64,000 nucleotides of DNA from Pseudovibrio japonicus (GTDB lineage Bacteria > Pseudomonadota > Alphaproteobacteria > Rhizobiales > Stappiaceae). Within the stretch, counting starts at the first letter, position 1. Every line of letters begins with the position of its first letter. Shown here in pieces: positions 1 through 64,000 of this stretch. Made by a program: the position numbers and the translations under genes. Where the stretch lies: NCBI RefSeq assembly GCF_014651595.1, contig NZ_BMXE01000004.1:1-64000 (forward strand), given 5' to 3'. The notes beneath the pieces are model-generated. The model did no database searches. It had not been told where the DNA came from and saw only the letters and a program-made list of their open reading frames with translations.

Positions 1-291
1 GAAGAATCCAAAGACTATGTCGCAATTTACGTGAACGACATGGATAAAGCAGAAAGCTGGGAGCAGCCTGGAACCGACAACTGGGTTGACGCCGATACCG
101 CCTTCTTTGTCATCGAAAGCACTCAGATCGGCGGCATGGGCGCACCAGAAGCCATACCGTTTGGCACAAAAGCCGGCGCCGAGAAATTCTCCTCCAAGAA
201 CGGTGGCAAGGTCGTTCAACTGGCAGACATCCCAGACGAATACGTCTTGAAACCCGTCGAGTTTGAACTAGGTGATGTCTCTGAGTACTGA
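1..291 (+). CDS. nosL: NosL, nitrous oxide reductase copper chaperone (3' end only)
   Basis: The reading frame is open from base 1, so only the last 96 residues are present and the start lies upstream of the window. The visible part contains the block KAESWEQPG and the block GGMGAPEAIPFG, which are characteristic of the C-terminal half of NosL. NosL is a periplasmic copper-binding protein that helps assemble the copper centres of nitrous oxide reductase NosZ. It is usually the last or next-to-last gene of the nos cluster, and a strong hairpin terminator directly follows here, consistent with the end of a nos operon running in from the left. Identification rests on these motifs; the lipobox and metal-binding N-terminus cannot be seen. 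Confidence 0.85.
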   Translation, partial: EESKDYVAIYVNDMDKAESWEQPGTDNWVDADTAFFVIESTQIGGMGAPEAIPFGTKAGAEKFSSKNGGKVVQLADIPDEYVLKPVEFELGDVSEY

Positions 292-313
292 TCGTTCGCC
301 AAATATCTTAAAA

Positions 314-347
314 AAACAAAACGCTCCAGATATGGAGCGTTTTGTTT
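314..347 (+). terminator. Rho-independent terminator after nosL
   Basis: A near-perfect inverted repeat (arms around ACAAAACGCTCC and GGAGCGTTTTGT, loop about 5 nt) begins about 25 bases after the nosL stop. The T-rich right arm supports termination of + transcription, and the A-rich left arm makes it potentially bidirectional. Confidence 0.75.
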
Positions 348-379
348 GGTATGAACGTGGTATGTAATCGCGGCCAAAA

Positions 380-763
380 TCAGTTCTCGCAGTGAACTGG
401 ATACCCAACCCGAAGCTTAGGGTCACCAATCACAATCAGCTCACTTGGATCACAAGTTACACTCTCAGTGGGAGAGCTATCGAAAGGTCGGAATTTAAGT
501 GCTCGAAGCCCAGAGAGCATTGTGACTTCTCCGCACACAAAGCCAACTTCTTCGGTATCTCTGTGCTTTACAATGGAGCCCAGCTCGGGTTCACACAACA
601 CAAGATCAGAATTAAACATGTTTAGAAAGTCAACTTCAGCGTTTCTATCATCAAGATGCGCAGTTGCCGCCTTAAGAAGACTATCAAAAACATCTTGCCG
701 CGCAGCCGCATGCCTACTCTTTACTTTATCTGAATGATCATCGCGATTTATGTCGATGGGCAT
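380..763 (-). CDS. Hypothetical protein
   Basis: A 127-residue protein begins MPIDINRDD. I chose this ATG over an upstream one because the extra 25 residues (rich in Cys, Phe and Trp) look like translated leader. No family is recognised. The N-terminal half is helical and charged. The C-terminal half has a beta-rich pattern (LGSIVKHRDTEEVGFVCGEV), possibly a small barrel. It lies alone in the AT-rich patch between nosL and the acyltransferase module and is unlike its chromosomal neighbours in composition, which suggests acquisition by transfer. Confidence 0.5.
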   Translation of the reverse strand: MPIDINRDDHSDKVKSRHAAARQDVFDSLLKAATAHLDDRNAEVDFLNMFNSDLVLCEPELGSIVKHRDTEEVGFVCGEVTMLSGLRALKFRPFDSSPTESVTCDPSELIVIGDPKLRVGYPVHCEN

Positions 764-1216
764 AAGAGCTCTTTCAACTAGAGAACAATAAAAAGACAAA
801 TAGTGCCAACAGGACTCCTTGCAAAATGGAAAGAACACAAAGCAAGGCTAAATTGGATAATAAATCCATATCTTAGATTTTAATAATTAGAAAGAACAAA
901 ATCCAATTTTGAATTCGAGTGTAAGTTTGGCCTAACCTACGTATTCGGTACAATATCAAAAGTTGTCCATAATTTCTTTTAATATTCAGGGAGATAGGTG
1001 GTCTTGTGTCGTATGCGTAACCAGCGTCATGAAGCATTTTCAACTTGTATAAACTGGTTACCTGCTTCGGGATGTTTGTCCTTAGGTAAGACAAGGTATT
1101 ATTTGTCACGAATCTCAAATACTCAACAAGCCTTTCGACTTAGTTGGTTGACGCGCGCCAGTGCCTTTCATTGAGCTGGTACAAGTAGGAGTTCAACAGA
1201 CTATAGGTTGTTAGGA
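764..1216. other. AT-rich intergenic region upstream of module A
   Basis: About 450 bases without a convincing gene. It is strongly AT-rich up to about 1130. The last 100 bases, just before the acyltransferase gene, are of mixed composition and should contain its promoter, but I cannot identify -35/-10 elements with confidence. An 81-codon minus-strand frame at 873-1118 was considered and rejected. Confidence 0.4.
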
Positions 1217-1897
1217 ATGGATATTATCTCTTTTGCCAGAGCAATAACTAAACTGAGAGATCGAATCTCAGAGTACAGCTTGGAGATTGTAGTAGATCAA
1301 GACCAACATAATTATGCTTCTTACATTCAACACACCGAGGAAGCGCCAGGAGAGCATTTTGGGGTGTCCTTCAATACAATCACGCCGGAAAATTTGAGCT
1401 GCGTGTACCTACGTGAAAAAATAGCAACAGGGCAATACAAAACGGTAGGCACATGCGTTGCTCGGCTTGATAACCTTGGTGAATGGTCTCTATCAGATTA
1501 TTGGAAAGTTCACATGCAGCGTATCTTCACGCATGAAGACGGAGGCCGTCCTGAACTCAAAGATAAGCAACCGGGATTTGCACGCAAGCGCCCGGGCCGT
1601 GTTATATACATGGGGGCAATGTGGATAGACAAAGAATGGAGAGGACATGGACTGGCACAAGATCTCGCACATTTGGCAATGATGATAAATTGGCTCACAT
1701 GGAAACCAAACTTAATCTATGCCTTTATGACAGACGATCATGTCTCAAGAGGGCTTGCTTCCAAATTCGAGTGGGGAATGATCAAGCCTATGGGGATCCG
1801 ATGGGAGCGTCGTGCAACAGAATTTCCCCACGACCTTTGGTACGTTGCGAACGACCAAGAGGATGTTGAAGATCTTGCCTATCGACACGCACAATAG
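1217..1897 (+). CDS. GNAT-fold acyltransferase-like protein, module A
   Basis: A 226-residue protein starts at ATG 1217; a TTG nine bases upstream is an alternative. Residues about 130-165 contain YMGAMWIDKEWRGHGLAQDL, which matches the acyl-CoA binding motif A of the GNAT fold (R-x-x-G-x-A). The upstream block CVARLDNLGEW and the downstream W-R-R-A-T-E block are shared with the prophage protein at 32715-33425, so the two are clear homologues. The overall plan also recalls LuxI-type N-acylhomoserine lactone synthases, which share the GNAT fold, but their diagnostic residues are not evident and I do not call it LuxI. Substrate is unknown. It converges with, and its 3' end overlaps, the PAS-like gene on the other strand. 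Conserved pairing with the same three opposite-strand genes suggests one functional unit. Confidence 0.65.
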   Translation: MDIISFARAITKLRDRISEYSLEIVVDQDQHNYASYIQHTEEAPGEHFGVSFNTITPENLSCVYLREKIATGQYKTVGTCVARLDNLGEWSLSDYWKVHMQRIFTHEDGGRPELKDKQPGFARKRPGRVIYMGAMWIDKEWRGHGLAQDLAHLAMMINWLTWKPNLIYAFMTDDHVSRGLASKFEWGMIKPMGIRWERRATEFPHDLWYVANDQEDVEDLAYRHAQ

Positions 1898-2369
1898 GTT
1901 GTGTGGGCAGGGCAAGGGATCCGAGCAATGCCTTGCCCGTTTTCAGATACAAAGGGAAAATTAGTCGAGAATAGGCAACCCAAATAACCTCTGATTCACT
2001 CACACGAAAATCATAGGAAATAATATCAAGTATTGGCTCGTTACTTATGACCGCAGCTCGATATCCTTCAGCAACATAGCTCCGAAATGCAAGGTCTAAA
2101 TCTGAATTCAAATCTTGCGAACATCCACTCCACTTATCGCCCAAAATCTTTGCAGCCAACGTCTTGCTACCTGAATAAATTGCTACTGGTAGGTCTCCAC
2201 GAACATAATCCCCCTTAAACTGGACAAGGTACTCAATGTAGGGAAGAAATTCATCCACCACCTGGCCGCCAGTCTTATCCCATAGAGAAAGAATATCAGA
2301 CATCAGATCGCCATGTATGTTGCGATAAGCTCCATGGATTGGGCAGTTCTTAATGAACCGATTATGCAT
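1788..2369 (-). CDS. PAS-like sensor protein, module A
   Basis: A 193-residue protein whose central part (about residues 40-150) looks like the PAS-type domain of many small alphaproteobacterial proteins: a leading helix, then a tail of the form tgePv...Y-x-RLIFPL...G..LLGSLAL. Its homologue in the prophage is 33388-33858, which aligns over this region (EFLPYIEYL/NFLDLMPYL, YSRLIFPL/YFRLILPF). The last 40 or so residues lie antisense to the end of the acyltransferase gene (110-base overlap) and have no counterpart in the prophage copy, so the stop may have been lost. Its ATG overlaps the stop of the small gene upstream by 8 bases and has an AAAGGAAG ribosome site. A ligand-sensing role is inferred from fold resemblance only. 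Confidence 0.55.
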   Translation of the reverse strand: MHNRFIKNCPIHGAYRNIHGDLMSDILSLWDKTGGQVVDEFLPYIEYLVQFKGDYVRGDLPVAIYSGSKTLAAKILGDKWSGCSQDLNSDLDLAFRSYVAEGYRAAVISNEPILDIISYDFRVSESEVIWVAYSRLIFPLYLKTGKALLGSLALPTQPIVRVDRQDLQHPLGRSQRTKGRGEILLHDAPIGSP

Positions 2370-2622
2370 CTTCCTTTGGGCTCCTCATATGCCTAACAAC
2401 AACTAGCATCTGGCGAAGACGTCCCATAACAACTTCTTTTTCAGCTAACGTTATTGACTGATAGTCATGCGTTCCAGATTCTTCCAAAGTAGCCGCTTTA
2501 ACGAAACTAAGAAGGCCTTCCGACTCCATTAGCGTCAGAAATTCATCATATCGTTGCTGTGTAGAGACCGGTATCGAGCGAATCTCTTCGAGATCTCTAA
2601 AAGTACGTAGAGTTGAAACCAT
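2362..2622 (-). CDS. Small helical protein, module A
   Basis: An 86-residue charged, helix-rich protein of no recognised family. It matches the 87-residue product of 33842-34105 in length, position and a few blocks (QRYDEF/KRFNQL, EGL, and RLRQ/HLRK followed by an R-H pair). It is the first gene of the leftward pair with the PAS-like gene, and their 8-base overlap implies translational coupling. A 7-bp inverted repeat with 15-base spacing lies just upstream, and its proximal arm reaches the GGAG ribosome site. Confidence 0.55.
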   Translation of the reverse strand: MVSTLRTFRDLEEIRSIPVSTQQRYDEFLTLMESEGLLSFVKAATLEESGTHDYQSITLAEKEVVMGRLRQMLVVVRHMRSPKEDA

Positions 2623-2633
2623 AAAAATATGCT

Positions 2634-2662
2634 CCGACTATATATGTAAAAAGTGTAGTCGG
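2634..2662 (-). promoter_or_regulatory. Inverted repeat upstream of module A small gene
   Basis: CCGACTA at 2634-2640 and TAGTCGG at 2656-2662 form a perfect 7-bp inverted repeat whose arm centres are 22 bases apart, about two helical turns. It lies 12 bases upstream of the start codon at 2622. Read as DNA it could be a dimeric operator, perhaps for the neighbouring HTH protein. Read as RNA the hairpin would mask the GGAG ribosome site. Which applies is not determinable here. Confidence 0.45.
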
Positions 2663-2808
2663 TATATTACCGTGATTATGCGTAGAAAAATAGTAACTAG
2701 ATAGAAATGCGTTGGTCTACGACAAGCTACCTTGAAATGAAAACGACTGACAAATTAAGAAATTCACTTCTTTTGATGAACCGAAATAATGCAGTGCATG
2801 TTCGTTGC

Positions 2809-3225
2809 CTATTCGCTTCGTTTAAGCATCTCCTGATATATGCGTGCAAACATGGTTGAAACAAAGTCAATTGGTCCCTTGTTGCCAACTCCATAAACCT
2901 GCTCTTCCACTTCAAGTGCTTGACGCCATGCTCTATCAATAAGCCCCAGATCAACCTCTCTGGTACTCTCTTCAAGGCCCGCTAGAAACTTGGAGCTATC
3001 AAATGAGGAGTGATTATCAACCTTATGAAATCCAAATCGGAGAAACTGTTCGTCAACCCCAAGCGCATGAGAAAGTTTTGCAATCGTATCCCCACGCGGG
3101 TTTTCGATCAGACCTTTTTCGATCTTATAAAGATTGTCATACCCAATGTTCGCAAGCCTCGCGAGGTCCTGAATCGTCATCTCATTTTGCTTGCGTAGTT
3201 GTTGAAGTCGCTCTTGCCAAGTCAT
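2809..3225 (-). CDS. HTH (Xre/Cro-CI family) regulator, module A
   Basis: A 138-residue protein. Residues about 4-60 form a Cro/CI helix-turn-helix (MTIQDLARLANIGYDNLYKIE then NPRGDTIAKLSHALGV). The C-terminal part ends with a W-R-Q-A-L-E-V-E-E-Q-V-Y-G block and a DF..M..RIYQEMLKR helix. Both the HTH and this unusual C-terminal helix are shared with the prophage regulator at 34270-34683, so the proteins are homologues over their whole length. I chose the start at 3225 because the domain begins there, although ATG/TTG codons up to 3270 remain possible. The protein probably controls its own gene and the module genes downstream. Confidence 0.7.
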   Translation of the reverse strand: MTWQERLQQLRKQNEMTIQDLARLANIGYDNLYKIEKGLIENPRGDTIAKLSHALGVDEQFLRFGFHKVDNHSSFDSSKFLAGLEESTREVDLGLIDRAWRQALEVEEQVYGVGNKGPIDFVSTMFARIYQEMLKRSE

Positions 3226-3269
3226 AATTGCCCTGCAGCCACTAGAATTCATTTTAGAAGAATAATCCA

Positions 3270-3343
3270 ATTAAAGAATTTAATCTATATTTCCTTTGTG
3301 TGCAATCAGACCTCGAAGAATTCACTCCACAAAAAATAGTGGA
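3270..3343. promoter_or_regulatory. Palindromes between HTH regulator and speA
   Basis: The 320-base divergent intergenic region holds two short inverted repeats: ATTAAA-GAA-TTTAAT at 3270-3284 and TCCAC-N8-GTGGA at 3326-3343. They are candidate operators for the HTH regulator and/or elements of the speA promoter. A TTGTGCA direct repeat near 3420-3443 is also present in the speA leader. Assignment is inference from position. Confidence 0.35.
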
Positions 3344-3502
3344 TTAAATCAAAGCTATCGGATTTACGGAGGCCCTCTGCAATGTTTTTCGCAAACTTAA
3401 CTTCCCGTTAAAATTATCCGTTGTGCAAAAATGATTTGTGCACCTGTTCTGAGCCCTTCGATGCTGAGAACCACAATATTGTGCTTGTCAGATGGGTATA
3501 CC

Positions 3503-3541
3503 ATGAGTAAATGGGGCAAAATCATTTCTGGAAGGAGATAA
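3503..3541 (+). CDS. Possible upstream peptide in the speA leader
   Basis: A 12-codon frame, MSKWGKIISGRR, ends at TAA 3539-3541, four bases before the proposed speA start. Its last two sense codons are AGG and AGA, rare arginine codons in most proteobacteria, and they form the speA ribosome site AAGGAG. Ribosome stalling or termination here would therefore affect speA initiation. The frame's own ribosome site is weak (a GATGGGT-like stretch), and no homologue is known to me, so this is speculative. Confidence 0.3.
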   Translation: MSKWGKIISGRR

Positions 3542-3545
3542 ATGG

Positions 3546-5435
3546 TTGCCAAATAATCAAGGTAATGCCCATGCGATTTACGGTATGGGGCGCTGGGGTA
3601 AAGATCTTCTCTCTGTGCTGCCAAACGGCGATATCGCACTTAGTAATCCTTTGATGCCGGATGCTCCTAAAGTGAGTCTGCCGGAAATCGTTCATGACCT
3701 TGAACAACGTGGTATCCATTCCCCGCTTTTGCTGCGCGTAAGTTCGTTCCTGCAAAACGAAATCGCTCACATCAACAACTCCATGACAGACGCGATCAAA
3801 CGCGTTGGTTATAAGGGCAAGTATCGTGGCGTTTACCCGATCAAAGTAAACCAGCAAGCACAGGTTGTTGACCGCATTGTTGAGTTTGGCCGTCCTTACT
3901 CATACGGCTTGGAAGCTGGCTCCAAACCAGAGCTTGTTATCGCACTCGCGCACCGCCTACCTAAAGACGCGCTTATCGTATGTAATGGCGTAAAAGATGA
4001 AGAGTTTATCCGCCTCGCAATTCTTTCACGCAAACTGGGCTTCAACACCATCATCGTGCTGGAAAGCCCGAAAGAACTCGACACCGTCATTGCTGTTGTT
4101 GAGGAACTCGGCGAAGAGCCTTTGCTCGGTGTACGCGTAAAGTTGACCAACCAGATAGGTGGCAAGTGGGAAGAAAGCTCTGGCGATCGTTCCACCTTTG
4201 GCATGAACACCGATCAACTGGTATCGGTCATCGATAAGCTGCGCGATGCAAAATTGCTCCATTGCCTGAAGCTGCAGCACTCCCACCTTGGTTCGCAGGT
4301 GCCAGACGTCAACGATGTCCGCCGCGCGGTGGGTGAAGCGTGCCGCTACTTTGTTGAGCTTACCAGGGAAGGGGCGGAGCTGACCCATCTGGATCTCGGC
4401 GGCGGTCTTGGTGTCGACTACACCGGTGAGAAAAAGGCAATTGAGAACTCCACCAACTACTCGGTTGAGGAATACTGCTCCAATGTGGTTGAAACTGTTG
4501 CCTACGCAATGGATGAGGCAGAACTCACGCACCCAACACTAATCACTGAAAGTGGCCGCGCTGTTGTGGCTACATCCTCAATGCTGCTCTTCAACGTGCT
4601 TGAGGCAACCCTGTTTGATGCCCCAACCGCGCCAAAGCCCGAAAAAGATGACCACCACATGGTTTCGGACCTTGCAGCCGTTGAAGGCTACCTGAATGCC
4701 GACCGGCTTCAGGAATGTCTGAACGACGCCTCGTTCTACCGCAATGAACTACGCGCACTCTTCCGCCGTGGATACATTGACCTGCGCCAGATGGGCCGTT
4801 CCGAGCGCATATACCTGCATCTCATGTCCAAGATTAAGGAACTGGCACCGCCAACAGGCAGTGCGCCGGAGATCGACGAACAGCTGGAGAAGGTGGCTGA
4901 TATCTACCATTGTAATTTCTCACTGTTCCAGTCTCTGCCGGACGTTTGGGCAATCGACCAGCTCCACCCAATCGTCCCGCTACAGCGCCTGAATGAAGCT
5001 CCAGACCGCCGTGCCGTTCTTTCCGACATCACATGCGACAGCGATGGCAAGGTGGACAAATTCATCCTGGCAGACGGCATCTCGCCCTCATTGCCAGTGC
5101 ATACTCTAGAAGAAGGGAAGCCTTACTATCTCGGCGTCTTCTTTGTTGGGGCCTATCAGGAAACACTAGGTGACCTGCACAATCTGTTTGGCGACACCAA
5201 TGTGGCAACCATCGATTTGAGAGCAGATGGCGGATTTGATCTCCTTCAGGAAGTGGAGGGGGATACAATTTCGCAGGTTCTGTCTTATGTAGAGTATGAT
5301 CCACGCGACTGCGTCGACGCGTTCCGCAAACTCATCGATGAGGCCGTGTCCGCCGGCACACTTAAGAACGCTGATCGCCGCACGTTGGTTGCTGCCTATC
5401 GTGACAGCATCAACGGCTACACCTATTACGAATAA
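3546..5435 (+). CDS. speA: Biosynthetic arginine decarboxylase
   Basis: A 629-residue, full-length member of the PLP-dependent fold-III arginine decarboxylases, which convert arginine to agmatine and CO2 in the cytoplasm. The PLP lysine is in YRGVYPIKVNQQ (about residue 100), followed by the conserved HSHLGSQ and HLDLGGGLGVDY blocks and, near residue 330, ITESGRAVV. The start appears to be TTG 3546, eight bases after AAGGAG; the ATG at 3542 opens only a four-codon frame ending in TAA. It is the first gene of a four-gene polyamine operon with 21, 4 and 9 bases between genes. The downstream agmatinase consumes its product. Confidence 0.93.
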   Translation: MPNNQGNAHAIYGMGRWGKDLLSVLPNGDIALSNPLMPDAPKVSLPEIVHDLEQRGIHSPLLLRVSSFLQNEIAHINNSMTDAIKRVGYKGKYRGVYPIKVNQQAQVVDRIVEFGRPYSYGLEAGSKPELVIALAHRLPKDALIVCNGVKDEEFIRLAILSRKLGFNTIIVLESPKELDTVIAVVEELGEEPLLGVRVKLTNQIGGKWEESSGDRSTFGMNTDQLVSVIDKLRDAKLLHCLKLQHSHLGSQVPDVNDVRRAVGEACRYFVELTREGAELTHLDLGGGLGVDYTGEKKAIENSTNYSVEEYCSNVVETVAYAMDEAELTHPTLITESGRAVVATSSMLLFNVLEATLFDAPTAPKPEKDDHHMVSDLAAVEGYLNADRLQECLNDASFYRNELRALFRRGYIDLRQMGRSERIYLHLMSKIKELAPPTGSAPEIDEQLEKVADIYHCNFSLFQSLPDVWAIDQLHPIVPLQRLNEAPDRRAVLSDITCDSDGKVDKFILADGISPSLPVHTLEEGKPYYLGVFFVGAYQETLGDLHNLFGDTNVATIDLRADGGFDLLQEVEGDTISQVLSYVEYDPRDCVDAFRKLIDEAVSAGTLKNADRRTLVAAYRDSINGYTYYE

Positions 5436-5456
5436 TCCAGTAACCGGGGAACAATC

Positions 5457-6668
5457 ATGGGTAAGACTCTGGTAATCGGCGCAGGCGGGGTTTCCTCTGC
5501 TGCTGTACACAAAATGGCAATGAACTCGGACATTTTCTCCGAAGTTACGCTGGCATCCCGTCGCAAGTTTAAATGTGACGACATCGCCAAGAGCGTAAAG
5601 GAGAGAGCCGGGATTGAGATCAAAACAGCTGAAGTAGACGCGATGGACGTTGCTGCAGTTGTTGCGCTGATCAAAGAAAGTGGCGCTGAGCTTCTGGTGA
5701 ACCTGGCGCTGCCTTATCAGGATCTCAAACTGATGGACGCCTGTCTAGAAGCTGGCATCAACTATCTGGACACCGCAAACTACGAGCCGGAAGACGAAGC
5801 AAAGTTTGAATACCACTGGCAGTGGGCCTATCAGGAGCGTTTCAAGGAAGCAGGTCTGACAGCGATCCTAGGCTCTGGTTTCGATCCGGGCGTAACGTCC
5901 GTGTTCGCAACATGGCTCAAGAAACATAAGCTCGACACCATTCGCCAAATCGACATTCTCGACTGTAACGGCGGAGACAACGGCAAGGCGTTTGCAACCA
6001 ACTTCAATCCGGAAATCAACATCCGCGAAGTCACCGCGGATGCACGTCACTGGGAAAAAGGTGATTGGGTCACCAGCCCTGCAATGACACATAAAGTGGC
6101 ATTCGACTTCCCGGGCGTTGGCGAAAAAAACATGTACCTCATGTACCATGAGGAACTAGAGAGCCTGAAAACCCACTTCACGGAGATCGAGCGTGCCCGT
6201 TTCTGGATGACATTCGGTGATGCCTACATCAACCACGTGCGCGTGCTTGAAGGCATCGGCATGACCTCAATTGAGCCTGTCATGCACGAAGGTCACGAGA
6301 TTATTCCGCTTCAGTTCCTCAAATCCGTTCTGCCTGACCCAAGCGGTCTGGGGGAATTGACCAAAGGAAAAACCTGCATTGGTGATATCGCTACCGGTCA
6401 GGCAAAAGACGGCTCCGGCGAGAAGACCTACTACATCTACAATATTTGCGACCACGAAGAGTGCTACGCAGAAGTTGGCTCACAGGCTGTTTCTTACACC
6501 ACCGGCGTTCCAGCCATGATCGGCGCGGCAATGGTGCTGAAAGGCATCTGGAAAGAACCGGGTGTTTGGAACATGGAACAGCTAGACCCAGATGCATTCA
6601 TGGACATGCTGAACGAGCACGGCCTGCCTTGGCAGGTACACGAGCTCGACGGCCCGGTTCAGTTCTAA
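5457..6668 (+). CDS. Carboxy(nor)spermidine dehydrogenase/synthase (saccharopine dehydrogenase family)
   Basis: A 403-residue protein of the saccharopine dehydrogenase-like (LYS1/LYS9) family. The N-terminus TLVIGAGGVSSAAVHKMA is the NADPH-binding Rossmann motif, and LPYQDLKLMDACLEAGINYLD and GFDPGVTSVFA follow as in carboxynorspermidine synthases. In this pathway putrescine (or diaminopropane) condenses with aspartate semialdehyde and is reduced to carboxyspermidine (or carboxynorspermidine). Location between speA and nspC supports this role over lysine metabolism. Since agmatinase in the same operon yields putrescine, carboxyspermidine is the likely product. Confidence 0.85.
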   Translation: MGKTLVIGAGGVSSAAVHKMAMNSDIFSEVTLASRRKFKCDDIAKSVKERAGIEIKTAEVDAMDVAAVVALIKESGAELLVNLALPYQDLKLMDACLEAGINYLDTANYEPEDEAKFEYHWQWAYQERFKEAGLTAILGSGFDPGVTSVFATWLKKHKLDTIRQIDILDCNGGDNGKAFATNFNPEINIREVTADARHWEKGDWVTSPAMTHKVAFDFPGVGEKNMYLMYHEELESLKTHFTEIERARFWMTFGDAYINHVRVLEGIGMTSIEPVMHEGHEIIPLQFLKSVLPDPSGLGELTKGKTCIGDIATGQAKDGSGEKTYYIYNICDHEECYAEVGSQAVSYTTGVPAMIGAAMVLKGIWKEPGVWNMEQLDPDAFMDMLNEHGLPWQVHELDGPVQF

Positions 6669-6672
6669 GCTG

Positions 6673-7848
6673 ATGGCTGGGATGATGCAGACACAGGCAG
6701 GGGATGCGGGAGCTTTCAAGACCTTTGATCTCTCCCGGGTCCCAAGTCCCTGTTTTGTCGTTGATGAGGTTGCGGTTCGTCGGAACCTCTCTGTCCTTAA
6801 GGACGTCGCTGACCGCTCAGGCGCGCACGTCCTTTCCGCGCTGAAAGCCTTCTCCATGTTTTCACTCGCCCCAGTGGTGCGTGAATATCTGGAAGGGACC
6901 TGCGCCTCAGGGCTTTATGAAGCACGTCTGGGACGCGAGAAATACGGTGGTGAAGTTGCCACCTTCTGTGCAGGCTACAAAGCCAGCGAGATTGACGAAA
7001 TCATTGGTTATAGCGACCATATGATCTTCAATTCTCCGGCGCAAAAAGAACGCTTTCTGCCAAACGTGCGCGCTGCGAAAAATCGGGTGGATGTTGGTCT
7101 GCGCATCAATCCGGAGCATTCCGAAGGCGAGGTCGAAAAGTACGATCCATGCGCACCATGCTCACGATTGGGTTTTCCGGTTTCTAGACTGGATGCCGAG
7201 GTGATGCAAGGTGTCAATGGCATCCATATGCACACCTTGTGCGAACAGGGGTTCGAGCCACTCGAGCGCACGTGGAACGCTGTGAAGGACAAGATCGCTC
7301 CATATTTCGGCCAGCTGAAATGGATCAATTTCGGCGGCGGGCATCATATCACACGGGCAGACTACGACCGCGAAGCATTGATCGCTTTCGTCAAGGACGT
7401 GCGCGAAGCAACTGGACTGGAAGTCTACCTGGAACCGGGTGAAGCTGTTGCATTGGACGCAGGCATTCTCGTTGGTGAAGTTCTGGATCTGCCAGTAAAT
7501 ACCATGGACCTGGCAATCGTGGATATCTCGGCAACCTGCCACATGCCGGACGTGATTGAAGCCCCATATCGCCCGGCTATGCTGGATGAAGTGAAACAGG
7601 GTCATACCTATCGTCTGGGCGGTCCATCATGCCTTGCTGGCGATGTCATCGGTGATTACACGCGAGCAGAACGGCTGGAAGTTGGTGACCGTTTCGCCTT
7701 TTTGGATCAGGCACACTATTCGATGGTGAAGACAAACACCTTCAACGGCGTTCCTCTGCCAGCAATCGCAGTTTGGAATTCCAAGAGCGATGAACTTAAG
7801 ATTATTCGTGAGTTCGCCTACAACGACTTCCTGAATCGTCTTTCTTAA
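6673..7848 (+). CDS. nspC: Carboxynorspermidine/carboxyspermidine decarboxylase
   Basis: A 391-residue PLP-dependent alanine racemase-fold decarboxylase. The PLP lysine is in HVLSALKAFS (about residue 57), and the blocks ASGLYEARLG, INPEHSE, GVNGIHMHTLCEQ, NFGGGHHIT and YLEPGEAVALDAG are diagnostic for NspC. It removes CO2 from carboxyspermidine to give spermidine. The ATG lies four bases after the stop of the dehydrogenase gene; a second in-frame ATG at 6682 is possible. With speA, the dehydrogenase and speB it completes arginine-to-spermidine synthesis without S-adenosylmethionine decarboxylase. Confidence 0.93.
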   Translation: MAGMMQTQAGDAGAFKTFDLSRVPSPCFVVDEVAVRRNLSVLKDVADRSGAHVLSALKAFSMFSLAPVVREYLEGTCASGLYEARLGREKYGGEVATFCAGYKASEIDEIIGYSDHMIFNSPAQKERFLPNVRAAKNRVDVGLRINPEHSEGEVEKYDPCAPCSRLGFPVSRLDAEVMQGVNGIHMHTLCEQGFEPLERTWNAVKDKIAPYFGQLKWINFGGGHHITRADYDREALIAFVKDVREATGLEVYLEPGEAVALDAGILVGEVLDLPVNTMDLAIVDISATCHMPDVIEAPYRPAMLDEVKQGHTYRLGGPSCLAGDVIGDYTRAERLEVGDRFAFLDQAHYSMVKTNTFNGVPLPAIAVWNSKSDELKIIREFAYNDFLNRLS

Positions 7849-7857
7849 GGGTACGAA

Positions 7858-8721
7858 ATGTCTGCTTTTCTCGACAGCGAGCTTACTGAAGCTGAACGCA
7901 GTGTAAAAGACGCACTCTTTACCATTATTCCCATGCCACTGGAGCGCACCGTCTCTTATGGCTCAGGCACGGTTAAAGGCCCCGAAGCCATCATAGAGGC
8001 CAGCAACGAACTTGAACGCGGCAGCAATGGTGTTGAGCCTTGCGCTTCTGGCGTAGCAACACAAGCACCAGTGGACTGTGAAGGCCCACTGCCAGAGGTT
8101 ATGGAACGACTAGCACAGCGCACAGAAGCTGCGGTGAAAGTCGGAAAAATCCCGGTCACGCTAGGGGGGGAGCATTCCTTGTCCTATGGCGCTGTATCTG
8201 GCGTCGCACGGGCACTCGGTAAACCGGTCGGCATTGTTCAGGTGGACGCTCATGCTGACTTGCGCGTCGCATATCAGGGCGAGAAGCACTCTCATGCCTC
8301 TGTCATGAACCTACTGGTGGAAGAGGGCAACTCACTAGCCCAATTCGGTGTTCGCGCGCTTTGCCAGCAGGAAATGGACAGCCGCACAGTTAACAACGTT
8401 TTCTTTGTTGATGCAGAAGAACTGGTCACCAAGGGCCTGCATGCCATTGATCTGCCGGAAGATTTTCCGGAACACATCTACATTTCCTTTGATGTGGACG
8501 GTCTGGACCCGTCGCAGATGCCAGCAACCGGCACACCGGTACCCGGCGGCCTAGGTTATTATCAAGCACTGCACTTGGTTGAGCATGCACTAAAAGGACG
8601 CAAATGCGTTGGTCTCGATGTGGTCGAACTCGCCCCAGACGGCAATGCCGCATGGGATTTCACCGCCGCTCAGATCACCTACCGCTTGATGGCCGCAGCA
8701 ATGATCTCACAAGAGCGATAA
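7858..8721 (+). CDS. speB: Agmatinase
   Basis: A 287-residue ureohydrolase that splits agmatine to putrescine and urea. The binuclear manganese ligands are visible in GGEHSLSYG, VDAHADLR and SFDVDGLDP, the three signatures of the arginase/agmatinase family. It is the last gene of the polyamine operon, nine bases after nspC, and is followed by a strong terminator. Assignment as agmatinase rather than arginase or guanidinobutyrase rests on the operon, where SpeA makes agmatine. Confidence 0.9.
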   Translation: MSAFLDSELTEAERSVKDALFTIIPMPLERTVSYGSGTVKGPEAIIEASNELERGSNGVEPCASGVATQAPVDCEGPLPEVMERLAQRTEAAVKVGKIPVTLGGEHSLSYGAVSGVARALGKPVGIVQVDAHADLRVAYQGEKHSHASVMNLLVEEGNSLAQFGVRALCQQEMDSRTVNNVFFVDAEELVTKGLHAIDLPEDFPEHIYISFDVDGLDPSQMPATGTPVPGGLGYYQALHLVEHALKGRKCVGLDVVELAPDGNAAWDFTAAQITYRLMAAAMISQER

Positions 8722-8741
8722 CCGCTCATTTCTGACAAAGC

Positions 8742-8775
8742 AAAGAGCTGCGATCCCGTGATTGCAGCTCTTTTT
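8742..8775 (+). terminator. Rho-independent terminator of the polyamine operon
   Basis: AAAGAGCTGC (8742-8751) and GCAGCTCTTTTT (8764-8775) form a 10-bp stem with a 12-base loop and terminal T run, starting 20 bases after the speB stop. Confidence 0.85.
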
Positions 8776-8924
8776 CTATCAGAAACACCCATCAGCGATG
8801 TCCCTCATACGGTAAAACGGCAGATCTGGGGAGTGGCATATACAAAACTCTCCGTGCAAACCGGAGCACGTACCTGAACCATTTCGCCGCGAACTCCATT
8901 GACACTCAGTCTAGTCTAATTTAG

Positions 8925-8941
8925 TTAGTAAGACATACTAA
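8925..8941 (+). promoter_or_regulatory. Palindromic operator upstream of marR-family gene
   Basis: TTAGTA-AGACA-TACTAA is a perfect 17-base inverted repeat 11 bases before the MarR start codon, overlapping where the ribosome site or start of transcription would be. Size and position fit an autoregulatory MarR-dimer operator. Confidence 0.5.
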
Positions 8942-8952
8942 TTGGGTGAGCT

Positions 8953-9384
8953 ATGAAACTAGAAAAACTTGTTGAAGTGTTCCATCGGCTTGCTCATCGA
9001 GAGTGGGCCAAGCAGAGTGGGCAACTCGGTTTGACGCACAGTGAGTACGAATATCTGCGCGCGATCAAAGATCAAGAAGCCCGGAAGGTAGATAAGAAAG
9101 AGCACGGCCAGCATTTGCAGGACGTGGTTGATGCCATAGGGGTCAAGAAAGCATCGGCAAGTTCGATGGTCGTCAAACTGGAAGAGCGGGGATTGGTAGA
9201 ACGCGTCCCCTGCCGATACGATGCGCGCGCGCAGCACATCCTACTCACAAGGGCCGGCCAGAACCTGCTGAATCAGGGTGATAACATCTACAGCACCGTC
9301 GTTCAGGCGTTCCTTCAGGATTTACCGGCAAAAGACGCCCTTGAATTTAAGAGGGCCATCAGTCGCGTCAACCTCCAAGCATAA
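8953..9384 (+). CDS. MarR-family transcriptional regulator
   Basis: A 143-residue winged-helix protein. The recognition helix region reads GVKKASASSMVVKLEERGLVER, followed by the wing YDARAQHILLTRAGQNLL, typical of MarR proteins, which are dimeric repressors commonly released by small ligands. It heads a co-directional trio with a GNAT acetyltransferase (18-base gap) and a methyltransferase (overlapping start). The palindrome just upstream suggests autoregulation. Ligand unknown. Confidence 0.85.
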   Translation: MKLEKLVEVFHRLAHREWAKQSGQLGLTHSEYEYLRAIKDQEARKVDKKEHGQHLQDVVDAIGVKKASASSMVVKLEERGLVERVPCRYDARAQHILLTRAGQNLLNQGDNIYSTVVQAFLQDLPAKDALEFKRAISRVNLQA

Positions 9385-9402
9385 CGGGACCTCAAACCAA
9401 AG

Positions 9403-9849
9403 ATGAATGAGTCACGAATTCGCAAAGCCCAATTGGCGGATGCGGACGCCATCGCGGTATGCATTGAAGCTGCCTATGCGCACTACGCCAAGATCTTATC
9501 TGACTTACCTCCGGTCTCGGAGGGGTGCGCAGATGAGATCGGAAAAGACCGCGTTTGGGTCGCAGTCGATAACAACGAAATCCTTGGCTGTCTTTTTCTT
9601 GTTCCGCAGGCAGTTGAGATGAAACTCGCCAATTTGGCTGTCCACCCAGATCATCAAGGCAAGGGACTGGGCCGTGAGCTCATTACCTTTGCGCAGAACG
9701 AGGCACGCAAACAGGGTTTTCATGCAATGACATTGAATACCCATGCGGCCATGCCGAAGAATTTGCAGCTTTATACCCGTCTTGAGTGGGAGGAGGTCTC
9801 CCGAAAGGCGAACACGATCTCAATGAGAAAAATCCTAAAGGAAACTTGA
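9403..9849 (+). CDS. GNAT-family N-acetyltransferase
   Basis: A 148-residue single-domain GNAT protein. Motif A is visible as LAVHPDHQGKGLGRELI (Q-x-x-G-x-G, acetyl-CoA pyrophosphate binding), followed by LNTHAAMPKNLQLYTRLEW, the usual motif B region. It transfers an acetyl group to an unidentified amine. Its stop codon overlaps the start of the methyltransferase gene (ATGA), so the two are translationally coupled. Confidence 0.85.
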   Translation: MNESRIRKAQLADADAIAVCIEAAYAHYAKILSDLPPVSEGCADEIGKDRVWVAVDNNEILGCLFLVPQAVEMKLANLAVHPDHQGKGLGRELITFAQNEARKQGFHAMTLNTHAAMPKNLQLYTRLEWEEVSRKANTISMRKILKET

Positions 9850-10394
9850 TGCCTGAGAACTGGAGCAAAGCCGCAGCGAATTGGGATCAAGATGAGCAGG
9901 TCCGTTCATACGCGGATAAGGCATTTGCGTCTCTTCTGAGCCATGTGAATGTTTGCAGCCCCCAATGGAAATCAAAGCGTGTGCTGGATTTTGGATGTGG
10001 AACTGGGCTCCTAACAGAGAAAATGATTGAGGTCCTCAAAAGAAAGCAACTAAGTAATGTGATCCCAAACTGTGTAGAGATCGGCAATGGTACACAGCAG
10101 CTCACCGCAGATTGGCTCGCAGATTTCGATCTGATTGTTGCTTCATCAGTTTGCAGTTTCCTGCCGAACTACAAAGTTTTGCTTCACACGCTGTCCAACG
10201 CAATAGCTCCGAACGGATACTTCATACAATGGGACTGGTTGCCATCTGAAATGAATGACTTCGGATTAACTCCAGCTCGAGTTGAGCGCGCTCTCAATGA
10301 CGCAAACTTTGCGCAGGTTCGAGTGGAGCAGGCATTTTCAGTTGAAGTCGATAACCAACATCTGCCCGTTCTGATTGGCATAGGAGTGAAGTAA
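9849..10394 (+). CDS. Class I SAM-dependent methyltransferase
   Basis: A 181-residue protein with the SAM-binding motif VLDFGCGTGLL near residue 58 and a motif II/III region DLIVASSVCSFLP. It resembles UbiE/Coq5-type small-molecule methyltransferases. I start it at ATG 9849, which overlaps the preceding TGA (ATGA). Substrate is unknown. It forms a small unit with MarR and GNAT genes, which often act in tolerance to small toxic compounds. Confidence 0.75.
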   Translation: MPENWSKAAANWDQDEQVRSYADKAFASLLSHVNVCSPQWKSKRVLDFGCGTGLLTEKMIEVLKRKQLSNVIPNCVEIGNGTQQLTADWLADFDLIVASSVCSFLPNYKVLLHTLSNAIAPNGYFIQWDWLPSEMNDFGLTPARVERALNDANFAQVRVEQAFSVEVDNQHLPVLIGIGVK

Positions 10395-10439
10395 CGCCCA
10401 GTCCACAAAACAAGAAGCTACCGACCTAGATCTGTAGGT

Positions 10440-11813
10440 CTACACAACCGCCTCATGGCGTACCCGGCTCAGGCAAACAAAACTAGCCAGCAGCGCAGAC
10501 AAGCTGGCAACGCCAAGCGCGACAGTCGAGGCGTTTGAAAGCGAAACACTTGCAAATATGAGCGACATGGAAATTGAACCGATGGTTTGTCCCATAAGTC
10601 GGGCAGTTCCTTGGGCTGCACCTGCCGCACCACTGCGCACCTTTGGTACTGAAAGCAATAAAACTTGGTTGTTGGGGGTCTGAAATAGACCAAAGCCTAT
10701 TCCAGCCAGAACTGTTCCGACCAAAAAGGCCGTCGCAGCAGAATCCGTTGGAAACACATCAATAATAAACAAGCCAACAGCAAGAAAGGCGGCGCCAATG
10801 GCACAAAGCCATGCAACTTTAATACGTTTTGCCAGTTGGGCAGCAATTGGAGCGACCACGGCCACAGTTATTGGCCACGGCATCATAAACAGCCCGATCT
10901 GAATCGGGCTCATATCTAGATTGTGATGCAGGTAGAAGGGCAGAGCAACGAAACTAAGTGTCTGGCTGGCGAAACATAAAACAGAAGTGATCGCTGCAGA
11001 GCGAAACGCAGGGGCGGCAAGAAGATCCGTGGGTACAATTGGCGTGCTAACCCCGCGTTCCATATACAAAACTGCCAGAAGGCAGAGAATTGACGCCCCT
11101 ATCAGAAAGGCACCAAATATCGGAGCGCTGGTCATTTGATCTGCACCCGTAAAGAATAATATGAACATCAGGGCATTGGCCAGAAGTACGGATTTGCTCA
11201 AACGTCGCGTAAGCCCTCCGACCTTGCTCAAGAGCCCACCACTGAGCAAGATGATGATGCCGATCGGCACGTTGACAGCAAACAGCCACGGCCAGTGCGC
11301 CACTGCCAAAATTGCTCCGGCAATGCCCGGACCTGCTGCAGAAGAAATAGCAATAACCATTGCATTGAAGCCGATTACTGTTCCCAGCATCCGATGCGGT
11401 ACCGCAAAGCGCAGGTTCATGGCAATAAGAGCCATAATCGCGCCTCCGCCGAGTCCTTGAACAAAGCGCGCCAAAATCAGGATCGACAGACTTCCTGCAA
11501 AAGCACAGACTGCCGAGCTGATGGTAAAAGCAGCAACGCCCGCCAGAAATACCCGCCGTGGGCCGATGATTTCGCCGAGTGCACCGCAGGGTAAAAGCGC
11601 AACCAGTACAGCAAGTTGGTAACTTGAAACCACCCAGACAGTGTCACTTGGGCTGGCATTGAAAGACGCTGCAATCGAGGGCAGCGCAACATTTGCGATA
11701 GCACCGTCAAGAACGACAAGAACGAGTGAAACGAATAGGACTGCAAGTGCCATATAGCGCTGAGGCGCCGGGAGGCCATCATGATGAGATTGTGAAGTAG
11801 CAATAGCCGACAT
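10440..11813 (-). CDS. MFS transporter, DHA2 (EmrB/QacA) family
   Basis: A 457-residue integral membrane protein with about 14 predicted hydrophobic segments. The first segment contains the DHA2 signature VLDGAIANVALPSIAASF, followed by ALGEIIGPRRVFLAG (motif A-like loop) and GLGGGAIMALI (motif C-like, antiporter). It is likely a proton-coupled drug or metabolite exporter of the inner membrane. It is transcribed divergently from a LysR regulator gene, the usual layout for a regulator and its target. Confidence 0.88.
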   Translation of the reverse strand: MSAIATSQSHHDGLPAPQRYMALAVLFVSLVLVVLDGAIANVALPSIAASFNASPSDTVWVVSSYQLAVLVALLPCGALGEIIGPRRVFLAGVAAFTISSAVCAFAGSLSILILARFVQGLGGGAIMALIAMNLRFAVPHRMLGTVIGFNAMVIAISSAAGPGIAGAILAVAHWPWLFAVNVPIGIIILLSGGLLSKVGGLTRRLSKSVLLANALMFILFFTGADQMTSAPIFGAFLIGASILCLLAVLYMERGVSTPIVPTDLLAAPAFRSAAITSVLCFASQTLSFVALPFYLHHNLDMSPIQIGLFMMPWPITVAVVAPIAAQLAKRIKVAWLCAIGAAFLAVGLFIIDVFPTDSAATAFLVGTVLAGIGFGLFQTPNNQVLLLSVPKVRSGAAGAAQGTARLMGQTIGSISMSLIFASVSLSNASTVALGVASLSALLASFVCLSRVRHEAVV

Positions 11814-11931
11814 TAATGCAAACCTTATTCATTTCCTTTGGCCAAACAATAACAGTGACAAATACAGTGCGCCAGACGCAATGCAGTAAAGGGAGAGTTG
11901 CACCAAACGCCTTATCTTGATAATTTGCACC

Positions 11932-12825
11932 ATGCCTAAGTTAGACCTTAACCTTCTCATTGCATTGGATGTATTGCTTCACGAGCGCAGTGTAACGGCT
12001 GCCGCCCGCGAGCTTGGTTTGAGCACGTCGGCCATGAGCCGTACATTGTCACGCTTGCGCTCAGCGACAGGGGATGCACTTCTGGTGCCTGCCGGAAGGG
12101 CTATGGTGCCGACACCCCATGCTCAGGAAATTGCCGGTGAGGTTCACGCACTCGTAGGTGCAGCGCAAAAGGTGCTCAGCTCACCACCAGAGCTCGACAT
12201 CCGAGAACTCCAAAGGGATTTCACCATTCGTGCGAATGCGGCTTTTGTCTTTATGCACGCCGCCCGTTTGAGCACCATGGTCATGGAAGCAGCTCCCGGC
12301 GTCAGGCTGCGCTTCGCTGCAAAGCCGGAAAAAGAAATTCAGTCACTAAGAAACGCAACGGTGGACTTGGAGATCGGGGTTATCTCCGGTGATGGCGCCG
12401 AACTACGCGCTCGCACACTGTTTCGCGATTCCTTTGTGGGCATCGTTCACTCAAACCACCCGTTGCTGGAGAAAACGCCAGTCACAGTAGAAGATTATGT
12501 TGCGTGGCCGCATGTTGTCGCCTCCAGGCGTGGAAGTTTTACCGGCCCTATCGACGACGCGCTTGCAAGGCTTGGGCTTACACGCGCTGTGAACGTGGTG
12601 GTACCAAGTTTCCCCTCCGTTATTGCAGTCGCGGCAGAATCTGATCTGATCGGCCTTATTCCGCGCTCCTACTGCCGTGCGGGACTGGCTGCCCAAACGG
12701 AGATGTTCGAACTACCAGTCAGCACACCTGAAGTCACAGTCTCCCAAATCTGGCACCCACGCATGGACGCCGATCCCGGCCACCGATGGCTAAGAGGACT
12801 AATCTTCGACGCCTTTAGATCTTGA
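11932..12825 (+). CDS. LysR-family transcriptional regulator
   Basis: A 297-residue protein with an N-terminal LysR winged HTH (LDLNLLIALDVLLHERSVTAAARELG then SAMSRTLSRLR) and a C-terminal periplasmic-binding-like effector domain. I choose ATG 11932; a TTG at 11917 adds five residues. The divergent MFS exporter gene about 120 bases away is the probable target. The effector is unknown. Confidence 0.88.
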   Translation: MPKLDLNLLIALDVLLHERSVTAAARELGLSTSAMSRTLSRLRSATGDALLVPAGRAMVPTPHAQEIAGEVHALVGAAQKVLSSPPELDIRELQRDFTIRANAAFVFMHAARLSTMVMEAAPGVRLRFAAKPEKEIQSLRNATVDLEIGVISGDGAELRARTLFRDSFVGIVHSNHPLLEKTPVTVEDYVAWPHVVASRRGSFTGPIDDALARLGLTRAVNVVVPSFPSVIAVAAESDLIGLIPRSYCRAGLAAQTEMFELPVSTPEVTVSQIWHPRMDADPGHRWLRGLIFDAFRS

Positions 12826-13025
12826 GGCGAAGGTGGAGCGAAGCTGCGCTCTTTAATTGGGGGATGCATGGAGTTAGCTATAACTGTTGCCCGCAGCGTG
12901 CGCATTTCGGTTCTTGAACTCAACCTATGAAAGCACATGAAACGGGAAGAAGCAAAAGGCCCCAACTTGCATAAAATGAAAGTGCTTGTTACCCGGTGTC
13001 GAATATTTCCACTCTCATTCAGACA
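12826..13025. other. Intergenic region
   Basis: About 200 bases between the LysR gene and the tRNA terminator with no gene that I can support. Confidence 0.4.
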
Positions 13026-13058
13026 ACAAAAAACCCACCATAAAGGCGGGTTCTTTTT
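13026..13058 (-). terminator. Terminator downstream of the tRNA-Ser 3' end
   Basis: A stem AACCCACC/GGCGGGTT (one mismatch) with five-base loop is flanked by an A run on the left and T run on the right, so it can act in both directions. On the minus strand it directly follows the CCA end of the tRNA-Ser sequence and would have ended that transcript before the gene was split. Confidence 0.65.
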
Positions 13059-13081
13059 GCATTATCTATCAATAAGATAGA

Positions 13082-13139
13082 TGGCGGAGAGGGTGGGATT
13101 CGAACCCACGAGACGCTTCCACGCCCGCTGGTTTTCAAG
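13082..13139 (-). other. attL: 3' part of tRNA-Ser(UGA), split by prophage insertion
   Basis: Read on the minus strand this is the anticodon loop (TTGAAAA, anticodon TGA), the 3' anticodon stem, a long variable arm, the T arm (GGTTCGAATCC) and the acceptor end CTCCGCCA of a serine tRNA. Match to a tRNA stops at 13139, inside the anticodon loop: base 13140 no longer fits the stem and no D arm follows. The integrase stop lies 17 bases further on. This is the usual picture when a phage recombines into a tRNA gene; the intact gene, rebuilt with a phage-supplied 3' part, should lie at attR beyond the window. Confidence 0.85.
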
Positions 13140-13155
13140 GAATATTTCGCAAAAT

Positions 13156-14340
13156 CTATTTGCGTCGTTTTTTCAATACCTTAAGGGGTTTTGTTTGGGA
13201 AGTTCCGGTAATATTCCGGGACTTTTTGTCCGTTTGCGACTTCCCACTGTGCACCATCTCCATTTGAGTAGCGAAATCATCAGTCATCAGGTGGGCATAC
13301 TTTTCGGTTGTTGTCGACCGTGTATGACCCAAAAGTTTCTGCGCTACGCGGAGGTTTCCGGTCACTCTCAGTGTACGGGTTGCTGCAGTGTGACGCAAGT
13401 CATGAACACGCAATTTCGGCTTCCCGATTGCTTCTGCAGCTGCCTTAAATTCACGCCGGAATGTATGGACTTGAAGAGGGTAACGAGCACCACGTTGCCG
13501 ACCATCAATGGTACGTCTCGCAACGTATGTGAAGACGGAATCCTCGTGATTGCCGATGTTGTTTGCAAGTATGGTTGCCATAGGGCCGGTGATTGGGATT
13601 ACAATGCGGCGGCCACCTGGCTTCTTTGACTTCACCTGAAAAGTGATTTGCATGTGGTCAAAGTCAACTGCATCAGCCGTCAACACGATCCCTTTACCGA
13701 CGAGCGCATTCGATGCTCTGGGACCGGCGAGAATGAGGAAATCAAGAGCATCATGAAAATCTTCTCGCATGTGCTCTTTAATTTTCGCCTGATCGTCTGC
13801 TGTCACTTCCACAATCCGTGCATCCGGCTCTTCAAGCATAACAGCCTTGAAGTTCGGAACTGTGATCTCAAGTTCCCAAACATCGTTTGCATAGTTGAAG
13901 ATTGTGCGCAGCAAGCTGAGTTCGCGATTGATCGTTGCCGGTTGCGGTAGGTGGCCGCGCTTGTTGGGTTGGCTTCGGCGGGCTGAGACGTAGCGCGCAA
14001 GGTGGCGCGTTTTGATTTCTGAAAGATTGTAGTCAACTCGGTCTTGGTCGAGTATTTCGCTAAGATTGTCCTGAAGCTGCTCAAGACGCCATGAGACTGC
14101 TTTTGGTTCCGAATAGTGCTGCGCTTTCTCTTCCCAAAAATTATCAAAAGCGCCGTCAATTGTCGTTGTGTCTTTGGGAGTCTTGAGTTCTTCCCGCAGA
14201 CGCGCTTCTACTTTCTCCGCTTCCCTCTTGGTGGTCTTTTCCGTGCTTCCGTAATATCTACGACCCTTGTACTGGAAGTCGTAGTGGAACTCCTGGCTCT
14301 TGTATTTCCCTTTCTTGTCCTTTGGCCGATAGACGGACAT
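13156..14340 (-). CDS. int: Prophage tyrosine-recombinase integrase
   Basis: A 394-residue phage integrase. The N-terminal part is an arm-binding/SAM-like core-binding region (residues about 1-170). The catalytic domain shows the first arginine in LAGPRASNAL, the H-x-x-R box in LRVHDLRHTAATR, and the final histidine and tyrosine in LLGHTRSTTTEKYAHL. It excises and inserts the phage at the adjacent tRNA-Ser(UGA) gene. Its 5' end is overlapped by about 130 bases by the HTH gene upstream, so the two are probably coexpressed. Confidence 0.93.
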   Translation of the reverse strand: MSVYRPKDKKGKYKSQEFHYDFQYKGRRYYGSTEKTTKREAEKVEARLREELKTPKDTTTIDGAFDNFWEEKAQHYSEPKAVSWRLEQLQDNLSEILDQDRVDYNLSEIKTRHLARYVSARRSQPNKRGHLPQPATINRELSLLRTIFNYANDVWELEITVPNFKAVMLEEPDARIVEVTADDQAKIKEHMREDFHDALDFLILAGPRASNALVGKGIVLTADAVDFDHMQITFQVKSKKPGGRRIVIPITGPMATILANNIGNHEDSVFTYVARRTIDGRQRGARYPLQVHTFRREFKAAAEAIGKPKLRVHDLRHTAATRTLRVTGNLRVAQKLLGHTRSTTTEKYAHLMTDDFATQMEMVHSGKSQTDKKSRNITGTSQTKPLKVLKKRRK

Positions 14341-14594
14341 GCTACTTCCTCCTTTCCTGGTGTCATGAGATATTCGAACAAAAAGGGCAGGGAGTAATAT
14401 CTCCGCTTACCCCGAACAGTAAACTTGATCTGGCCAAGGTCGCCAGCCTCAAGAAGTATCGTGGGGTGAGTGCCAAGGATCTGAGTGGCCTTTCGGTGCC
14501 CCACCTGCAAATCCCCACCCATTGCGTTGCGCAAGTCTTCCAACGTAGCCTCAGATGCCATCTTGAAGACTTCTGGCGGGATTGGTCCACTCAT
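14208..14594 (-). CDS. Small HTH protein next to integrase, possible excisionase
   Basis: A 128-residue basic protein. Residues 15-75 (VGHRKATQILGTHPTILLEAG then VRGKRRYYSLPFLFEYLM) look like the short winged helix of AlpA/Xis-type directionality factors: a helix-turn followed by a beta hairpin and a residue pattern that reads a file of pre-formed domains. The tail is Arg/Ser/Thr-rich and translated from the same bases as the integrase start (133-base overlap in another frame), so the functional part may end near residue 85. Position next to int supports an excisionase, but this is inference. Confidence 0.5.
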   Translation of the reverse strand: MSGPIPPEVFKMASEATLEDLRNAMGGDLQVGHRKATQILGTHPTILLEAGDLGQIKFTVRGKRRYYSLPFLFEYLMTPGKEEVACPSIGQRTRKGNTRARSSTTTSSTRVVDITEARKRPPRGKRRK

Positions 14595-14644
14595 TTCTGT
14601 GAGCTCCTAAGACTGGGAATTACTTTGATGTTAGCGGGTTGTAC

Positions 14645-14851
14645 TCAGTCATTCGCTGTTCTCGCCCGAACAACCGGAACATGAACCGTTCGCTCTTGTG
14701 GGCCGTACCCTTGAACCTGAGCCTCTGCCACAAGCTGAACGTTGTCCCGCGTCCAATCTGTTTTGACCGAAACATTACGGTTCAACCACTCGGCAACCGC
14801 GTCTTTTACATTGGCCTCAGTCAGCTTAATTGTGATATCGAGTTCACTCAT
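14645..14851 (-). CDS. Small phage protein
   Basis: A 68-residue protein beginning MSELDITIKLTEANVKDAVAEWLN, a pattern found in small alphaproteobacterial phage proteins of unknown function: a beta strand and an amphipathic helix. The start overlaps the stop of the preceding gene by 8 bases (ATGAGTGA), implying coupled translation. Function unknown. Confidence 0.6.
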   Translation of the reverse strand: MSELDITIKLTEANVKDAVAEWLNRNVSVKTDWTRDNVQLVAEAQVQGYGPQERTVHVPVVRARTAND

Positions 14852-15299
14852 GATCACTTTCCTTGTTAGAGTGTTTCCTTACACGCTTATCTGTTCTGCC
14901 AAGGAACGCCTCCGCCAGTTGGTTGAGTGGATGCATTGGATCAGGCTCGGGAGCCATGACTTTCACCATGTCTTCAACTTGTTGCTGAGCCCGCACAATC
15001 GCGGTATGGAAGTGGTGGAGTAGCGAGTAGTGGTCGAAGTGAACGTGGCCGCTTGTCATGGGTAGGCTACCCGTTTGTGTGCCAAGTGTTACGAGGCGGA
15101 CATCACGTAGTTCTCGTTCTTCCAGGCCAAAGCGAATATGTCTTGCATGGGCTGCATCCCAACAAACAACCACATCGCCCTCTTTGACTGCATCCAGCAT
15201 TCGCGTGGTGCGGCCTGAGCGGCATTGCTGGTTTTCTATACCGTCAAGAAATGCTTTCAGAGCAGGCCCATAGGTGCAGTCTTTAAAGTTACTTCTCAT
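14844..15299 (-). CDS. Hypothetical phage protein with P-loop-like segment
   Basis: A 151-residue protein. ATG 15299 is chosen because CAGGAGA lies eight bases upstream. The segment CRSGRTTRMLDAVKEGDVVV resembles the start of a P-loop NTPase-like domain (a loop, then a helix, then a hydrophobic strand), as in several phage proteins, but no Walker B is evident. It may be a degenerate NTPase fold. The start overlaps the stop of the HAD gene upstream. Confidence 0.6.
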   Translation of the reverse strand: MRSNFKDCTYGPALKAFLDGIENQQCRSGRTTRMLDAVKEGDVVVCWDAAHARHIRFGLEERELRDVRLVTLGTQTGSLPMTSGHVHFDHYSLLHHFHTAIVRAQQQVEDMVKVMAPEPDPMHPLNQLAEAFLGRTDKRVRKHSNKESDHE

Positions 15300-15823
15300 T
15301 ACGTCTCCTGCGGATTGGGGTTGTCGCAAGGTTGGAAGATGCGCTCAATAACATTCTCAGCCTGCGTGAAGTGGCTCAGCAAAATACCGTCTTCCATGGA
15401 GGTCTGAATTAGTCTTGGTTTCTGGTGATCGTGGAAATCGCTCTCATCATCCAGAATAATCCAGTTGGTTACATCGGAGTTCGCAGCGAGCCACCTGTCG
15501 ATTTGATCGCCACGTATCTCCCCGACTTCTGGATACGGGGTTTTGAACTGATCGTGACAGTCAGCATCAAGATTGATCAAACCCATCATCTGATAAAGAT
15601 CGCCGCGCTCCATGCTCGTCCGCCACGATGAAGACAGCACAATCTTTACAGCCGCACTGTGCTTTTCTTCAGTGTCTCGAATGAGCCGGTTCAGTAGCTT
15701 TACGGATATTGGGTCAATCCAGCTATACGGGTTCCTGCTCGATTTTTGAGTTAAGCAAACTCGCGGAGTATTTAGAACTCCGTCCATATCCAAGAATATT
15801 ATAAAAGGCCCTGCTTGCATCAT
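15299..15823 (-). CDS. HAD-fold phosphatase-like protein (HAD_SAK type)
   Basis: A 174-residue protein with the HAD motif I IIFLDMDGVLN (nucleophile and acid/base aspartates present) near residue 10, motif II IVLSSSWR (serine), and the acidic motif IV WIILDDESDF. This is the pattern of the HAD domain family linked to Swiss-army-knife RNA repair proteins, common in phages. It is likely a phosphatase acting on nucleic-acid ends or nucleotides. ATG 15823 shares its A with the upstream TGA (TGATG); a GTG one codon earlier is possible. Confidence 0.7.
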   Translation of the reverse strand: MMQAGPFIIFLDMDGVLNTPRVCLTQKSSRNPYSWIDPISVKLLNRLIRDTEEKHSAAVKIVLSSSWRTSMERGDLYQMMGLINLDADCHDQFKTPYPEVGEIRGDQIDRWLAANSDVTNWIILDDESDFHDHQKPRLIQTSMEDGILLSHFTQAENVIERIFQPCDNPNPQET

Positions 15824-16065
15824 CACCTACCGGCCTTTCTAGAGTAGCGCGAATAAGCCCTTTTTGTACGGGCTCCCATTATGCGGTCGTACTCCTCGCG
15901 GCTATTAGAGAAAGCATTGACCAACAGTTCGCGCCCTTTCCAGCCCATTACGCAGAAATACCCGCACTCGGTGAATGTACGACTGCGATCGCATTCATTT
16001 TTGAGTTTTTGAGCATCCTCTGCTGTAAAAAGCATCTGGCTGTTATTGCTTCTGATTACGACCAT
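15823..16065 (-). CDS. Hypothetical phage protein
   Basis: An 80-residue protein, start MVVIRSNNSQ, with a basic C-terminus (TKRAYSRYSRKAGR). No family recognised. It lies between two small genes of the leftward operon and overlaps the next gene by one base. Confidence 0.55.
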   Translation of the reverse strand: MVVIRSNNSQMLFTAEDAQKLKNECDRSRTFTECGYFCVMGWKGRELLVNAFSNSREEYDRIMGARTKRAYSRYSRKAGR

Positions 16066-16091
16066 GCTTCACCTCTCAAAAATCGGAGTTC

Positions 16092-16343
16092 TCAGGACTG
16101 TTCCGCTCTTGCATCAGCGGCGATATGCTGGAGGCGCTCGCTTACTTTTTCGCGCCAGCCCTCACCATGTTCTAGGACAAGACCAATCAGCCAGTGCAGG
16201 ACATAAGCTTGTTCAGCTTCCGTCTTGTGCGGAATGTCTTCTCCGCCTCTGCGTAAAGCGTGCGCTATTGGGCAAGTTTGCATAATCATTAGGCCCAGCA
16301 CGTCACGCAGTTCATCGGTCATATTTTGCGGGTATTCAGCCAT
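16092..16343 (-). CDS. Hypothetical phage protein
   Basis: An 83-residue mainly helical protein (MTDELRDVLGLMIMQTCPIAHALRRGG region, then a second long helix). GGAGG lies seven bases before the ATG. Its start overlaps the stop of the gene upstream by eight bases. Function unknown. Confidence 0.55.
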   Translation of the reverse strand: MAEYPQNMTDELRDVLGLMIMQTCPIAHALRRGGEDIPHKTEAEQAYVLHWLIGLVLEHGEGWREKVSERLQHIAADARAEQS

Positions 16344-16734
16344 TCGAACCTCCGGCCTGGTTGGACTGTTTGGGTTTCACGAAGAAGATGCCAATTGGAT
16401 AGCCGGTGGACTGATTGCAGCAGAGAGCAAAACCGACGCACTCTTGTGATGCGCCGAAATACGTCTCAACGGCTTTCTTGCATTGCTCCTTGGTGAGGCT
16501 TGTTAGCCACCCATGAGAGCCGAAGGATTCCATGTACTTCTCATAATCCCAAGAAAGCATCCGATCAGAGTAAAACACCTGGCGTGGCTCATCGTGAGCA
16601 AGCTTGTCGAACTCACGCCACTTGAAATGAGCGTCAAAATTGTAAGGGTACTCTTCCGGCGTTCTTGTTTGACCGGGCTCAACCCAGTCGTACGTAGAGG
16701 GCCGTCCCATGAAATCGGTGTCGAAATTGTGCAT
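16336..16734 (-). CDS. Hypothetical phage protein
   Basis: A 132-residue acidic/aromatic protein, beginning MHNFDTDFMGRPSTYDW. The C-terminal half has a beta pattern (FALCCNQSTGYPIGIFFV). An AGGTGAG ribosome site precedes the ATG. Not recognised. Confidence 0.55.
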   Translation of the reverse strand: MHNFDTDFMGRPSTYDWVEPGQTRTPEEYPYNFDAHFKWREFDKLAHDEPRQVFYSDRMLSWDYEKYMESFGSHGWLTSLTKEQCKKAVETYFGASQECVGFALCCNQSTGYPIGIFFVKPKQSNQAGGSNG

Positions 16735-16741
16735 TGCTCAC

Positions 16742-16960
16742 CTACTCTGACGACTGGGATATTGGAGACAAGCGATTAAGGATGTCGGCAAGACGAACAC
16801 GCACTTCCTTCTCAAGCGTTTGCTGCAGTGTGTCTCTGTTTACTGCAACGAGCTCGTCTCCGACGATGCCCATATGGCTGGTTGCCTCATTGCCGACCGT
16901 TGCAATAAAGCCGCCTTTTGCTGCTCGTACTCGAACAACGATGCTTTCTTCTCCGGTCAT
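16742..16960 (-). CDS. Hypothetical phage protein
   Basis: A 72-residue protein. ATG 16960 has AAAGGAA seven bases upstream and is preferred over a start 45 bases earlier. A beta-rich N-terminus (ESIVVRVRAAKGGFIATVGNE) is followed by a C-terminal helix. A 230-base gap upstream (16961-17190) holds no convincing gene. Confidence 0.5.
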   Translation of the reverse strand: MTGEESIVVRVRAAKGGFIATVGNEATSHMGIVGDELVAVNRDTLQQTLEKEVRVRLADILNRLSPISQSSE

Positions 16961-17190
16961 CTCTGTTCCTTTCAATTGAATTGCTAATCGTCTTGACGAA
17001 TTCACCCAACGAAACGCACCAGCTGTGCGCTTGGTGGGGCGGCCACAAGATTCCGGCTGTGGCTTTGCCCTTGCTGTTACATCGTCGCCTCCAAGTTTGT
17101 GTCCCTCACTTAGTCAGGCAGAGGGTGGTGCCCTGGGGCTTGCACAGTGATAATGCTTTGCCTTTGCGGCTTGTATTCCTTGGGGAGTTC

Positions 17191-17409
17191 TCAGGCTTGC
17201 TGATCAGGCAGTATGTAGCCAGCCTCACGACTAAGTCGGCGCATAACGACTTCAACTTTCCGAAGTTCACCTTTGTGTTCATGGTCGTCTAATGCGTGTG
17301 CCATCTCGATCTGTTCAGTAATGGTTGCCAGAGCTTCCGTGATATCGCTGTCTGCGGGGACGCGATTGTCTGCGGACCGCTGTGTCAGCGTATTCAAACC
17401 TTCACTCAT
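17191..17409 (-). CDS. Hypothetical phage protein
   Basis: A 72-residue helical protein starting MSEGLNTLTQRS, with an AGAGAGGA ribosome site upstream. The pattern ITEALATITEQIEMAHALDDHEHKGE suggests an alpha-hairpin or short coiled coil. Unknown function; overlaps the next gene upstream by four bases. Confidence 0.5.
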   Translation of the reverse strand: MSEGLNTLTQRSADNRVPADSDITEALATITEQIEMAHALDDHEHKGELRKVEVVMRRLSREAGYILPDQQA

Positions 17410-17624
17410 ATTCCCATTCCTCTCTCTATCGCTTGGCGTTTCATCCGCTCCCAACAAAGGACGACGAGTTTCCAGCGCTTGTTTCTGGAGGCTCGTTGGC
17501 GGAGGGTTTTCAGGTCTCTGTCAACGAGCTTGTAGTGCTTGGGGCAGATCCACTCTGGTTGCTTAAGGGGCAGGGGAGTGCGCTCAGTTCTGTTGCAGTG
17601 GGGGACGATGCAGCGCGTTCTCAT
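17406..17624 (-). CDS. Small zinc-binding phage protein
   Basis: A 72-residue basic protein. Two cysteine pairs in CIVPHC and ICPKH suggest a treble-clef or short zinc finger. The tail KTLRQRASRNKRWKLVVLCWERM is basic and helical, consistent with nucleic-acid binding. ATG 17624 overlaps the upstream stop (ATGA) and is preferred over a start 51 bases earlier. Confidence 0.5.
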   Translation of the reverse strand: MRTRCIVPHCNRTERTPLPLKQPEWICPKHYKLVDRDLKTLRQRASRNKRWKLVVLCWERMKRQAIERGMGI

Positions 17625-17905
17625 TCGAGCGTCAAACCAAATTCGCCATACTCCCCGCAATGGATCTTTTGCCATTCCAGAGGCGCGGCCATGCCCTTGT
17701 TTATGAGCCAGGTGGGGAACCTTTCAGGCTGCGGCTCGTCGTAGTATTCATCGGGTTCGAATTCTGATTTGTATTGCTCGGAAAGTTCGGTGAGGTTCAG
17801 CTTTTGCAGCGTTACCACGATGCCAATGAAATCGTAGCCACTGTATGCACCTCTGGAGAATGCTATGATCTTCCCCGGTTCAATGAGTTGACCGTTATTC
17901 TCCAT
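17621..17905 (-). CDS. Hypothetical phage protein
   Basis: A 94-residue acidic protein. ATG 17905 has GGAGG five bases upstream; an ATG 12 bases earlier lacks a ribosome site. A beta-rich N-terminus (GKIIAFSRGAYSGYDFIGIVV) recalls a small SH3-like barrel. Unknown function. Confidence 0.5.
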   Translation of the reverse strand: MENNGQLIEPGKIIAFSRGAYSGYDFIGIVVTLQKLNLTELSEQYKSEFEPDEYYDEPQPERFPTWLINKGMAAPLEWQKIHCGEYGEFGLTLE

Positions 17906-18107
17906 CAGGCCCTCCATCTTGATCCGGCATATAAGCGGAAGGATCGCGCCAAACTTTCTTGATGGCGTCCAGCTCCCAGTTGAACTCCAACGCAGCGTCC
18001 ATTAAGGCTTTTTTCAGACCCATGAAGAGTGCTTGAAAGTATGCGTGCAGCAACAGGAAGGGCGTTGCGATGATCAGCGACAAGCGAAAGAACGACTTAA
18101 AGGCCAT
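17895..18107 (-). CDS. Small membrane protein
   Basis: A 70-residue protein with one N-terminal hydrophobic segment (FFRLSLIIATPFLLLHAYFQALFMG) and a charged C-terminal region in the cytoplasm or periplasm. Part of the leftward operon. Function unknown; it may be a membrane-directed phage accessory protein. Confidence 0.5.
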   Translation of the reverse strand: MAFKSFFRLSLIIATPFLLLHAYFQALFMGLKKALMDAALEFNWELDAIKKVWRDPSAYMPDQDGGPDGE

Positions 18108-18351
18108 CTACTGTTCTCCCTCTTGAGATCCGTGTGTTTTCACGCGGTACACTTGGGATACTGGAACTCTCAGATCCTGAGATATTAAAGGGCTCAGATC
18201 CGGCAGTTGCGGCATGATCATTGTTGCGCCCAGTTCGACCAACTTGGTTTTCTGCCATGGCTTCCAAGGCCAAGAGAAAAGCCGTTCCGTCCACGACCGG
18301 TCTCTGCGGATCCAAATCTTTGTGTGTTCCGTGAGCATTGGCATCACTCAC
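18097..18351 (-). CDS. Hypothetical phage protein (frame uncertain)
   Basis: Two overlapping minus-strand frames compete here. This one, GTG start at 18351, encodes 84 residues (MSDANAHGTHKDLDPQRPV). The other, 18108-18344, has an ATG sharing a base with the upstream stop (TGATG) and ends directly before the next ATG, but its product has an improbable Trp-rich stretch. I favour the first by composition but cannot decide. Confidence 0.35.
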   Translation of the reverse strand: MSDANAHGTHKDLDPQRPVVDGTAFLLALEAMAENQVGRTGRNNDHAATAGSEPFNISGSESSSIPSVPRENTRISRGRTVDGL

Positions 18352-18583
18352 CCCCTTTCTCTTCCAAACGCCGCAGCAGCTCTGGAATGATCACGTGCCA
18401 CATGGTGGCCTCGTAAACGGGCGCACCTGGGGCAAACCTGATTGGGTCCATGTTCGCCATATAAAGACGCGTGCTTGCTGCCAGATCAGAGTTGTTCAGA
18501 TTGGCAAAGCGAGCCATTTGCTCTTCGTGCCAGATCTTGAACTGTGCAGCGCGGGCCTCGGCTTCAGGGGTTAGCTTGAGCAT
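18344..18583 (-). CDS. Hypothetical phage protein
   Basis: A 79-residue protein. ATG 18583 follows GAGGAGG and is preferred over a much earlier start whose extra residues look non-coding. The product is helical (LTPEAEARAAQFKIWHEEQMARF). Unknown function. It overlaps the gene upstream by 20 bases. Confidence 0.55.
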   Translation of the reverse strand: MLKLTPEAEARAAQFKIWHEEQMARFANLNNSDLAASTRLYMANMDPIRFAPGAPVYEATMWHVIIPELLRRLEEKGGE

Positions 18584-18809
18584 CGTTCCCGACCTCCTCA
18601 AGCTTGTACTCGACCACTTCCATGAAACGTGCGTTGAGGCGTTTCCAAAGTTGGTCACCTTTGTACACTTCGAACCAAACAACGCCGGAGTCTTGATCAA
18701 ACGAAGGATTGATCTTCGTTACACCGTCATAACCAACTGAAGCGGCTTCCGACCAGTACTGGTCGTTGACTGGTATAGCCCCACATACACGGATAATTTC
18801 GCGAGCCAT
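18564..18809 (-). CDS. Hypothetical phage protein
   Basis: An 81-residue protein beginning MAREIIRVCGAIPVNDQYW. Small alpha/beta pattern, acidic C-terminus. Start and preceding stop share a base (TGATG). Not recognised. Confidence 0.5.
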   Translation of the reverse strand: MAREIIRVCGAIPVNDQYWSEAASVGYDGVTKINPSFDQDSGVVWFEVYKGDQLWKRLNARFMEVVEYKLEEVGNDAQANP

Positions 18810-19261
18810 CACGCCACCCCCGTTGCTGTTGAGGCCGGCTTAGCGGCACCGCCAGCTAACTCGATGGCTTTTTGAACCATTTGCCATGAGCCGGGAGGCA
18901 TTCGCTTCCGGTCGTCGTTTTCAAGGTTCTCTAGTGCCTCCAGAAGGAGAGGGAACACGTTGATCCGGCGTTGCAGTTCTGTCGCCGCCTGTTCTGAGTA
19001 GAAGACCTTTGCTGTGGCTTCTTCATAATCAACCGGCTGAATGTCATGCCCGCTCCAGTATTCGAACTCGACGCTCACTTTTGGCAAGAACATTGCCGGG
19101 GTGAGTGCCATGTCACCCTGAAGCGTTTTGATGAGTTCTTCCTGAGCATCGATATGAGCAAGCAATGCTCTGAGGTCGGACACGGTAACGCGATAGTCTG
19201 GTATCGAGCCTATGCCGCGGACTTTCCGAAGACGGTCAAGGAGTTCATTAATGTCTCTCAT
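18809..19261 (-). CDS. Hypothetical phage protein
   Basis: A 150-residue helical protein. ATG 19261 is chosen (GAGG seven bases upstream). The N-terminal region (RDINELLDRLRKV then LRALLAHIDAQEELIKTLQ) predicts a coiled coil or helix bundle. Unknown function. Confidence 0.5.
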   Translation of the reverse strand: MRDINELLDRLRKVRGIGSIPDYRVTVSDLRALLAHIDAQEELIKTLQGDMALTPAMFLPKVSVEFEYWSGHDIQPVDYEEATAKVFYSEQAATELQRRINVFPLLLEALENLENDDRKRMPPGSWQMVQKAIELAGGAAKPASTATGVA

Positions 19262-19682
19262 GATGATCCTCACAGCTTACGTTGAGCACCTTACGGTCCC
19301 CATTCCGTGACAGATCAAGCTCCAGCTTCTCAGCTTCCTCGATAAGCTCCTCAGGGCCGTTGAAGCCCAGGTCTTCAAAGTGGGATTCAGGGTCTTTCTG
19401 ATAGGTGCGGTATTCCTCTACGATATCGCTCAGCATTGGCGCACAGGCGCGACAAGTCATGACGCTATCTGCGGAGATGTAATGCGGGTCGCCTTCGAAA
19501 ATGGGGGTGTCGCATCCTTCGCATACCCCGTCTAATCCGGACAGGTCATCCTCAATATCTGAGAGCTTGTCCAAAGCAGCTTCGTAACGGGCCTGTGTCG
19601 GGGCGAGGAGGGCTTTGCGTTCTTCTTCAATATTGGCGATTGTCGCCTTTGCAACTTCCCAATCAGCATGGGTGTAGGGCAT
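19248..19682 (-). CDS. Zinc-ribbon phage protein
   Basis: A 144-residue protein with an N-terminal coiled coil (AKATIANIEEERKALLAPTQ) followed by a four-cysteine motif, CEGCDTPIFEG to CRACAP (about residues 54-80), which fits a zinc ribbon. The start shares a base with the upstream stop (TGATG). Function unknown; DNA or protein binding is possible. Confidence 0.55.
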   Translation of the reverse strand: MPYTHADWEVAKATIANIEEERKALLAPTQARYEAALDKLSDIEDDLSGLDGVCEGCDTPIFEGDPHYISADSVMTCRACAPMLSDIVEEYRTYQKDPESHFEDLGFNGPEELIEEAEKLELDLSRNGDRKVLNVSCEDHHERH

Positions 19683-20338
19683 CAACCGGCCTCCTTCACA
19701 AAGTCATCGACGTTGCTCTTGTGTACCTTGAACTCTGTGACGCTCACCCATGGGTTTGCATCCCAGCCATAGCCACGTTTTTCGTTGAGGCTGTTCCAGA
19801 GACTTCGAAATTTATCTCGGAGAATTTCGTTCTCGCGTTCAACGCCGATATCGTGTTCTGGGTAGATGCCGGTGATCCAGCGTTTTAGCTGCATACCTTC
19901 AGAAACAGCATCTGCAGCTGAAATTTTTTGAAGTAGCTCCACCCGCACCCCAGTAACCTCCAGAGTGATGCGAGAATGCTGGCGTGGCATGAATATTGAG
20001 GGTCTCCAGCGACGCTCGTCATCACCAACAGTTGCGCGATACCGAACTTCACCAACTTGCGGGCATCCGCATATCTCAGAACAACCACATTCAACTTCTT
20101 CAATCTGGGCCCATGTTTCACGTACCCATAAAAGGTCGCCTATTGCATGCTGAAGCAGTCCATGTTTTGGGGCGTCAATAACATGGGTGATCACGCCCAT
20201 TTTTGTTTTTGTTGGTTTCTTGATCTGTAATGTATTGTCGTTTTCGATGCCTTTAATAATTCTCCGTGTTTGTGTTTTGCGCCCTTCCAAAATGGCACGA
20301 ACCATAGGGCCGGAGAAAAGGATAGGTTTGGTAGCCAT
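19682..20338 (-). CDS. Phage ASCH/PUA-like protein
   Basis: A 218-residue protein with the start KPILFSGPMVRAILEGRKTQ, a signature of a widespread phage and prophage family with a PUA-like/ASCH fold, followed by GDLLWVRETWA and the RITLEVTGVRVE strand pair that belong to the same domain. A two-Cys-pair insertion (CGCSEICGCP) may bind zinc. ASCH domains are expected to bind RNA or modified nucleotides. Biological role in phages is undefined. ATG 20338 overlaps the stop of the 50-residue gene upstream. Confidence 0.7.
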   Translation of the reverse strand: MATKPILFSGPMVRAILEGRKTQTRRIIKGIENDNTLQIKKPTKTKMGVITHVIDAPKHGLLQHAIGDLLWVRETWAQIEEVECGCSEICGCPQVGEVRYRATVGDDERRWRPSIFMPRQHSRITLEVTGVRVELLQKISAADAVSEGMQLKRWITGIYPEHDIGVERENEILRDKFRSLWNSLNEKRGYGWDANPWVSVTEFKVHKSNVDDFVKEAG

Positions 20339-20490
20339 CAGCCCGCGCCCCCAAGTTCTTCAATCACGAAAAGGCTCATGGCTGCGACAATGAGCACACA
20401 GCCCCAACCTTCCTCGTAACCTCGAATGATCAGAAAAACGGCTCCAGCAACGGCGGAGACGCCAACAAGACCTGCAGCAAATGCAGCCAT
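20338..20490 (-). CDS. 50-residue membrane peptide
   Basis: A short gene in the gap between two coupled genes: ATG 20490, stop TGA 20338-20340. The product has two hydrophobic stretches (GLVGVSAVAGAVFLII and CVLIVAAMSLFVI) separated by a charged turn (RGYEEGWG), so a two-helix membrane hairpin is likely. Both ends overlap neighbours by one base, which strongly suggests it is a translated member of the operon. Confidence 0.6.
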   Translation of the reverse strand: MAAFAAGLVGVSAVAGAVFLIIRGYEEGWGCVLIVAAMSLFVIEELGGAG

Positions 20491-20801
20491 CAGCTGTCCT
20501 CCTTTGGAGCTTTGCGGTTTGCCTCAGCTGCCTTGCGCTCTGCAGCCTTCACCTGCTTGTTGTTCTCAGACTTTGCGAATGAGTAACGGCGGTTTGCTGC
20601 GCCCGCAGCACACTGAAGCGCACTGAAACGATCATGCAATTCGCGATTGCCGTTGGTGATCTCGGTCCGCAACGGTACGCCCACAGGCAAACTGATTTTG
20701 GAATCGTCAATGCCGTGCTCGTTCATGAAGTTTCGCAGCGCGCTATCTGCTGTGCAGGCGGCTTCCCAGAGGGCTTGGAGATCTTGTTCAGAATGTCTCA
20801 T
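20490..20801 (-). CDS. Hypothetical phage protein
   Basis: A 103-residue helical protein, MRHSEQDLQALWEAACT at the start, and a Lys/Ala-rich C-terminal helix (KQVKAAERKAAEANRKA). The ATG overlaps the previous stop (ATGA). Function unknown. Confidence 0.55.
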   Translation of the reverse strand: MRHSEQDLQALWEAACTADSALRNFMNEHGIDDSKISLPVGVPLRTEITNGNRELHDRFSALQCAAGAANRRYSFAKSENNKQVKAAERKAAEANRKAPKEDS

Positions 20802-21745
20802 GCTGAGCCCCCCCGAATGATCTCCTTGTTACGCTTTAATGCTTCACAGGCCTTTGCGTACTCTTTCTTGCTACGATTGAAATTGCTTTCGCAGAGGGCA
20901 GCCTCACGTTCCACGCCCTCACAAGCTGCCTCGACAAGATCAGAGGGCACCTTCAAACCTGCTTCGATAGCGCGCAGTATCGTGTGGGAGTTGCACTTCT
21001 TATGGTCTCTCAGACTATTCAGTTCGTCGTTTAGGTACCTGGACCATAGCTTCTGTAGCTTGACCTCTGCCTCTTCCTTTGTGCGGTAGAAATGGCAAGG
21101 TGTTCCGGGTCCGCCACTTCCATCGGAATACTGCATCACTTGGAACGAGACTTTGCGTTCGTGGAAGTTCTCTCTTTTATGGCGCTCCGCCATCAAAGCT
21201 ATCATGCGCCAAATGCCGTCAGAACACTTTAACTCTTTGCTGCTGAGATCAACCAGGCTAGGCAAATAGCCATCAAGAACCATGTAATGAAAGTCGCCGT
21301 TGACGAAGGCGGAAAGCGTCTCTAGCCCGTTCACCTTCTCCAGTTCTTGAAGAGTTTTCTGTTGCGCAAGTTTCGCCTCATAGAGCTTCTCTTCGAGCTC
21401 TTCCAGCTCGTTGCGCTTGGCTGCGATAGCATCATCAAGCTCCATAAACTCGTCGGCTCGGTAGATCTTCGGCTTCGTGGACATCACATGTGGAACGATT
21501 TCCAGTTTCCCGAAACTTGATGTGGGATCGGCAAATTCATCCCAAGTCTCAAATTCCAGCCTCACCAAATGACCTGCAGGCACCTTTCCAAGGTACTCAC
21601 CCTGCGTCCCGTCTGGGATGTAGCAAACCATGCCGGGAAGGAGCTCTTCAGCTTCAGCGGCTTTCTCAGCGCGCTCCTGCTCCATCTGCTCATGGTCTTC
21701 GCGCAGAACCTCTTCCTCAGTAAAAAGCTTGTCAAATTCAGTCAC
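20798..21745 (-). CDS. Large hypothetical phage protein with coiled coil
   Basis: A 315-residue protein. Residues 1-35 are acidic helix, residues about 36-75 look like a small beta domain (GMVCYIPDGTQGEYLGKVPAG), residues 100-140 form a coiled coil (AIAAKRNELEELEEKLYEAK), and a helical C-terminal region follows. No family recognised. It is coupled to both neighbours by ATGA-type overlaps. Confidence 0.55.
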   Translation of the reverse strand: MTEFDKLFTEEEVLREDHEQMEQERAEKAAEAEELLPGMVCYIPDGTQGEYLGKVPAGHLVRLEFETWDEFADPTSSFGKLEIVPHVMSTKPKIYRADEFMELDDAIAAKRNELEELEEKLYEAKLAQQKTLQELEKVNGLETLSAFVNGDFHYMVLDGYLPSLVDLSSKELKCSDGIWRMIALMAERHKRENFHERKVSFQVMQYSDGSGGPGTPCHFYRTKEEAEVKLQKLWSRYLNDELNSLRDHKKCNSHTILRAIEAGLKVPSDLVEAACEGVEREAALCESNFNRSKKEYAKACEALKRNKEIIRGGSA

Positions 21746-22119
21746 TTCCGTCTCCCTTCTCTTGCGCGTCTGATGACCACGCGGGCTCTGTCTGTGTTGG
21801 GGTGGACCATGCGCAGGGCACAGCAGAGCGCGTGCGGGTCGATCCCTTGCGACTCCCAGTAGGCGTCTTCGTTCATGTCGTGCTGCTTGCTATGCTCCTC
21901 GTGCCAGAGAGGAAGGCACCAGTAATCGTCCGGCTTTTGCTGGCCTCCGCTTTGAGGCTTGCCGTAATCAAGGTTGCCGGATCTTAGGTGAGCGGCCTGA
22001 ACGCCTTCACCTTCACGGCCTGTGACAACGCAAGGAAGCTCATGGAGCCACTTCAGGTACTTCTTGTCCTTGCGTGGTGCTTCCATGCATGCGGAGTAAT
22101 CGGTTTGGTGGAAGGTCAT
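21742..22119 (-). CDS. HNH-like nuclease (DUF968/Ref-type phage protein)
   Basis: A 125-residue protein with the pattern LHELPCVVTGREGE..QAAHLR..D..CLPLWHEEHSKQHD. Cys, the AH pair and the final H-x-x-x-H are the features of the DUF968/Ref-like branch of the HNH superfamily found in many phages, where they are thought to act in recombination or DNA processing. Compared with classical HNH proteins some metal ligands are unclear, so activity is inferred. Confidence 0.6.
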   Translation of the reverse strand: MTFHQTDYSACMEAPRKDKKYLKWLHELPCVVTGREGEGVQAAHLRSGNLDYGKPQSGGQQKPDDYWCLPLWHEEHSKQHDMNEDAYWESQGIDPHALCCALRMVHPNTDRARVVIRRAREGRRK

Positions 22120-22664
22120 GAGAACGACTGCCCCTCCAACTTTCGAGCTTCGCGGTCTAACTCGAATTGCTTCCGGCCTGCCTTTGCAAGCTTGTCACAC
22201 AGGCGATTGACGTAGTTGCGCCCATCGCCTTTCTGGTGACCACGTACATGGCGAAGAGTGAGTTCAAGATTGTGCTGTGCTGCGGTTTCAACGATGAGAG
22301 CGGATATGCGCCGATGGATCTTTTTCATAGGCTTGCGCTGCGGTTTGATCTCAGCGCTTGCTTTGTGCGAGTTGATCTGGATAGAGCTATCAAACTGCAA
22401 CAGACAAGCCAGTGCAGGCACACTGTCTGATTGGAGCAAAATGACTTTATCTGATGCACTAAAGTACTGGTCCGCACTCAAAGCGCTCATGGCATTTGCC
22501 AGTGCCTTGAGTTCATTGACTTCAATGCAGCCGTGAAAGGCTTGAAAGGGACCTCCGCCGTGTACAGCGGGCCTGCCATCGCCCTTTGCCCAGAAGCCAT
22601 AGCCGCAAGACTTGTTATGGTGGCTTAATGAGGCATCAGTGAAAACCGTGACGTCAGGTTTCAT
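22116..22664 (-). CDS. Ribonuclease HI-like protein
   Basis: A 182-residue protein starting at ATG 22664 (GGAGGGAACG upstream). It has the RNase HI fold signature: VFTDASL (first Asp), EVNELKALANAM (Glu), LQSDS (second Asp) and a C-terminal NYVNRLCDKLAK (fourth acidic residue), with HVRGHQKGDGR as the usual basic handle. All four catalytic acids appear present. RNase H degrades RNA in RNA-DNA hybrids; a phage copy would serve replication or primer removal. Slightly longer than host RnhA. Confidence 0.8.
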   Translation of the reverse strand: MKPDVTVFTDASLSHHNKSCGYGFWAKGDGRPAVHGGGPFQAFHGCIEVNELKALANAMSALSADQYFSASDKVILLQSDSVPALACLLQFDSSIQINSHKASAEIKPQRKPMKKIHRRISALIVETAAQHNLELTLRHVRGHQKGDGRNYVNRLCDKLAKAGRKQFELDREARKLEGQSFS

Positions 22665-23037
22665 CGTTCCCTCCCTCAAGCTGCTGCTTCAGTACAAGGC
22701 GTTTTTCTTTTTCGATGTAGAAGCCCAAGCCCCAATGGGTCTTGATGGTGATGTCAAAGGGCTTGAGCTTTGCGCGAATCTTGCAGACCAGAACGTCTAT
22801 GATTTTCTCTTCCGGGCGATCCTTGCCCAAGTCATCGTAAAGCACTGCCATTGCGCCAATTTTGGTAATGGATTCGCGGTTGATCAAAAGGGCCATGAGG
22901 CGCTCTTCGTGTTTGGTAAGGCACCATTCCACCGGAAGCAGGAAGGTGCCTACCAGAGCCTCTTCAAGCTCTTCTATTCTGGCTTGCAGGACTTCGTTCT
23001 GGTCGCGCAAGTGATTGATTAGGTCACTGTCATTCAT
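22654..23037 (-). CDS. Winged-helix (OmpR/CtrA-like) DNA-binding protein with coiled coil
   Basis: A 127-residue protein. Residues 1-30 are a coiled coil (INHLRDQNEVLQARIEELEEA). Residues 35-110 match the C-terminal winged helix of OmpR-type response regulators (LTKHEERLMALLI, then VLVCKIRAKLKPFDITI and THWGLGFYIE, the recognition helix and wing). There is no receiver domain, so it is likely a phosphorylation-independent regulator, resembling the CtrA DNA-binding half. In alphaproteobacteria such a protein could tap into CtrA-type promoters, which is inference. Confidence 0.65.
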   Translation of the reverse strand: MNDSDLINHLRDQNEVLQARIEELEEALVGTFLLPVEWCLTKHEERLMALLINRESITKIGAMAVLYDDLGKDRPEEKIIDVLVCKIRAKLKPFDITIKTHWGLGFYIEKEKRLVLKQQLEGGNDET

Positions 23038-23855
23038 TTGCGCTTCTTCCTTGTTTTCTTGAACCAGATCGCGGCCATGGCCCGCCAGGTCAGCATGCTG
23101 TGTGCGGCCTTGAGGGCTGCAACTTCGCCATTTGCACTTTCGCCCTCTTTCATGATGGTCAGGACCAGCCGCTCTTCATCGATCTGTCCGGCGTAATCTT
23201 CACTGAACAGAAGCATTTCGACCGCCTTGATGGCGTCAGCTGAGATGGGCTTGAGACCTGCTTTCTTGCAGATGACAAGGATTCGGCGCAGTCCAATGAC
23301 GTACCTGCGCCTGACCACCTTCAAAAGAGTGGTTGCAGCAAGAGTGTCGCCCGCCTTGTACATGCCCTTGGGTGGCTGTGATTTGAGGAGGGTAACGCCC
23401 GCTCTCTCCATGGCCATATGGACGCTTGTTGCATCGTTTTCACCAGCGGCAAGCTGCGAGTAAAAGAGCTGCATGGACGTCACGTTAAGCCGGTTCTGAT
23501 TGTGGCGGACGAAGGCACTTGCTCTTTCCGCTGTGGTCTCGGCAGGGACCACCATCACCGGAACCTCGGTAATCTCCGGGTGTGTGGCAGCCGCTATTGC
23601 GGTGTGCTGTCCATCAAGAAGATGCAGCTGTCCATCCACTTGCACAGCAATGGGAGGTTTGAAGGAATTCCAGTTCCACTGCTTGACGATCTTGCGGATC
23701 AAGCGCACCGAGCTTCTGGAAAGATTGCGCTGGTACTCCTCGTCCACAAACAAGCTTGTGGGATCAACGATGGTGAACTCGGGCAGGGCGCCTGGGTAAC
23801 CGGCAGCCACGTCAGGAAGATTGAGCGCTTGGATTTGCCGGGTGGTTTTGCTCAT
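23034..23855 (-). CDS. ParB-like nuclease-domain protein
   Basis: A 273-residue protein, start ATG 23855 with GGAGG upstream and overlapping the stop of the next gene (ATGA). The block EEYQRNLSRSSVRLIRKIVKQW followed by PPIAVQVDGQLHLLDGQHTAIAA is the ParB/Srx-type nucleotide-binding domain (the DGQHT motif in place of ParB's G-x-R-R). In phages such proteins often set DNA modification or partition. The C-terminal 100 residues are helical and basic. Confidence 0.65.
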   Translation of the reverse strand: MSKTTRQIQALNLPDVAAGYPGALPEFTIVDPTSLFVDEEYQRNLSRSSVRLIRKIVKQWNWNSFKPPIAVQVDGQLHLLDGQHTAIAAATHPEITEVPVMVVPAETTAERASAFVRHNQNRLNVTSMQLFYSQLAAGENDATSVHMAMERAGVTLLKSQPPKGMYKAGDTLAATTLLKVVRRRYVIGLRRILVICKKAGLKPISADAIKAVEMLLFSEDYAGQIDEERLVLTIMKEGESANGEVAALKAAHSMLTWRAMAAIWFKKTRKKRK

Positions 23856-24727
23856 GATCCGGCCTCCCATTGGGTTGCAACAGTCGGGAAAGCCTGATGC
23901 AACGCGCCATCAAGAAGCGGGGATGCTTTGCGTTTTCCGACACGGTTCATTGCCCACCCGCCGCGATCAGTGAACTCACCTGGAACCCAGTCCCCCCATT
24001 GCTTGAAGAAGAAGGGGACGCTTGCAAATGCGCATTGGTCGCGTAGGGAGGTAAACCAGTCAGGGAAGGACGCACGGGAGTTAGGACCGCTCTCACCACC
24101 TGCGATTACCCAGTTCAATTTGAACACAAAGCCCTTTTTGTCGTGCAGTTGGCCTTCCAGAGCATTGAAGCGAAGCCCGTCAAACCACTCCACATTGCTA
24201 AGGTCTACTGGACCAAGCAGTGGCTCAGAAGAAATGAAGCGCACGGCCTGCGGGATCTGGGTAAGATATTTGATGCGTTGATCAGCTGTTTTCTGATCTT
24301 CAACAGTGGTGCCAATCCATACGTTCGTTGGAAAGAACCATTCCCAAGGCACCATTCCCCTGATGTTCTGAGGCCGCTTAGTCAGAAGCAACCAATCAAG
24401 GTTCGGCGTTGCGTCAATCAACTCCCACAAGTCATCTCGCCAGCCTTGCTCAATGCTGTTGTGATTGTCGAAGACATCAGCAAGAGAGGCACAAAACACC
24501 CGATAACGAACGCCTTCCTTCTCGGCCTTCCTGTTCCAGCTTAGCGGCTTCTTCCAGTTATCCGCACTCGTGCGTATGCGTGCTGCCTTTGGACCCCATC
24601 GACTCCCGCCAAATCGCTTGTCATAGGCCTCTGCATAGCAATGATCACATGCAGGACTGATTTTCGTGCAACCAATCCATGGATTGAAGGTATGATCGCA
24701 CCACTCTATTGGTGAGTTGAAAGCCAT
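23852..24727 (-). CDS. Phage Gp37/Gp68 family protein (DUF5131, radical-SAM-like)
   Basis: A 291-residue protein. The N-terminal block IEWCDHTFNPWIGCTKISPACDHCYAEAY contains the three-cysteine arrangement CTKISPACDHC typical of the Gp37/Gp68 family, and WLLLTKRPQNI, WIGTTVEDQ and WVIAGGESGPNSR are its other signatures. The Cys pattern recalls radical-SAM iron-sulfur proteins, but a classical CxxxCxxC is not present and the reaction is unknown. ATG 24727 shares a base with the upstream stop (TGATG). Confidence 0.8.
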   Translation of the reverse strand: MAFNSPIEWCDHTFNPWIGCTKISPACDHCYAEAYDKRFGGSRWGPKAARIRTSADNWKKPLSWNRKAEKEGVRYRVFCASLADVFDNHNSIEQGWRDDLWELIDATPNLDWLLLTKRPQNIRGMVPWEWFFPTNVWIGTTVEDQKTADQRIKYLTQIPQAVRFISSEPLLGPVDLSNVEWFDGLRFNALEGQLHDKKGFVFKLNWVIAGGESGPNSRASFPDWFTSLRDQCAFASVPFFFKQWGDWVPGEFTDRGGWAMNRVGKRKASPLLDGALHQAFPTVATQWEAGS

Positions 24728-25242
24728 CACGCTTCTCCCACAGGACGGTCGCCATTGCGCAGCTCTCCCAACGCAGCGCGTTCTTTTGCCTGGTTTTCAC
24801 ATGGCATGTGCTTGTCGATGAGGACGAGGGAGGCAATCGGATTGAAGAAACTGTCAGCTGAAAGACCACTTTTCACGCTTCTGGAGAGGCTATCCAGTAC
24901 AGCACAAAGCCTGAGGTAGGCGCTTTCTTCCGGGGCTTCATTACTGCTTCTGTAGGCTTCGCGTGTGGCTTCTGAAGCTGCATCAAGATACTCAGCCACC
25001 TTCTGTCGCTCGTTGTGAGCAGCGACGCGAGCACAGAGGTGATAAATGGTAGTGTCGCCGGTCTTTGCCTTGGCCTTACTGATATGCTCGTAGGCCGTGT
25101 GCTGAGAGAGGCCTAAATCACCAGCCATTTGCGAGACGGTCCTACCATCCAGAAGATGTTCAATGCACTCCAGCTCGCGTTTTGTCAGGCCAAGGGGGCG
25201 AGCTGATTTTTCAAAGTCTTTGCTTGCAGTAATCGCGTTCAT
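24727..25242 (-). CDS. LuxR-type HTH regulator
   Basis: A 171-residue protein with an N-terminal LuxR/FixJ helix-turn-helix: LTKRELECIEHLLDGRTVSQ followed by LSQHTAYEHISKAKAKTG. The remainder (AAHNERQKVAEYLDAASEATRE onward) is helical and unlike known sensor domains. ATG 25242 is preferred; TTG 25260 is an alternative. It probably regulates phage genes, possibly its own leftward operon. Confidence 0.65.
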   Translation of the reverse strand: MNAITASKDFEKSARPLGLTKRELECIEHLLDGRTVSQMAGDLGLSQHTAYEHISKAKAKTGDTTIYHLCARVAAHNERQKVAEYLDAASEATREAYRSSNEAPEESAYLRLCAVLDSLSRSVKSGLSADSFFNPIASLVLIDKHMPCENQAKERAALGELRNGDRPVGEA

Positions 25243-25290
25243 GTCAAATGTCCCGGTCAAGAATTAGCTTTAAAAATGTGGCGCATGATT

Positions 25291-25665
25291 TTAGGGAGAG
25301 CATGGGAAATTGAGGGCGCTCATGATGACGTCGAGAAGCGTTCTTTGTCCCCGCTCGGAGCGTGCCCATTCTTCAAAATGTTTGAGTGTATCGGCGTTTA
25401 ACGGTGCAGGGTCTTCAGGTGGGGAGTACGCCAGCGGCTGCGTTTGGAACTCTCCGAGAAGAGTTACCTTGCGCTCGCATTTGGCAGGCAAAACGAAGGT
25501 TTCTTCAGCGGAAGACGTTGCAATTCTGTTCATGTAGTAGGTGGCAAGAACAGTGGCCCGATGAATGTCAGTGGTCCATTCAATCTTCTTACCCGGAACC
25601 CAAGCCTGATCCGCCAAGACGGCGTACTCGCCCTTAGAATTTTTGATCAACGACTGTTCACTCAT
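25291..25665 (-). CDS. Hypothetical phage protein, paralogue 1 of a tandem pair
   Basis: A 124-residue protein. Its N-terminal 65 residues (NSKGEYAV, KKIEWTTDIHRATVL, FVLPAKCERKV) align with the next gene upstream (25723-26184), so this is a tandem duplication. The shared domain looks beta-rich. The C-termini differ. Function unknown. Confidence 0.6.
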   Translation of the reverse strand: MSEQSLIKNSKGEYAVLADQAWVPGKKIEWTTDIHRATVLATYYMNRIATSSAEETFVLPAKCERKVTLLGEFQTQPLAYSPPEDPAPLNADTLKHFEEWARSERGQRTLLDVIMSALNFPCSP

Positions 25666-25708
25666 GGTTGCTCGTCTCCGTCTGGTGATGGCAGGTAAAG
25701 GGGTGGGA

Positions 25709-25724
25709 AGGGCGCGTACGCCCT
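25709..25724. repeat. Short hairpin in leftward operon
   Basis: AGGGCG-CGTA-CGCCCT, perfect 6-bp arms, lies at the stop of the paralogue 2 gene. No T run follows on the transcribed strand, so it may be a weak terminator or an mRNA-stabilising structure. Compare the hairpins at 29677 and 31790. Confidence 0.4.
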
Positions 25725-26184
25725 AACCTCTCTCAGTAGGGGACTGGTTTCGGGAGAATGGTTCGAGAAGATCGTCTTCAATGGCCCGTGCGAGATCATC
25801 TGTGAGGTTGCTGGGGCTCGGCGTGGCGCTGCCCCGCGTGTTTTGAGCCAGACGTTCTGGATTGCTGATCAGAAACCCAGTTGAGGACTCGCCTACAAGG
25901 GATGGGGCCGCAGCCGGAATACGGCCACCTCTGGGCAACGAGGGATGGACCATGCGCGATGTATCAAGTGCAACAGTGCGCTCTTCTCGTGCCGGCAGGA
26001 TTGCAAACTCAAGGTCCCAGTCTGCGGTAAGCGCGGTGATGTACTGCGACGGCCAGACACTTGCCTCGCTAAGGTCGTTGGTCCAGTCGATCGTTTTTTC
26101 CAGAGAGCCCTTTACGATGCGCTCTACTGCATACTGACCGCTGGGAGTGGTAATGATTGAAAGATCTTCGCTTTGATAATCCAT
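25723..26184 (-). CDS. Hypothetical phage protein, paralogue 2 of a tandem pair
   Basis: A 153-residue protein. The N-terminal domain (PSGQYAVERIV, KTIDWTNDLSEASVW, FAILPAREERTV) is homologous to paralogue 1 downstream. A Ser/Pro/Gly-rich linker (residues 85-125) leads to a different C-terminus. Function unknown. Confidence 0.6.
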   Translation of the reverse strand: MDYQSEDLSIITTPSGQYAVERIVKGSLEKTIDWTNDLSEASVWPSQYITALTADWDLEFAILPAREERTVALDTSRMVHPSLPRGGRIPAAAPSLVGESSTGFLISNPERLAQNTRGSATPSPSNLTDDLARAIEDDLLEPFSRNQSPTERG

Positions 26185-26232
26185 CGTTCTCTTCCTTGGT
26201 GTGACGCGAGTTGGAGGTAAAAGACTTGCCGG

Positions 26233-26481
26233 TTACGTGATGTGTCCGGTGACGGGGAACATGACGACCTTGTTCTCAGAACAGACCAGATCGGAGATGA
26301 CACCGAGTATCTTTTTCTTTTCAACAGAAGGGGTTGCGGCCAATTCCTCACGCAGCGGACTAGCCAGAGCTGTGACGGTCACAGTTGCTGTGTGCGGGTT
26401 GAAACGGTTGCGCTGTTCCAGAAACGTTTTCAGGTCCTCTTTGAGGATCTTGGCGCGTTCAACGTGGGCTTGGGTATCCAT
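26233..26481 (-). CDS. Hypothetical phage protein
   Basis: An 82-residue protein starting MDTQAHVERAKILKEDLKTF: an N-terminal helix, then a beta hairpin (TATVTVTALASP), then a C-terminal beta element (NKVVMFPVTGHIT). ATG 26481 lies 7 bases after the stop of the regulator gene upstream. Not recognised. Confidence 0.5.
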   Translation of the reverse strand: MDTQAHVERAKILKEDLKTFLEQRNRFNPHTATVTVTALASPLREELAATPSVEKKKILGVISDLVCSENKVVMFPVTGHIT

Positions 26482-26488
26482 GGTGCAC

Positions 26489-26875
26489 CTATGCCGCCAC
26501 TTGCTGAGCGATGTTGATGAGCGATTGCTGACCGTTTCGAGAGCAGCCCTCAAAGGCCTTCAGCAGGTCCACCGCACCGGGGATTGCCAGAAGAGAGAGA
26601 CCTTCTATGTCGTCTGTTTGTTTTATGTTCTTGAGGCCGGGAGCACCTTCAAAGAAGAGACCTGGGGAGCATTTGAGCGTGTTCGCAATCTCGGCAAGAC
26701 GACTGGAGCCAACGCGGTTTTCGCCTTTCTCGTACTTCTGAATCTGCTGGAACGTGACGCCGACTGTCGCACCAAGCTTCTCCTGCGAGATACCCAGAAG
26801 CATGCGGCGGGTACAGATGCCCTTGCCGATATGAACATCAACTGGGTGCGGCTGTTTCTTCTTTGGTTTCGTCAT
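26489..26875 (-). CDS. Xre-family transcriptional regulator
   Basis: A 128-residue protein with a Cro/CI HTH in the alphaproteobacterial style: DVHIGKGICTRRMLLGISQE, then GVTFQQIQKYEKGENRVGSSRLAEIA. ATG 26875 has AAAGGA upstream and is preferred over an earlier ATG. The tail carries an acidic helix and a hydrophobic dimerisation-like helix. It sits among accessory genes and not at the divergent promoter region, so it is probably a secondary phage regulator. Confidence 0.75.
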   Translation of the reverse strand: MTKPKKKQPHPVDVHIGKGICTRRMLLGISQEKLGATVGVTFQQIQKYEKGENRVGSSRLAEIANTLKCSPGLFFEGAPGLKNIKQTDDIEGLSLLAIPGAVDLLKAFEGCSRNGQQSLINIAQQVAA

Positions 26876-26891
26876 AACAAATCCTTTGGTT

Positions 26892-27524
26892 TCAATAGGC
26901 TGCGTTTTCAAAATGACCGCGGTTCAGGAGCTCGAAGAAGAGGGCTTTGGTAGCGCCCAAGCCTGACCAGGCATCGGCCTTGTCAATCTCGATAGGCTCC
27001 GCCAGCAGCTGCTTGCAGGCCTCGTTCATGCTCGGCCAGCGCAACTGGTCGTCCTCAGAGTCTTCCGGATTGCGGAGCAGCCCGCATTCACGGGTGCAAA
27101 CCGGATCCTGAATGTTCAGGAACTCAAGTCCGGGGCGTTCCCACCTACCGACGAATGCCCCTTTTTTTGCCCGTGTCTGCTCTTCCAGACTGGTGAGCTG
27201 CGAGGTGATAATGCGCCGGTCGAAGTCGCCGTAAGTCACCACGCGCAAGGCCTTACCAGCCATGTCTGAGAGCAACGCCAGTACGGGGTTTTGCCGTACT
27301 CCCAGCTGCTCACAGCGACGCTCTTCAATGCCGTGTAGCTCCTTTGCCTGAGGTTTGATGGGGCGGCGCTCGGCCTTGATCAGCACGTCGATGGCGGTGA
27401 CGCGGTTACCTTCCGCGTCTGCCAGTTCTGCAGCAATCTTGATTGCCCATGGTTGAGAGGAATGGCCAAGAGGCAATTCGTCTCTGAGCAGACCGCTTGT
27501 CACAAGGTCGAGGAACAAGAGCAT
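26892..27524 (-). CDS. DnaQ-like 3'-5' exonuclease fold, active site degenerate
   Basis: A 210-residue protein starting at ATG 27524, which overlaps the recT stop (TAATG). The N-terminus LLFLDLVTSGL corresponds to exonuclease motif I (normally FLDxExTG), but the catalytic Glu is replaced by Val. Motif-like ELHGIEERRCEQLG and VVTYGDFDRRII are retained, the latter with its Asp, while the final H-x-A-x-x-D box reads ADAWSGLGAT and lacks both key residues. The fold is clear, but catalysis is doubtful. Position beside recT/recE suggests a binding role in recombination. Confidence 0.55.
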   Translation of the reverse strand: MLLFLDLVTSGLLRDELPLGHSSQPWAIKIAAELADAEGNRVTAIDVLIKAERRPIKPQAKELHGIEERRCEQLGVRQNPVLALLSDMAGKALRVVTYGDFDRRIITSQLTSLEEQTRAKKGAFVGRWERPGLEFLNIQDPVCTRECGLLRNPEDSEDDQLRWPSMNEACKQLLAEPIEIDKADAWSGLGATKALFFELLNRGHFENAAY

Positions 27525-28588
27525 TAGCGACAGGCCTCCTCGATGCACTCAGCAACATGAGCCTTACAATCGTCGGGGCTGATGCTGCCTTTGATGCGAT
27601 TATGGTTGGCCTGGAAGATGGCCTTAAAGAGCGCCACATCGCGGTCGTTGGGTGTTGCCTTTATCTCGCTGGAGAACTTCTTGTCACCCTTTTCCAGCGT
27701 GTCTTCACTGCGCAGCTTTGACAGGTTCTGAGCATAAAGTTCAAACGTGCCACGAGAGATGGAAAGGGAAGTGCCGGAGGATGACGCTTTCGGGCCTTTT
27801 GCGTCACCCTCCGACGTGCCGCCCTCCTGGAGAGCAGATCCGGACCGCGCCTGTGCAGGGGCTTGGTTAGAGGAATTTTGGTTTCCGGATTGCTTTTCCT
27901 CAGGAGAGAGGAAGGGGCTTTGGTCTGGAGATTTTGTAATGTCTTTTGCTCGGCGTGCCCGATGGGCATCATTTTCCAGAGCCATTTCATCAGGTGTATA
28001 GACCCCCATAATGAGGCCTGGTTCATGCAGGCGTGTCCATTGCCGATGGCCACGGTAATGCAACATGGAGTGGGGGTCGTTCTTCCAGGCGGCATTCATC
28101 AGGTTGGCGTTCGCCCCCTTCGAACTACCGTAAGTCGCCCAGTCTTTGACTGAGCCTTCCATCACACGCCCTTGAGAGCTGCCATCCTCATTGAATGGCT
28201 GATCAGAGAGAAAGATTGTATAGTCGTCTGTACCGCGCACACCCGTGTAACGGGTGTGAAGGCGGACCCCGTTCATATTCAGGACGGCCTGAACCAGCTT
28301 GCCTTCATAGCAAAGCTTACCGTGCACAACGGCTGTAGCTTGAGCGACTGCGAGGGGATCAATGCCCCAGTTAAGGGCTTGATTGACCACCAAGAAACAG
28401 TTTGAGTATGCTTCTTCCGGATTTTTGCCGCGCAGGTGCTCGGGAAGGAGAGAGGCGCGTGAAATAGCGACTGCATACCTATCGGTGAGCTCGAACCGCT
28501 CCGGGCTTAGAATGTTGGATGGTGCCAGAAAATCGCCCTGCAAGGAGGATGCGCTACCTGTCTCCATAATCTGAAGTTCGTTGCTCAT
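27524..28588 (-). CDS. recT: RecT-family ssDNA-annealing recombinase
   Basis: A 354-residue protein. Residues about 50-110 carry the RecT signature (NPEEAYSNCFLVVNQALNWGI followed by ATAVVHGKLCYEGKLVQAVL). The middle contains KGANANLMNAAWKNDPHSML, typical of phage RecT proteins. A Ser/Gln/Gly-rich linker around residues 215-275 joins a helical C-terminal domain. It anneals single strands during phage recombination. The start overlaps the stop of the RecE-like nuclease gene, as usual for the pair. Confidence 0.85.
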   Translation of the reverse strand: MSNELQIMETGSASSLQGDFLAPSNILSPERFELTDRYAVAISRASLLPEHLRGKNPEEAYSNCFLVVNQALNWGIDPLAVAQATAVVHGKLCYEGKLVQAVLNMNGVRLHTRYTGVRGTDDYTIFLSDQPFNEDGSSQGRVMEGSVKDWATYGSSKGANANLMNAAWKNDPHSMLHYRGHRQWTRLHEPGLIMGVYTPDEMALENDAHRARRAKDITKSPDQSPFLSPEEKQSGNQNSSNQAPAQARSGSALQEGGTSEGDAKGPKASSSGTSLSISRGTFELYAQNLSKLRSEDTLEKGDKKFSSEIKATPNDRDVALFKAIFQANHNRIKGSISPDDCKAHVAECIEEACR

Positions 28589-29649
28589 GAGGCATCTCCA
28601 CGATAGGTCTCATCGTCAAGATCCATGGCGGGATTCTGTGGGTGCCAGAGGTTGTCTTTGCCGTATTCTCCGACAAAGAACCGGTAGTCATCGAGCGCTT
28701 CTTTGGCCATCCGCTTGTGGTCTGCAATGCGATCTGGGCCGTTCCAGTTGACGGTAAGAGGCTGCGGACAGCTTTTAGTTTTCACAAAGACCCAGATCCA
28801 GCTGGGGTCTTCATCAGAGGCGAAGACCTCATCGAGGAACGTTTCATAAGGAGGATCACCAAATACCTCTATGTCACCACTGCGAAACAGCTCTTTGATG
28901 AACCCGAACGAACGCAGATAGTCTGCGGACTGGATCTCATAATTATTGCTGCGAATGGCAGCACGGACCAGACGCTGCATGTTTCCGGTGGACTTGGGGG
29001 AGAAGGACTTCAGATCGACCAAGGCGTGTCGTAAAAGCCGGTCAACGCGGAATTTGCGCTTGGTATCGCCGTCCATGTAGAAGAACGAGACTTCTGGTGC
29101 GCCTTTGATGAAAGTCCCGTCTTCCATCACGGGTCCCAGATCATGGTCACGCTGCAACATCTGGGCGGCGGTTTCGACGAGTTCCCAGCCCGCCACCGGG
29201 ATAAAGGTTTTTCCGGCGTGTTCCTCCAAGTATGTATCCTTGAGGACTTCCAGAACCTTTGCAGAGGGATCAACTTCAAGTACCCATTTGATGAGATCCG
29301 CTTTCTTTTTGCTCTTCATGCCTTTCTGGTCATGTTCTTCCAGGTGGGCGATCAGTTCTGCATTGGTATTTAAAGCATCGGGGTGCTGCGAAGGATCAAA
29401 ATCAGGCGCAAACTTGGCGTTTAAGATCTCAACGCCTTCCAGAATGCGGGCATGCAAGGCAGAGCCAAGATCCAGCGCTTTAGAGTGCTTCTGACCATTA
29501 AGCCTGTCGAATTGGTAGTCAGCCGCATTGACGTGAATTGCTTTGATTGGTGATGAGCCAAGGGCGTCAGGGTCAGCATGGTAAATGTCTTCGTCGAGAC
29601 CGAAATGGATGCCAAGAGGGACAGGATCGCCAACTTTTAGGTCGAGCAT
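28585..29649 (-). CDS. RecE-like PD-(D/E)XK exonuclease
   Basis: A 354-residue protein of the exodeoxyribonuclease VIII/PF12684-like family. The nuclease core reads GAPEVSFFYMDGDTKRKFRVDRLL then HALVDLKSF: the Glu, the RVD Asp and the D-L-K triad of the PD-(D/E)XK fold are present. N-terminal YHADPDALGSSPIKAIHVNA matches the RecE-type entry block. It would resect double-strand ends to give 3' tails for RecT. Stop and RecT start overlap by four bases (ATGA). Confidence 0.82.
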   Translation of the reverse strand: MLDLKVGDPVPLGIHFGLDEDIYHADPDALGSSPIKAIHVNAADYQFDRLNGQKHSKALDLGSALHARILEGVEILNAKFAPDFDPSQHPDALNTNAELIAHLEEHDQKGMKSKKKADLIKWVLEVDPSAKVLEVLKDTYLEEHAGKTFIPVAGWELVETAAQMLQRDHDLGPVMEDGTFIKGAPEVSFFYMDGDTKRKFRVDRLLRHALVDLKSFSPKSTGNMQRLVRAAIRSNNYEIQSADYLRSFGFIKELFRSGDIEVFGDPPYETFLDEVFASDEDPSWIWVFVKTKSCPQPLTVNWNGPDRIADHKRMAKEALDDYRFFVGEYGKDNLWHPQNPAMDLDDETYRGDAS

Positions 29650-29676
29650 TTGGAACTCCGAGAGGGCTGGGAGAGG

Positions 29677-29697
29677 GGCGTAGCTCTTGGCTACGCC
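29677..29697. repeat. Intercistronic hairpin
   Basis: GGCGTAGC-TCTTG-GCTACGCC, perfect 8-bp stem in the 84-base gap between the RecE-like gene and the KOW-like gene upstream. Its flank GAGGGGCGTAGCTCT resembles the hairpin at 31790-31833 (GAGGGGCATAGCTCT), so it may be one of a small repeat family. Confidence 0.5.
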
Positions 29698-29733
29698 GTT
29701 GAGTGAAAAGGAAGGGGCTCAGTGCCCGATTTC

Positions 29734-29925
29734 TTAAAAACCGGGATCAACCTCCAGATCGCACTCATCCCACCAGGCATCGACGGCACGACCGTCAGCT
29801 GCTTTGTAGTGAACTCGGTAGTTGTTGATGGCATTGGAGTGTTCAGCGCGACCAATGATTTTGCCGGATTCACCACTAGCTTTGATCTGTACTTTTTCTT
29901 CTAGTTCGAATTTAAAGTTGCTCAT
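29734..29925 (-). CDS. Small SH3/KOW-like phage protein
   Basis: A 63-residue protein: ELEEKVQIKASGESGKIIGR, then NNYRVHYKAADGRAVDAWWD. The spacing of strands is that of a small SH3/KOW barrel found in many phage accessory proteins; exact role unknown. AGAGGACAA precedes the ATG. Confidence 0.65.
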   Translation of the reverse strand: MSNFKFELEEKVQIKASGESGKIIGRAEHSNAINNYRVHYKAADGRAVDAWWDECDLEVDPGF

Positions 29926-29952
29926 GTTGTCCTCTTGGAGTTGTGACCGTCT

Positions 29953-30372
29953 TCAGCGGTCAGAAAAGGCTTCCGCGACATCATCAACGTCCAGACAAAG
30001 GTGCGTTGTCATGAAAGCCAGAGTGGGAAGTTTGCCGTTGCCGGAAACCACCCCGACAACGTCTTTTTGGTGTGCTGCAAACCAACCGGCCATGATCGCG
30101 GCGTCCTGGCTTGCAGGGAAGAAAAGGAGGCACGCATCAGCTAAGCGCATGTCGCGTTCCAAATCGGCGTAGGCGCACTTTTCGGCGGTATCTCCAAGCA
30201 ACGAGCTCACGGCTTCTTTTGGGGTCCAATTAGAAAACGTCGGGTCTACATGGCTCTCTTCCGGAGCGTTCGCATTGCTGTCGAAGACCACGTGGTTTTC
30301 GGCTCGAAGAAGCTTGGAGAGCTTGTCTTTGACCGATTTGTTTGTTGTTGGTGCGATTAGGATGCGTGCCAT
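29953..30372 (-). CDS. Nucleoside deoxyribosyltransferase-like protein (degenerate)
   Basis: A 139-residue protein. The C-terminal half DLERDMRLADACLLFFPASQ then AGWFAAHQKDVVGVV resembles the nucleoside 2-deoxyribosyltransferase-like Rossmann fold, in which a Glu normally precedes the GW pair; here the site reads DAAIMAGW, so the catalytic Glu appears missing. The N-terminal MARILIAPTT strand fits. It may bind a nucleotide or be a relic. Resemblance is moderate. Confidence 0.45.
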   Translation of the reverse strand: MARILIAPTTNKSVKDKLSKLLRAENHVVFDSNANAPEESHVDPTFSNWTPKEAVSSLLGDTAEKCAYADLERDMRLADACLLFFPASQDAAIMAGWFAAHQKDVVGVVSGNGKLPTLAFMTTHLCLDVDDVAEAFSDR

Positions 30373-30382
30373 AGGTGAAGCC

Positions 30383-31756
30383 TCAGTTCTGTTCTACGAT
30401 TTCACCGGCTTCGATCACGATGGCACCCTGACGAGAGGATTCCACTGTCTCGATAAACACCTGCATGTCGTATTTCTTGGCAAAGCCTTCCAGTAGCTCG
30501 AAGCTCTCCTGATCCAGTAGCGATCCATCCGAGATCCGGCAGATACGCAGCTCAGGATTAAGTGCGGCGACAATTGCGCAGCACACCCGGATTTGTTCCG
30601 CCTTGCTTGCTTGTGACAAGGGAAGGCCTTTGAAGGTGAGGCCGGCTTCATCAAACCCGATACCGGGGACTGGCAGCTGCGCCGATGTAACGGCAACCTG
30701 AGCCTTCTTGCGAAGCTCACTGATAGTATGGTCTAACCCTTGCGCATCCTGCTTCTTGAGCCGCAGTTTGTCTTTCAGAGCATGGTATTCCTCCTTGCGT
30801 TCAAACAACGCGTTGGACGCTTTTGCAGCTTCGATTTGCTCTTGGATTTCAGCAGGATTAATCAGGTCAGGTACAGGCGCCAGTGCTTCAAGGTCTGCTT
30901 GAATTTCATCTGCTGACTGCTGGTTCAGCGTTGCATCCACGGCAAGTTCGCTCGCACGCAGTTCTGCCTCTGATCGCAGCTTATCCGCCTGGGCTTTTGC
31001 TTCCGCGATTAATTGCTTCCCAGCCTCAACTGCATGCGCGACCGCGTTTTCACTCTCATCGGTCTGAGCAGCGGCTGTGTCTCGAAGCTTTTTAATTTGG
31101 TCCTCTGAGGCCTCCCGCCGTGAGAGTTCGTCCCGGCGCTCCTGGTTTTTTTCCTGTGCACTTGCCAGCTGCTCGATCAGCTCGCTTTCATCGATCGCAT
31201 TTTCGGGGAGTTGGGTGGGCAGCTGGAACGCATCCACACGGGCCTGCAGGGACTTCACATCACGGTTGACGTTTGTGCGCTGCTCTGCGGACGTCTTGAT
31301 CTGTTCATCATTGTCATCAAAGTCAAAGTCAGAGATCAGCGAGCGAAACACCAGCGTTTGTTGCTTGGTATCCATGCGCAGGAACTCGATTGGGTCCAAC
31401 GCGATGGTGTTGAAGAACTCGTTGAGCATCTCCTGGGGTTTGGGGAAGCGTGCACCTTCGGGCGTTGTGAGTGTAAGGGTGGTGGTATATTCCTTGCCCT
31501 CTTTGCGTTTGAATTTGCGGGTCGCAATAACGTGGCCGAAATTGACTTCCAGCAGCGCGCTTTCCTCACCTTCCCGAATTGGATTTTCAGCAATGACGCC
31601 TTTGCCAGCGATGGCAGCCCAGATCCCATCCAGTGAGCCGGTCTTCCCCTGACCGTTCTTCCCGGTGATCTCAACAACGTTCGTGTCTTGATCAAACTCA
31701 GCGTCAAACACCTTGACGCCCATGTAGTTCACGATTTTTGCACTAAGAATGCGCAT
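30383..31756 (-). CDS. SMC/RecF-like AAA ATPase
   Basis: A 457-residue protein. The N-terminal LSAKIVNYMGVKVFDAEFD and Walker A EITGKNGQGKTGSLDGIWAA are those of RecF/RecN/SMC-type ATPases. The middle (about residues 150-330) is a long coiled coil, and the C-terminal part has GLPLSQASKAEQIRVCCAIV, an ABC signature-like segment, and a Walker B-like LRICRISDGSLLD. Such single-gene coiled-coil ATPases often accompany RecE/RecT genes in phages, and probably act with them at DNA ends. Start ATG 31756; a codon earlier is possible. Confidence 0.75.
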   Translation of the reverse strand: MRILSAKIVNYMGVKVFDAEFDQDTNVVEITGKNGQGKTGSLDGIWAAIAGKGVIAENPIREGEESALLEVNFGHVIATRKFKRKEGKEYTTTLTLTTPEGARFPKPQEMLNEFFNTIALDPIEFLRMDTKQQTLVFRSLISDFDFDDNDEQIKTSAEQRTNVNRDVKSLQARVDAFQLPTQLPENAIDESELIEQLASAQEKNQERRDELSRREASEDQIKKLRDTAAAQTDESENAVAHAVEAGKQLIAEAKAQADKLRSEAELRASELAVDATLNQQSADEIQADLEALAPVPDLINPAEIQEQIEAAKASNALFERKEEYHALKDKLRLKKQDAQGLDHTISELRKKAQVAVTSAQLPVPGIGFDEAGLTFKGLPLSQASKAEQIRVCCAIVAALNPELRICRISDGSLLDQESFELLEGFAKKYDMQVFIETVESSRQGAIVIEAGEIVEQN

Positions 31757-31789
31757 CAAATTACCCTTTCGTTGTCAGCCAAAGGGGAG

Positions 31790-31855
31790 GGGAACCGGAG
31801 AGTGTGGAGGAGGGGCATAGCTCTCCGGTTCCCTGAGGAGTGGGAGGGCTCCTCA
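31790..31855. repeat. Two tandem strong hairpins
   Basis: GGGAACCGGAGAG (31790-31802) and CTCTCCGGTTCCC (31821-31833) form a perfect 13-bp stem with 18-base loop. Immediately after, TGAGGAG and CTCCTCA (31834-31855) form a 7-bp stem. They lie in the leader between 31896 and the ATPase start at 31756. No T run follows on the minus strand, so processing or mRNA protection is more likely than termination. Confidence 0.55.
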
Positions 31856-31895
31856 TGGTGGCTGCAAATTCAAACTTTTGAGTGAAATTCCAGGC

Positions 31896-32282
31896 TTACG
31901 GGTTCAACGTCAGACCTTGATCTGATGCTGGCCCATCAAGCAAATAATAGGATAAACATTTAGGTGTTCGGTCTGAAACCCGACACGTGTCTGATTGCGC
32001 TGCAGTTCTGCTGAACTGCTCGAATGTGCGCTTTACAGCTCTGACATGCTCCAACTCCTCGCGATACTGAACCACCAGCTTATACGCTGTCTGGCAAGCT
32101 TCCTGATTTGACCTGATGGCTGCTGTTTCTACCTTGCGCTTGCTGCCTATCAATCGAAACAGCTCCTTGCGCATAACGGCGGAAAGCTTGTGCGAATTAT
32201 TCTGCAAAACCAACAGCATCTTGATCTTGGATCGCTCCAAATCGCTAAGGCCTTCCTGAACAACTGCGCCGTTTGCAACCAT
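31896..32282 (-). CDS. First gene of the leftward early operon, hypothetical
   Basis: A 128-residue protein, basic and helical (SDLERSKIKMLLVLQNNSHKL, RKELFRLIGSKRKVE). The C-terminal 30 residues look irregular. No family recognised. It is the promoter-proximal gene of the leftward operon. Confidence 0.5.
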   Translation of the reverse strand: MVANGAVVQEGLSDLERSKIKMLLVLQNNSHKLSAVMRKELFRLIGSKRKVETAAIRSNQEACQTAYKLVVQYREELEHVRAVKRTFEQFSRTAAQSDTCRVSDRTPKCLSYYLLDGPASDQGLTLNP

Positions 32283-32714
32283 CTTGATCTCCCGTTCTGG
32301 CTGTACGGTAAATCGGTAATTTGCCTTTTGTCAAATATTATTTTGTCTAAATTCCAACTTTTTTGATTTTGGCTTGACTTTATTCCAATTTTGAAATTAT
32401 CAGTAAGGAGCAGGCTCAAGCGGCGACCGGTCCGGCCTGCATCAAGAACACAGCGCGATGGATGGGAATGAGGTGTAGCGCTGACGGGTCTCGTCGAGAG
32501 GGGTGTGCCCGTACCTCCGGCTATCCAGCCGAAAAAGTACCCCGGTGGCCAGTTGGATTTGAACTGGCGCCCCCGGCAAAGCGATGGCTCGGCCTATACG
32601 GCAGACTTGTTGCACGGGCGACGGCCAACCTGTTTTTTTAAACGGGTTTGGGTCTCGTCTGCCCGACTTCAGCTCAGGTCTAGCCTACCGGCAGAGGGGT
32701 AAAAGAGTATTGGA
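32283..32714. other. Leftward promoter region and GC-rich structured non-coding stretch
   Basis: Two parts. 32283-32420 is AT-rich and contains two copies of ATTCCAA (32351, 32382; TTGGAAT on the minus strand) and a TTGACA on the minus strand near 32330, so it probably holds the leftward early promoter. 32420-32714 is GC-rich and full of inverted repeats, including GCCAGTT-N7-AACTGGC around 32549-32569, whose loop (GTTCAAATC on the minus strand) is a tRNA T-loop sequence. A canonical tRNA cannot be folded. I cannot assign a gene. It may be a structured RNA or a tRNA relic. Confidence 0.45.
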
Positions 32715-33425
32715 ATGGTAGTAATGATGTATCAGAATCCTATAGAAACTAGTGAAGCAATTTCACTATTAACTACTGAACTAAAGGATAATAAATTTTA
32801 TTTGAACTATTATTCGTCACACAAAGAGTTTTCAGTTGTGATCGATAAAAGCTGCAAGTTAAAGTTGGGTGAAAACATGAGTCTTACCCTGAACTCTCTT
32901 ACGCCAGCAACATTTTTTGGGATTTCACTAAGTAGTGCGGAAGGGGAATGCATTGCAAGCATTGCCGCACGAAAAGACAACCTTGGCGGGCAGTGCCTTG
33001 GGGAGTTCCTGAAAAACTACTTTGCACGCATCTATACAAGCCAGAGTGGTGCTGCGCAACTGGCTGAAGCGATCCCTGCATATGCAAGAGAACCCTTGTT
33101 CGAGACCTCTTACATTGGCGAACTATGGGTACATCAGGATCACCGTAATCTGAAGATCGCCAGAGCTATGGTGAAGCTAGCGATCCTGCTGTCAGTTCAG
33201 ATGTGGGGAGTGGGGTATGTTTATGCTTTTCTTACAGCCAGACATATGAAAGTCGGCCCCTTGCAATACGGCTGGACGCGTGCCTACCAGAGGGCGCTCA
33301 AATGGGAGAGGGAGCCGACAGAGGTTCCAGGTGATCTTGGATTTGTTGCGATCACTGGTGAAGAGGTTGCCGATTTAGCTCGGCTTGTTATTGAAGAACT
33401 GAGCTTGCATACGAAAAGAGCGTGA
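32715..33425 (+). CDS. GNAT-fold acyltransferase-like protein, module B
   Basis: A 236-residue homologue of the chromosomal acyltransferase at 1217-1897. Shared blocks include AARKDNLGGQ/CVARLDNLGE, YIGELWVHQDHR/YMGAMWIDKEWR, VYAFLTARHM/IYAFMTDDHV and WEREPTEVPGDLGFVA/WERRATEFPHDLWYVA. The acyl-CoA loop here is HRNLKIARAM, so the glycine of R-x-x-G-x-A is Lys and activity may differ. Three ATGs (32715, 32724, 32727) are possible; no strong ribosome site decides. Facing the leftward PAS-like gene, it is the only + gene between the early leftward operon and the repressor. Confidence 0.65.
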   Translation: MVVMMYQNPIETSEAISLLTTELKDNKFYLNYYSSHKEFSVVIDKSCKLKLGENMSLTLNSLTPATFFGISLSSAEGECIASIAARKDNLGGQCLGEFLKNYFARIYTSQSGAAQLAEAIPAYAREPLFETSYIGELWVHQDHRNLKIARAMVKLAILLSVQMWGVGYVYAFLTARHMKVGPLQYGWTRAYQRALKWEREPTEVPGDLGFVAITGEEVADLARLVIEELSLHTKRA

Positions 33426-33858
33426 TATTTCCACGTCTTAAGAGGAACGGCAAGATCAATCGAAAATAATGAACATCCTCATAACCACCGTGAGGAAGCG
33501 CAATTGGCGTGTAGAGAAGATCCAGCCTCGGAGACAGGCTCTGGGCGGATATCTGATAGTCTGTCGAAACAGTCTTCAAGAGGTCTGGATCCACTCTCGC
33601 CCTGTTTGAAGGGGTGTCTCTGGCCCAGGCTTGGCCGTAGACGCCGGCAAGGTAGGTCTTATCACCCACCAGCAGGATGTCAGCTAATCCGCCATTATCC
33701 AATGGATTGGCAAACTGATTGAGGTACGGCATCAAATCCAGAAAATTCTCATTAAGTCGAAAGTCGTTTTCTCTCCATGTTTCAATAAGTTGTTTGGCTT
33801 GGGCGCCTACTAACCCCTCTTCTGCAAGGGTGGGTGAATAATTAGTGATACTTGTCAT
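33388..33858 (-). CDS. PAS-like sensor protein, module B
   Basis: A 156-residue homologue of the chromosomal PAS-like protein. The region LPLMPYLNQF-like helix, then DILLVGDKTYLAGVYGQAWA, and the C-terminal HYFRLILPFLLRRGNITLFSYA strand pair correspond to the conserved sequence order. The protein ends about at the end of the domain, whereas the chromosomal copy has an extra 40 residues. GGAAGG lies six bases before the ATG. Its 3' end overlaps the acyltransferase by 38 bases on the opposite strand. Confidence 0.55.
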   Translation of the reverse strand: MTSITNYSPTLAEEGLVGAQAKQLIETWRENDFRLNENFLDLMPYLNQFANPLDNGGLADILLVGDKTYLAGVYGQAWARDTPSNRARVDPDLLKTVSTDYQISAQSLSPRLDLLYTPIALPHGGYEDVHYFRLILPFLLRRGNITLFSYASSVLQ

Positions 33859-34105
33859 ATGAGGCCTTCCGGTTATGTCGGGTCATGACAATGGCTTTTC
33901 TCAAGTGTCCGTAAGTTATTGCTTTTTCAAAATCTGATAGGGTTTTCAGGTTTCGTTTGTCGAAGTGTAAGAGAATGTACGAAGAAATTAACACCTCTAG
34001 ACCTTCGTCTTGCGCCCATTCCACAAGTTGATTGAAGCGCTTTTCAATAGACAAAGGCTCTTTCTTTTGAAGATCCTGATCCTCGGTAATTACTTTTGAA
34101 TTCAT
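33842..34105 (-). CDS. Small helical protein, module B
   Basis: An 87-residue counterpart of the chromosomal 86-residue protein. ATG 34105 follows GAGGAACG; an earlier ATG at 34144 is less likely. It overlaps the PAS-like gene by 17 bases. A TTGGAAT motif lies about 17-23 bases upstream of the start on the coding strand. Function unknown. Confidence 0.55.
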   Translation of the reverse strand: MNSKVITEDQDLQKKEPLSIEKRFNQLVEWAQDEGLEVLISSYILLHFDKRNLKTLSDFEKAITYGHLRKAIVMTRHNRKASYDKYH

Positions 34106-34238
34106 CGTTCCTCGCAAGGAAATTCCAAATGCCACTTTAGTCAAAGTGTCATTCGGTTTTTGATCTTAACTGTGAAGAATTTCTTAACGCATGCGGGCAG
34201 AACTCATGCCGGATGCTTCGGTAGCCTCTACGGAAGGC

Positions 34239-34266
34239 AAAAAAAAAGCCGCCCTATTCGGCGGCT
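34239..34266 (-). terminator. Terminator of the repressor gene
   Basis: On the minus strand AGCCGCC-GAATAG-GGCGGCT is followed by a run of eight to nine T. It begins four bases after the stop of the HTH gene, so it separates it from the small gene/PAS-like pair, which must have its own promoter. Confidence 0.85.
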
Positions 34267-34269
34267 GAT

Positions 34270-34683
34270 TTATTTTGCTTCATCTTTGTCGTTTATCATT
34301 CGCTTGAGTATTCGCTCATAGGTTTCCAGCAGGAAGTCCATACCCCCACCTTGTTTCCCATAAACGCGCTCTTCAATTGCTTCTGCAGCTTCCCATGCCT
34401 GTTTGGCGAGAAGTCCATTTACGCCTTCAGGGTTGGCCTGCATGGCAAAATGGAGTTCGTCTGCATCCATTGTTGGTGGCGTTTCTTCGCCAGTCTCAAG
34501 GTATTCCACTGAAACACCGAGGGTTTTCGCAATCAATGCGAGAGTTTGCCCACGGGGTTCCTTTGTCTTATCGTGCTCAAGCTTGTTCAGACGGTCATAG
34601 CCAACGCCAGACAAGTCCGCGAGCTTTCGCCGATTCCAAGAACGCTCTTCGCGCTTTTTGACAATTCGTTCACCTCTAGTCAT
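34270..34683 (-). CDS. HTH repressor (CI-like), module B
   Basis: A 137-residue homologue of the chromosomal HTH regulator: RRKLADLSGVGYDRLNKLE and EPRGQTLALIAKTLGV form the HTH, and AWEAAEAIEERVYGKQGGGMDFLLETYERIL matches the chromosomal C-terminal helix. It occupies the classical position of the phage repressor: it is transcribed leftward, away from the rightward replication operon, across a region with repeated GCCAA/TTGGC half-sites. It lacks the LexA-like peptidase domain of lambda CI, so SOS induction by self-cleavage is unlikely. ATG 34683 is used; ATG 34698 is possible. Confidence 0.7.
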   Translation of the reverse strand: MTRGERIVKKREERSWNRRKLADLSGVGYDRLNKLEHDKTKEPRGQTLALIAKTLGVSVEYLETGEETPPTMDADELHFAMQANPEGVNGLLAKQAWEAAEAIEERVYGKQGGGMDFLLETYERILKRMINDKDEAK

Positions 34684-34714
34684 ATCGCCAGTATACATCA
34701 AATCTTTTTGACTA

Positions 34715-34806
34715 TTTTGGCTTTCGACGCCAAATTCATGGCTTTTTGCGCTTGTTTTTGGCGCAATATCCAAATAAGTTTGACCAAACGCCAATTTATC
34801 TTGGCG
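34715..34806. promoter_or_regulatory. Operator cluster at the lysogeny switch
   Basis: Within 92 bases: TTTTGGC (34715) with CGCCAAA (34728), TTTTTGGCGC (34755), CGCCAA (34789) and TTGGCG (34801). The first two and the last two are inverted-repeat pairs separated by six bases. The cluster lies between the HTH repressor and the rightward cro-like gene, where phage operators are expected. Which half-sites pair is not certain. Confidence 0.55.
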
Positions 34807-34846
34807 CCTTGTTGAGCATGAATCCTGATTGATAGAGGTATTTGCC

Positions 34847-35125
34847 ATGGATGACACTCCTTCTAAGTCACCGACAAGTGAGAGAGTATGGGAGAGGGTG
34901 GGGCCTCCCCGTAAGCTTATTAAAGAAATCAAAACGCGCTTTGGCGTTGAAGTGAGTAGCTCAACGGTATCCAATTGGCGCTCCAGCAATAACAAGAAAA
35001 ACAACGCCCCCAATCAGTACTACCCGCTCATCGCTGCAATGTCGGAGTACTCGCTTGAGGAGGTTTTCTACGCGTTCAACCCAGAAAGCCGCATCACAGA
35101 AACACTCGACCGGGGGACGCATTGA
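34847..35125 (+). CDS. Cro-like HTH protein, first gene of rightward operon
   Basis: A 92-residue protein starting MDDTPSKSP (an ATG at 34829 is possible). KLIKEIKTRFGVEVSSSTVSNW is a helix-turn-helix in which the second helix resembles replication-initiation or YdaS-type regulators. It is divergent from the repressor gene and first in the operon, like cro. It may be the antirepressor or a replication factor. Its stop overlaps the TTG of the next gene. Confidence 0.6.
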   Translation: MDDTPSKSPTSERVWERVGPPRKLIKEIKTRFGVEVSSSTVSNWRSSNNKKNNAPNQYYPLIAAMSEYSLEEVFYAFNPESRITETLDRGTH

Positions 35126-35697
35126 CCTGGGACCTAAGCGGACTGGTTCCGCTTTCCTATGACTTCATCATGGCTGACCCGCCTTGGAAGTATGAGAATT
35201 GGTCCAAGAAGGGTGAACTCAAGAATGCTTCTGCGAAGTATGACTGCATGGTGACCGCCGACATCATGACGCTCCCGCTCAGCAACTTTGCGCAAAAGAA
35301 CTGCACACTCTGGCTTTGGGCTACAAACCCGATGCTCCCGCAGGCCTTTGAATTGCTGAACGCATGGGGCTTTAAATTTGTAACTGCCGGCCATTGGGTC
35401 AAGTACACCTACAACAAACGAACCGAGGAACGCTCCTTGGGGTTTGGAACTGGGTACTGCCTGCGCTCTGCTGGAGAGCCCTTTCTAATTGGAAAGATCG
35501 GAAAGCCAAAGTTTGCCAAAACCGTTCGATCCGTCATTGAAGGTTTACGCCGCGATCACTCCAGAAAGCCTGATGAAGCCTACATAGCTGCCGAGCAACT
35601 GTGCCCAGAAGCCCTCAATCGGCTTGATCTGTTCTCCAGACAGGAGCGTCCCGGCTGGACTGCCTGGGGCAACGAAATTCACAAGTTCACCGCCTGA
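35122..35697 (+). CDS. MT-A70-type adenine-N6 DNA methyltransferase
   Basis: A 191-residue protein with YDFIMADPPWKYE (the DPPW catalytic motif of N6-adenine methyltransferases), followed by LWLWATNPMLPQAFELLNAWGFKFV and EPFLIGKIG, all typical MT-A70 blocks. The start is TTG 35122 overlapping TGA (TTGA), because an internal ATG at 35170 would remove the strand before the motif. Phage-borne enzymes of this type modify phage DNA, commonly against restriction or for timing. No cognate endonuclease is seen. Confidence 0.85.
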   Translation: MTWDLSGLVPLSYDFIMADPPWKYENWSKKGELKNASAKYDCMVTADIMTLPLSNFAQKNCTLWLWATNPMLPQAFELLNAWGFKFVTAGHWVKYTYNKRTEERSLGFGTGYCLRSAGEPFLIGKIGKPKFAKTVRSVIEGLRRDHSRKPDEAYIAAEQLCPEALNRLDLFSRQERPGWTAWGNEIHKFTA

Positions 35698-35760
35698 ACT
35701 GCTGCCTGACTTACGCATACCCGATTTGAGAATGTGCCCTACCAAACGAAGAGGACAAGC

Positions 35761-36336
35761 ATGTCTGACAATGCCCTTGTAAATGAACCCCCTCAAGATG
35801 CTGTCGTTGCAACGACAATCTCAAAGCTGCGCAAAGTCTCAGAGGCTGCAGCCAGCTCGCAAGGTGAGATGCGCGCAGAGTATTCAAAAGCCGAAGCTGC
35901 TGGGCTGAACCTGCAGGCCGCCAAGAAAGCGATTTCGCTTTTGAAGAAGGGTGACGATAAAACGAAGGATTGGGTTGAGGAAGTCACTCAAACCGTTCGC
36001 TACCTTCGTATCTGTGGTTTGGAGCTCACCAAGGAACAACTCGAGTTGTTCAGTTTTACCGATACGTCGCTGGCACCGGTTGATGAGCGGGCTTATGTGA
36101 AGGGGCTTTCTGCAGGCCGCCTTGGTGAAAATGATAGAGAGAATCCTTATGACCTTGGTTCGCCAACCGGCCAGAAATGGATGGAAGGCTGGAACAAAGG
36201 TCACGAAGAGCGCCGCGCTGTTCTGGCCATGGAACCGAAGAAAGAAGAAGGCTCCGAGGTCATCAAGGGTGAGCAGGACGACGATGGTTCAGACCTAATT
36301 GACTCAACACTCGTTGACGAGAACGAGGAGGACTGA
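35761..36336 (+). CDS. GapR-like/RMF-like fusion protein
   Basis: A 191-residue protein. The first 100 residues are charged and helical, with RAEYSKAEAAGLNLQAAKKAISLLKKGDDK, similar to the GapR/DUF2312 pattern of alphaproteobacterial nucleoid proteins. Residues about 105-150 read AYVKGLSAGRLGEN and TGQKWMEGWNKGHEE, the pattern of ribosome modulation factor and CrpP-like proteins. The C-terminus is acidic. I infer a small DNA- or ribosome-binding phage regulator. Both matches are by pattern. AAGAGGA precedes the ATG. Confidence 0.5.
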   Translation: MSDNALVNEPPQDAVVATTISKLRKVSEAAASSQGEMRAEYSKAEAAGLNLQAAKKAISLLKKGDDKTKDWVEEVTQTVRYLRICGLELTKEQLELFSFTDTSLAPVDERAYVKGLSAGRLGENDRENPYDLGSPTGQKWMEGWNKGHEERRAVLAMEPKKEEGSEVIKGEQDDDGSDLIDSTLVDENEED

Positions 36337-36989
36337 TGCGCTTCCTCGGGTTGGACGTTTCCAAATCATGTACGGGGTGGGGACTGTACTCACCCGATGA
36401 AGTTGATGCGGGCACGTTGAAGTGCCCCATCAAGCCGCCGTTTGGGCTCCAGCGCGGCAAGATCGACGCCTCGTATGCGGGCCGGGTTGCGGATTGGTAT
36501 GCGCAAGAGATGGATGCTCTGATTGTCAAGTTACGCCCGGACATGGTGGGGATCGAGCAGCCATTGCCTGGTAACTCCACCCGCGAAGTTCTCGTTGCAG
36601 ATAAAACGCAGGGCTCCCTTGCTGACGACCGCATGCAGTTTCAGAAGATGAAGAAAGCAAAGGTTGGGGGGACCTCTTTCGATGTCACTCACTTCCTGCA
36701 TGGCCTTGCGATTGGCGCTGCTCGTATTGCTTCCAGACGGAGCATTCCACCCCTTTACGTCCCGTCCCAAACATGGCGCTCCAGCACGGGCGTTGGCCGT
36801 GCACCGAAGGGATCGGGCTCGTCTGCGACTTCCTGGTACAAGAGGAAAGCCAAAGAGATTTGCAGCCATCTTGGGCACCCGCAAAAGAGCGGCGACGCTG
36901 CTGAAGGCCTGTTAATCGCCTATCACCTCTATCTCCTGAATTCACCTATTGATTTGTTTGGTCAAAAGAAAGCGGGGCTTCATGAATGA
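36336..36989 (+). CDS. RuvC-like Holliday-junction resolvase
   Basis: A 217-residue protein of the RuvC/RNase H fold. The catalytic acids fit: Asp in FLGLDVSKSCTGW (residue 7), Glu in VGIEQPLPGNS, and Asp in KSGDAAEGLLIAYHL near the C-terminus. Phage RuvC-like enzymes resolve junctions and replication branches before packaging. Its last bases ATGAATGA hold the start of the next gene. Confidence 0.8.
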   Translation: MRFLGLDVSKSCTGWGLYSPDEVDAGTLKCPIKPPFGLQRGKIDASYAGRVADWYAQEMDALIVKLRPDMVGIEQPLPGNSTREVLVADKTQGSLADDRMQFQKMKKAKVGGTSFDVTHFLHGLAIGAARIASRRSIPPLYVPSQTWRSSTGVGRAPKGSGSSATSWYKRKAKEICSHLGHPQKSGDAAEGLLIAYHLYLLNSPIDLFGQKKAGLHE

Positions 36990-37539
36990 AGATTACTCCC
37001 AGCTATCCAAACCAGCAGGTGAGGCAAATGCACTGTTTGTAAACGACGATCAGGGCTTGATCAAAGCACGCCCCATCGGAGGTTGGTCTAAATCGCCCTA
37101 TCTCATTGACCGGCGTTGGCTACGTGATGACCTGATTGAGGCTCTGGAACAAAATTTCTTAAAGCACGTGGGTTGGTCGCGCTCCTTTGCGGCGATGGCT
37201 GCCATGCAAAACGCCGCCGCCGCGTTCCTCGGTCATCCGAAGAGGGTCAACTTGGGTGAGGCAAGAGTTGGTTGGTATGAGCGAATGTATTCCATCGTTT
37301 GCGACGAGACGAACAACTCGGCGGAAAGTTTTCGTCGCGGTCATCTGAATGTGACGATTTCCTACACGAGCATAGAAAATAGTCTGTTGATGGACTTGGG
37401 ATACCGAGACCTTTTGTCCACGGCCTCCCGCCAAGTGATTTCCTACATCGAACAGTTCCGCCAGCCCATTTATTCGATTGGCTGGGATTTCGCGAACGAT
37501 GCTCTTCATTTCGACATACTCAATTGGGGGAAGCGATGA
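36982..37539 (+). CDS. Hypothetical phage protein
   Basis: A 185-residue protein starting at ATG 36982, overlapping the RuvC-like stop by 8 bases. It contains long helices (AAMAAMQNAAAAFLGHP), and a beta-rich C-terminal half. Not recognised. Confidence 0.55.
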   Translation: MNEDYSQLSKPAGEANALFVNDDQGLIKARPIGGWSKSPYLIDRRWLRDDLIEALEQNFLKHVGWSRSFAAMAAMQNAAAAFLGHPKRVNLGEARVGWYERMYSIVCDETNNSAESFRRGHLNVTISYTSIENSLLMDLGYRDLLSTASRQVISYIEQFRQPIYSIGWDFANDALHFDILNWGKR

Positions 37540-39125
37540 TCCAAGATCTGTTTCTCAAAGACATTAATGCTGTTCCTTTATTCCCGCATTCCGAGCTGAT
37601 CATTGACGCATTCGCCGGAGGAGGGGGCGCCTCCACAGGGATTGAGCGCGCATTGGGCCGCTCTCCCGACATTGCGATCAACCATTGCGACAAAGCTCTC
37701 ACAACCCACGCAGCCAACCACCCGGATACGATCCACCTGAGAGAAGATGTCTTTGACGTGGACTTGAAGGCCCATACCAGCGGTCTCCCAGTCGGACTGC
37801 TCTGGGCGTCCCCGGACTGCCGTCACTTCTCCAAAGCTGGTGGTGGAAGGATCGTCTCCGAGAAGGTGCGTATGCTGGCCTGGTCGGTGGTCAACTTCTG
37901 CCAGAAGCTGGGCAAGCGCAAAAAGCCGCGTGTGATCATTCTTGAGAACGTAGCTGAATTCGCCAAGTGGGGACCGTTGGGCCCCAACGGAAAGCCAATC
38001 AAGAGCCGTGAAGGTGAAACCTTCAACAAGTGGTGCGATGCGCTGCGCAAGCTTGGCTACAAGGTGGAACATCGCTTGCTCAAAGCCTGTGACTATGGCG
38101 CACCAACCATCAGAGAGCGCTTGTTTTTGGTAGCCCGCTGCGACCGCAAGCCGATTGTCTGGCCTGCACCGACCCACGGGAATCCAAAGGCCAAAGGATT
38201 TGCCAAGAGCAATCTAAAGCCATGGCGGCCAGCAGCAGAGATCATTGACTGGTCGTTACCCTGCCACTCCATCTTTTTGAGCAAGGAAGAAGGGCGGAAA
38301 GTTGGTGTGAAGAGACCGCTGTCGGACAACACCATGCGCCGGATAGCTCTGGGAACGGTGAAGTACGTTCTGAATGCTCAGCAACCCTTTATCTTCAATA
38401 TGAGCCATGGTGGGCGTATCGAGCCTCTCACAGAGCCGCTAAGGACGACAACAACCACGAAAGGCGGTGAGCGCCTACTGGTCGTCCCGTTTGTCAAAAG
38501 GGACTTCAAGAACTCAGTTGGGCATGCGATTGATGACCCTCTCGCCACTGTTACTGCCGGTGGCGGCGGCCATGCTTGTCTGGTCTCCGCCTTCCTGGCA
38601 CAGCATAATTCCGGAGTGATTGGCCGGTCTGTGTCGGAACCGCTATCCACTGTCATGAAATCAGGCTCTCATCAGGCGCTCGTTACCAGCCACCTTCTGA
38701 GCCTGAAAGGAACCTCCCGGCGCTCCCAGTCGATCTTTGAACCAGCCCCTACCATCACCGCAGGCGGCATGCACGCAGCTGAAGTGAGAGCGTTTCTGAT
38801 CAAGTATTATGGATCAAACATTGGGCAGTCGCTTGATGATCCTATTGGAACTGTCACGACGCGGGACCGCTTTGGGTTGGTAACCGTGAACATCGCGGGT
38901 GAGCCTTATATCATCACCGATATTTGCATGCGGATGCTTTCTGCGCGTGAGCTCTATCGTGCTCAAGGGTTCTATGAGAACCACGAAATTCGACCAATAT
39001 ACAACGGGCGACCTCTCCCTAAAAAATATCAGGTAGCCCAGTGCGGAAATAGCGTTTCTCCAGATCCGGCAGAAGCTCTGGTTGCTTCCAATTGTCCTGA
39101 CTTGTGTGTGCGTGGGGAGGCATGA
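37536..39125 (+). CDS. DNA (cytosine-5) methyltransferase
   Basis: A 529-residue protein. Motif I is IIDAFAGGGGASTGIERA, motif IV is WASPDCRHFSKAGGG (catalytic Cys, with the DCRHFS variant typical of this phage family instead of PCQ.FS), motif VI is IILENV, motif VIII is IRERLFLVARC, and the final motifs IX-X include AQCGNSV. The target recognition domain around residues 230-420 is long and repetitive in layout (repeated LS-T-V-T-A-G-G motifs). ATG 37536 overlaps the upstream stop. It probably modifies phage DNA to evade restriction. Confidence 0.88.
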   Translation: MIQDLFLKDINAVPLFPHSELIIDAFAGGGGASTGIERALGRSPDIAINHCDKALTTHAANHPDTIHLREDVFDVDLKAHTSGLPVGLLWASPDCRHFSKAGGGRIVSEKVRMLAWSVVNFCQKLGKRKKPRVIILENVAEFAKWGPLGPNGKPIKSREGETFNKWCDALRKLGYKVEHRLLKACDYGAPTIRERLFLVARCDRKPIVWPAPTHGNPKAKGFAKSNLKPWRPAAEIIDWSLPCHSIFLSKEEGRKVGVKRPLSDNTMRRIALGTVKYVLNAQQPFIFNMSHGGRIEPLTEPLRTTTTTKGGERLLVVPFVKRDFKNSVGHAIDDPLATVTAGGGGHACLVSAFLAQHNSGVIGRSVSEPLSTVMKSGSHQALVTSHLLSLKGTSRRSQSIFEPAPTITAGGMHAAEVRAFLIKYYGSNIGQSLDDPIGTVTTRDRFGLVTVNIAGEPYIITDICMRMLSARELYRAQGFYENHEIRPIYNGRPLPKKYQVAQCGNSVSPDPAEALVASNCPDLCVRGEA

Positions 39126-39126
39126 A

Positions 39127-39468
39127 ATGAGTGACATTGAAGAAATCTATGATGTGATTCAGGTGTTTCAGACCAACGAACGTGTTCGCTTTTGGGTGTT
39201 GCAAGACGGGGAAGACCCTTTGACAACCATTGAGCGGATAATTGAATTTCCAGGGATCTTCCCAGTTTTCCTACTGCCATTACCCTTACCAATGCGTTTG
39301 AGGTGTGTTGCTGGGGGCATAAGCACAGTCTCCGGGTTCAGTGAGAACAGATGGGTTCCCTACTTGCACATCAGTGAGCAACCGCGAATTTGGCGACCGT
39401 CGCTGGAAGACCGTCTTCCCAATGAAGTTGATCTCGTCTCCATCAGCCCTTGGGAGGCGCTCGTTTGA
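39127..39468 (+). CDS. Hypothetical phage protein
   Basis: A 113-residue protein starting MSDIEEIYDVIQVFQ. GGGAGG lies 8 bases before the ATG, which is preferred over an earlier start. Helical N-terminus, beta C-terminus. Stop overlaps the TTG of the next gene. Confidence 0.5.
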   Translation: MSDIEEIYDVIQVFQTNERVRFWVLQDGEDPLTTIERIIEFPGIFPVFLLPLPLPMRLRCVAGGISTVSGFSENRWVPYLHISEQPRIWRPSLEDRLPNEVDLVSISPWEALV

Positions 39469-39701
39469 CCAAGCCCTCTCAGCGCGCCTCTCAGATACCG
39501 TTGCATGAGATCCAAGTCTTCCTGGGTGAGTTGCAACGCAGGGCGAAAGATCGGAACGGTGCGCCGGTCAAGGAATTCCAGATGCACTTTGAAGGGGAGG
39601 ATGTCGTTCAATTCCTTCGAATGCTCTACGCGGCTGAATACCACTTGAGGAACTACGAAATCCGCCGCGTGGACGAAGATAAGGGGAGGAGGCAACGGTG
39701 A
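39465..39701 (+). CDS. Hypothetical phage protein
   Basis: A 78-residue helical protein; start is probably TTG 39465 overlapping the previous TGA. The region VQFLRMLYAAEYHLRNYEIRR is a basic amphipathic helix. Ends four bases into the primase gene. Unknown. Confidence 0.45.
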   Translation: MTKPSQRASQIPLHEIQVFLGELQRRAKDRNGAPVKEFQMHFEGEDVVQFLRMLYAAEYHLRNYEIRRVDEDKGRRQR

Positions 39702-40879
39702 CGAGAAACAACGACGCAGACGAGATTCGCGATAAGCTCAACGCACGTATCACTCAGGTCTGTGACTACTTCTACGGCGGCTGGATGGTTGACCCGTCCA
39801 ACAAGAACAATGGCCTGATGACGCCGAGCCAGAAAGGCAAGCGCATCAGTTCGTCGTTCAAGGTGCATTTGGCTGGAAACCGGCAAGGACAATGGTATCG
39901 GCATTCTAAGAGCGTTGGTGGTGGCTCCGTTGAACTGGTGGCCTACGCCTTGGGATATGATCCTAAATCGGATGAAGGATACCGTGAGGCCTTCAGATGG
40001 GCACGAGGCTGGCTTGGGCTTGGCGGAAGACAGGAAACTGACGAGGAACGCAAAGAGCGTGAAGCTCGGCAAGCCAAGGAAAGTGAAGCCAGGGAGCGCC
40101 GACGTCGGGAACAGGAACAAGAAGACCTGAAGCGTGCGCAGCGCAAAGCCTACACAGCTGGCGAGATTGCAAAGCAGTGCAGGCCGATAGGCGGCACTGC
40201 TGCGGAAGCATATTTGTGCGGCTCAGCTAAGGGGCAGAGGAAACTACCGGCACTGTCCAAGTGGCCCTCTGACCAACGCGAACACATCGGGTTTCACGCC
40301 AACTTAGAGATGGACAATTTGCGTGTTTATGAGGATGGCCCGAATGGCCCCATACTCGTGAAGCGCGGCCCATCCTTTCCTGCTCTGGTGTTCTTCTTAC
40401 GTGATCCGTTTGGAGATGTCGTATCTCTTCAACGCGTCTTTCTGGATGGTACTGCCGGTGTGAAGATCACGCAGATCAATCACAATATTCCTGATGCCAA
40501 GGTTATGTTTGCTTCGTCCTCCGGCGCGGCTTGCAGGATCGGCGGAGACGGTCCCCGCATCGGTCTACTGGAAGGCGGTGAGACAGCTCTTGGCAACTGG
40601 GCGCTCCATGACTTCCAATACCCTATGTGGGCAGCTATGAGCACCAGTGGTTTGGTGAGATTTGAGGCTCCTGGCTTCGTTGAACGCATCGATATTTTCC
40701 CCGACAGTGATGACGCGACGTTGCAACGCGAGGATGTTGGAGAGCCACCGGGAGAGCTTGCAGCGAAGCAATGTGCGGCCAACCAAAGAGCTGTAGGCAT
40801 CCGCACCGTGGTCAACGAAGCTTGCCTACACAAATGTGATAACCTCGATCTTTGGGAAACTTACCGTGAACTCCAATGA
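39698..40879 (+). CDS. Toprim-domain DNA primase
   Basis: A 393-residue protein. Residues 20-100 include GGGSVELVAYALGYDP, as in the zinc-binding or accessory domain of phage primases. The Toprim core follows with LLEGGETALG (catalytic Glu) and IDIFPDSDDA (D-x-D). A long Arg/Glu-rich helix at 115-150 links the domains. It primes phage replication and partners the helicase encoded next; the helicase start lies within its 3' end. Compared with DnaG the polymerase N-part is reduced, as in prophage variants (DUF7146-like). Confidence 0.8.
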   Translation: MTRNNDADEIRDKLNARITQVCDYFYGGWMVDPSNKNNGLMTPSQKGKRISSSFKVHLAGNRQGQWYRHSKSVGGGSVELVAYALGYDPKSDEGYREAFRWARGWLGLGGRQETDEERKEREARQAKESEARERRRREQEQEDLKRAQRKAYTAGEIAKQCRPIGGTAAEAYLCGSAKGQRKLPALSKWPSDQREHIGFHANLEMDNLRVYEDGPNGPILVKRGPSFPALVFFLRDPFGDVVSLQRVFLDGTAGVKITQINHNIPDAKVMFASSSGAACRIGGDGPRIGLLEGGETALGNWALHDFQYPMWAAMSTSGLVRFEAPGFVERIDIFPDSDDATLQREDVGEPPGELAAKQCAANQRAVGIRTVVNEACLHKCDNLDLWETYRELQ

Positions 40880-42287
40880 GCAAACACCACCACATAATTT
40901 AGTTGCAGAGCGTGTTGTAATTGGCTCCTTGTTGAAGGAAGGCTCTCAACTTTTTGAAATCGCAGATGTCCTCAAGCCCTACCACTTCTTTCGCGACATT
41001 CACGGCCAGATATACAGTGCCATTGTAGATATCGGGCATTCGGGGCGCTCCCCATCGATCTCCAAAATCATGACCCGCATAGGTGAGGAGTATGATGATG
41101 GAAAGAGTGTAAGAAACCTGCTCACTGGGCTGCTCCGGGATGCCTCAAAAGAGGATGGATTGAACCCACTGGACTTTCTGGATGTCATCATTGAGTGCTG
41201 GTCCAAGCGACAAATTGCAAACACGCTGCAATGGGCACTCAAGGCACAACGCAACGAAGACAAGCTGCCTGACATTCTCATCGGTGAGATTGTGGAGCGG
41301 TTTCAGGAAATCGGCATGCAGTCTCAGGCGCGCCCATTGGTAACACTGGGTGATGCGGCAAGAGAAGCTTATGCAGATGCGTTAAAAGCACAAGAGACAG
41401 GACAAAGCACGGGGATGGATTGGTTTTTGCCGTCTGCTACCGAAGTGGTTGGAAGAATTGCACCCGGTGACTTTGGTGCAATCATGGCTGCACAGGGCGA
41501 TGGAAAGACAGTGATAGCAGTGCAACTGCTACGCCATATTAGTGATGTTTATGGTCCGGCTGTCTTCTTCCAGTTGGAGATGAAACGAAAAGCAATTGCT
41601 TATCGTGAGTTATCAGGCGACACGGACACCTCCTACGATGACATTGAAGGAGGTTGCTTTGACTTGTTTGCCGCGCAGAAACTGGAGGAGGCGGTCAAGT
41701 CCTTGCAAAGTTCGCGGCTTTACATTGAGAGCAACGGGGATGGCCGCGAGGCAAACTGGGCAAAGAGACGGAACTGGACGCTTGAAGAAATCGTTGAGCG
41801 TCTCATCTACCTGAAGAAAACCAAGGACATTAGGGTGTGCGTAATCGACCACCTCAGGAAGATGAAAACCAAAAAGTCCTTCCGCAACGAGTTTGACCGA
41901 ACTGAATACATTACAGGGACACTGAAAGACGTTGCAAATGTGCTGAACATTGCAATTATCGCATTGGTGCAGCGGACACGGCTTGGCCAGCGACGGGACC
42001 GGTGGGCCCCACGCGTTGATGATATGGTGGGTGGCCCCTCAATCGAACAAGATGCTGACTGGATTTTGGGGGCTGCGCGGCCTGAGGTCTGGCTTGATAA
42101 GAACAAGCCCCATCTACCGGCTGGTGTTGATCCTCAAGCGCACCCAGACTTCAAACAGTGGCTTGAAGAGAAAAGACAGCACAAGGGCAAGATCGAGCTA
42201 TACGGCCTGAAGCGGCGGCGTGGAGCTGGTGGCATCATGAGGGATTTTATCTTTGACGGTGCCGCAGCGCGATTGAGGGAGATCTGA
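40866..42287 (+). CDS. Replicative DNA helicase, DnaB-like
   Basis: A 473-residue protein starting at GTG 40866 (an earlier GTG at 40836 is possible). The N-terminal domain begins PPHNLVAERVVIGSLLKE, as in DnaB. The RecA-like core has a Walker A-like AAQGDGKTVIA, Walker B-like RVCVIDHLRKM, IALVQRTR (sensor-type), and an arginine-rich finger near KGKIELYGLKRRRGAGG. It unwinds the phage fork as a hexamer. It lies directly after the Toprim primase. Confidence 0.85.
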   Translation: MNSNEQTPPHNLVAERVVIGSLLKEGSQLFEIADVLKPYHFFRDIHGQIYSAIVDIGHSGRSPSISKIMTRIGEEYDDGKSVRNLLTGLLRDASKEDGLNPLDFLDVIIECWSKRQIANTLQWALKAQRNEDKLPDILIGEIVERFQEIGMQSQARPLVTLGDAAREAYADALKAQETGQSTGMDWFLPSATEVVGRIAPGDFGAIMAAQGDGKTVIAVQLLRHISDVYGPAVFFQLEMKRKAIAYRELSGDTDTSYDDIEGGCFDLFAAQKLEEAVKSLQSSRLYIESNGDGREANWAKRRNWTLEEIVERLIYLKKTKDIRVCVIDHLRKMKTKKSFRNEFDRTEYITGTLKDVANVLNIAIIALVQRTRLGQRRDRWAPRVDDMVGGPSIEQDADWILGAARPEVWLDKNKPHLPAGVDPQAHPDFKQWLEEKRQHKGKIELYGLKRRRGAGGIMRDFIFDGAAARLREI

Positions 42288-42290
42288 GAG

Positions 42291-42602
42291 ATGCCACGAA
42301 AAAGCAAACACTCAGATGCAACGCTCTTTATCGTTTACGCCATGTGGTTGAAGGGGCACACAGAGGCCACCACAGCTCTTGCGGCTGGCCTGCAGTCCAA
42401 GAAACAGGTTGCCGGGATCATAGCCCGTTCTCCATGGAAAGACCGTGCGGGCATGGGTGATGCTGCGCGACAGGAACAGCTCGAAGAACTAAAGCAGATC
42501 CACCTTGATGAGGACGCCGGAGAGCTTCGGTGTGGTGGGCGTTTGAAGGATTTTGAGTGGACGATTGAGCCGCTTTGCAAAGATCAGAGGAAGAGCAGAT
42601 GA
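42291..42602 (+). CDS. Small HTH-like protein
   Basis: A 103-residue protein. The segment TLFIVYAMWLKGHTEATTALAAGLQSKKQVAGIIARS reads like a helix-turn-helix with a basic recognition helix. The rest is acidic. It resembles small phage regulators. Three bases after the helicase; RBS GGGAG. Confidence 0.5.
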   Translation: MPRKSKHSDATLFIVYAMWLKGHTEATTALAAGLQSKKQVAGIIARSPWKDRAGMGDAARQEQLEELKQIHLDEDAGELRCGGRLKDFEWTIEPLCKDQRKSR

Positions 42603-42865
42603 ACGAGCAATCAGAGCACGCGCTGAAGTATAGTTGGGCGCAAACTTGGGCGGACAAGCCCGATGACTACATAGCCAACATACCGCACCCGCCAAAGTCG
42701 TTCCTGCGCATTCATAAAGATTATGGGCCGGAAGGCGAGACGCGCTGGCATTGGGTAGCGAACACCACAATCAACATTGGTAAGGGGTACGCCGATACCC
42801 AGCTTGAGGCGCAGCAGAGTGCCGAAGAATGCTTCTGTGATTACGTGGACAAAGAGGTTAATTGA
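42599..42865 (+). CDS. Hypothetical phage protein
   Basis: An 88-residue protein, start ATG 42599 overlapping the previous TGA (ATGA). ALKYSWAQTWADKPDDYIA is the start of a beta/alpha pattern ending in AQQSAEECFCDYVDKE. Function unknown. Confidence 0.5.
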   Translation: MNEQSEHALKYSWAQTWADKPDDYIANIPHPPKSFLRIHKDYGPEGETRWHWVANTTINIGKGYADTQLEAQQSAEECFCDYVDKEVN

Positions 42866-42876
42866 GGAGTAATGCA

Positions 42877-43383
42877 TTGAAGTATGAAATGGCTGGAAGC
42901 CCTTATCTTATGCACGTCTCAGACAGACCCTGTCCCGACAAACTAAAACGGATTCTGGGTGATGGCAGGGCTGAAGAAAGAGCAGGCACGGAGGCATTCG
43001 CTGATATCTGCGCGTTCTTTCGAAATACTCCTTTACGCATTACAGCTTCTGAAGATGAAAAACTTCAAGGCAAAGTGAGTGTCCTAGTGGAGGTGCCAGA
43101 TCACCTCACTCATAAGATGTCTGTTGAGCTTTTTGTTCAGGTGCAGAAAACAATATTTGACACCGTCCTATCATATCCACCGTTTCGCGAACTAAATGGG
43201 CTCATTGGTAGAGCTTTAAATGACCATACGATTGCCGAGGCTAATCAGCTGCTCGCCAGTTTTGAACGGCAAGCCCGTGCTCGACGCTCAGGAGAGTTCT
43301 GGGAGGCTCTGGCGTTGGCGCTTGGAATTGATCCAGCAATAGTGCCAGTCAACGACCAAGCGACAAGGAGGACGTCACTTTGA
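42877..43383 (+). CDS. Hypothetical phage protein
   Basis: A 168-residue protein. TTG 42877 is the best-placed start, 6 bases after GAGGAG; ATG 42889 is too far. A helical C-terminal half (NQLLASFERQARARRSGEF) predicts an oligomeric helix. Unknown. Confidence 0.45.
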   Translation: MKYEMAGSPYLMHVSDRPCPDKLKRILGDGRAEERAGTEAFADICAFFRNTPLRITASEDEKLQGKVSVLVEVPDHLTHKMSVELFVQVQKTIFDTVLSYPPFRELNGLIGRALNDHTIAEANQLLASFERQARARRSGEFWEALALALGIDPAIVPVNDQATRRTSL

Positions 43384-43688
43384 TCATACTCAATAGTAAC
43401 TATGCCTTCGGTATCGAGTGGCTGAAGATGAAAGAGAAGTTCATTACTGACGTGATGACTCTGACTGGGCGGACTGAGGAACGAGCTGAGCGCCTGGTTC
43501 AGCTCATTGAGCGCTTAGCGAGAAGCTCCATTGAGTATTCGCCGGAGGACTATTTCAGAGAGTGGAAACGTCGGTACTGTGCAGGTTGGAGTCACTCACG
43601 GTTACGTCATATCGAGATTTCGTTTCATCGTGACCCCAAGCAATTTCGCACCGCTCTCCAGAACAGCTTCACACCCGCAGCGAGCTAA
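43380..43688 (+). CDS. Hypothetical phage protein
   Basis: A 102-residue helical protein. TTG 43380 has GGAGG well spaced upstream and overlaps the previous stop; ATG 43428 is an alternative. The central TGRTEERAERLVQLIERLAR is a basic coiled-coil-like helix. Confidence 0.45.
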   Translation: MIILNSNYAFGIEWLKMKEKFITDVMTLTGRTEERAERLVQLIERLARSSIEYSPEDYFREWKRRYCAGWSHSRLRHIEISFHRDPKQFRTALQNSFTPAAS

Positions 43689-43697
43689 GGAAACGCC

Positions 43698-43907
43698 ATG
43701 CCCGTAGACAACGCTAAAGTTAAAGTGGACGCCACCTTCTACTGGATGGGGGACAGGGTCCATATTCGCGGCTTTATTGATGATCACGTTTGCTATCGCG
43801 TGTGGCGACGCAGAAAGAAACGATGGGACTACCATGTCCATCCGCTCTACTTGTTCTGCCGTTTTGCAGAACCAAACTTGGCGGCCTGGAAGGAACAGTG
43901 TGCCTGA
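43698..43907 (+). CDS. Small basic aromatic protein
   Basis: A 69-residue protein with many aromatic and basic residues (FYWMGDRVHIRGF, VWRRRKKRWDYHVH), suggestive of a small nucleic-acid-binding beta fold. Unknown function. Confidence 0.5.
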   Translation: MPVDNAKVKVDATFYWMGDRVHIRGFIDDHVCYRVWRRRKKRWDYHVHPLYLFCRFAEPNLAAWKEQCA

Positions 43908-43936
43908 TTGATCAGTCTAAACAAGGACCGTGACGC

Positions 43937-44338
43937 ATGGAATACGTAGACAAACCCAAGACCGAAAACGCAAAGTGGCTGCGCACCGCGTTAGATAAGC
44001 CGCTCCCTGAAACACTGGATGAATGCGGGACGGAGGGGACATTCGATCCGTGGGAAGACATTCTAACCGGTGTTGCCAGCCCCTATAACGCAGAAATTGA
44101 GTCCCTTGTCATCAGTTCCCTGAAAGCCATTCGCAACAGAAAGATTTCCGATCTGCTCGAAGGCGAGAATGCATTGGCAGCTGAGTTGATGCTCCATATT
44201 CTAGCTGATCGTCTATGCGACTATGGCACCAGCCCTCGCGGCGCTTTTCCCGCAACTGGGTTAGAACCAATGTGGCAAGAGTTGATAGATAAGTGGTCAG
44301 CGTACGCCGATGTCGCTTGGAGCGACGAGCCAAACTAA
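43937..44338 (+). CDS. Hypothetical phage protein
   Basis: A 133-residue acidic helical protein (EIESLVISSLKAIRNRKIS, AELMLHILADRLCDYG). No family recognised. Part of the rightward middle region. Confidence 0.5.
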   Translation: MEYVDKPKTENAKWLRTALDKPLPETLDECGTEGTFDPWEDILTGVASPYNAEIESLVISSLKAIRNRKISDLLEGENALAAELMLHILADRLCDYGTSPRGAFPATGLEPMWQELIDKWSAYADVAWSDEPN

Positions 44339-44349
44339 GGAACTAGATC

Positions 44350-44571
44350 ATGCGTTGCGTGCATTATGTCGGGTTTAGAGATGACCGTTACATAAGCGCC
44401 CTGCGCGTATTCGGTGGGCCTGTTTTCATTCATCGGGTTTGGGATCGTAGGGCGCGGCGTGACATCGGCGAAAATGACTTAGTGGTGTTTGCCAACGGCC
44501 CTCACGATCAACCACCTAGCGAACGCAATGGCGATGACTTAACTGAGCTGGACGACCCAGCACGCAAGTAA
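44350..44571 (+). CDS. Hypothetical phage protein
   Basis: A 73-residue beta-rich protein, MRCVHYVGFRDDRYISALRVFGGPVF, with a disordered acidic tail. Unknown. Confidence 0.5.
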   Translation: MRCVHYVGFRDDRYISALRVFGGPVFIHRVWDRRARRDIGENDLVVFANGPHDQPPSERNGDDLTELDDPARK

Positions 44572-44590
44572 TCAAACTAAGGAGCCTCAC

Positions 44591-45322
44591 ATGAACGCCA
44601 TCCTCAAGGCCCTCCGTGCTGCCAAACCTCTGAAGCGTGTTGCTGGCGCCCCTGTTGTGGTTCCGCTTGCTGGCTACTATCGCCGGTCAGACGAAGAGGA
44701 GGCGGAGCGTTACCGGTCCTACGCTGCAATGGCGCGGGAGTTTGGCTTTGAGAACTGGCACACCAAGCCAGCTGCGCGTAATCAAACAAACAGGGATGCC
44801 GGCCGGAACGGTCAAAAGCGCGATCTGCGCATAAGCAGGAACAACATCTTGGTTCAGGATGCGCGCTCAGCTCCACTTGAATGGCTGGTCTTTAATGACA
44901 AGCTACACGATCCGGATATGAACAAGAACATCGCCAACGACAGAGCAGATGCTGGGTTTTACTTTCGCCAAGAGATGAGTAAGGCCGAAATCTCCGGCCT
45001 GCATTCACCGGACTGGATGAGCGAGCCAACCGGAACCCATGGCCCGCGTTCTCTTGCAAACACCAAGCTGGATGCAATGGTATCCATCAACGGGCTAACC
45101 GAGTGGATGCCCAAGGATGCCTATCAGCTGCTTGAGCGCGTCGTGTGGTGTGATGAATGGGTTTGGGAGCAGCAGGGTGGTAAGGGCAAGAAGGCGACCA
45201 TTACAGCCGTTCAGAAAGCGTTGGACTATGCCGCCGTCCATTACCAGCTGCTGCCATGGGGAGAGTTTGTTGAGAAGTGGCTTCAGTCCTCGGAAGACTG
45301 GGAGGAGGATGCAAGCGTCTGA
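44591..45322 (+). CDS. Hypothetical phage protein at end of the rightward operon, possible late regulator
   Basis: A 243-residue protein. The N-terminal third is basic. The C-terminal part (FYFRQEMSKAEISGLHSPDWM, then AYQLLERVVWCDEWVWEQQG, AVQKALDYAAVHYQLLPWG) is helical and reminiscent of DUF6456-type alphaproteobacterial DNA-binding regulators. Position at the end of the early/middle operon would suit a Q-like late activator, but this is inference. GAAGGAG precedes the ATG. Overlaps the end of the convergent gene by 40 bases. Confidence 0.45.
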   Translation: MNAILKALRAAKPLKRVAGAPVVVPLAGYYRRSDEEEAERYRSYAAMAREFGFENWHTKPAARNQTNRDAGRNGQKRDLRISRNNILVQDARSAPLEWLVFNDKLHDPDMNKNIANDRADAGFYFRQEMSKAEISGLHSPDWMSEPTGTHGPRSLANTKLDAMVSINGLTEWMPKDAYQLLERVVWCDEWVWEQQGGKGKKATITAVQKALDYAAVHYQLLPWGEFVEKWLQSSEDWEEDASV

Positions 45323-45558
45323 CGCAGCACACCAAGTGCGTGTATCTCTTCATCGGTCTCTGGGGTCCACTCAGGTAGACCTGCTCTGACAGCTGCCATT
45401 GCAAGACGGTCGGTCTTGGACAAGGTTTTAGTTCCGGCTTTTGCGCGCTTGGATGTTGCGCTGGCAAAACCGATAGATTCTCCGGCTACTGAAACCTGTT
45501 TCCCGTGAAAGCCGTTGGCTTGCATCCAGATCTCAAAGTCAGTCTTTTCTTTTTCCAT
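45283..45558 (-). CDS. Small HTH-like protein
   Basis: A 91-residue protein (ATG 45558, AGGTGGTGAC upstream). FEIWMQANGFHGKQVSVAGES followed by FASATSKRAKAGTKTLSKTDRLAMAAV reads like a helix-turn-helix of a Cro-type phage regulator. The gene is convergent with the operon end and divergent from the exported protein gene, so it may control that region. Confidence 0.5.
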   Translation of the reverse strand: MEKEKTDFEIWMQANGFHGKQVSVAGESIGFASATSKRAKAGTKTLSKTDRLAMAAVRAGLPEWTPETDEEIHALGVLRQTLASSSQSSED

Positions 45559-45692
45559 GTCACCACCTTTACCTGTGGCGACTTTAAAGCTTTTAGGCGT
45601 CGTGATTGCAACCATAAATTTCCTCATTTGGTGATGTTGACAGGTGAGGGGCAGACGATGTTGACTATCTCCAGTTGGTGGGAGATGGATTG

Positions 45693-46055
45693 ATGCGTGT
45701 TTTCCTTGTTGTTTGCTCTTTGCTTTTAGGTACGCTGCAGTTGGCTCAAGCGGCCCCTACGGTAACGGCACAGGATCTGGTGTTTGGTGAACGTTCTCTG
45801 ATCGGTCAACGGGTTCAGGTCACCGGTTGTACTTGGATTGCAAGTGGCGTATCCGGCATGAGATGTCGGGTGTTTTACAACGGCCAGTTCCTAACGACCC
45901 TCTGGGCCAAGTTGACAAATGACCAAATGCCGCTCGTTCGTTTGTTGCTAGACAATTGCGTCAAAGAAAACCCACGCTGCCAGTTTGATATCGAAGCAAG
46001 CGTCAAGGACATCGGCCAACGCCCTGAATTGAAAGATATCGAGTTTGACTTCTGA
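45693..46055 (+). CDS. Exported small protein, possible OB-fold
   Basis: A 120-residue protein with a clear signal peptide (MRVFLVVCSLLLGTLQLAQA, cleavage after AQA). The mature part has two cysteine pairs (CTW, CRV, CVK, CQF) and a VFGERSLIGQRVQVTGCTW block reminiscent of a bacterial OB-fold of the periplasm. Its role in a phage is unknown; it could be a lysogenic conversion gene acting in the envelope. Confidence 0.55.
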   Translation: MRVFLVVCSLLLGTLQLAQAAPTVTAQDLVFGERSLIGQRVQVTGCTWIASGVSGMRCRVFYNGQFLTTLWAKLTNDQMPLVRLLLDNCVKENPRCQFDIEASVKDIGQRPELKDIEFDF

Positions 46056-46059
46056 AAGA

Positions 46060-46078
46060 GAGCTCCTGTAAGGAGCCC
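46060..46078. terminator. Hairpin between convergent genes
   Basis: GCTCCT-GTA-AGGAGC at 46062-46076 between the exported-protein gene and the converging dnaN gene. There is no long T run, but it may serve as a shared weak terminator. Confidence 0.4.
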
Positions 46079-46091
46079 CCTTGCTAGACTA

Positions 46092-47231
46092 TCAGGGTCT
46101 CATCGGCATCAACATGTAGGTCAGGCCGTAGGTGTCAGCAGTCTGTATCACTGCTGGATCGCCAGAGCCAGAAAGGTAGATCGTCGCTTCCGGGCCAGCG
46201 TCTTTCAGAATGTCAGTGAGATAGGAGTTGTTGAACCCGATGGCGAACTCCAGTTCGTCCCCCGTCGCCTCCAGCTTGTGTTTTGCTGTGCCTCCTTCAC
46301 CCTGGCATGAAACCCAATAGGCACCATCTTCTTGATAGAGCTTGATAGCCCGACCTTTCTTGTCGGCGACGCAGGTCACGCTGGCAATAGCGTCGATCGT
46401 GTTTTTTGCGTCCAGCTCGATTGCCTGATGGCTACCCATTGAGAAGCTTGGAACCACACGCTCGTAATCCGGGAAGGTACCATCAACCACTTTGGCTCTG
46501 AGTTTGTCCTGACCCAGTACGAAATTGATCTGTCGCTCACTGACTTCCAGTGTCACTGTGTCCGGGCAGTTCTTGTCTTTGAGGCGCCGAACCATCTCTT
46601 TAACAGCAGAGGTTGGGATGATGACGCCCGGAAGATCTGCAATCTCGTGGTCGGTCGGGTATTTTGTGAGGCGATGGCCGTCGGTTGAGACAAAGACCAA
46701 CTTTTTGGTTTCGGTGGTGTGCATGTAAACGCCCTGCAGGTAGTAGCGCGTTGGTTCGCTGCCGACTGACATGAGCGTTTTGGAGAGTATGTCTTTCAGC
46801 TCAGCGCTGCTCAGCTCGAAGCGCTTAACATCTTTATCGTCAGTGAGGTAGCTATCTGGAAACTCAGAGACATCCGCCAACATAGGGAAGGTGAGGCTCA
46901 GGCGGCCACATGAGAGGTGAAGATTATCATTGCCCGATGAGATCTCAACCTGTGCGCCAGTTTTGGCTTTGTCGAGAACCTTTTTAATCTTCTCAACGCT
47001 CACAAGGGCGCTGAAGTTGGCAACCACGTTGTCACCAGTTGGTTTGATAATGGATGTGCTTACCTGATCCAGATCGGTGCTGGTGAATGTGAGTTCGCCG
47101 TTGTCGTTGCCGCAAATTGCAACACCGGTTAGCACTGCGATTGAGGAGCGACGCGGTGCTATGTTGAAGCAGTTCTTGATAGCAGCGGAGAAGTCAGTTG
47201 CAGAAATGGTTGCTTGTGGCAATGCAGACAT
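46092..47231 (-). CDS. dnaN: DNA polymerase III beta sliding clamp, phage-encoded
   Basis: A 379-residue protein of full clamp length. Three domain repeats are seen, with ATISATDFSAAIKNCFNIAP at the start, FPMLADVSEFPDSYL in the first, YLQGVYMHTTETKKLVFVSTDGHRLTKY in the middle and the terminal YGLTYMLMPMRP that forms the protein-binding pocket. Position within the prophage identifies it as phage-derived. No phage DNA polymerase is seen nearby, so the clamp probably replaces or competes with the host clamp. AAAGGA lies about seven bases before the ATG. Confidence 0.9.
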   Translation of the reverse strand: MSALPQATISATDFSAAIKNCFNIAPRRSSIAVLTGVAICGNDNGELTFTSTDLDQVSTSIIKPTGDNVVANFSALVSVEKIKKVLDKAKTGAQVEISSGNDNLHLSCGRLSLTFPMLADVSEFPDSYLTDDKDVKRFELSSAELKDILSKTLMSVGSEPTRYYLQGVYMHTTETKKLVFVSTDGHRLTKYPTDHEIADLPGVIIPTSAVKEMVRRLKDKNCPDTVTLEVSERQINFVLGQDKLRAKVVDGTFPDYERVVPSFSMGSHQAIELDAKNTIDAIASVTCVADKKGRAIKLYQEDGAYWVSCQGEGGTAKHKLEATGDELEFAIGFNNSYLTDILKDAGPEATIYLSGSGDPAVIQTADTYGLTYMLMPMRP

Positions 47232-47274
47232 GGGTTGGTCCTTTTGGAAATGATGTTGAAATGAAGTCGTGATG

Positions 47275-47298
47275 TAAAAAAACCGCCTCGTGGCGGTT
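47275..47298 (-). terminator. Terminator upstream of dnaN
   Basis: On the minus strand AACCGCC-ACGA-GGCGGTT is followed by six more T. It ends the operon 47297-48402 and separates it from dnaN, unless termination is incomplete. Confidence 0.8.
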
Positions 47299-47884
47299 AC
47301 AGGAGCTTAGCGATTACTTGAGAGGCTATCTCATCCGGCTTTGGGTAGTGTTCCGGACCGGGGTATTTGCTGTCACTTCTGCGTTGGATAAAACCGAGCG
47401 CTACAGGGACGAACCCCCAGTCGAAAGGATGATCTAGCGTGGTTTCTGCATCTTGCCTGATACATTCGTTGTAGACCTGTTGAACCCAGATCGCGAGGTC
47501 GTATACCACGTCTCGTAACTCGCATGTTCCAAGATCTTCGCGCCAACTGTCCCAAAGAGCGTTGTTCTCGCAGTCGCCGGAGTTGATCGCCTCCCAAACG
47601 CATGCAGCATTGACCGCTAGTGTGCGACTTGGTTCAGTCCTGAGATTGGCAAGAGAGTTGACGAGCTCCAATGCAGTCTCCTTGGAGGTACGGTCAGCAA
47701 TGGCGCTGCTGTGTCCAAGGTCATCCACCAGATACACCGTCCAAAAAGTGCTGAATGAGGGGGACTGAGGGTCTTCAAGCAACTCCTTGAGCGCTGCCTT
47801 GTAGTCTTCTTCCAAGGCATAGGATTGGCAGGAAGCTTTCATTTCGATGACGGGGCGGATATCAAATTCATCAGGAAGGTTCAT
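47297..47884 (-). CDS. Hypothetical phage protein
   Basis: A 195-residue acidic protein. ATG 47884 overlaps the upstream stop (ATGA). Rich in helices and tryptophan (TFWTVYLVDDLG, CVWEAINSGDC, LAIWVQQVYNEC). No family recognised. Confidence 0.55.
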   Translation of the reverse strand: MNLPDEFDIRPVIEMKASCQSYALEEDYKAALKELLEDPQSPSFSTFWTVYLVDDLGHSSAIADRTSKETALELVNSLANLRTEPSRTLAVNAACVWEAINSGDCENNALWDSWREDLGTCELRDVVYDLAIWVQQVYNECIRQDAETTLDHPFDWGFVPVALGFIQRRSDSKYPGPEHYPKPDEIASQVIAKLL

Positions 47885-48402
47885 TGGGCAAATCCTTGTT
47901 CTCTGGTAACTGACCAGGCGCGGTTCCAAAGGGCAGTTAGTTCGTAATTGTCGTGGTTGGTTTGGAAGCGCTCACCACGTTTTTGCATAGCGGCGTCCAT
48001 GATCATGTTGGCATCCAGATAATCGTGAGAGGCACAACACCTATCGTATTCTGGTGTGTTGTTGCGGCTGTCGATTTCTCGGAGTGTTTCAACGGGCAGA
48101 GCTGCCGCCATCTCTATCCGAAAGAGTTGTGACAGCTCCATTGCCTGCGCATCCAAGATTGTGAGAATTTGCTCCTTCAGGCCGCCCGGAGACCTAGAGT
48201 AATGAATGGGCCAAGGTCCCTCGTGCAAAGCAGTTTCAATTGACATCACATCGCCAAAGTTTAGGACATGAACGAAGGGCAGGAGGCCGTAAATGGTGCA
48301 ACTTGCGACTCCGTTGTCAGAACACTTCTGATCCTGAACATCGAAATGAAGACGCACGAGGTCATTGATCGACCCGGCTATCGGGCTATCTGAGAATTGC
48401 AT
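47881..48402 (-). CDS. Hypothetical phage protein
   Basis: A 173-residue protein, MQFSDSPIAGSINDLVRLHF, with helices in the second half (LKEQILTILDAQAMELSQLF). First of a two-gene leftward unit. A palindrome lies about 56 bases upstream of its start. Confidence 0.5.
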   Translation of the reverse strand: MQFSDSPIAGSINDLVRLHFDVQDQKCSDNGVASCTIYGLLPFVHVLNFGDVMSIETALHEGPWPIHYSRSPGGLKEQILTILDAQAMELSQLFRIEMAAALPVETLREIDSRNNTPEYDRCCASHDYLDANMIMDAAMQKRGERFQTNHDNYELTALWNRAWSVTREQGFAQ

Positions 48403-48457
48403 GGTGCACTCCTTGTTGGGTGCGGATTACTGGGGAAGTGGGGGGGGATGCCAGTAA

Positions 48458-48478
48458 GTGTATCTAGAAAAGATACAC
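48458..48478. promoter_or_regulatory. Palindrome in a divergent promoter region
   Basis: GTGTATCT-AGAAA-AGATACAC, perfect 8-bp arms, lies in the 132-base divergent spacer between 48402 (leftward) and 48535 (rightward). It is a candidate operator. Confidence 0.5.
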
Positions 48479-48534
48479 CCAAGCCGTTATCTAGAAGCAT
48501 CGTTTAAGAAAATCTATCAAAGTTAGAGGATGTT

Positions 48535-49029
48535 ATGAGGCAAGTGTATGCGGGGATGTCTCCAGAAAAGTTAGTCACACGCGCCAACTTCAAGGAAACA
48601 GCAGTTGAAAATTTTGAGAGAGCAATGGATCTACTCAAGAGAATCGAAGATGTGGGAACTGCTATCAACAAACGAGACTTAAGGTTTCTATGCGTTCTTG
48701 ATGGTGTCTGTGAGGATCGAGGCAACCCAAATCGCGTGCAGGTTGTTGGGATTATCAGCAACGAAGCTCCTTATCTACTGGAAGAGATGCGCTCGTCGCA
48801 TGATCAGAGCACCGCTCTCGCCCTTGTAAACACAGCTATTGCCAACGGAGATAAGCGAGGTGCGGGATTTGACGCGTATGGTGACAGAGCTCTAAGGCTC
48901 CTTGAACAACTGAACCTGATCGACGTTGCTGGTGATGACCTTTCGATCACCACACGTGGTGAATTGCTGGTCGCGTTCTTGGCTGATTGCGATAACGATT
49001 ACAAAGCTGCACGCGCTCAATTAATTTAG
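48535..49029 (+). CDS. Hypothetical phage protein
   Basis: A 164-residue protein. The C-terminal half (GYDAYGDRALRLLEQLNLIDV-like, then SITTRGELLVAFL) suggests a winged-helix-like domain, but no family is certain. RBS AGAGGAT. It is the lone rightward gene among leftward genes, facing a palindrome, so it may be an independent regulatory unit. Confidence 0.5.
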   Translation: MRQVYAGMSPEKLVTRANFKETAVENFERAMDLLKRIEDVGTAINKRDLRFLCVLDGVCEDRGNPNRVQVVGIISNEAPYLLEEMRSSHDQSTALALVNTAIANGDKRGAGFDAYGDRALRLLEQLNLIDVAGDDLSITTRGELLVAFLADCDNDYKAARAQLI

Positions 49030-49078
49030 TCTGCAAGAAAGTCTGGCCGTCTATGCGCGGCCAGTGTCTTACTTCCAA

Positions 49079-49387
49079 TTAAACTGAGCCTTTGAACTCG
49101 GCAATTGTAGTCCGATCAGCTTGCTGTATCACCGACCGGACCTTGCGTAGCCAAGTCATTTCAGGATGGCTCCGCTCAATGATATCACACGATTGCTCTA
49201 CTTGTTTGAGCATGCGTAGCATCTCGGGGGCAGCGGCAATGAGATGACCGTTGCCAACTTTCTCGGTCCCATGGAGGCGGCAAATGATATACCCACCATT
49301 AGCGCGCTTTCCATTTTCCTCTAACTGATAGATGTGGGGATAGTTGGCGGTGCTGTACCGCCATACCTTGTTTTCAATAGTGGTCAT
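49079..49387 (-). CDS. Small phage protein
   Basis: A 102-residue protein starting at ATG 49387 (GAGGATCTCACT upstream). NGHLIAAAPEMLRMLKQVEQ is a motif of many small phage proteins of unknown role. It lies 11 bases downstream of the methyltransferase gene. Confidence 0.6.
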   Translation of the reverse strand: MTTIENKVWRYSTANYPHIYQLEENGKRANGGYIICRLHGTEKVGNGHLIAAAPEMLRMLKQVEQSCDIIERSHPEMTWLRKVRSVIQQADRTTIAEFKGSV

Positions 49388-49397
49388 AGTGAGATCC

Positions 49398-51302
49398 TCA
49401 ATTGAAAGAGGGAGCGCGATCAAGGATCACCAAGCACGTTGAGACGCCCGTTCCGCTTTCCTTGAAGGAGTTGTCAGGCAGGTCGATCACTTCGCCCCCT
49501 AAAGCATCAACCCATTGAGTTAAGACAGGCTGCCGAACACTTCCAGACGACATGATACAGGCGACACGCCCATATGCCCTCAACAGTCCATAAGCATGCT
49601 GGAGATGCTTAATATCCTGACGTTTCTCGAATGGTGGGTTCATGAAGATACGATCGTAGACTGGACCCGGATTAAACTGCGTGAAGTCATCCGCAACCAC
49701 ATCGTATCCTTTGCGTTCGAGGATAGCAGACAACCGGTGATTAAGCTCGCAGCTCTCAATGGTCAGATCTTCTTCCAGACCCATGAGTACATCGAGAATT
49801 GCGCCATGGCCCGCACTGGGTTCAAGCACACGCATTCCGTCTTCGATCCCAGCGTAGTCGAGCATTGTAGTCACGACTGTTTCAGGGGTAGGGAAGTAGC
49901 CTGGAATGTTCATGTCCTTCAAACCCTCCATCTCCCGTCGCTGCTCTTCGGCCTTCTCATCATGACCTGAAAGCAAGCTGAAGATTGCACGGGTCTGGGC
50001 GGTATCCTCGCGAGGCTCTCCCGTATCGATCCCAGCTGAATAGTAGCGGCCATCGTGCTTGATCTTTGTCTTGACTAACTCGCTCACTGCCTTTTTAGAA
50101 CGGATCGTTTGCAGTTCTGTTGGAAGGGTGTTTTGCTCAGCTAAGTCTGCAATCTTACGCATGGCTTCTTGTGTGCGCTTCAGGTGATAGCCGTCATTCC
50201 GTGCTTCGGCAGCCATGCGTCTTTGGCGAGGCGTGTTCGTGGTACGCTCGGCAAGTTTATGATCGATGTCAGCCTGCATTTTGTCCGCCAGATTGCGGAA
50301 CCGCGCGATACGAGGATCTACCGTTGGCTGATGACTCTGACTATTGGTAGGCGCTTCGCCTCTTGCGAAGTCCTCCGCTGCTTGCAGCGCTTTGAAGGCA
50401 AATCCCGCTGGTGTTTTGCCCCACTTACGTGTGTACCAACCACCAAGCTCTTTGGCTTTTTGCAAGAGTGCGTCATACTCGGAGCGTTCGATGCGCTCAG
50501 GCATAATGCAGATCCACATGTCGAAGCCCTTCTTGGTGTGGGTATGCTGCTCGATGGTAAAGTTCGCTGAAGCCTCTGAATGAGCAGGAGTAGCCTGCTT
50601 CTCATCAAAGGACGGACCCCATTGCCCAACAGGGATGGAGTGCGCTCCGTTGCCAATCTCGTACTTGCGAACTTTCCAACCGGATGAATGCCGGTAGCCG
50701 TCTTTCAGATAGTACCCACCCCCCATGCTGTAGTTCTCACGGTGTTCTGCTGACTTTGGCGCTTCGCTCAGGTTCTTAGTGAGCTCAAACGTCGCTGCTG
50801 CTTTCCGCATCTCTGAGAACAAATTGCGAGTGTGGGAAGAGAACGCAAGGATCACGGTCTCTTCGGTGGTTGAATTGTGATAATCCGTCATGAAGTCGCA
50901 GTCGTCTTCAACGCGCTCTGCGACGATCACAGCCTTCGCCCAGTTCGGCATCTTCTGAATTGCAACAGCAAGGAATTCCTGTGCACGCTTTTCAGCAGCT
51001 TCTTTTGCTGCTTCGCGTTGGCGTCGGTCCTCGTCCATTGCCTTTTCTGTCCGGGCAACGATTTCTTCTACCGGCTCTTCAACAATCTCACCCCAATATT
51101 TGAGTGCTAAGTGATCTGGATCCAGTGTTGAGATACTGGCAGTATCCCAGCAAACCACGTATTGCAGGGCACCTTTCGGAACTTTCTGCATTCCAGTCGC
51201 AGTGAGTGCGTAAACTTCTGCTGCTCTTTCGTCGTAGCCGGTGATGGTGCCTTCGCCATTGTAAAGGCGAATACGAGAACCAAGAGGAAGAATCTCAGGC
51301 AT
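49398..51302 (-). CDS. Multidomain N6-adenine DNA methyltransferase
   Basis: A 634-residue protein. The C-terminal third holds the class I methyltransferase core: VLEPSAGHGAILDVLMG (SAM motif I) and FMNPPFEKRQDIKH (NPPF catalytic motif IV of adenine-N6 enzymes). The first 100 residues start with an SH3-like strand set (SRIRLYNGEGTITGYD). The middle part (residues 150-420) resembles methylation/antirestriction accessory proteins, with a helical basic segment. Together with MT-A70 and the C5 enzyme this is the third DNA methyltransferase in the prophage. Confidence 0.78.
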   Translation of the reverse strand: MPEILPLGSRIRLYNGEGTITGYDERAAEVYALTATGMQKVPKGALQYVVCWDTASISTLDPDHLALKYWGEIVEEPVEEIVARTEKAMDEDRRQREAAKEAAEKRAQEFLAVAIQKMPNWAKAVIVAERVEDDCDFMTDYHNSTTEETVILAFSSHTRNLFSEMRKAAATFELTKNLSEAPKSAEHRENYSMGGGYYLKDGYRHSSGWKVRKYEIGNGAHSIPVGQWGPSFDEKQATPAHSEASANFTIEQHTHTKKGFDMWICIMPERIERSEYDALLQKAKELGGWYTRKWGKTPAGFAFKALQAAEDFARGEAPTNSQSHQPTVDPRIARFRNLADKMQADIDHKLAERTTNTPRQRRMAAEARNDGYHLKRTQEAMRKIADLAEQNTLPTELQTIRSKKAVSELVKTKIKHDGRYYSAGIDTGEPREDTAQTRAIFSLLSGHDEKAEEQRREMEGLKDMNIPGYFPTPETVVTTMLDYAGIEDGMRVLEPSAGHGAILDVLMGLEEDLTIESCELNHRLSAILERKGYDVVADDFTQFNPGPVYDRIFMNPPFEKRQDIKHLQHAYGLLRAYGRVACIMSSGSVRQPVLTQWVDALGGEVIDLPDNSFKESGTGVSTCLVILDRAPSFN

Positions 51303-51343
51303 GCAAATACTCCTAGAGTCAAATGAACTGAAAAGGGTGGGGA

Positions 51344-52009
51344 TCAGGCAGCTGGTTCGCCAAATTCAGTGAAGAGAAAGCCGCTGGTGTTGAGCGCTTC
51401 AAAGACCTGCGCATCACTGGTTAGGTGCGCATGCTCTTGCTCAAGTTGGCGGTGGATCCAATGCATGAAATGGCGCAGAACGTCCGAGAGCTCTGATCCA
51501 ATTCCATTGGGTGGGGTAATGGCTTGAATGGTTTCGTCGATCTCATGAACCAACTCAGCGTCGATCTGGATTGTGCCCGGATGGCAACCGTAAGCCCCAC
51601 TGTGGGTTAGCTTCGCGGTCAACTGGCAATCGGTGTGCACGAGTAGATGTTGAACCCGCTTGGCGATACTCAGCAGATCAATATCGGTCGGGCTAAACTG
51701 TGCGATCCTCTCGACAATCTGTGCACTGTTTCCGGGGCTTGAGAAGTGCCCCTCAAAGCATGCGCCATCTCCTTGCGAGGCAAACCCACTGAAGTAGATT
51801 GCAGGTGCTGTGTCGTAAAAGTGTTTGCTTATGCGCTTGCGATTAATGGAGATACCCAAGAGCTGAGCGGCTTGGTCTGCCCAGTCATAGACGGATTGAT
51901 ACCAGTCATCCTGCACAGGCAGAGCGCGATAACGCTCAAGCACGCGACTTTGAACGTTCTGTGGGAGCTCGTTTAGGGCGTAGGCGTTAATCTGGAGGAG
52001 TACAGACAT
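51344..52009 (-). CDS. Conserved plasmid/phage protein, annotated in relatives as antitoxin of a stability system
   Basis: A 221-residue protein. DWYQSVYDWADQAAQLLGI, followed by APAIYFSGFASQGDGACFEGHF and CQLTAKLTHSGAYGCHPG, is a conserved pattern seen in plasmid and phage proteins often labelled antitoxin of toxin-antitoxin stability system. No toxin gene is adjacent, and the label is only a family name. A terminator separates it from the upstream genes. Confidence 0.6.
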   Translation of the reverse strand: MSVLLQINAYALNELPQNVQSRVLERYRALPVQDDWYQSVYDWADQAAQLLGISINRKRISKHFYDTAPAIYFSGFASQGDGACFEGHFSSPGNSAQIVERIAQFSPTDIDLLSIAKRVQHLLVHTDCQLTAKLTHSGAYGCHPGTIQIDAELVHEIDETIQAITPPNGIGSELSDVLRHFMHWIHRQLEQEHAHLTSDAQVFEALNTSGFLFTEFGEPAA

Positions 52010-52029
52010 TGATGCATCCTTTCAGGCAT

Positions 52030-52058
52030 AAAAAAAAGCACCCCCAGATGGGAGCGCT
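52030..52058 (-). terminator. Terminator in leftward operon
   Basis: On the minus strand a GC-rich stem (GCGCTCCC/GGGGGTGC with a loop ATCT) ends in eight T. It lies between the DUF1640-like gene and the next gene. Confidence 0.75.
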
Positions 52059-52088
52059 TCGCATGAATTGTTGAATGAGTGGGGGGGG

Positions 52089-52328
52089 CTAGATAAAGAA
52101 CTTGTCGAACAGCGCAAACGCACCAAGAATTGCGGCCATAATGCCAGTAAGGCGAATGGTCATCACATTGGCGTGGTTCTCCAGCGCCAGTCGCAAGTCT
52201 TCTTTCGTGACAAGATCTTTCATGATGTAGTCCCGCGCTGCGTTGGCGTGTGCCTCTGCTTGCTTGCGTGGCACACCTTTATCTTCCAAATCTTTTGCGT
52301 AGGACAGGCTATCAAATACGAGGGCCAT
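52089..52328 (-). CDS. DUF1640-like membrane-anchored coiled-coil protein
   Basis: A 79-residue protein. FDSLSYAKDLEDKGVPRKQAEAHA followed by LVTKEDLRLALENHANVM and a C-terminal membrane helix (LTGIMAAILGAFALF) is the DUF1640/CCDC90-type pattern common in alphaproteobacteria and their phages. Function unknown. The N-terminal part predicts a coiled coil. Confidence 0.7.
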   Translation of the reverse strand: MALVFDSLSYAKDLEDKGVPRKQAEAHANAARDYIMKDLVTKEDLRLALENHANVMTIRLTGIMAAILGAFALFDKFFI

Positions 52329-52338
52329 TGTCAGTGTC

Positions 52339-52767
52339 TCACTGTGAACGGGGTTGAGCGTTGGTTACCTCTGCAAGTCTTGTTTGGATGGAGGTAATGG
52401 ACGCATTCAGCCGTGACAGTGCGTGCTCAGCTGTCGTTAGGCGCACTTTTCCGCGTTGGTCCGTCTCACAGGTGAAGTTGTACCAACGCGCCTTAGGGTG
52501 AAGACGCATGATCTCTTTGATGTACTCAAGGGTATTGCGGCTTTTCTTGAGTAGCTTGGCGAGTTCCACAGGTGACAGCCCATAGAGGAGGGGGAATACG
52601 ACAAAGTGAGTGCCATTTTCGCGAACACCCCAGATCCCCCCTTGTCCTGCCTTCAGGTTGCGACATTCAAGACGGTCGTTTTTCGTGAGATCAGTTTTGT
52701 AGTTTTGCAAAACGGGCGCGGCATGTTGCTCTAGCCGCGAGTAGATTGTTGGCATGGAGTGTTCCAT
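52339..52767 (-). CDS. Hypothetical phage protein
   Basis: A 142-residue protein, starting MEHSMPTIYSRLEQH (GAGGAAC upstream). Middle part GLSPVELAKLLKKSRNTLEYI suggests an HTH. Unknown, possibly DNA-binding. Confidence 0.5.
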   Translation of the reverse strand: MEHSMPTIYSRLEQHAAPVLQNYKTDLTKNDRLECRNLKAGQGGIWGVRENGTHFVVFPLLYGLSPVELAKLLKKSRNTLEYIKEIMRLHPKARWYNFTCETDQRGKVRLTTAEHALSRLNASITSIQTRLAEVTNAQPRSQ

Positions 52768-52777
52768 ATGTTCCTCG

Positions 52778-52864
52778 TCAGGCTGGTAGGATGAAAAGGG
52801 AGTGAAAAGCCACCATGATGCAGAGCACCAGCACGGCTGCTGAGAAATAGAAGTGCAGCGACAT
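52778..52864 (-). CDS. Possible 28-residue membrane peptide
   Basis: A short frame ATG 52864 to TGA 52778 in the gap between two small genes. The product is one hydrophobic helix (FSAAVLVLCIMVAFHSLFIL). No convincing ribosome site, so only a candidate. Confidence 0.3.
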   Translation of the reverse strand: MSLHFYFSAAVLVLCIMVAFHSLFILPA

Positions 52865-52865
52865 A

Positions 52866-53006
52866 TCAGCATGCAGTCAGGATACGAGCGGACTGGTAGC
52901 GCTTGCGCTTGAGGGTAGCGTCGGCAACATACGCAGTAATTTCCTCACGAAACTCACGGCGTTGTTTTTGCGCATAGGTCTCAAAATGCGGGTGATTGCG
53001 TGGCAT
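52866..53006 (-). CDS. Small basic phage protein
   Basis: A 46-residue protein starting MPRNHPHFETYAQKQRREF, with GGAGGACGG upstream. Basic and helical. The earlier frame start is likely spurious. Unknown. Confidence 0.5.
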   Translation of the reverse strand: MPRNHPHFETYAQKQRREFREEITAYVADATLKRKRYQSARILTAC

Positions 53007-53150
53007 GGCCGTCCTCCTACGCCAGAGTGCAGACAGACTCCTCCCGTCTAAATCTCTGGTGTTTTTGAAAATTGGCTGGTGGGTGGGATACAGGTGCAGG
53101 TATGGCACCTTGAAAACAAGCGCTATCACGTGCTTTCAGGGAGCCACACC

Positions 53151-53168
53151 ACCCCCTCTAGCGGGGGT
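53151..53168. repeat. GC-rich hairpin
   Basis: ACCCCC-TCTAGC-GGGGGT lies just downstream of the 53183-53698 gene. It has no T run; a weak terminator is possible. Confidence 0.35.
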
Positions 53169-53182
53169 AGCGTGGGGGACTA

Positions 53183-53698
53183 TCAGGAAGCCAGTTCAAG
53201 TTGTACCTCGTTCTGGTCATTTGCAGGGGCTGGGCTTTCCTTAGGTTGGTTTGCCTGAAGGAAGTTTGCGAGCTTCTTTGCAAGCGCATGGTCACCACTA
53301 GCCGCCTTCAGTTCCTTCTCAACCAGTGCAGAAAGACGGTCTGCGAATGACTTAGACGCAGGGGTGCCTTTCTTCTTCTCACGCAGGAACTCAGCTGGTG
53401 ACACTTTTAGCGCGGTCTCAAGGTCAGACTTCTTGCCCTTGGAATACGCAAACTCCTGCGTTTCAGTGTCGAATGTGACTTTGCCAAGTGCGCAAGCATA
53501 CTCACGGATTTGCCCGCGATAGTTGGTAGGTGAGGACTGGTAAAGTTTTGCGATGTGAGAGGCACAGTTGTGCTCCTCTACGTGCAATAGTGCACAGTAT
53601 GCAAGTTGGTGTGTGCGTTGTGAGAACGTAGTAGCGGTTTTGCCATAGCCAGAGATTGCACGAGTAAGGGCTTTGCCGGAAAGAACTTTGAAAGACAT
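53183..53698 (-). CDS. Hypothetical phage protein
   Basis: A 171-residue protein starting MSFKVLSGKALTRAISGYG (AAAGGAAACC upstream). AYCALLHVEEHNCASHIAKLYQ region and a Lys/Ala-rich C-terminus with coiled-coil character are typical of a phage accessory protein seen in several replication regions. No firm name. Confidence 0.55.
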   Translation of the reverse strand: MSFKVLSGKALTRAISGYGKTATTFSQRTHQLAYCALLHVEEHNCASHIAKLYQSSPTNYRGQIREYACALGKVTFDTETQEFAYSKGKKSDLETALKVSPAEFLREKKKGTPASKSFADRLSALVEKELKAASGDHALAKKLANFLQANQPKESPAPANDQNEVQLELAS

Positions 53699-53777
53699 GA
53701 TAGGTTTCCTTTCGGTTGAGGGTTGCAATACTTCCAGAAAGACCGCCACGAATGGCGGCAATTCAAGAGGCATTGGT

Positions 53778-54020
53778 TTAGGTGCAGTGCTTGGTGGCGA
53801 ACGCAATCACATCACTTGCGCGATAAATGTTATGCGTTGAGCTGATACGTTGCGCGACGAGAGTGCAGGAAAAATCGATACACATTGCGCCATCATTGGC
53901 ACGAGCATGGATAGACAATCCGAAGGGCTTAAGAGCCTGTAGTGCATTGCGTAGAGTGATTGTACCGTTAGATAATGCAAATTGTTCGATACTCGTTTTG
54001 ATGTCTGTATTTGTAAACAT
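53778..54020 (-). CDS. Hypothetical phage protein
   Basis: An 80-residue protein (MFTNTDIKTSIEQFAL), GGAGACC before the ATG. A small helix-strand pattern. A longer 192-residue frame on the same strand (53807-54385) is judged a shadow. Confidence 0.5.
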   Translation of the reverse strand: MFTNTDIKTSIEQFALSNGTITLRNALQALKPFGLSIHARANDGAMCIDFSCTLVAQRISSTHNIYRASDVIAFATKHCT

Positions 54021-54378
54021 GATAGGTCTCCGGTTAGAACACCGAACGCCACACGGTTTCCCGCATGGCGTCTAGGAATTCCAACTCGTTCACTAAGAAC
54101 GGTCCCGTGAACCGTCGCCCTATCCAGTGCCTTAAACGATAACCCTAGAAGCAAAGCCCCAAGGTAATCGGCTGGCACACTCGTTTCTAATCGAATGCGT
54201 CGCAGTCCCTCTGCGAAATTCCGTCGTGTTGCTCGTAAGTCAGGCCACACGCTAGCCCCGTTCCCTGCAACGCTTTGTCGTGCGTTGTCGAAGGTTCCCC
54301 TATTACGACGATTTGAAATTGCGATCCGCGTTTTGATCAATCTGCCAAGGGGAGCGGTAAAACTCGGTTTTGACAAAC

Positions 54379-54395
54379 ATTCCAAAAGTTGGAAT
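54379..54395. promoter_or_regulatory. 17-bp palindrome
   Basis: ATTCCAA-AAG-TTGGAAT, perfect 7-bp arms. The half-site TTGGAAT also occurs at 32351, 32382, 34122, 54551 and near 32710 in non-coding parts of the prophage, so a common DNA-binding protein is possible. Confidence 0.45.
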
Positions 54396-54654
54396 TTCGT
54401 ATCGGCTAATTGTCAATGATCTGGCTTTCAGGCCAATCGAGCTCTTGTTTCGATGACTAGATAAAAGCTCATATTGAGCCTTTGGTCAATCATAAAAAGA
54501 TCAAAAAGATCTCATAAAATGATAAATGCTTGAATTGAAACGAAAAATAATTGGAATTAATTTGGATAATTGGCGCGAATCAATTGCCAAATGACCAAAA
54601 GCGAGTCATAAGTAACCCCACATTCGAGAGTTACGCCTCCTCCCCAACTAACTA

Positions 54655-54680
54655 GCCCGCCCTAACCGGCGGGTTTTTTG
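54655..54680 (+). terminator. Rho-independent terminator without an upstream gene
   Basis: CCCGCC-CTAACC-GGCGGG followed by TTTTTT on the + strand. No + gene ends here; the nearest upstream + gene ends more than 5 kb before, so it may end a small RNA from the AT-rich stretch. Confidence 0.7.
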
Positions 54681-55046
54681 TTGCCTGCTATCAGAGAGGG
54701 AGGGAAGGGCGCCAGGTCACGCAATGCCAGGTGACCCACTCCCAGCAAGCCCCACGCTTCCCAGCTCCCACAAACCCACACGTAACCTGCAAAGGAATCC
54801 CGCGTCACACGCGTAGCAAACCGTGTGCCAAGTACCGATTGGTCACACCGTGTCCTCGGAGACACGTGGCATTCGTGCACTGAGTGACCGGATCGATACC
54901 TGATCCCCCTTTGTTCACCCCACCCCCATAGGTTCCTTCTGGACGGGGGGGCACCGCGGGGCAGCCGCAGCGCAGTATTTGAACGTTTTTCGACAATTTT
55001 TTTTCGGATTTCCGATTCCGAAAACGATATGAAAAGGAATTGGGCG

Positions 55047-55739
55047 ATGCGGGTCGAAGTTTCGCTAAAAACCAAACACTTAGTGAGCTTTCGGAAGCAT
55101 TCTCAATTGCTCGCAAAAGGGAAATGGAAGCAGGAAGCCCAGCGTGGGGTGATGCAAGCGACCAAAAAAGTGAAAACCAAGGTTCAGAAGGCCGTCACCC
55201 AGCAGATGGCGCTGAAGTCTGGGAACTATCGAAGCTATGTTGTGAAGAACACGCGGGCCTATTCGAAGCCTGCTCAACTGACCGGGATGATCGTTGCCAA
55301 CAACAAGGGTGGTAAGATTGAGATCTACAAGGATCTGAAGACTCTATCCTCCAAAGGGCGTGCAGCAAAGAGGTACAACTCGGGTCGTTCCGTCGATGAT
55401 CAGGGCTTCGTTAAGTCTGGTGTCTGGAACGCGCCAAGAACATTCAAGCGCTCGTTTTCATCTAACGGCGGCTTCTTCGCATTGATCCCCGGTGGGAAGA
55501 CATCCAATGCTCTTCCAAAGGAATTTTGGACTTTTGGCAAAAAAGCAAGTCAGCCGAGGGATAGCGGTGGCCGGTTCAAGTCCTCGCAGCGCCAAGGCTA
55601 CCGCGTTCGTCGGCTATATGGTCCGGCACTTGGCAAGGAGATGCAAAAAGACCAAGCCTTGGCCACCTTCAAGAAGGAAGCGCCTAAGGAACTAAGGGTC
55701 CAGGTCGAGACGCGCATCAAAAAGATCATGAAGTTCTAA
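55047..55739 (+). CDS. Prophage minor tail protein Z-like (GPZ family)
   Basis: A 230-residue basic protein. The layout of LAKGKWKQEAQRGVMQATKK, GGFFALIPGGKTSN and RVRRLYGPALGKEMQKD fits the lambda minor tail protein Z family, which includes an N-terminal helix pair and a C-terminal phage-tail-like RRLYGP motif. ATG 55047 (AAGGAA upstream) is preferred over 55029. In lambda Z follows the head genes, but here it precedes the terminase, so its location is unusual. Its TAA abuts the first base of a tRNA. Confidence 0.65.
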   Translation: MRVEVSLKTKHLVSFRKHSQLLAKGKWKQEAQRGVMQATKKVKTKVQKAVTQQMALKSGNYRSYVVKNTRAYSKPAQLTGMIVANNKGGKIEIYKDLKTLSSKGRAAKRYNSGRSVDDQGFVKSGVWNAPRTFKRSFSSNGGFFALIPGGKTSNALPKEFWTFGKKASQPRDSGGRFKSSQRQGYRVRRLYGPALGKEMQKDQALATFKKEAPKELRVQVETRIKKIMKF

Positions 55740-55816
55740 TGCAGGGTAGAGCAGTCCGGTAGCTCGCTAGGCTCATATCCTAGAGGCCGGTGGTTCAAAT
55801 CCACCCCCTGCAACCA
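55740..55816 (+). tRNA. tRNA with CAU anticodon (Met or Ile2)
   Basis: A complete 77-base tRNA with encoded CCA. Acceptor TGCAGGG pairs with CCCTGCA; anticodon arm CTAGG-CTCATAT-CCTAG gives anticodon CAT; T arm GGTGG-TTCAAAT-CCACC. The first pair is T-A, unlike initiator tRNA-fMet, so it is elongator Met or, if lysidine-modified, Ile2. Phage-encoded, immediately after the tail gene stop codon. Confidence 0.92.
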
Positions 55817-55844
55817 TCTCCCCCAACCAAAGGAAAGTGCCCCA

Positions 55845-56153
55845 ATGGATAAGCAGCATAGCAAGTCAAAGGATACCGAAACCCAGATTAGGCCTAACTT
55901 GCAATCTGGCTTCAAGTCTTTGGAAAAATGGGAAACCGCGTCGATCACGGATTTGAAGGATGCCGCACGCGAGGTCAACTGCATGCTCCTATCAATTCGG
56001 GACATCAGCATTCAGAACGATTTGGTTCGTGTGGATTATGAAAAACTGGACGAGGCTGCAGCTCACTTTAGAGCAGCCTTTAAACTGTCCATTGAAGCTG
56101 TTGCCGGCATCACGGTGTTTGACCTTTCTAAAGATGATGCGAGGAAAATCTGA
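55845..56153 (+). CDS. Hypothetical phage protein
   Basis: A 102-residue helical protein with AAAGGAA before the ATG; helices such as ITDLKDAAREVNCMLLSIRD. Stop overlaps the start of the next small frame (TGATG). Unknown. Confidence 0.55.
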   Translation: MDKQHSKSKDTETQIRPNLQSGFKSLEKWETASITDLKDAAREVNCMLLSIRDISIQNDLVRVDYEKLDEAAAHFRAAFKLSIEAVAGITVFDLSKDDARKI

Positions 56154-56254
56154 TGCATCCCTCAGTTCTTGAAGCCTATTGGGGCCTCTTCTGTTTTCAG
56201 GTGAACATGATGTGGGCATTTGGGTGCTTGCCCATGCCAAAGGGGAAGCAATGA
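56153..56254 (+). CDS. 33-residue peptide in late operon
   Basis: ATG 56153 shares a base with the preceding stop, and its TGA overlaps the next ATG (ATGA at 56251). Product: MHPSVLEAYWGLFCFQVNMM followed by a short tail. Amphipathic and aromatic. The exact two-sided overlap argues for translation. Confidence 0.5.
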   Translation: MHPSVLEAYWGLFCFQVNMMWAFGCLPMPKGKQ

Positions 56255-56409
56255 TTGAACTCCTACAATTTTATGTCTCCGGTTTTTGGGTTTGGGTAGG
56301 ACTGACGTTAGGCCTTGGGATGATCCTTGGGCTAGGCCTCAAGTGGTCAGTCCTGCTCGTTGTTGGTGTTATTGCGGCTCTGCGTGGTTCTGACCTGAAC
56401 ATCAGTTAG
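56251..56409 (+). CDS. Small membrane protein
   Basis: A 52-residue protein with two hydrophobic stretches (ELLQFYVSGFWVWVGLTLGL and VLLVVGVIAAL). AAAGGGGAAG before the ATG. Holin-like in shape but far from any lysin gene in this window; function unknown. Confidence 0.5.
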   Translation: MIELLQFYVSGFWVWVGLTLGLGMILGLGLKWSVLLVVGVIAALRGSDLNIS

Positions 56410-56643
56410 TGCCAGGACAAACATCTCTGCACGCATCGAAGGTTCTGGTTCCACCAGGAGTATTTGTAGGTGCGTGCGGAGGTCTCTATTCCTCCTGTGG
56501 GGCAGGAGGAGTCGGCGGGCAGGCGTCGGCAGCCGGGAGTTTATATACTTTCCTCTCAGCGAAACGCGGGATGTACGGGCCATGCCCGGATAGTGGCGCC
56601 GTGCCAATCCCGCGAACCTGTCTTCTTTCAAACAGAGTGATAC
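56410..56643. other. Non-coding stretch before terminase, possible cos region
   Basis: 234 bases with no gene. Contains GGAGG-TCTCTATT-CCTCC hairpin and GC-rich GTCGGCGGGCAGGCGTCGGC-like direct repeats near 56508-56535. In lambda-type phages cos lies just upstream of the small terminase gene, so it could be the packaging site. No end structure is visible. Confidence 0.3.
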
Positions 56644-57204
56644 ATGGCACCAAGATCAAAGCCTGCTTCCAAGAAACCGCCACGCAGTAAACGAACAGCG
56701 GCGGGCAACTCCAAGATGCCCGACATGGTTGGATCAGCTGAGATGGCCAAGTGCCTTGGGGTTACCACACGCAGGCTAGGACAGCTCGTTTCTGAAGGTG
56801 TGTTGCGCAAAGAGGGGCGCGGCAAGTTCCCGCTGGCCTTCAATGTGAAAGCCTTCATCGACTTTAAGGTGCAGAGCGAGGTGTCGGGCTTGGCTCCGAG
56901 CAGTGCCGACAAGCTGGCGCAAACCCGAGAGCAGGCACTGCTTCGCAAGATGGCTCGTGAGGACCGAGAAATCATCGCAATGGAAGAGGCGATGGAAGCC
57001 TTGGAAGACGTGACCGGTGAGTTTTTGACCACCATGTCCACCCTACCTGCGCAAATTACAAGAGATCTGGAAGAACGGTCACGCATTGAAAAAATCTGTG
57101 ATGGTGAACGAAAGCGACTTGCTAAGAGTTTCGTCAAAACTACCCAAGCTCTACAGCAGGGTCGTCGAGCTTCTAGCGCCCAGACCGAGGATGACGCCAG
57201 ATGA
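56644..57204 (+). CDS. Terminase small subunit (Nu1-like)
   Basis: A 186-residue protein. Residues 25-75 contain GSAEMAKCLGVTTRRLGQLV then GRGKFPLAFNVKAFIDFK, the winged-helix DNA-binding domain of lambda Nu1-type small terminases; the rest is a coiled-coil assembly region. It recognises the phage packaging site and recruits the large subunit encoded next (start overlaps by about 100 bases). Confidence 0.8.
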   Translation: MAPRSKPASKKPPRSKRTAAGNSKMPDMVGSAEMAKCLGVTTRRLGQLVSEGVLRKEGRGKFPLAFNVKAFIDFKVQSEVSGLAPSSADKLAQTREQALLRKMAREDREIIAMEEAMEALEDVTGEFLTTMSTLPAQITRDLEERSRIEKICDGERKRLAKSFVKTTQALQQGRRASSAQTEDDAR

Positions 57205-59092
57205 ATGGGGCAGGCACAATCGTGAGTACCCCAGACACAGCGGGCACCCCGGCCAACGCAAGCCAGAACTGACACCCTATACCATTCCCTTTGGACGCTG
57301 GGTGCAGGCGCGCACGCATAGACGCTACGCACTTGCAATGTTTGCGCAAGGCGGCAAGACAGACAGCTTTTTCGACATTGTTGGTGAGCGCCTTGATACC
57401 TCACCGGCACCGATCCTCTTTGTTGGACCTACAAAGCAGTTCATCAAAGACCAGTTTGAGCCAAGGCTTGATGATTTTCTTACGGAGACGCGTGCGCTGG
57501 CAGCAAAGGTCAGCACATCGAAACGGCAAACCAAAACCAGAAAGACTGTTGCTGGCGTTCCGGTACGCATGGCACACGCAGGATCTACCACTGCTCTTAA
57601 GTCAGACTCGATAGCGCTTGTGCTGTCTGATGAGGTGGATGAGTTTGCTGCCAATGTGAAAAACCAAGGCAACATCCTGCGCTTGATCGACAGGCGCGGT
57701 GAGACCTTTGCAGACTTTGTGCATGCAGCCGTATCTACACCCTCCATCGGCCCGTCCGAGGCCTATCGAGATCCTGATAGCGGTTTGGAGTTTTGGGCAG
57801 AGCAGGACCCGGACCAGATCGAGTCTGCCATCTGGCGCATGTGGCAGTCCGGGACACGGCACCATTGGGCATGGCCTTGCCCGAACTGCGATGAGTATTT
57901 CATTCCACGCTTCAGCTGTCTGAAGTGGGATAAGCCGGTTGATGATACTGGACGCGAGCTTAAGTCCGACCCAATGCTGGCCTTCCAGACAGCTCGTTTG
58001 GAATGCCCTTGTTGCGGACTGCCTATTGATCATACACACAAGGACGACATGAACGCACGAGGTGTGACGGTCGCACCGGGGCAAAGCGTTCAACCGGACG
58101 GAACAATAATTGGGGCAGAGCCGCAAAGCTGGACCAAGAGCCTTTGGGTGAGCGGGCTTGCTTCTCCTTTTGTGTCCTGGGGACAGAGGGCAGCTGAGAT
58201 TGTTGAGGCTTACAACTCCGGTGATCCCTACGACATCCAAGTTTGCATTAACGCCTCTTTCGGTGAGCTGTACGCTCCTGGTAGCGGTGAGGTGCCAAGC
58301 TGGACAAAGGTGAAGGAACTGGCGTCTCCAAGCTATGTGAAGGGGCAGGTTCCAAGCGGTGTCAAGAAGATCACGGCAGCCGTGGATGTGCAGAAGAACT
58401 GCCTCTACTACACCATTCGCGGTTGGGGTGAGCGCGCAACGTCTTGGCTGCTGGAGTATGGGCAGCTGTATGGGGAAACCAAAGAACGTTTTGTCTGGGA
58501 AGATCTGGAAGGGCTTTTGCAGAAAGACTTCGACGGCATTCCTATTCGTCTCGCTCTCATTGACGCCGGTTTTCGACCCGGCAAAAAAGATGAAGTTCCG
58601 GTGCACCGTGTCTATGAATTCTGTCAGCGGAACAAGCGCATAGCACGGGCAACCAAGGGCTCTTCAACCACCATATTGCGGAACATTGCAGCTACGAAAG
58701 TAGATGTGAACGTGAATGGCATGTTGCTGAAGAATGAGATCGAACACTACCGGCTCGATACGGACTTCTTCAAACGTTGGGTGCATGAGCGGCTCCATTG
58801 GGAGCCGGATCAGCTGGGTGCATGGCTGCTACCTGCGGACGTGTCAGAAGACTTCTGCAAACAGATGGTATCCGAGGCTCGTTTGAAAAAGGCGAGTGGA
58901 CGGGTCAAGTGGGTCCAGCGCCAGAAAGACAACCACTATTTCGACTGCGAGGCAATGCAGGCTGCTGCTGGCAGGTTGGAGAATGTTCTTGAGCTTCGCT
59001 CGAACTCGCCAGTCCATCGCGTTTCCACGCATGCAACGCCCCAAAAGAAGAGAAAGAACGACTGGTTTGGCGAACGAAGGAGCATTTGGTGA
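57101..59092 (+). CDS. Terminase large subunit (lambda GpA family)
   Basis: A 663-residue protein. LLAPRPRMTPDEWGRHNREY is the GpA entry block, FAQGGKTDSFFD the Walker A-like motif, VLSDEVDEF the Walker B, and the nuclease half carries ITAAVDVQKN and ALIDAGFRPG, both with Asp ligands. CPNCDEYF and CPCCGLP are zinc-type pairs. It cuts and translocates phage DNA during packaging. ATG 57101 is chosen; TTG 57086 is an alternative. Terminal codons TGA/GTG overlap the gpW gene. Confidence 0.9.
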   Translation: MVNESDLLRVSSKLPKLYSRVVELLAPRPRMTPDEWGRHNREYPRHSGHPGQRKPELTPYTIPFGRWVQARTHRRYALAMFAQGGKTDSFFDIVGERLDTSPAPILFVGPTKQFIKDQFEPRLDDFLTETRALAAKVSTSKRQTKTRKTVAGVPVRMAHAGSTTALKSDSIALVLSDEVDEFAANVKNQGNILRLIDRRGETFADFVHAAVSTPSIGPSEAYRDPDSGLEFWAEQDPDQIESAIWRMWQSGTRHHWAWPCPNCDEYFIPRFSCLKWDKPVDDTGRELKSDPMLAFQTARLECPCCGLPIDHTHKDDMNARGVTVAPGQSVQPDGTIIGAEPQSWTKSLWVSGLASPFVSWGQRAAEIVEAYNSGDPYDIQVCINASFGELYAPGSGEVPSWTKVKELASPSYVKGQVPSGVKKITAAVDVQKNCLYYTIRGWGERATSWLLEYGQLYGETKERFVWEDLEGLLQKDFDGIPIRLALIDAGFRPGKKDEVPVHRVYEFCQRNKRIARATKGSSTTILRNIAATKVDVNVNGMLLKNEIEHYRLDTDFFKRWVHERLHWEPDQLGAWLLPADVSEDFCKQMVSEARLKKASGRVKWVQRQKDNHYFDCEAMQAAAGRLENVLELRSNSPVHRVSTHATPQKKRKNDWFGERRSIW

Positions 59093-59322
59093 GTAACGAT
59101 ATCTCCGGTCTGACGACCGACGAAAAGAAATCGCTCTTAACTAAGCTGGAGAAGGCCAGATTTTCAGGTGCTGCTCGTGTGAAGTTCCGTGATTACGACG
59201 TTGAATACAAGTCTGACGCTGAGATGGTTAAGGCAATCAGCGACCTGAAACAGTCAATCGGGGCAGCCGACGGTAAGCGACCAAGATCTGTTATCCGCAC
59301 TAACTTTTCAAATGGACTATAA
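59089..59322 (+). CDS. gpW-like head-tail joining protein
   Basis: A 77-residue protein with a GTG start overlapping the terminase stop (GTGA). LTKLEKARFSGAARVKFRDYDVEY is the fold signature of lambda gpW: helix, beta hairpin, helix. It stabilises DNA in the head and joins head to tail. Its position between terminase and portal is the canonical one. Confidence 0.8.
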   Translation: MSNDISGLTTDEKKSLLTKLEKARFSGAARVKFRDYDVEYKSDAEMVKAISDLKQSIGAADGKRPRSVIRTNFSNGL

Positions 59323-60857
59323 TGGCCAACGTTCTTGATAAAGCTATCGGCTTCTTTTCACCCACTGCTGGATTGAAAAGAGCGCGGGCACGAGCGGCGC
59401 TTGATGTTGTCACCAGAGGCTTTGACGGAGCCAGCCGAGGCCCGCGTGTGAGCAACTGGAGGGCCAGTTCAAACTCTGCGGATGCCGACATTCAGGCAAA
59501 TGCCCCAACGCTGCGAGCGCGTTCGCGTGATTTGATCGTCAACAACAAGTATGTTGCAAGCTCAGTCAACACGCACGTAGATAACCTTGTGGGCACGGGG
59601 ATTATCCCGCGTGCTGCCAGCGATAACCCCGAGCTCAACCAACGCATTAATGATGCGTGGGATCTGTGGGTTGAAAAGTCTGCACCTGATGGGCAGATGG
59701 ACTTCTATGGTCAGCAGAGCCAGCTGTGTGCAGGTCTGGTTGGTTCAGGCGAAATGTTTGGTCGTCGCCGTGTTCGCCGTTTTCTGGATGAGCGTTTAGT
59801 CCCGATGCAGATACAGACCTTTGAGTCTGAATTCATCGATGAGAGCAAGCGTGAGGCCAGTACGAAGAACAGGCGGATCGTCAGTGGCATCGAATTTGAC
59901 AAGATTGGTGCACGAACCGGCTACTGGATGTATTCCAGCCACCCAAATGACGCTAATGGTTTTGGTGGCGGGCAAGCAACCTCAAAACTGATCAAGTCAG
60001 CTGATGTCTTCCACCTTTATGAGCCGCAACGGACGCAGGTAAGAGGTCTCCCGTGGACCACTCCTGTCATCATCGCTGCAAAGGAGTTTCAGGACTATGA
60101 GGGAGCTGAGCTGGTTCGCAAGCTCACTGAAGCCTGTCTCGTTGGCTCGTTGGATATTGGACCGCAAGGCCAGATCAATGACAGGGATTCAAACCTTGGT
60201 GTGGGCGTCTTTGACACAGATGGTAATCCGGTAGAGCGTATAGAGCCAGGTCTGATTTACCTGACCCGAGGTGCTGGGCAGCTAAACTTCAACGCTCCGG
60301 CTGTTGGCGGAAATACCGAGCAATTCTCCCGATTGTCTCTGCGCGGTGTTGCGGCAGGCTTGCGCGTTCCTTATGAGCTCGTGGCCAAGGACTTTGGTCA
60401 GGTCAACTACTCTTCCGGTCGCTCCGCTCTGCTTGCCTACCGCACGTTCGTTCGCCGTTGTCAACGAAACCTGCTGATACACCAGGTTTGTCGCCCCGTG
60501 TGGGGCTGGTTCCTTGAGATGGCGAACCTTGTGGGTATTGCCCCTGAAGACCCAATTCCAGTGATGTGGACACTTCCGACATTCGAGCATATCAACCCGA
60601 TTGACGATGTTCGTGCAGACCTGATCGCTATCCGTTCCGGCATGAAGACGCTGCCACAAGTGATTACTGAACGTGGCGGTAACCCACGTAAAGTGCTGGA
60701 AGAAGTCGCAAAATTCAATGTACAGCTCGACGAAATGGGCATCATTCTGGACTCTGACCCACGTCACCTGACAGCTCAAGGTCAACTCCACCAGCAAGTT
60801 CAAGCTTTCCTCGCAAGTGATCCATCCGGCGAGGGCAACGATAGCGACCAAAGCTAG
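59322..60857 (+). CDS. Portal protein (lambda gpB family)
   Basis: A 511-residue protein of the lambda portal family: LRARSRDLIVNNKYVASSVN, VGTGIIP, GSGEMFGRRR, FESEFIDE and YSSGRSALLAYRTFVRRCQR are seen in order. The dodecameric ring forms the DNA entry vertex and binds terminase. Start ATG overlaps the gpW stop by one base. Followed eight bases later by the protease/capsid gene. Confidence 0.93.
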   Translation: MANVLDKAIGFFSPTAGLKRARARAALDVVTRGFDGASRGPRVSNWRASSNSADADIQANAPTLRARSRDLIVNNKYVASSVNTHVDNLVGTGIIPRAASDNPELNQRINDAWDLWVEKSAPDGQMDFYGQQSQLCAGLVGSGEMFGRRRVRRFLDERLVPMQIQTFESEFIDESKREASTKNRRIVSGIEFDKIGARTGYWMYSSHPNDANGFGGGQATSKLIKSADVFHLYEPQRTQVRGLPWTTPVIIAAKEFQDYEGAELVRKLTEACLVGSLDIGPQGQINDRDSNLGVGVFDTDGNPVERIEPGLIYLTRGAGQLNFNAPAVGGNTEQFSRLSLRGVAAGLRVPYELVAKDFGQVNYSSGRSALLAYRTFVRRCQRNLLIHQVCRPVWGWFLEMANLVGIAPEDPIPVMWTLPTFEHINPIDDVRADLIAIRSGMKTLPQVITERGGNPRKVLEEVAKFNVQLDEMGIILDSDPRHLTAQGQLHQQVQAFLASDPSGEGNDSDQS

Positions 60858-60865
60858 GAAACCTC

Positions 60866-62914
60866 ATGCCAAAGCAACTGCAAGAGAATATCCGCGTTCC
60901 TAAGGGAAGCGCTCCGGGAGAAGTGCGTTCGGCAACCTTCAACGAAGCAGAGCGCACGGTTGAAGTCATTTTTGCAACCGACACGCCCTATATGCGCAAC
61001 TCCTGGCAACATGGCCCCTATAATGAAGTACTGGTCATGTCTTCTGAAGCCATGAGAATGGAGCGTTTTGAGAAAGGCATGTCGCTGCTCGACTCGCACT
61101 CGCAGTGGAGCATGAAAGATCGCCTTGGCACGATTGTTCCTGGAAGTGTTCGACTGGCTGACGGCAAGGGGTACTGCTTAGTCAAACTCAACTCTTCAGA
61201 AACAGCAGAGCAGATCCTGAGCGATCTGCGCGATGGCCATCCATTCCAAGTGAGTGTGGGCTATCGAATCTACAAATTTGAGAAAATTGAGAAAGACGAC
61301 GAGCCGGTTCCTGAATGGCGGGCCATTGACTGGGAGCCCTCAGAGATCTCTGTAGTTCCGGTTCCCGCAGACGCTGGTGCACATTCCCGTTCCAGCTCCG
61401 ACGATAAAACCGAATTCGACTGCGTACTCGTACGCTCCGAAGCTGCCGTGGATCAAACGGCATCAATTCAAGAGGATGAAGACATGCCAAATCGCACTGC
61501 GACCCCGGCACCTGATGCAACCACGCCTACTGTGACCAATGATGAACGCAGTGTTCAGACACAAGGCACCACCACAGCCACCCCTCCAGCACCTTCAGTT
61601 GATGTTGATGCAGAACGCACGGCAGCTGCAGACGATGCTCGTGAACAGGAGCGTGAACGCGCACGTACCATTCATGTGCTTGGACAAAAGCACAACATGC
61701 CAGATGACAGGGTTCGCAAGGCAATTGATGCAGGAACATCTGTTGCTGACTTTAAAGACGCTATTCTGGATGCAAAGGCGCAGAGTGAAGAGGACAGCGA
61801 AACGTTCCCTCACTCTAACGCTGCCGAGCCTAAAGGCCGTCAGGATGAAGTGGATACGCGCCGGGAGGCAATGACGAATGCTGTACTGCATCGTTGCTCT
61901 CCCGGCAATCATAAGCTCTCTGATGCAGGCCGGGACTTTCGCGGGCTTACTCTTAAAGAGTTGGCGCGTGAGTGTCTGGAACTGGCCGGTGAGCGCACAC
62001 GCGGCATGAGCGGCATGGAACTGGCAGAACGTGCCTTCCAAGGCACAAGCGACTTCCCTATCATCCTTGAAGGGGTTGTGAACCGCCAGGTGATGCAAGC
62101 TTATCAAGGAGAGACGCAGACTTTCCGAAGCTGGGCCAAACAGGCCACCGCAACGGACTTCCGCGACATGCACCGCATCAGCGTTGGTGAAGTCGGGGAG
62201 CTGCGCAAGGTCAACGAGAACGGTGAATATGAAAGCACCACTCTCGGTGAAGGCAAGGAAAGCTACCGCATTGCCACATACGGTCGTATCATCGGCATCA
62301 CTCGTCAGGCCATTGTGAACGACGACCTGAATGTATTTAACGATCTGCCGCGCAAGTTCGGTAACCAGGTTTCAATTCTGGAATCCGACGTGGTTTACAA
62401 CTGTCTGATTGAAAACAAGAAGATGTCAGATGGTAAAGCGCTGTTCCACGCTGACCATAAAAACCTGCTAACAGGTGGTGACACCGCACTTTCTCTCGAA
62501 GCCATTGCCGCTGGTCGTATCAAGATGTCCCAGCAGATGGATGTTTCCGGAAAGGTGAAGTTACGCCTGCGCCCCCGTTTCATTCTTCTGCCGACCGAAC
62601 TGGAACTGCCAGCAGCAAGGCTGTTTGCGCCATACTCTCCAACGAAGTCTGAAGACACCACACCAGAGTATCTGACAGGCTACGAACGTATTGTTGAAGA
62701 CCGCTTGTCTGATATCAGTGGCACGGCTTGGCATATGGTCGCAGATCCAAACCAGGCACCGGCTGTTGAGTACGCCTATCTGGAAGGTGAAAACGGTCCA
62801 ACTACAGAAACCCAGATGGGCTTTAAGGTAGATGGCATGCAGATCAAGGTGCGTTTGGACTTTGGTGCAGCACCTGTTGACTGGAAGGCAATCCAGCGCA
62901 ACGCAGGCGCATAA
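60866..62914 (+). CDS. Fused prohead protease and major capsid protein
   Basis: A 682-residue fusion. Residues 1-200 are an HK97-type prohead protease: LLDSHSQWSMKDRLGT (His), FQVSVGYRIYKF (Ser) and WEPSEISVVPVPADAGA. A Thr/Pro/Ala-rich linker at 205-260 is followed by a coiled-coil scaffold-like part (residues 260-310), and from about 330 to the end a Mu-like/HK97-fold major capsid domain. An in-frame ATG at 61484 (MPNRTATPAPD) has AGAGGA seven bases before it and could make scaffold-plus-capsid without the protease. The protease must cleave itself from the capsid part. Confidence 0.82.
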   Translation: MPKQLQENIRVPKGSAPGEVRSATFNEAERTVEVIFATDTPYMRNSWQHGPYNEVLVMSSEAMRMERFEKGMSLLDSHSQWSMKDRLGTIVPGSVRLADGKGYCLVKLNSSETAEQILSDLRDGHPFQVSVGYRIYKFEKIEKDDEPVPEWRAIDWEPSEISVVPVPADAGAHSRSSSDDKTEFDCVLVRSEAAVDQTASIQEDEDMPNRTATPAPDATTPTVTNDERSVQTQGTTTATPPAPSVDVDAERTAAADDAREQERERARTIHVLGQKHNMPDDRVRKAIDAGTSVADFKDAILDAKAQSEEDSETFPHSNAAEPKGRQDEVDTRREAMTNAVLHRCSPGNHKLSDAGRDFRGLTLKELARECLELAGERTRGMSGMELAERAFQGTSDFPIILEGVVNRQVMQAYQGETQTFRSWAKQATATDFRDMHRISVGEVGELRKVNENGEYESTTLGEGKESYRIATYGRIIGITRQAIVNDDLNVFNDLPRKFGNQVSILESDVVYNCLIENKKMSDGKALFHADHKNLLTGGDTALSLEAIAAGRIKMSQQMDVSGKVKLRLRPRFILLPTELELPAARLFAPYSPTKSEDTTPEYLTGYERIVEDRLSDISGTAWHMVADPNQAPAVEYAYLEGENGPTTETQMGFKVDGMQIKVRLDFGAAPVDWKAIQRNAGA

Positions 62915-62940
62915 CCTTTCCTGAAAACCAAGCATGAACG

Positions 62941-62962
62941 ACCGGCACTTGCCGGTTTTTTT
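62941..62962 (+). terminator. Rho-independent terminator after capsid gene
   Basis: ACCGGC-ACTT-GCCGGT followed by a run of six to seven T, 26 bases after the capsid stop. Confidence 0.88.
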
Positions 62963-62986
62963 ATGTTCTAACTCTGAGGAAGAGTA

Positions 62987-63325
62987 ATGGCACAGAACTA
63001 TGTCAAGTCCGGTGAACGAGTGACGGTGGTTGCTGGTCCCGGTGGCGCCCAATCGGGCAAATTCTATGTAGTTGGGGCAATGTCAGGCATTGCCCAGACA
63101 AGCGCAGCTGAAGGCGAGGAGTACGAACTGGACACTACTGGAAGTGTCTATGAGTACGGCAAGACAACTGCACAGGCCTGGGTGCAGGGCACCAAGCTCT
63201 ATTACGACGATGACACTGACACCATGACCACCACTGATACTGACAACACCTATGCTGGTGTGGCTGAACAACCCGCTGCTGTGGATGCCGCTATCGGACG
63301 GATCATGCTGCTGCGCAGCTTCTAA
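62987..63325 (+). CDS. DUF2190-family capsid-associated protein
   Basis: A 112-residue beta-rich protein. VVAGPGGAQSGKFYVVGAMSG and AWVQGTKLYYDDDTDTMTTTDT are typical of the DUF2190 proteins that follow major capsid genes and are probably decoration proteins. GAGGAAGAG lies upstream of the ATG. Confidence 0.75.
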   Translation: MAQNYVKSGERVTVVAGPGGAQSGKFYVVGAMSGIAQTSAAEGEEYELDTTGSVYEYGKTTAQAWVQGTKLYYDDDTDTMTTTDTDNTYAGVAEQPAAVDAAIGRIMLLRSF

Positions 63326-63343
63326 AATCTGATGTTACCAACC

Positions 63344-63374
63344 GGGTGCGCTGAGATAAGCGCATCCAGTTTTT
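63344..63374 (+). terminator. Rho-independent terminator
   Basis: GGGTGCGCT-GAGATA-AGCGCATCC (one wobble pair) followed by a five-T run, just upstream of the ribosome site of the next gene. Confidence 0.7.
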
Positions 63375-63384
63375 GGAGAACAAC

Positions 63385-63576
63385 ATGAAGAACTACAAGA
63401 CGACGGGCCAAACGATCATCAAGGGCAAACCTTTCGCAGGAGACATGTCAGTGCCGCTGTCGGAGGAAGATGCAAAGGGGTATGTCAAAGCTGGAACACT
63501 GGTTGAGGTGGATGAAAACGGGAAGCCGGTTGCCACCAAATCAGCTACTAAACGCAAGACCACTGCCAAGGATTAA
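63385..63576 (+). CDS. Hypothetical head protein
   Basis: A 63-residue protein starting MKNYKTTGQTIIKGKPFAGD, GGAGAA upstream. The tail is Lys/Thr-rich. In this location (after capsid/DUF2190) it is probably a small structural or head-completion protein. Family not recognised. Confidence 0.6.
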   Translation: MKNYKTTGQTIIKGKPFAGDMSVPLSEEDAKGYVKAGTLVEVDENGKPVATKSATKRKTTAKD

Positions 63577-63581
63577 GATGG

Positions 63582-63989
63582 ATGTTTGAGGACTTGGTTC
63601 AGATGGCTTCGGACACCATCGACGATATCATGAGCGATGGTGCATTCATGATCTATCCACGTTCGAAAGCAAACGTAAATGCCCAGCTTAGAGCGGACCA
63701 GTCCCGACAAGAGCATCGGGGTGAGCAATGCATTCTTTGCTTTCAAAGCCAGGAATTTGGCATTGAGCTGGGTGTGAGAAAGACCTATCGGGAGTCGAAC
63801 GACTTCAGAACGGTATCCGTAGGCCGGGAACTCTATCTGAGCGTCGATGCAACGCATCTGCCTGATTACGAGGTGAAGCAGGGCGATCTTGTTGAACTGC
63901 TTGATAAGCCTGGGCTCGGGAGGATGGAAATCCTTGACCAGCAGCCGGACGGCAAATCGAGAACGTTGTTCCGGCTTTCCAAGAAGTAA
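63582..63989 (+). CDS. Head-tail connector protein (lambda FII-like)
   Basis: A 135-residue beta-rich protein. The pattern YEVKQGDLVELLDKPGLGRM and PDGKSRTLFRLSKK matches phage head-tail joining proteins of the FII type, which close the connector and dock the tail. Order after the capsid genes fits. An ATG at 63578 opens only three codons, so 63582 is the start. Confidence 0.65.
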   Translation: MFEDLVQMASDTIDDIMSDGAFMIYPRSKANVNAQLRADQSRQEHRGEQCILCFQSQEFGIELGVRKTYRESNDFRTVSVGRELYLSVDATHLPDYEVKQGDLVELLDKPGLGRMEILDQQPDGKSRTLFRLSKK

Positions 63990-64000
63990 GGCTAAGACCA

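What the first reader, a model, noticed from the sequence alone, without database searches (positions are those of the whole stretch)
1217..3225. A four-gene module (acyltransferase, PAS-like, small helical protein, HTH) exists twice: on the chromosome and inside the prophage
Module A (1217-3225) and module B (32715-34683) have the same four genes in the same order and orientation: a rightward GNAT-fold acyltransferase facing leftward PAS-like, small helical and HTH genes. Every protein pair shares sequence: the acyltransferases over most of their length (for example WERRATEFPHDLWYVA versus WEREPTEVPGDLGFVA), the HTH proteins including an unusual C-terminal helix (E-E-Q/R-V-Y-G), the PAS-like proteins over the PAS core. 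The prophage copy holds the repressor position. This looks like a conserved regulatory cassette, perhaps signal production and sensing, that a phage has captured or given. I know no described system with these four parts.
Basis: partly seen in the sequence, partly recalled or inferred. Interest (0 to 1): 0.85.

Follow-up and report, generated by a model that had tools for sequence, protein, structure and literature searches.

The report
Shared bacterial and phage switch cassette
The same four-gene regulatory cassette (an acyltransferase facing a sensor-like protein, a small helical protein and a DNA-binding protein) sits on a marine bacterium's chromosome and at the repressor position of its prophage, and may be an undescribed chemical-signal switch, though no signal has been shown.

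Summary
Confirmed: modules A and B match gene for gene (E 8e-30 to 5e-10). All 8 viral contigs found, and Labrenzia phage vB_LagS-V1, carry all four genes. The conserved core is the GNAT-PAS pair: together at 27 of 28 non-window places in 61 related genomes, the full four at 10 of 28. In reverse, 29 of 32 PAS places lie beside such a GNAT. Fold searches support GNAT clearly, PAS weakly. In phages the HTH gene takes the CI position, divergent from a small ORF. Elsewhere PAS is fused to the small protein or a LysR-type HTH, so these probably form one regulator. Not LuxI/LuxR. Best model: the GNAT makes or modifies a small acylated molecule that the PAS regulator senses, like the xre-luxR-luxI switches of Phaeobacter prophages. 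Against: module B and 7 of 8 viral GNATs lack the canonical CoA motif; solitary GNATs and solitary PAS genes exist; no product is known. Regulatory cassette: near certain. Signalling: plausible, unproven.

The parts
1217..1897 (+). Module A GNAT-fold acyltransferase (226 aa), CoA motif R-G-H-G-L-A intact
1788..2369 (-). Module A PAS-fold protein (193 aa), overlaps the GNAT gene tail to tail by 110 nt
2362..2622 (-). Module A small helical protein (86 aa)
2809..3225 (-). Module A XRE-type HTH protein with conserved C-terminal helix (EEQVYG)
   Evidence: (HTH_3 41.6 bits, cut-off 23)
32715..33425 (+). Module B (prophage) GNAT-family protein (236 aa), CoA motif degenerate (RNLKIA)
33388..33858 (-). 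Module B PAS-like protein (156 aa)
33842..34105 (-). Module B small helical protein (87 aa)
34270..34683 (-). Module B HTH protein at the CI position; no peptidase domain found
34728..34806 (.). Operator-like cluster of four CGCCAA/TTGGCG half-sites between HTH B and the divergent gene
34847..35125 (+). Divergent small ORF in the Cro position (the tool's ORF starts at TTG 34829); no PHROG match, Cro-like by position only

Best explanation
The module is a small-molecule-responsive genetic switch. The HTH, small and PAS genes form one leftward operon whose products act together: the HTH protein represses DNA (in the phage, the divergent small gene in the Cro position), and the PAS and small proteins set its activity through its conserved C-terminal helix. 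The GNAT, transcribed from the other side and overlapping the PAS gene tail to tail, makes or modifies a small acylated molecule that the PAS domain reads. In the prophage this sets repression and hence lysis or lysogeny; on the chromosome the same circuit controls unknown targets, and the two copies could cross-talk. Shown: gene content, order, co-occurrence, folds (PAS weakly), CI/Cro layout, fusions of PAS to the small protein or to a DNA-binding domain. Inferred: complex formation, small-molecule product, sensing, effect on lysogeny.
For: Co-occurrence: PAS convergent with GNAT at 27 of 28 non-window places in 61 genomes and PAS beside GNAT in 19 of 30 class-wide loci analysed, which hold 31 of the 35 non-window places; in four of the 19 the genes are in tandem instead of convergent. 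Reverse search: 29 of 32 places, the window's two included, and 9 of 14 non-window class-wide. A PAS profile over 8,954 ORF entries of 106 GNAT-centred entries (102 stretches, four counted twice) gave 83 hits, each beside a GNAT; 704 control ORFs gave only the two window genes (the profile was trained on such neighbours and the stretches include near-duplicates). All 8 viral contigs are complete, each with a small divergent ORF. Fusions: small+PAS in three genomes of one genus, LysR-type HTH+PAS in two proteins of one genome. HTH DNA-binding parts differ while the C-terminal helix stays (by eye); gene distances correlate r 0.91-0.97 over 17 modules. Operator-like repeats in the window prophage. 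Some distant GNATs lie near L-amino acid ligase, aminotransferase or methyltransferase genes, pointing to a small-molecule substrate. xre-luxR-luxI prophage switches with a host system alongside are reported in Phaeobacter (preprint PMC13345283).
Against: The loose motif [RQK]xxGx[GASPNK] is missing in module B, in 7 of 8 viral GNATs and in 10 of 29 members of A5, so phage copies may be inactive or use another donor. The full four genes stand at only 10 of 28 non-window places; small and HTH profiles each hit 14 of 28, with a diverged small gene at 9 more. 3 of 32 and 5 of 14 PAS genes have no such GNAT nearby; 11 of 30 class-wide GNAT loci, five rhizobial plasmid loci (of 15 records found) and three Bradyrhizobium loci show no PAS. 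No CGCCAA cluster lies upstream of GNAT B; in L154 the motif is not significant by itself (P 0.39) and in six further viral contigs no six-mer stands out. No PDB match to the PAS model reaches E 0.001 (best 3.5e-3). None of 24 core chromosomal loci (L126-L149) shows an HTH gene. No product, ligand or regulation is known. Confidence lowered from 0.45 to 0.42 on recounting the full modules and the LysR fusions.
Confidence: 0.42

Rival explanations
1. The GNAT acts on protein, not on a diffusible molecule: it acetylates, or as a dead enzyme simply binds, the PAS, small or HTH protein and so tunes the repressor inside the cell.
For: Degenerate CoA motif in module B and 7 of 8 viral copies; the best fold matches include N-terminal protein acetyltransferases (NAA60, NatD); co-inheritance of the four genes in 17 full modules.
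Against: GNAT-less PAS loci and PAS-less GNAT loci exist; some distant GNATs lie near amino-acid-type metabolic genes; fold neighbours also include small-molecule acetyltransferases such as dopamine N-acetyltransferase.
Confidence: 0.32
2. The PAS protein senses something unrelated to the GNAT (redox, light, a metabolite) and the GNAT is only an output or a passenger gene.
For: PAS fold neighbours are largely LOV and other sensor PAS domains; GNAT-less PAS loci; no operator-like cluster upstream of GNAT B.
Against: GNAT and PAS remain adjacent across families even when orientation changes; GNAT and PAS distances show the highest correlation of the six pairs (r 0.97, the others 0.91-0.95).
Confidence: 0.16
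3. A toxin-antitoxin or defence cassette, with the GNAT as a tRNA- or protein-acetylating toxin.
For: AtaT and KacT structures are among the fold matches.
Against: No PADLOC match for GNAT, PAS or small protein, only generic HTH matches; the GNAT gene is convergent, not in an operon with a small antitoxin; the HTH gene is in the CI position.
Confidence: 0.05
4. A divergent LuxI/LuxR acyl-homoserine-lactone system.
For: Same layout idea as prophage xre-luxR-luxI cassettes (PMC13345283).
Against: No Pfam Autoind_synth match at E 0.1 in 37 members; profile comparison with 8 LuxI proteins gives 0.2% probability, with 11 generic GNATs of the own genome 86.7% (65.1% in reverse); no LuxI match in the window's genome; no Pfam match in 34 PAS members.
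Confidence: 0.03

Closest known systems
xre-luxR-luxI prophage modules with divergent hth, Phaeobacter inhibens T5 (preprint PMC13345283; abstract, sections 5, 6, 14, discussion part 1 of 2 and passages read)
   Same: Four-gene prophage switch: XRE protein, sensor, GNAT-superfamily enzyme (that LuxI has a GNAT-like fold is recalled), divergent small HTH gene at the lysis-lysogeny position; a host-encoded system in the same genome; alphaproteobacterial phages.
   Different: Synthase and receptor are not LuxI or LuxR; the acyltransferase gene is convergent, not in the operon; an extra small helical protein; no signal known. The paper's main text holds neither 'GNAT' nor 'PAS domain'.
XRE-LuxR-smORF module of Aeromonas phage ARM81ld (PMC9894119, passages read)
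   Same: XRE protein works with a sensor protein and a small protein to control induction.
   Different: LuxR receptor listens to a host signal; the passages name no synthase in the cassette; the small gene is counter-oriented, here it is in the operon.
TF-small protein modules of polylysogens (PMC10432266, abstract and section list read)
   Same: Regulator plus small protein controlling prophage repression.
   Different: Sequences not compared.
Lambda-type CI/Cro immunity region (recalled)
   Same: HTH repressor divergent from a small gene, operator-like repeats between.
   Different: No peptidase domain found in the 137-138 aa HTH proteins, so RecA-stimulated self-cleavage is unlikely.
PAS_5 family (PF07310)
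   Same: A tandem relative of the PAS protein (L122) scores 21.0 bits against a cut-off of 22.
   Different: Window proteins give no PAS match in Pfam.

Membership tests
LuxI/LuxR quorum sensing | Synthase of family Autoind_synth (PF00765) | tested here: not met
   (own genome)
LuxI/LuxR quorum sensing | Receptor with LuxR autoinducer-binding domain and GerE HTH | tested here: not met
   no Pfam match at E 0.1 in 34 PAS members; window HTH is HTH_3
LuxI/LuxR quorum sensing | Diffusible acyl-homoserine lactone | not testable with these tools
   needs chemistry
GNAT superfamily | GNAT fold | tested here: met
   module A model pLDDT 92; Foldseek best E 6.2e-7, the 50 matches shown (of 276 with E up to 0.001) are mostly named acetyltransferases; Pfam GNAT hits stay below the cut-off
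GNAT superfamily | Q/R-x-x-G-x-G/A CoA-pyrophosphate motif | tested here: inconclusive
   met in module A, not in module B; loose pattern 28 of 37 in A10 (rich in near-identical core copies) and 19 of 29 in A5
PAS domain | PAS fold | tested here: inconclusive
   module A model pLDDT 86; the top Foldseek matches are mostly PAS/LOV proteins but none reaches E 0.001 (best 3.5e-3); no Pfam match in the window
Phage CI-type repressor | XRE HTH divergent from a Cro-like gene | tested here: met
   HTH_3 above cut-off; divergent annotated repressor in the Labrenzia phage; divergent small ORF in the window prophage and 8 viral contigs, not tested by profile except the window's, which gave no PHROG match
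Phage CI-type repressor | LexA-like self-cleaving peptidase domain (not in all CI proteins) | tested here: not met
GNAT toxin-antitoxin (AtaT/TacT) | Operon with a ribbon-helix-helix antitoxin (recalled) | tested here: not met
   GNAT gene convergent; no ribbon-helix-helix match among the eight proteins
Anti-phage defence systems | Match to PADLOC models | tested here: not met
   only generic HTH matches

The most novel reading that the evidence does not exclude
An undescribed chemical-signalling system, unrelated in its parts to LuxI/LuxR, in which a GNAT-made acylated small molecule is read by a PAS-small-HTH regulator; it is spread over alphaproteobacterial chromosomes and their temperate phages, sets the lysis-lysogeny switch in the phages, includes receptor-only loci, and lets host and prophage hear each other.
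Probability: 0.32. Interest if true: 0.92.

Novelty: new variant of a known kind. Interest (0 to 1): 0.72.

Why it matters
Phage decisions by quorum sensing are known with peptides and with LuxI/LuxR parts (PMC13345283). A further, non-homologous enzyme-sensor cassette at the same place, with a host copy in the same genome, would show that chemical control of lysogeny arose more often than thought and would hand experimenters a compact system: one enzyme, one sensor, one repressor, with natural host/phage pairs and receptor-only loci. The finding also defines a co-occurring set of proteins that the family libraries searched here do not name.

Tried and rejected
LuxI membership: rejected by Pfam and profile comparison. 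A first LuxI set held 4 wrong ORFs among 12 and was replaced by the 8 whose lengths agree. Toxin-antitoxin and defence: no support. A shared operator between modules or upstream of the GNATs: none seen; only the B divergent region has a significantly repeated motif. The gene at 380-838 as a fifth member: found only beside module A and its close relative L069 among the loci searched. Single-protein scan of viral contigs with GNAT B: no relative, while the alignment scans found 8 loci. PAS B against phage records gave one weak Streptococcus phage match (E 4e-3), taken as chance and not followed. Small protein of the core chromosomal type versus the phage type: only weak similarity (probability 24%, E 8.5e-4). 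An N-terminal HTH in the PAS proteins of L099 and L115, suspected by eye, was not confirmed by Pfam. Rhizobial papers (listing, passages): a GNAT gene near ectB is listed in one, homology not tested. Literature: no paper on this cassette found with the terms.

Full report
1. What is there. The GNAT gene runs rightward and overlaps the leftward PAS gene tail to tail (110 nt in A, 38 nt in B); the small and HTH genes follow behind the PAS gene. Module B sits in a prophage with integrase (13156-14340), DnaB-like helicase, terminase, portal and head genes. Module A is outside it, but the contig starts at window base 1, so its left context is unknown. No further copy of the GNAT was found in the genome. 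The host family holds Pannonibacter and Roseibium: contigs of same-family genomes have the same lengths as named contigs (for example 442386 and 354822 bases; lengths). I call this family Stappiaceae from memory.

2. The cassette is a family. Labrenzia phage vB_LagS-V1 carries the same four genes, its HTH annotated as repressor protein CI beside a divergent transcriptional repressor. Scans of viral contigs gave 8 loci (1, 7), all with the four genes. They are not all independent: L155 is 99% identical in the GNAT to the Labrenzia phage and L154 gives the same profile hits as the prophage of genome G007 (L068). In 61 related genomes the GNAT occurs in 20, at 30 places. Of the 28 outside the window, 27 have the PAS gene convergent with it, the miss being L095; the phage-type small profile hits 14, the HTH profile 14, and all of PAS, small and HTH stand at 10; three of the 28 are copies with the same score in one genome. 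Class-wide, 29 of 385 genomes have a GNAT, with at most 7 candidates per genome scored. Of 35 non-window places I examined 31, in 30 loci: 15 loci have a convergent PAS gene and 4 a PAS gene in tandem, 19 of 30; two more convergent hits at E 0.02 to 0.03 (L117, L118) are not counted. A phylum-wide sample gave 13 of 398 genomes, all in the class but one weak hit, again with at most 7 candidates scored.

3. Reverse test. Searching the same 61 genomes with the PAS alignment gave 32 places, 29 of them (the window's two included) the known modules. The other three, in one genus, have no such GNAT; there one ORF holds both the small protein and the PAS domain, behind a protein that keeps the HTH family's C-terminal helix, in two of the three without a detected DNA-binding part. 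Class-wide the PAS search found 14 non-window places in 372 genomes; 9 coincide with GNAT places, and 5 have no such GNAT in the 7.5-8 kb fetched. A PAS profile run over 8,954 ORF entries of 106 GNAT-centred entries (102 stretches, four counted twice, some near-duplicates) hit 83: 82 beside the GNAT by rule, the last being the L111 gene counted from its second GNAT. Over 704 control ORFs it hit only the two window genes. That profile was trained on such neighbours, so the genome searches are the fairer test.

4. Folds. The GNAT model (module A, pLDDT 92) matches acetyltransferases (best E 6.2e-7), among them protein N-terminal, dopamine and AtaT/KacT-type enzymes; only 50 of 276 matches with E up to 0.001 were shown. 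The PAS model (module A, pLDDT 86) matches mostly PAS and LOV proteins but weakly (best E 3.5e-3, none at 0.001). Pfam gives sub-threshold GNAT hits and no PAS hit in the window; one distant relative comes within about a bit of PAS_5, and two PAS proteins of one genome carry an N-terminal LysR-type HTH above cut-off.

5. How it probably works. In the window prophage and in all 8 viral contigs a small divergent ORF begins within about 150 nt of the HTH start, as in CI/Cro regions; for L154 this takes an internal start like the window's, the tool's ORF being longer. That these ORFs are Cro-like is judged by position and, in the Labrenzia phage, by annotation. In the window this gap holds four CGCCAA/TTGGCG half-sites, the only cluster of four within 100 nt in 64 kb (shuffle P 0.018 for any six-mer). 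The related L154 has three in the same place, including TTGGCGCCAA, but is not significant alone (P 0.39); six further viral contigs show no outstanding six-mer. The repressor has no peptidase domain, so another input than RecA is likely. Over 17 distinct full modules the gene distances correlate at 0.91-0.97, and by eye the HTH DNA-binding parts differ while the C-terminal helix is kept: the part that would touch the partners is conserved, the part that reads DNA is exchanged. Fusions of PAS with the small protein or with a DNA-binding domain, and a LuxR-type regulator gene next to the small gene in L078, say that PAS and small protein belong to the regulator. The GNAT is then the input side. 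Some distant GNATs lie near an L-amino acid ligase (L005), aminotransferases (L152) or methyltransferases (L096, L097, L009), which suggests an amino-acid-like substrate. This is inference.

6. Against it. The CoA motif is intact in module A but not in module B; by a loose pattern it is missing in 9 of 37 (A10) and 10 of 29 (A5) members, and of the 8 viral copies only L161 keeps it. Phage copies could use acyl-ACP, as LuxI does (recalled), or be inactive binders. GNAT-less PAS loci and PAS-less GNAT loci exist. In 24 core chromosomal loci (L126-L149) the PAS is found in 23 (L130 lies near a contig end) and the HTH profile finds no HTH; a small gene of a diverged type is found in 23, its relation to the phage type being weak. 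Nine of the 28 places of paragraph 2 are of this core type, so the two sets overlap.

7. Comparison. The closest described system is the xre-luxR-luxI plus hth switch of two Phaeobacter inhibens prophages, where a host LuxI/LuxR system co-resides and the autoinducers set lysogeny (preprint PMC13345283; read). The layout and setting are alike, the parts are not: no LuxI profile match and no LuxR domain. So it may work like such a system, but it is not a member of LuxI/LuxR. No paper describing the present cassette was found (searches; open-licence papers only).

Noticed in passing
L204 4723-5535, L205 4190-4912, L206 5178-5900: GNAT-less loci in one genus where small protein and PAS are one ORF behind an HTH-family protein; in L205 and L206 only that protein's C-terminal helix is detected. 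They resemble receptor solos.
   Followed up: partly
L126, L128, L131, L141, L143, L149: The core chromosomal GNAT-PAS-small locus lies between tRNA-Pro(tgg) and tRNA-Arg(tct) in the six core loci scanned (20 loci scanned in all).
   Followed up: no
L073, L074, L075: Three copies with the same GNAT score in one genome (G036) on three contigs; genes beside L073 look phage-like by eye. Perhaps one phage present several times.
   Followed up: no
L005, L006, L152: Rhizobial GNAT relatives near a diaminobutyrate transaminase and an ATP-grasp ligase with LAL_C2 domain (L005), an annotated biotin-carboxylase-like gene (L006) and class III aminotransferases (L152): possible biosynthetic cluster on symbiosis plasmids.
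   Followed up: partly
L096: A distant GNAT is followed by a histidine kinase and, by eye, a response-regulator-like gene, and flanked by a methyltransferase.
   Followed up: no
window 380-838: Leftward gene beside module A, with a homolog only beside the close module relative L069 among the loci searched.
   Followed up: partly
window 35122-35697 and 37524-39125: The prophage carries two DNA methyltransferase genes.
   Followed up: no
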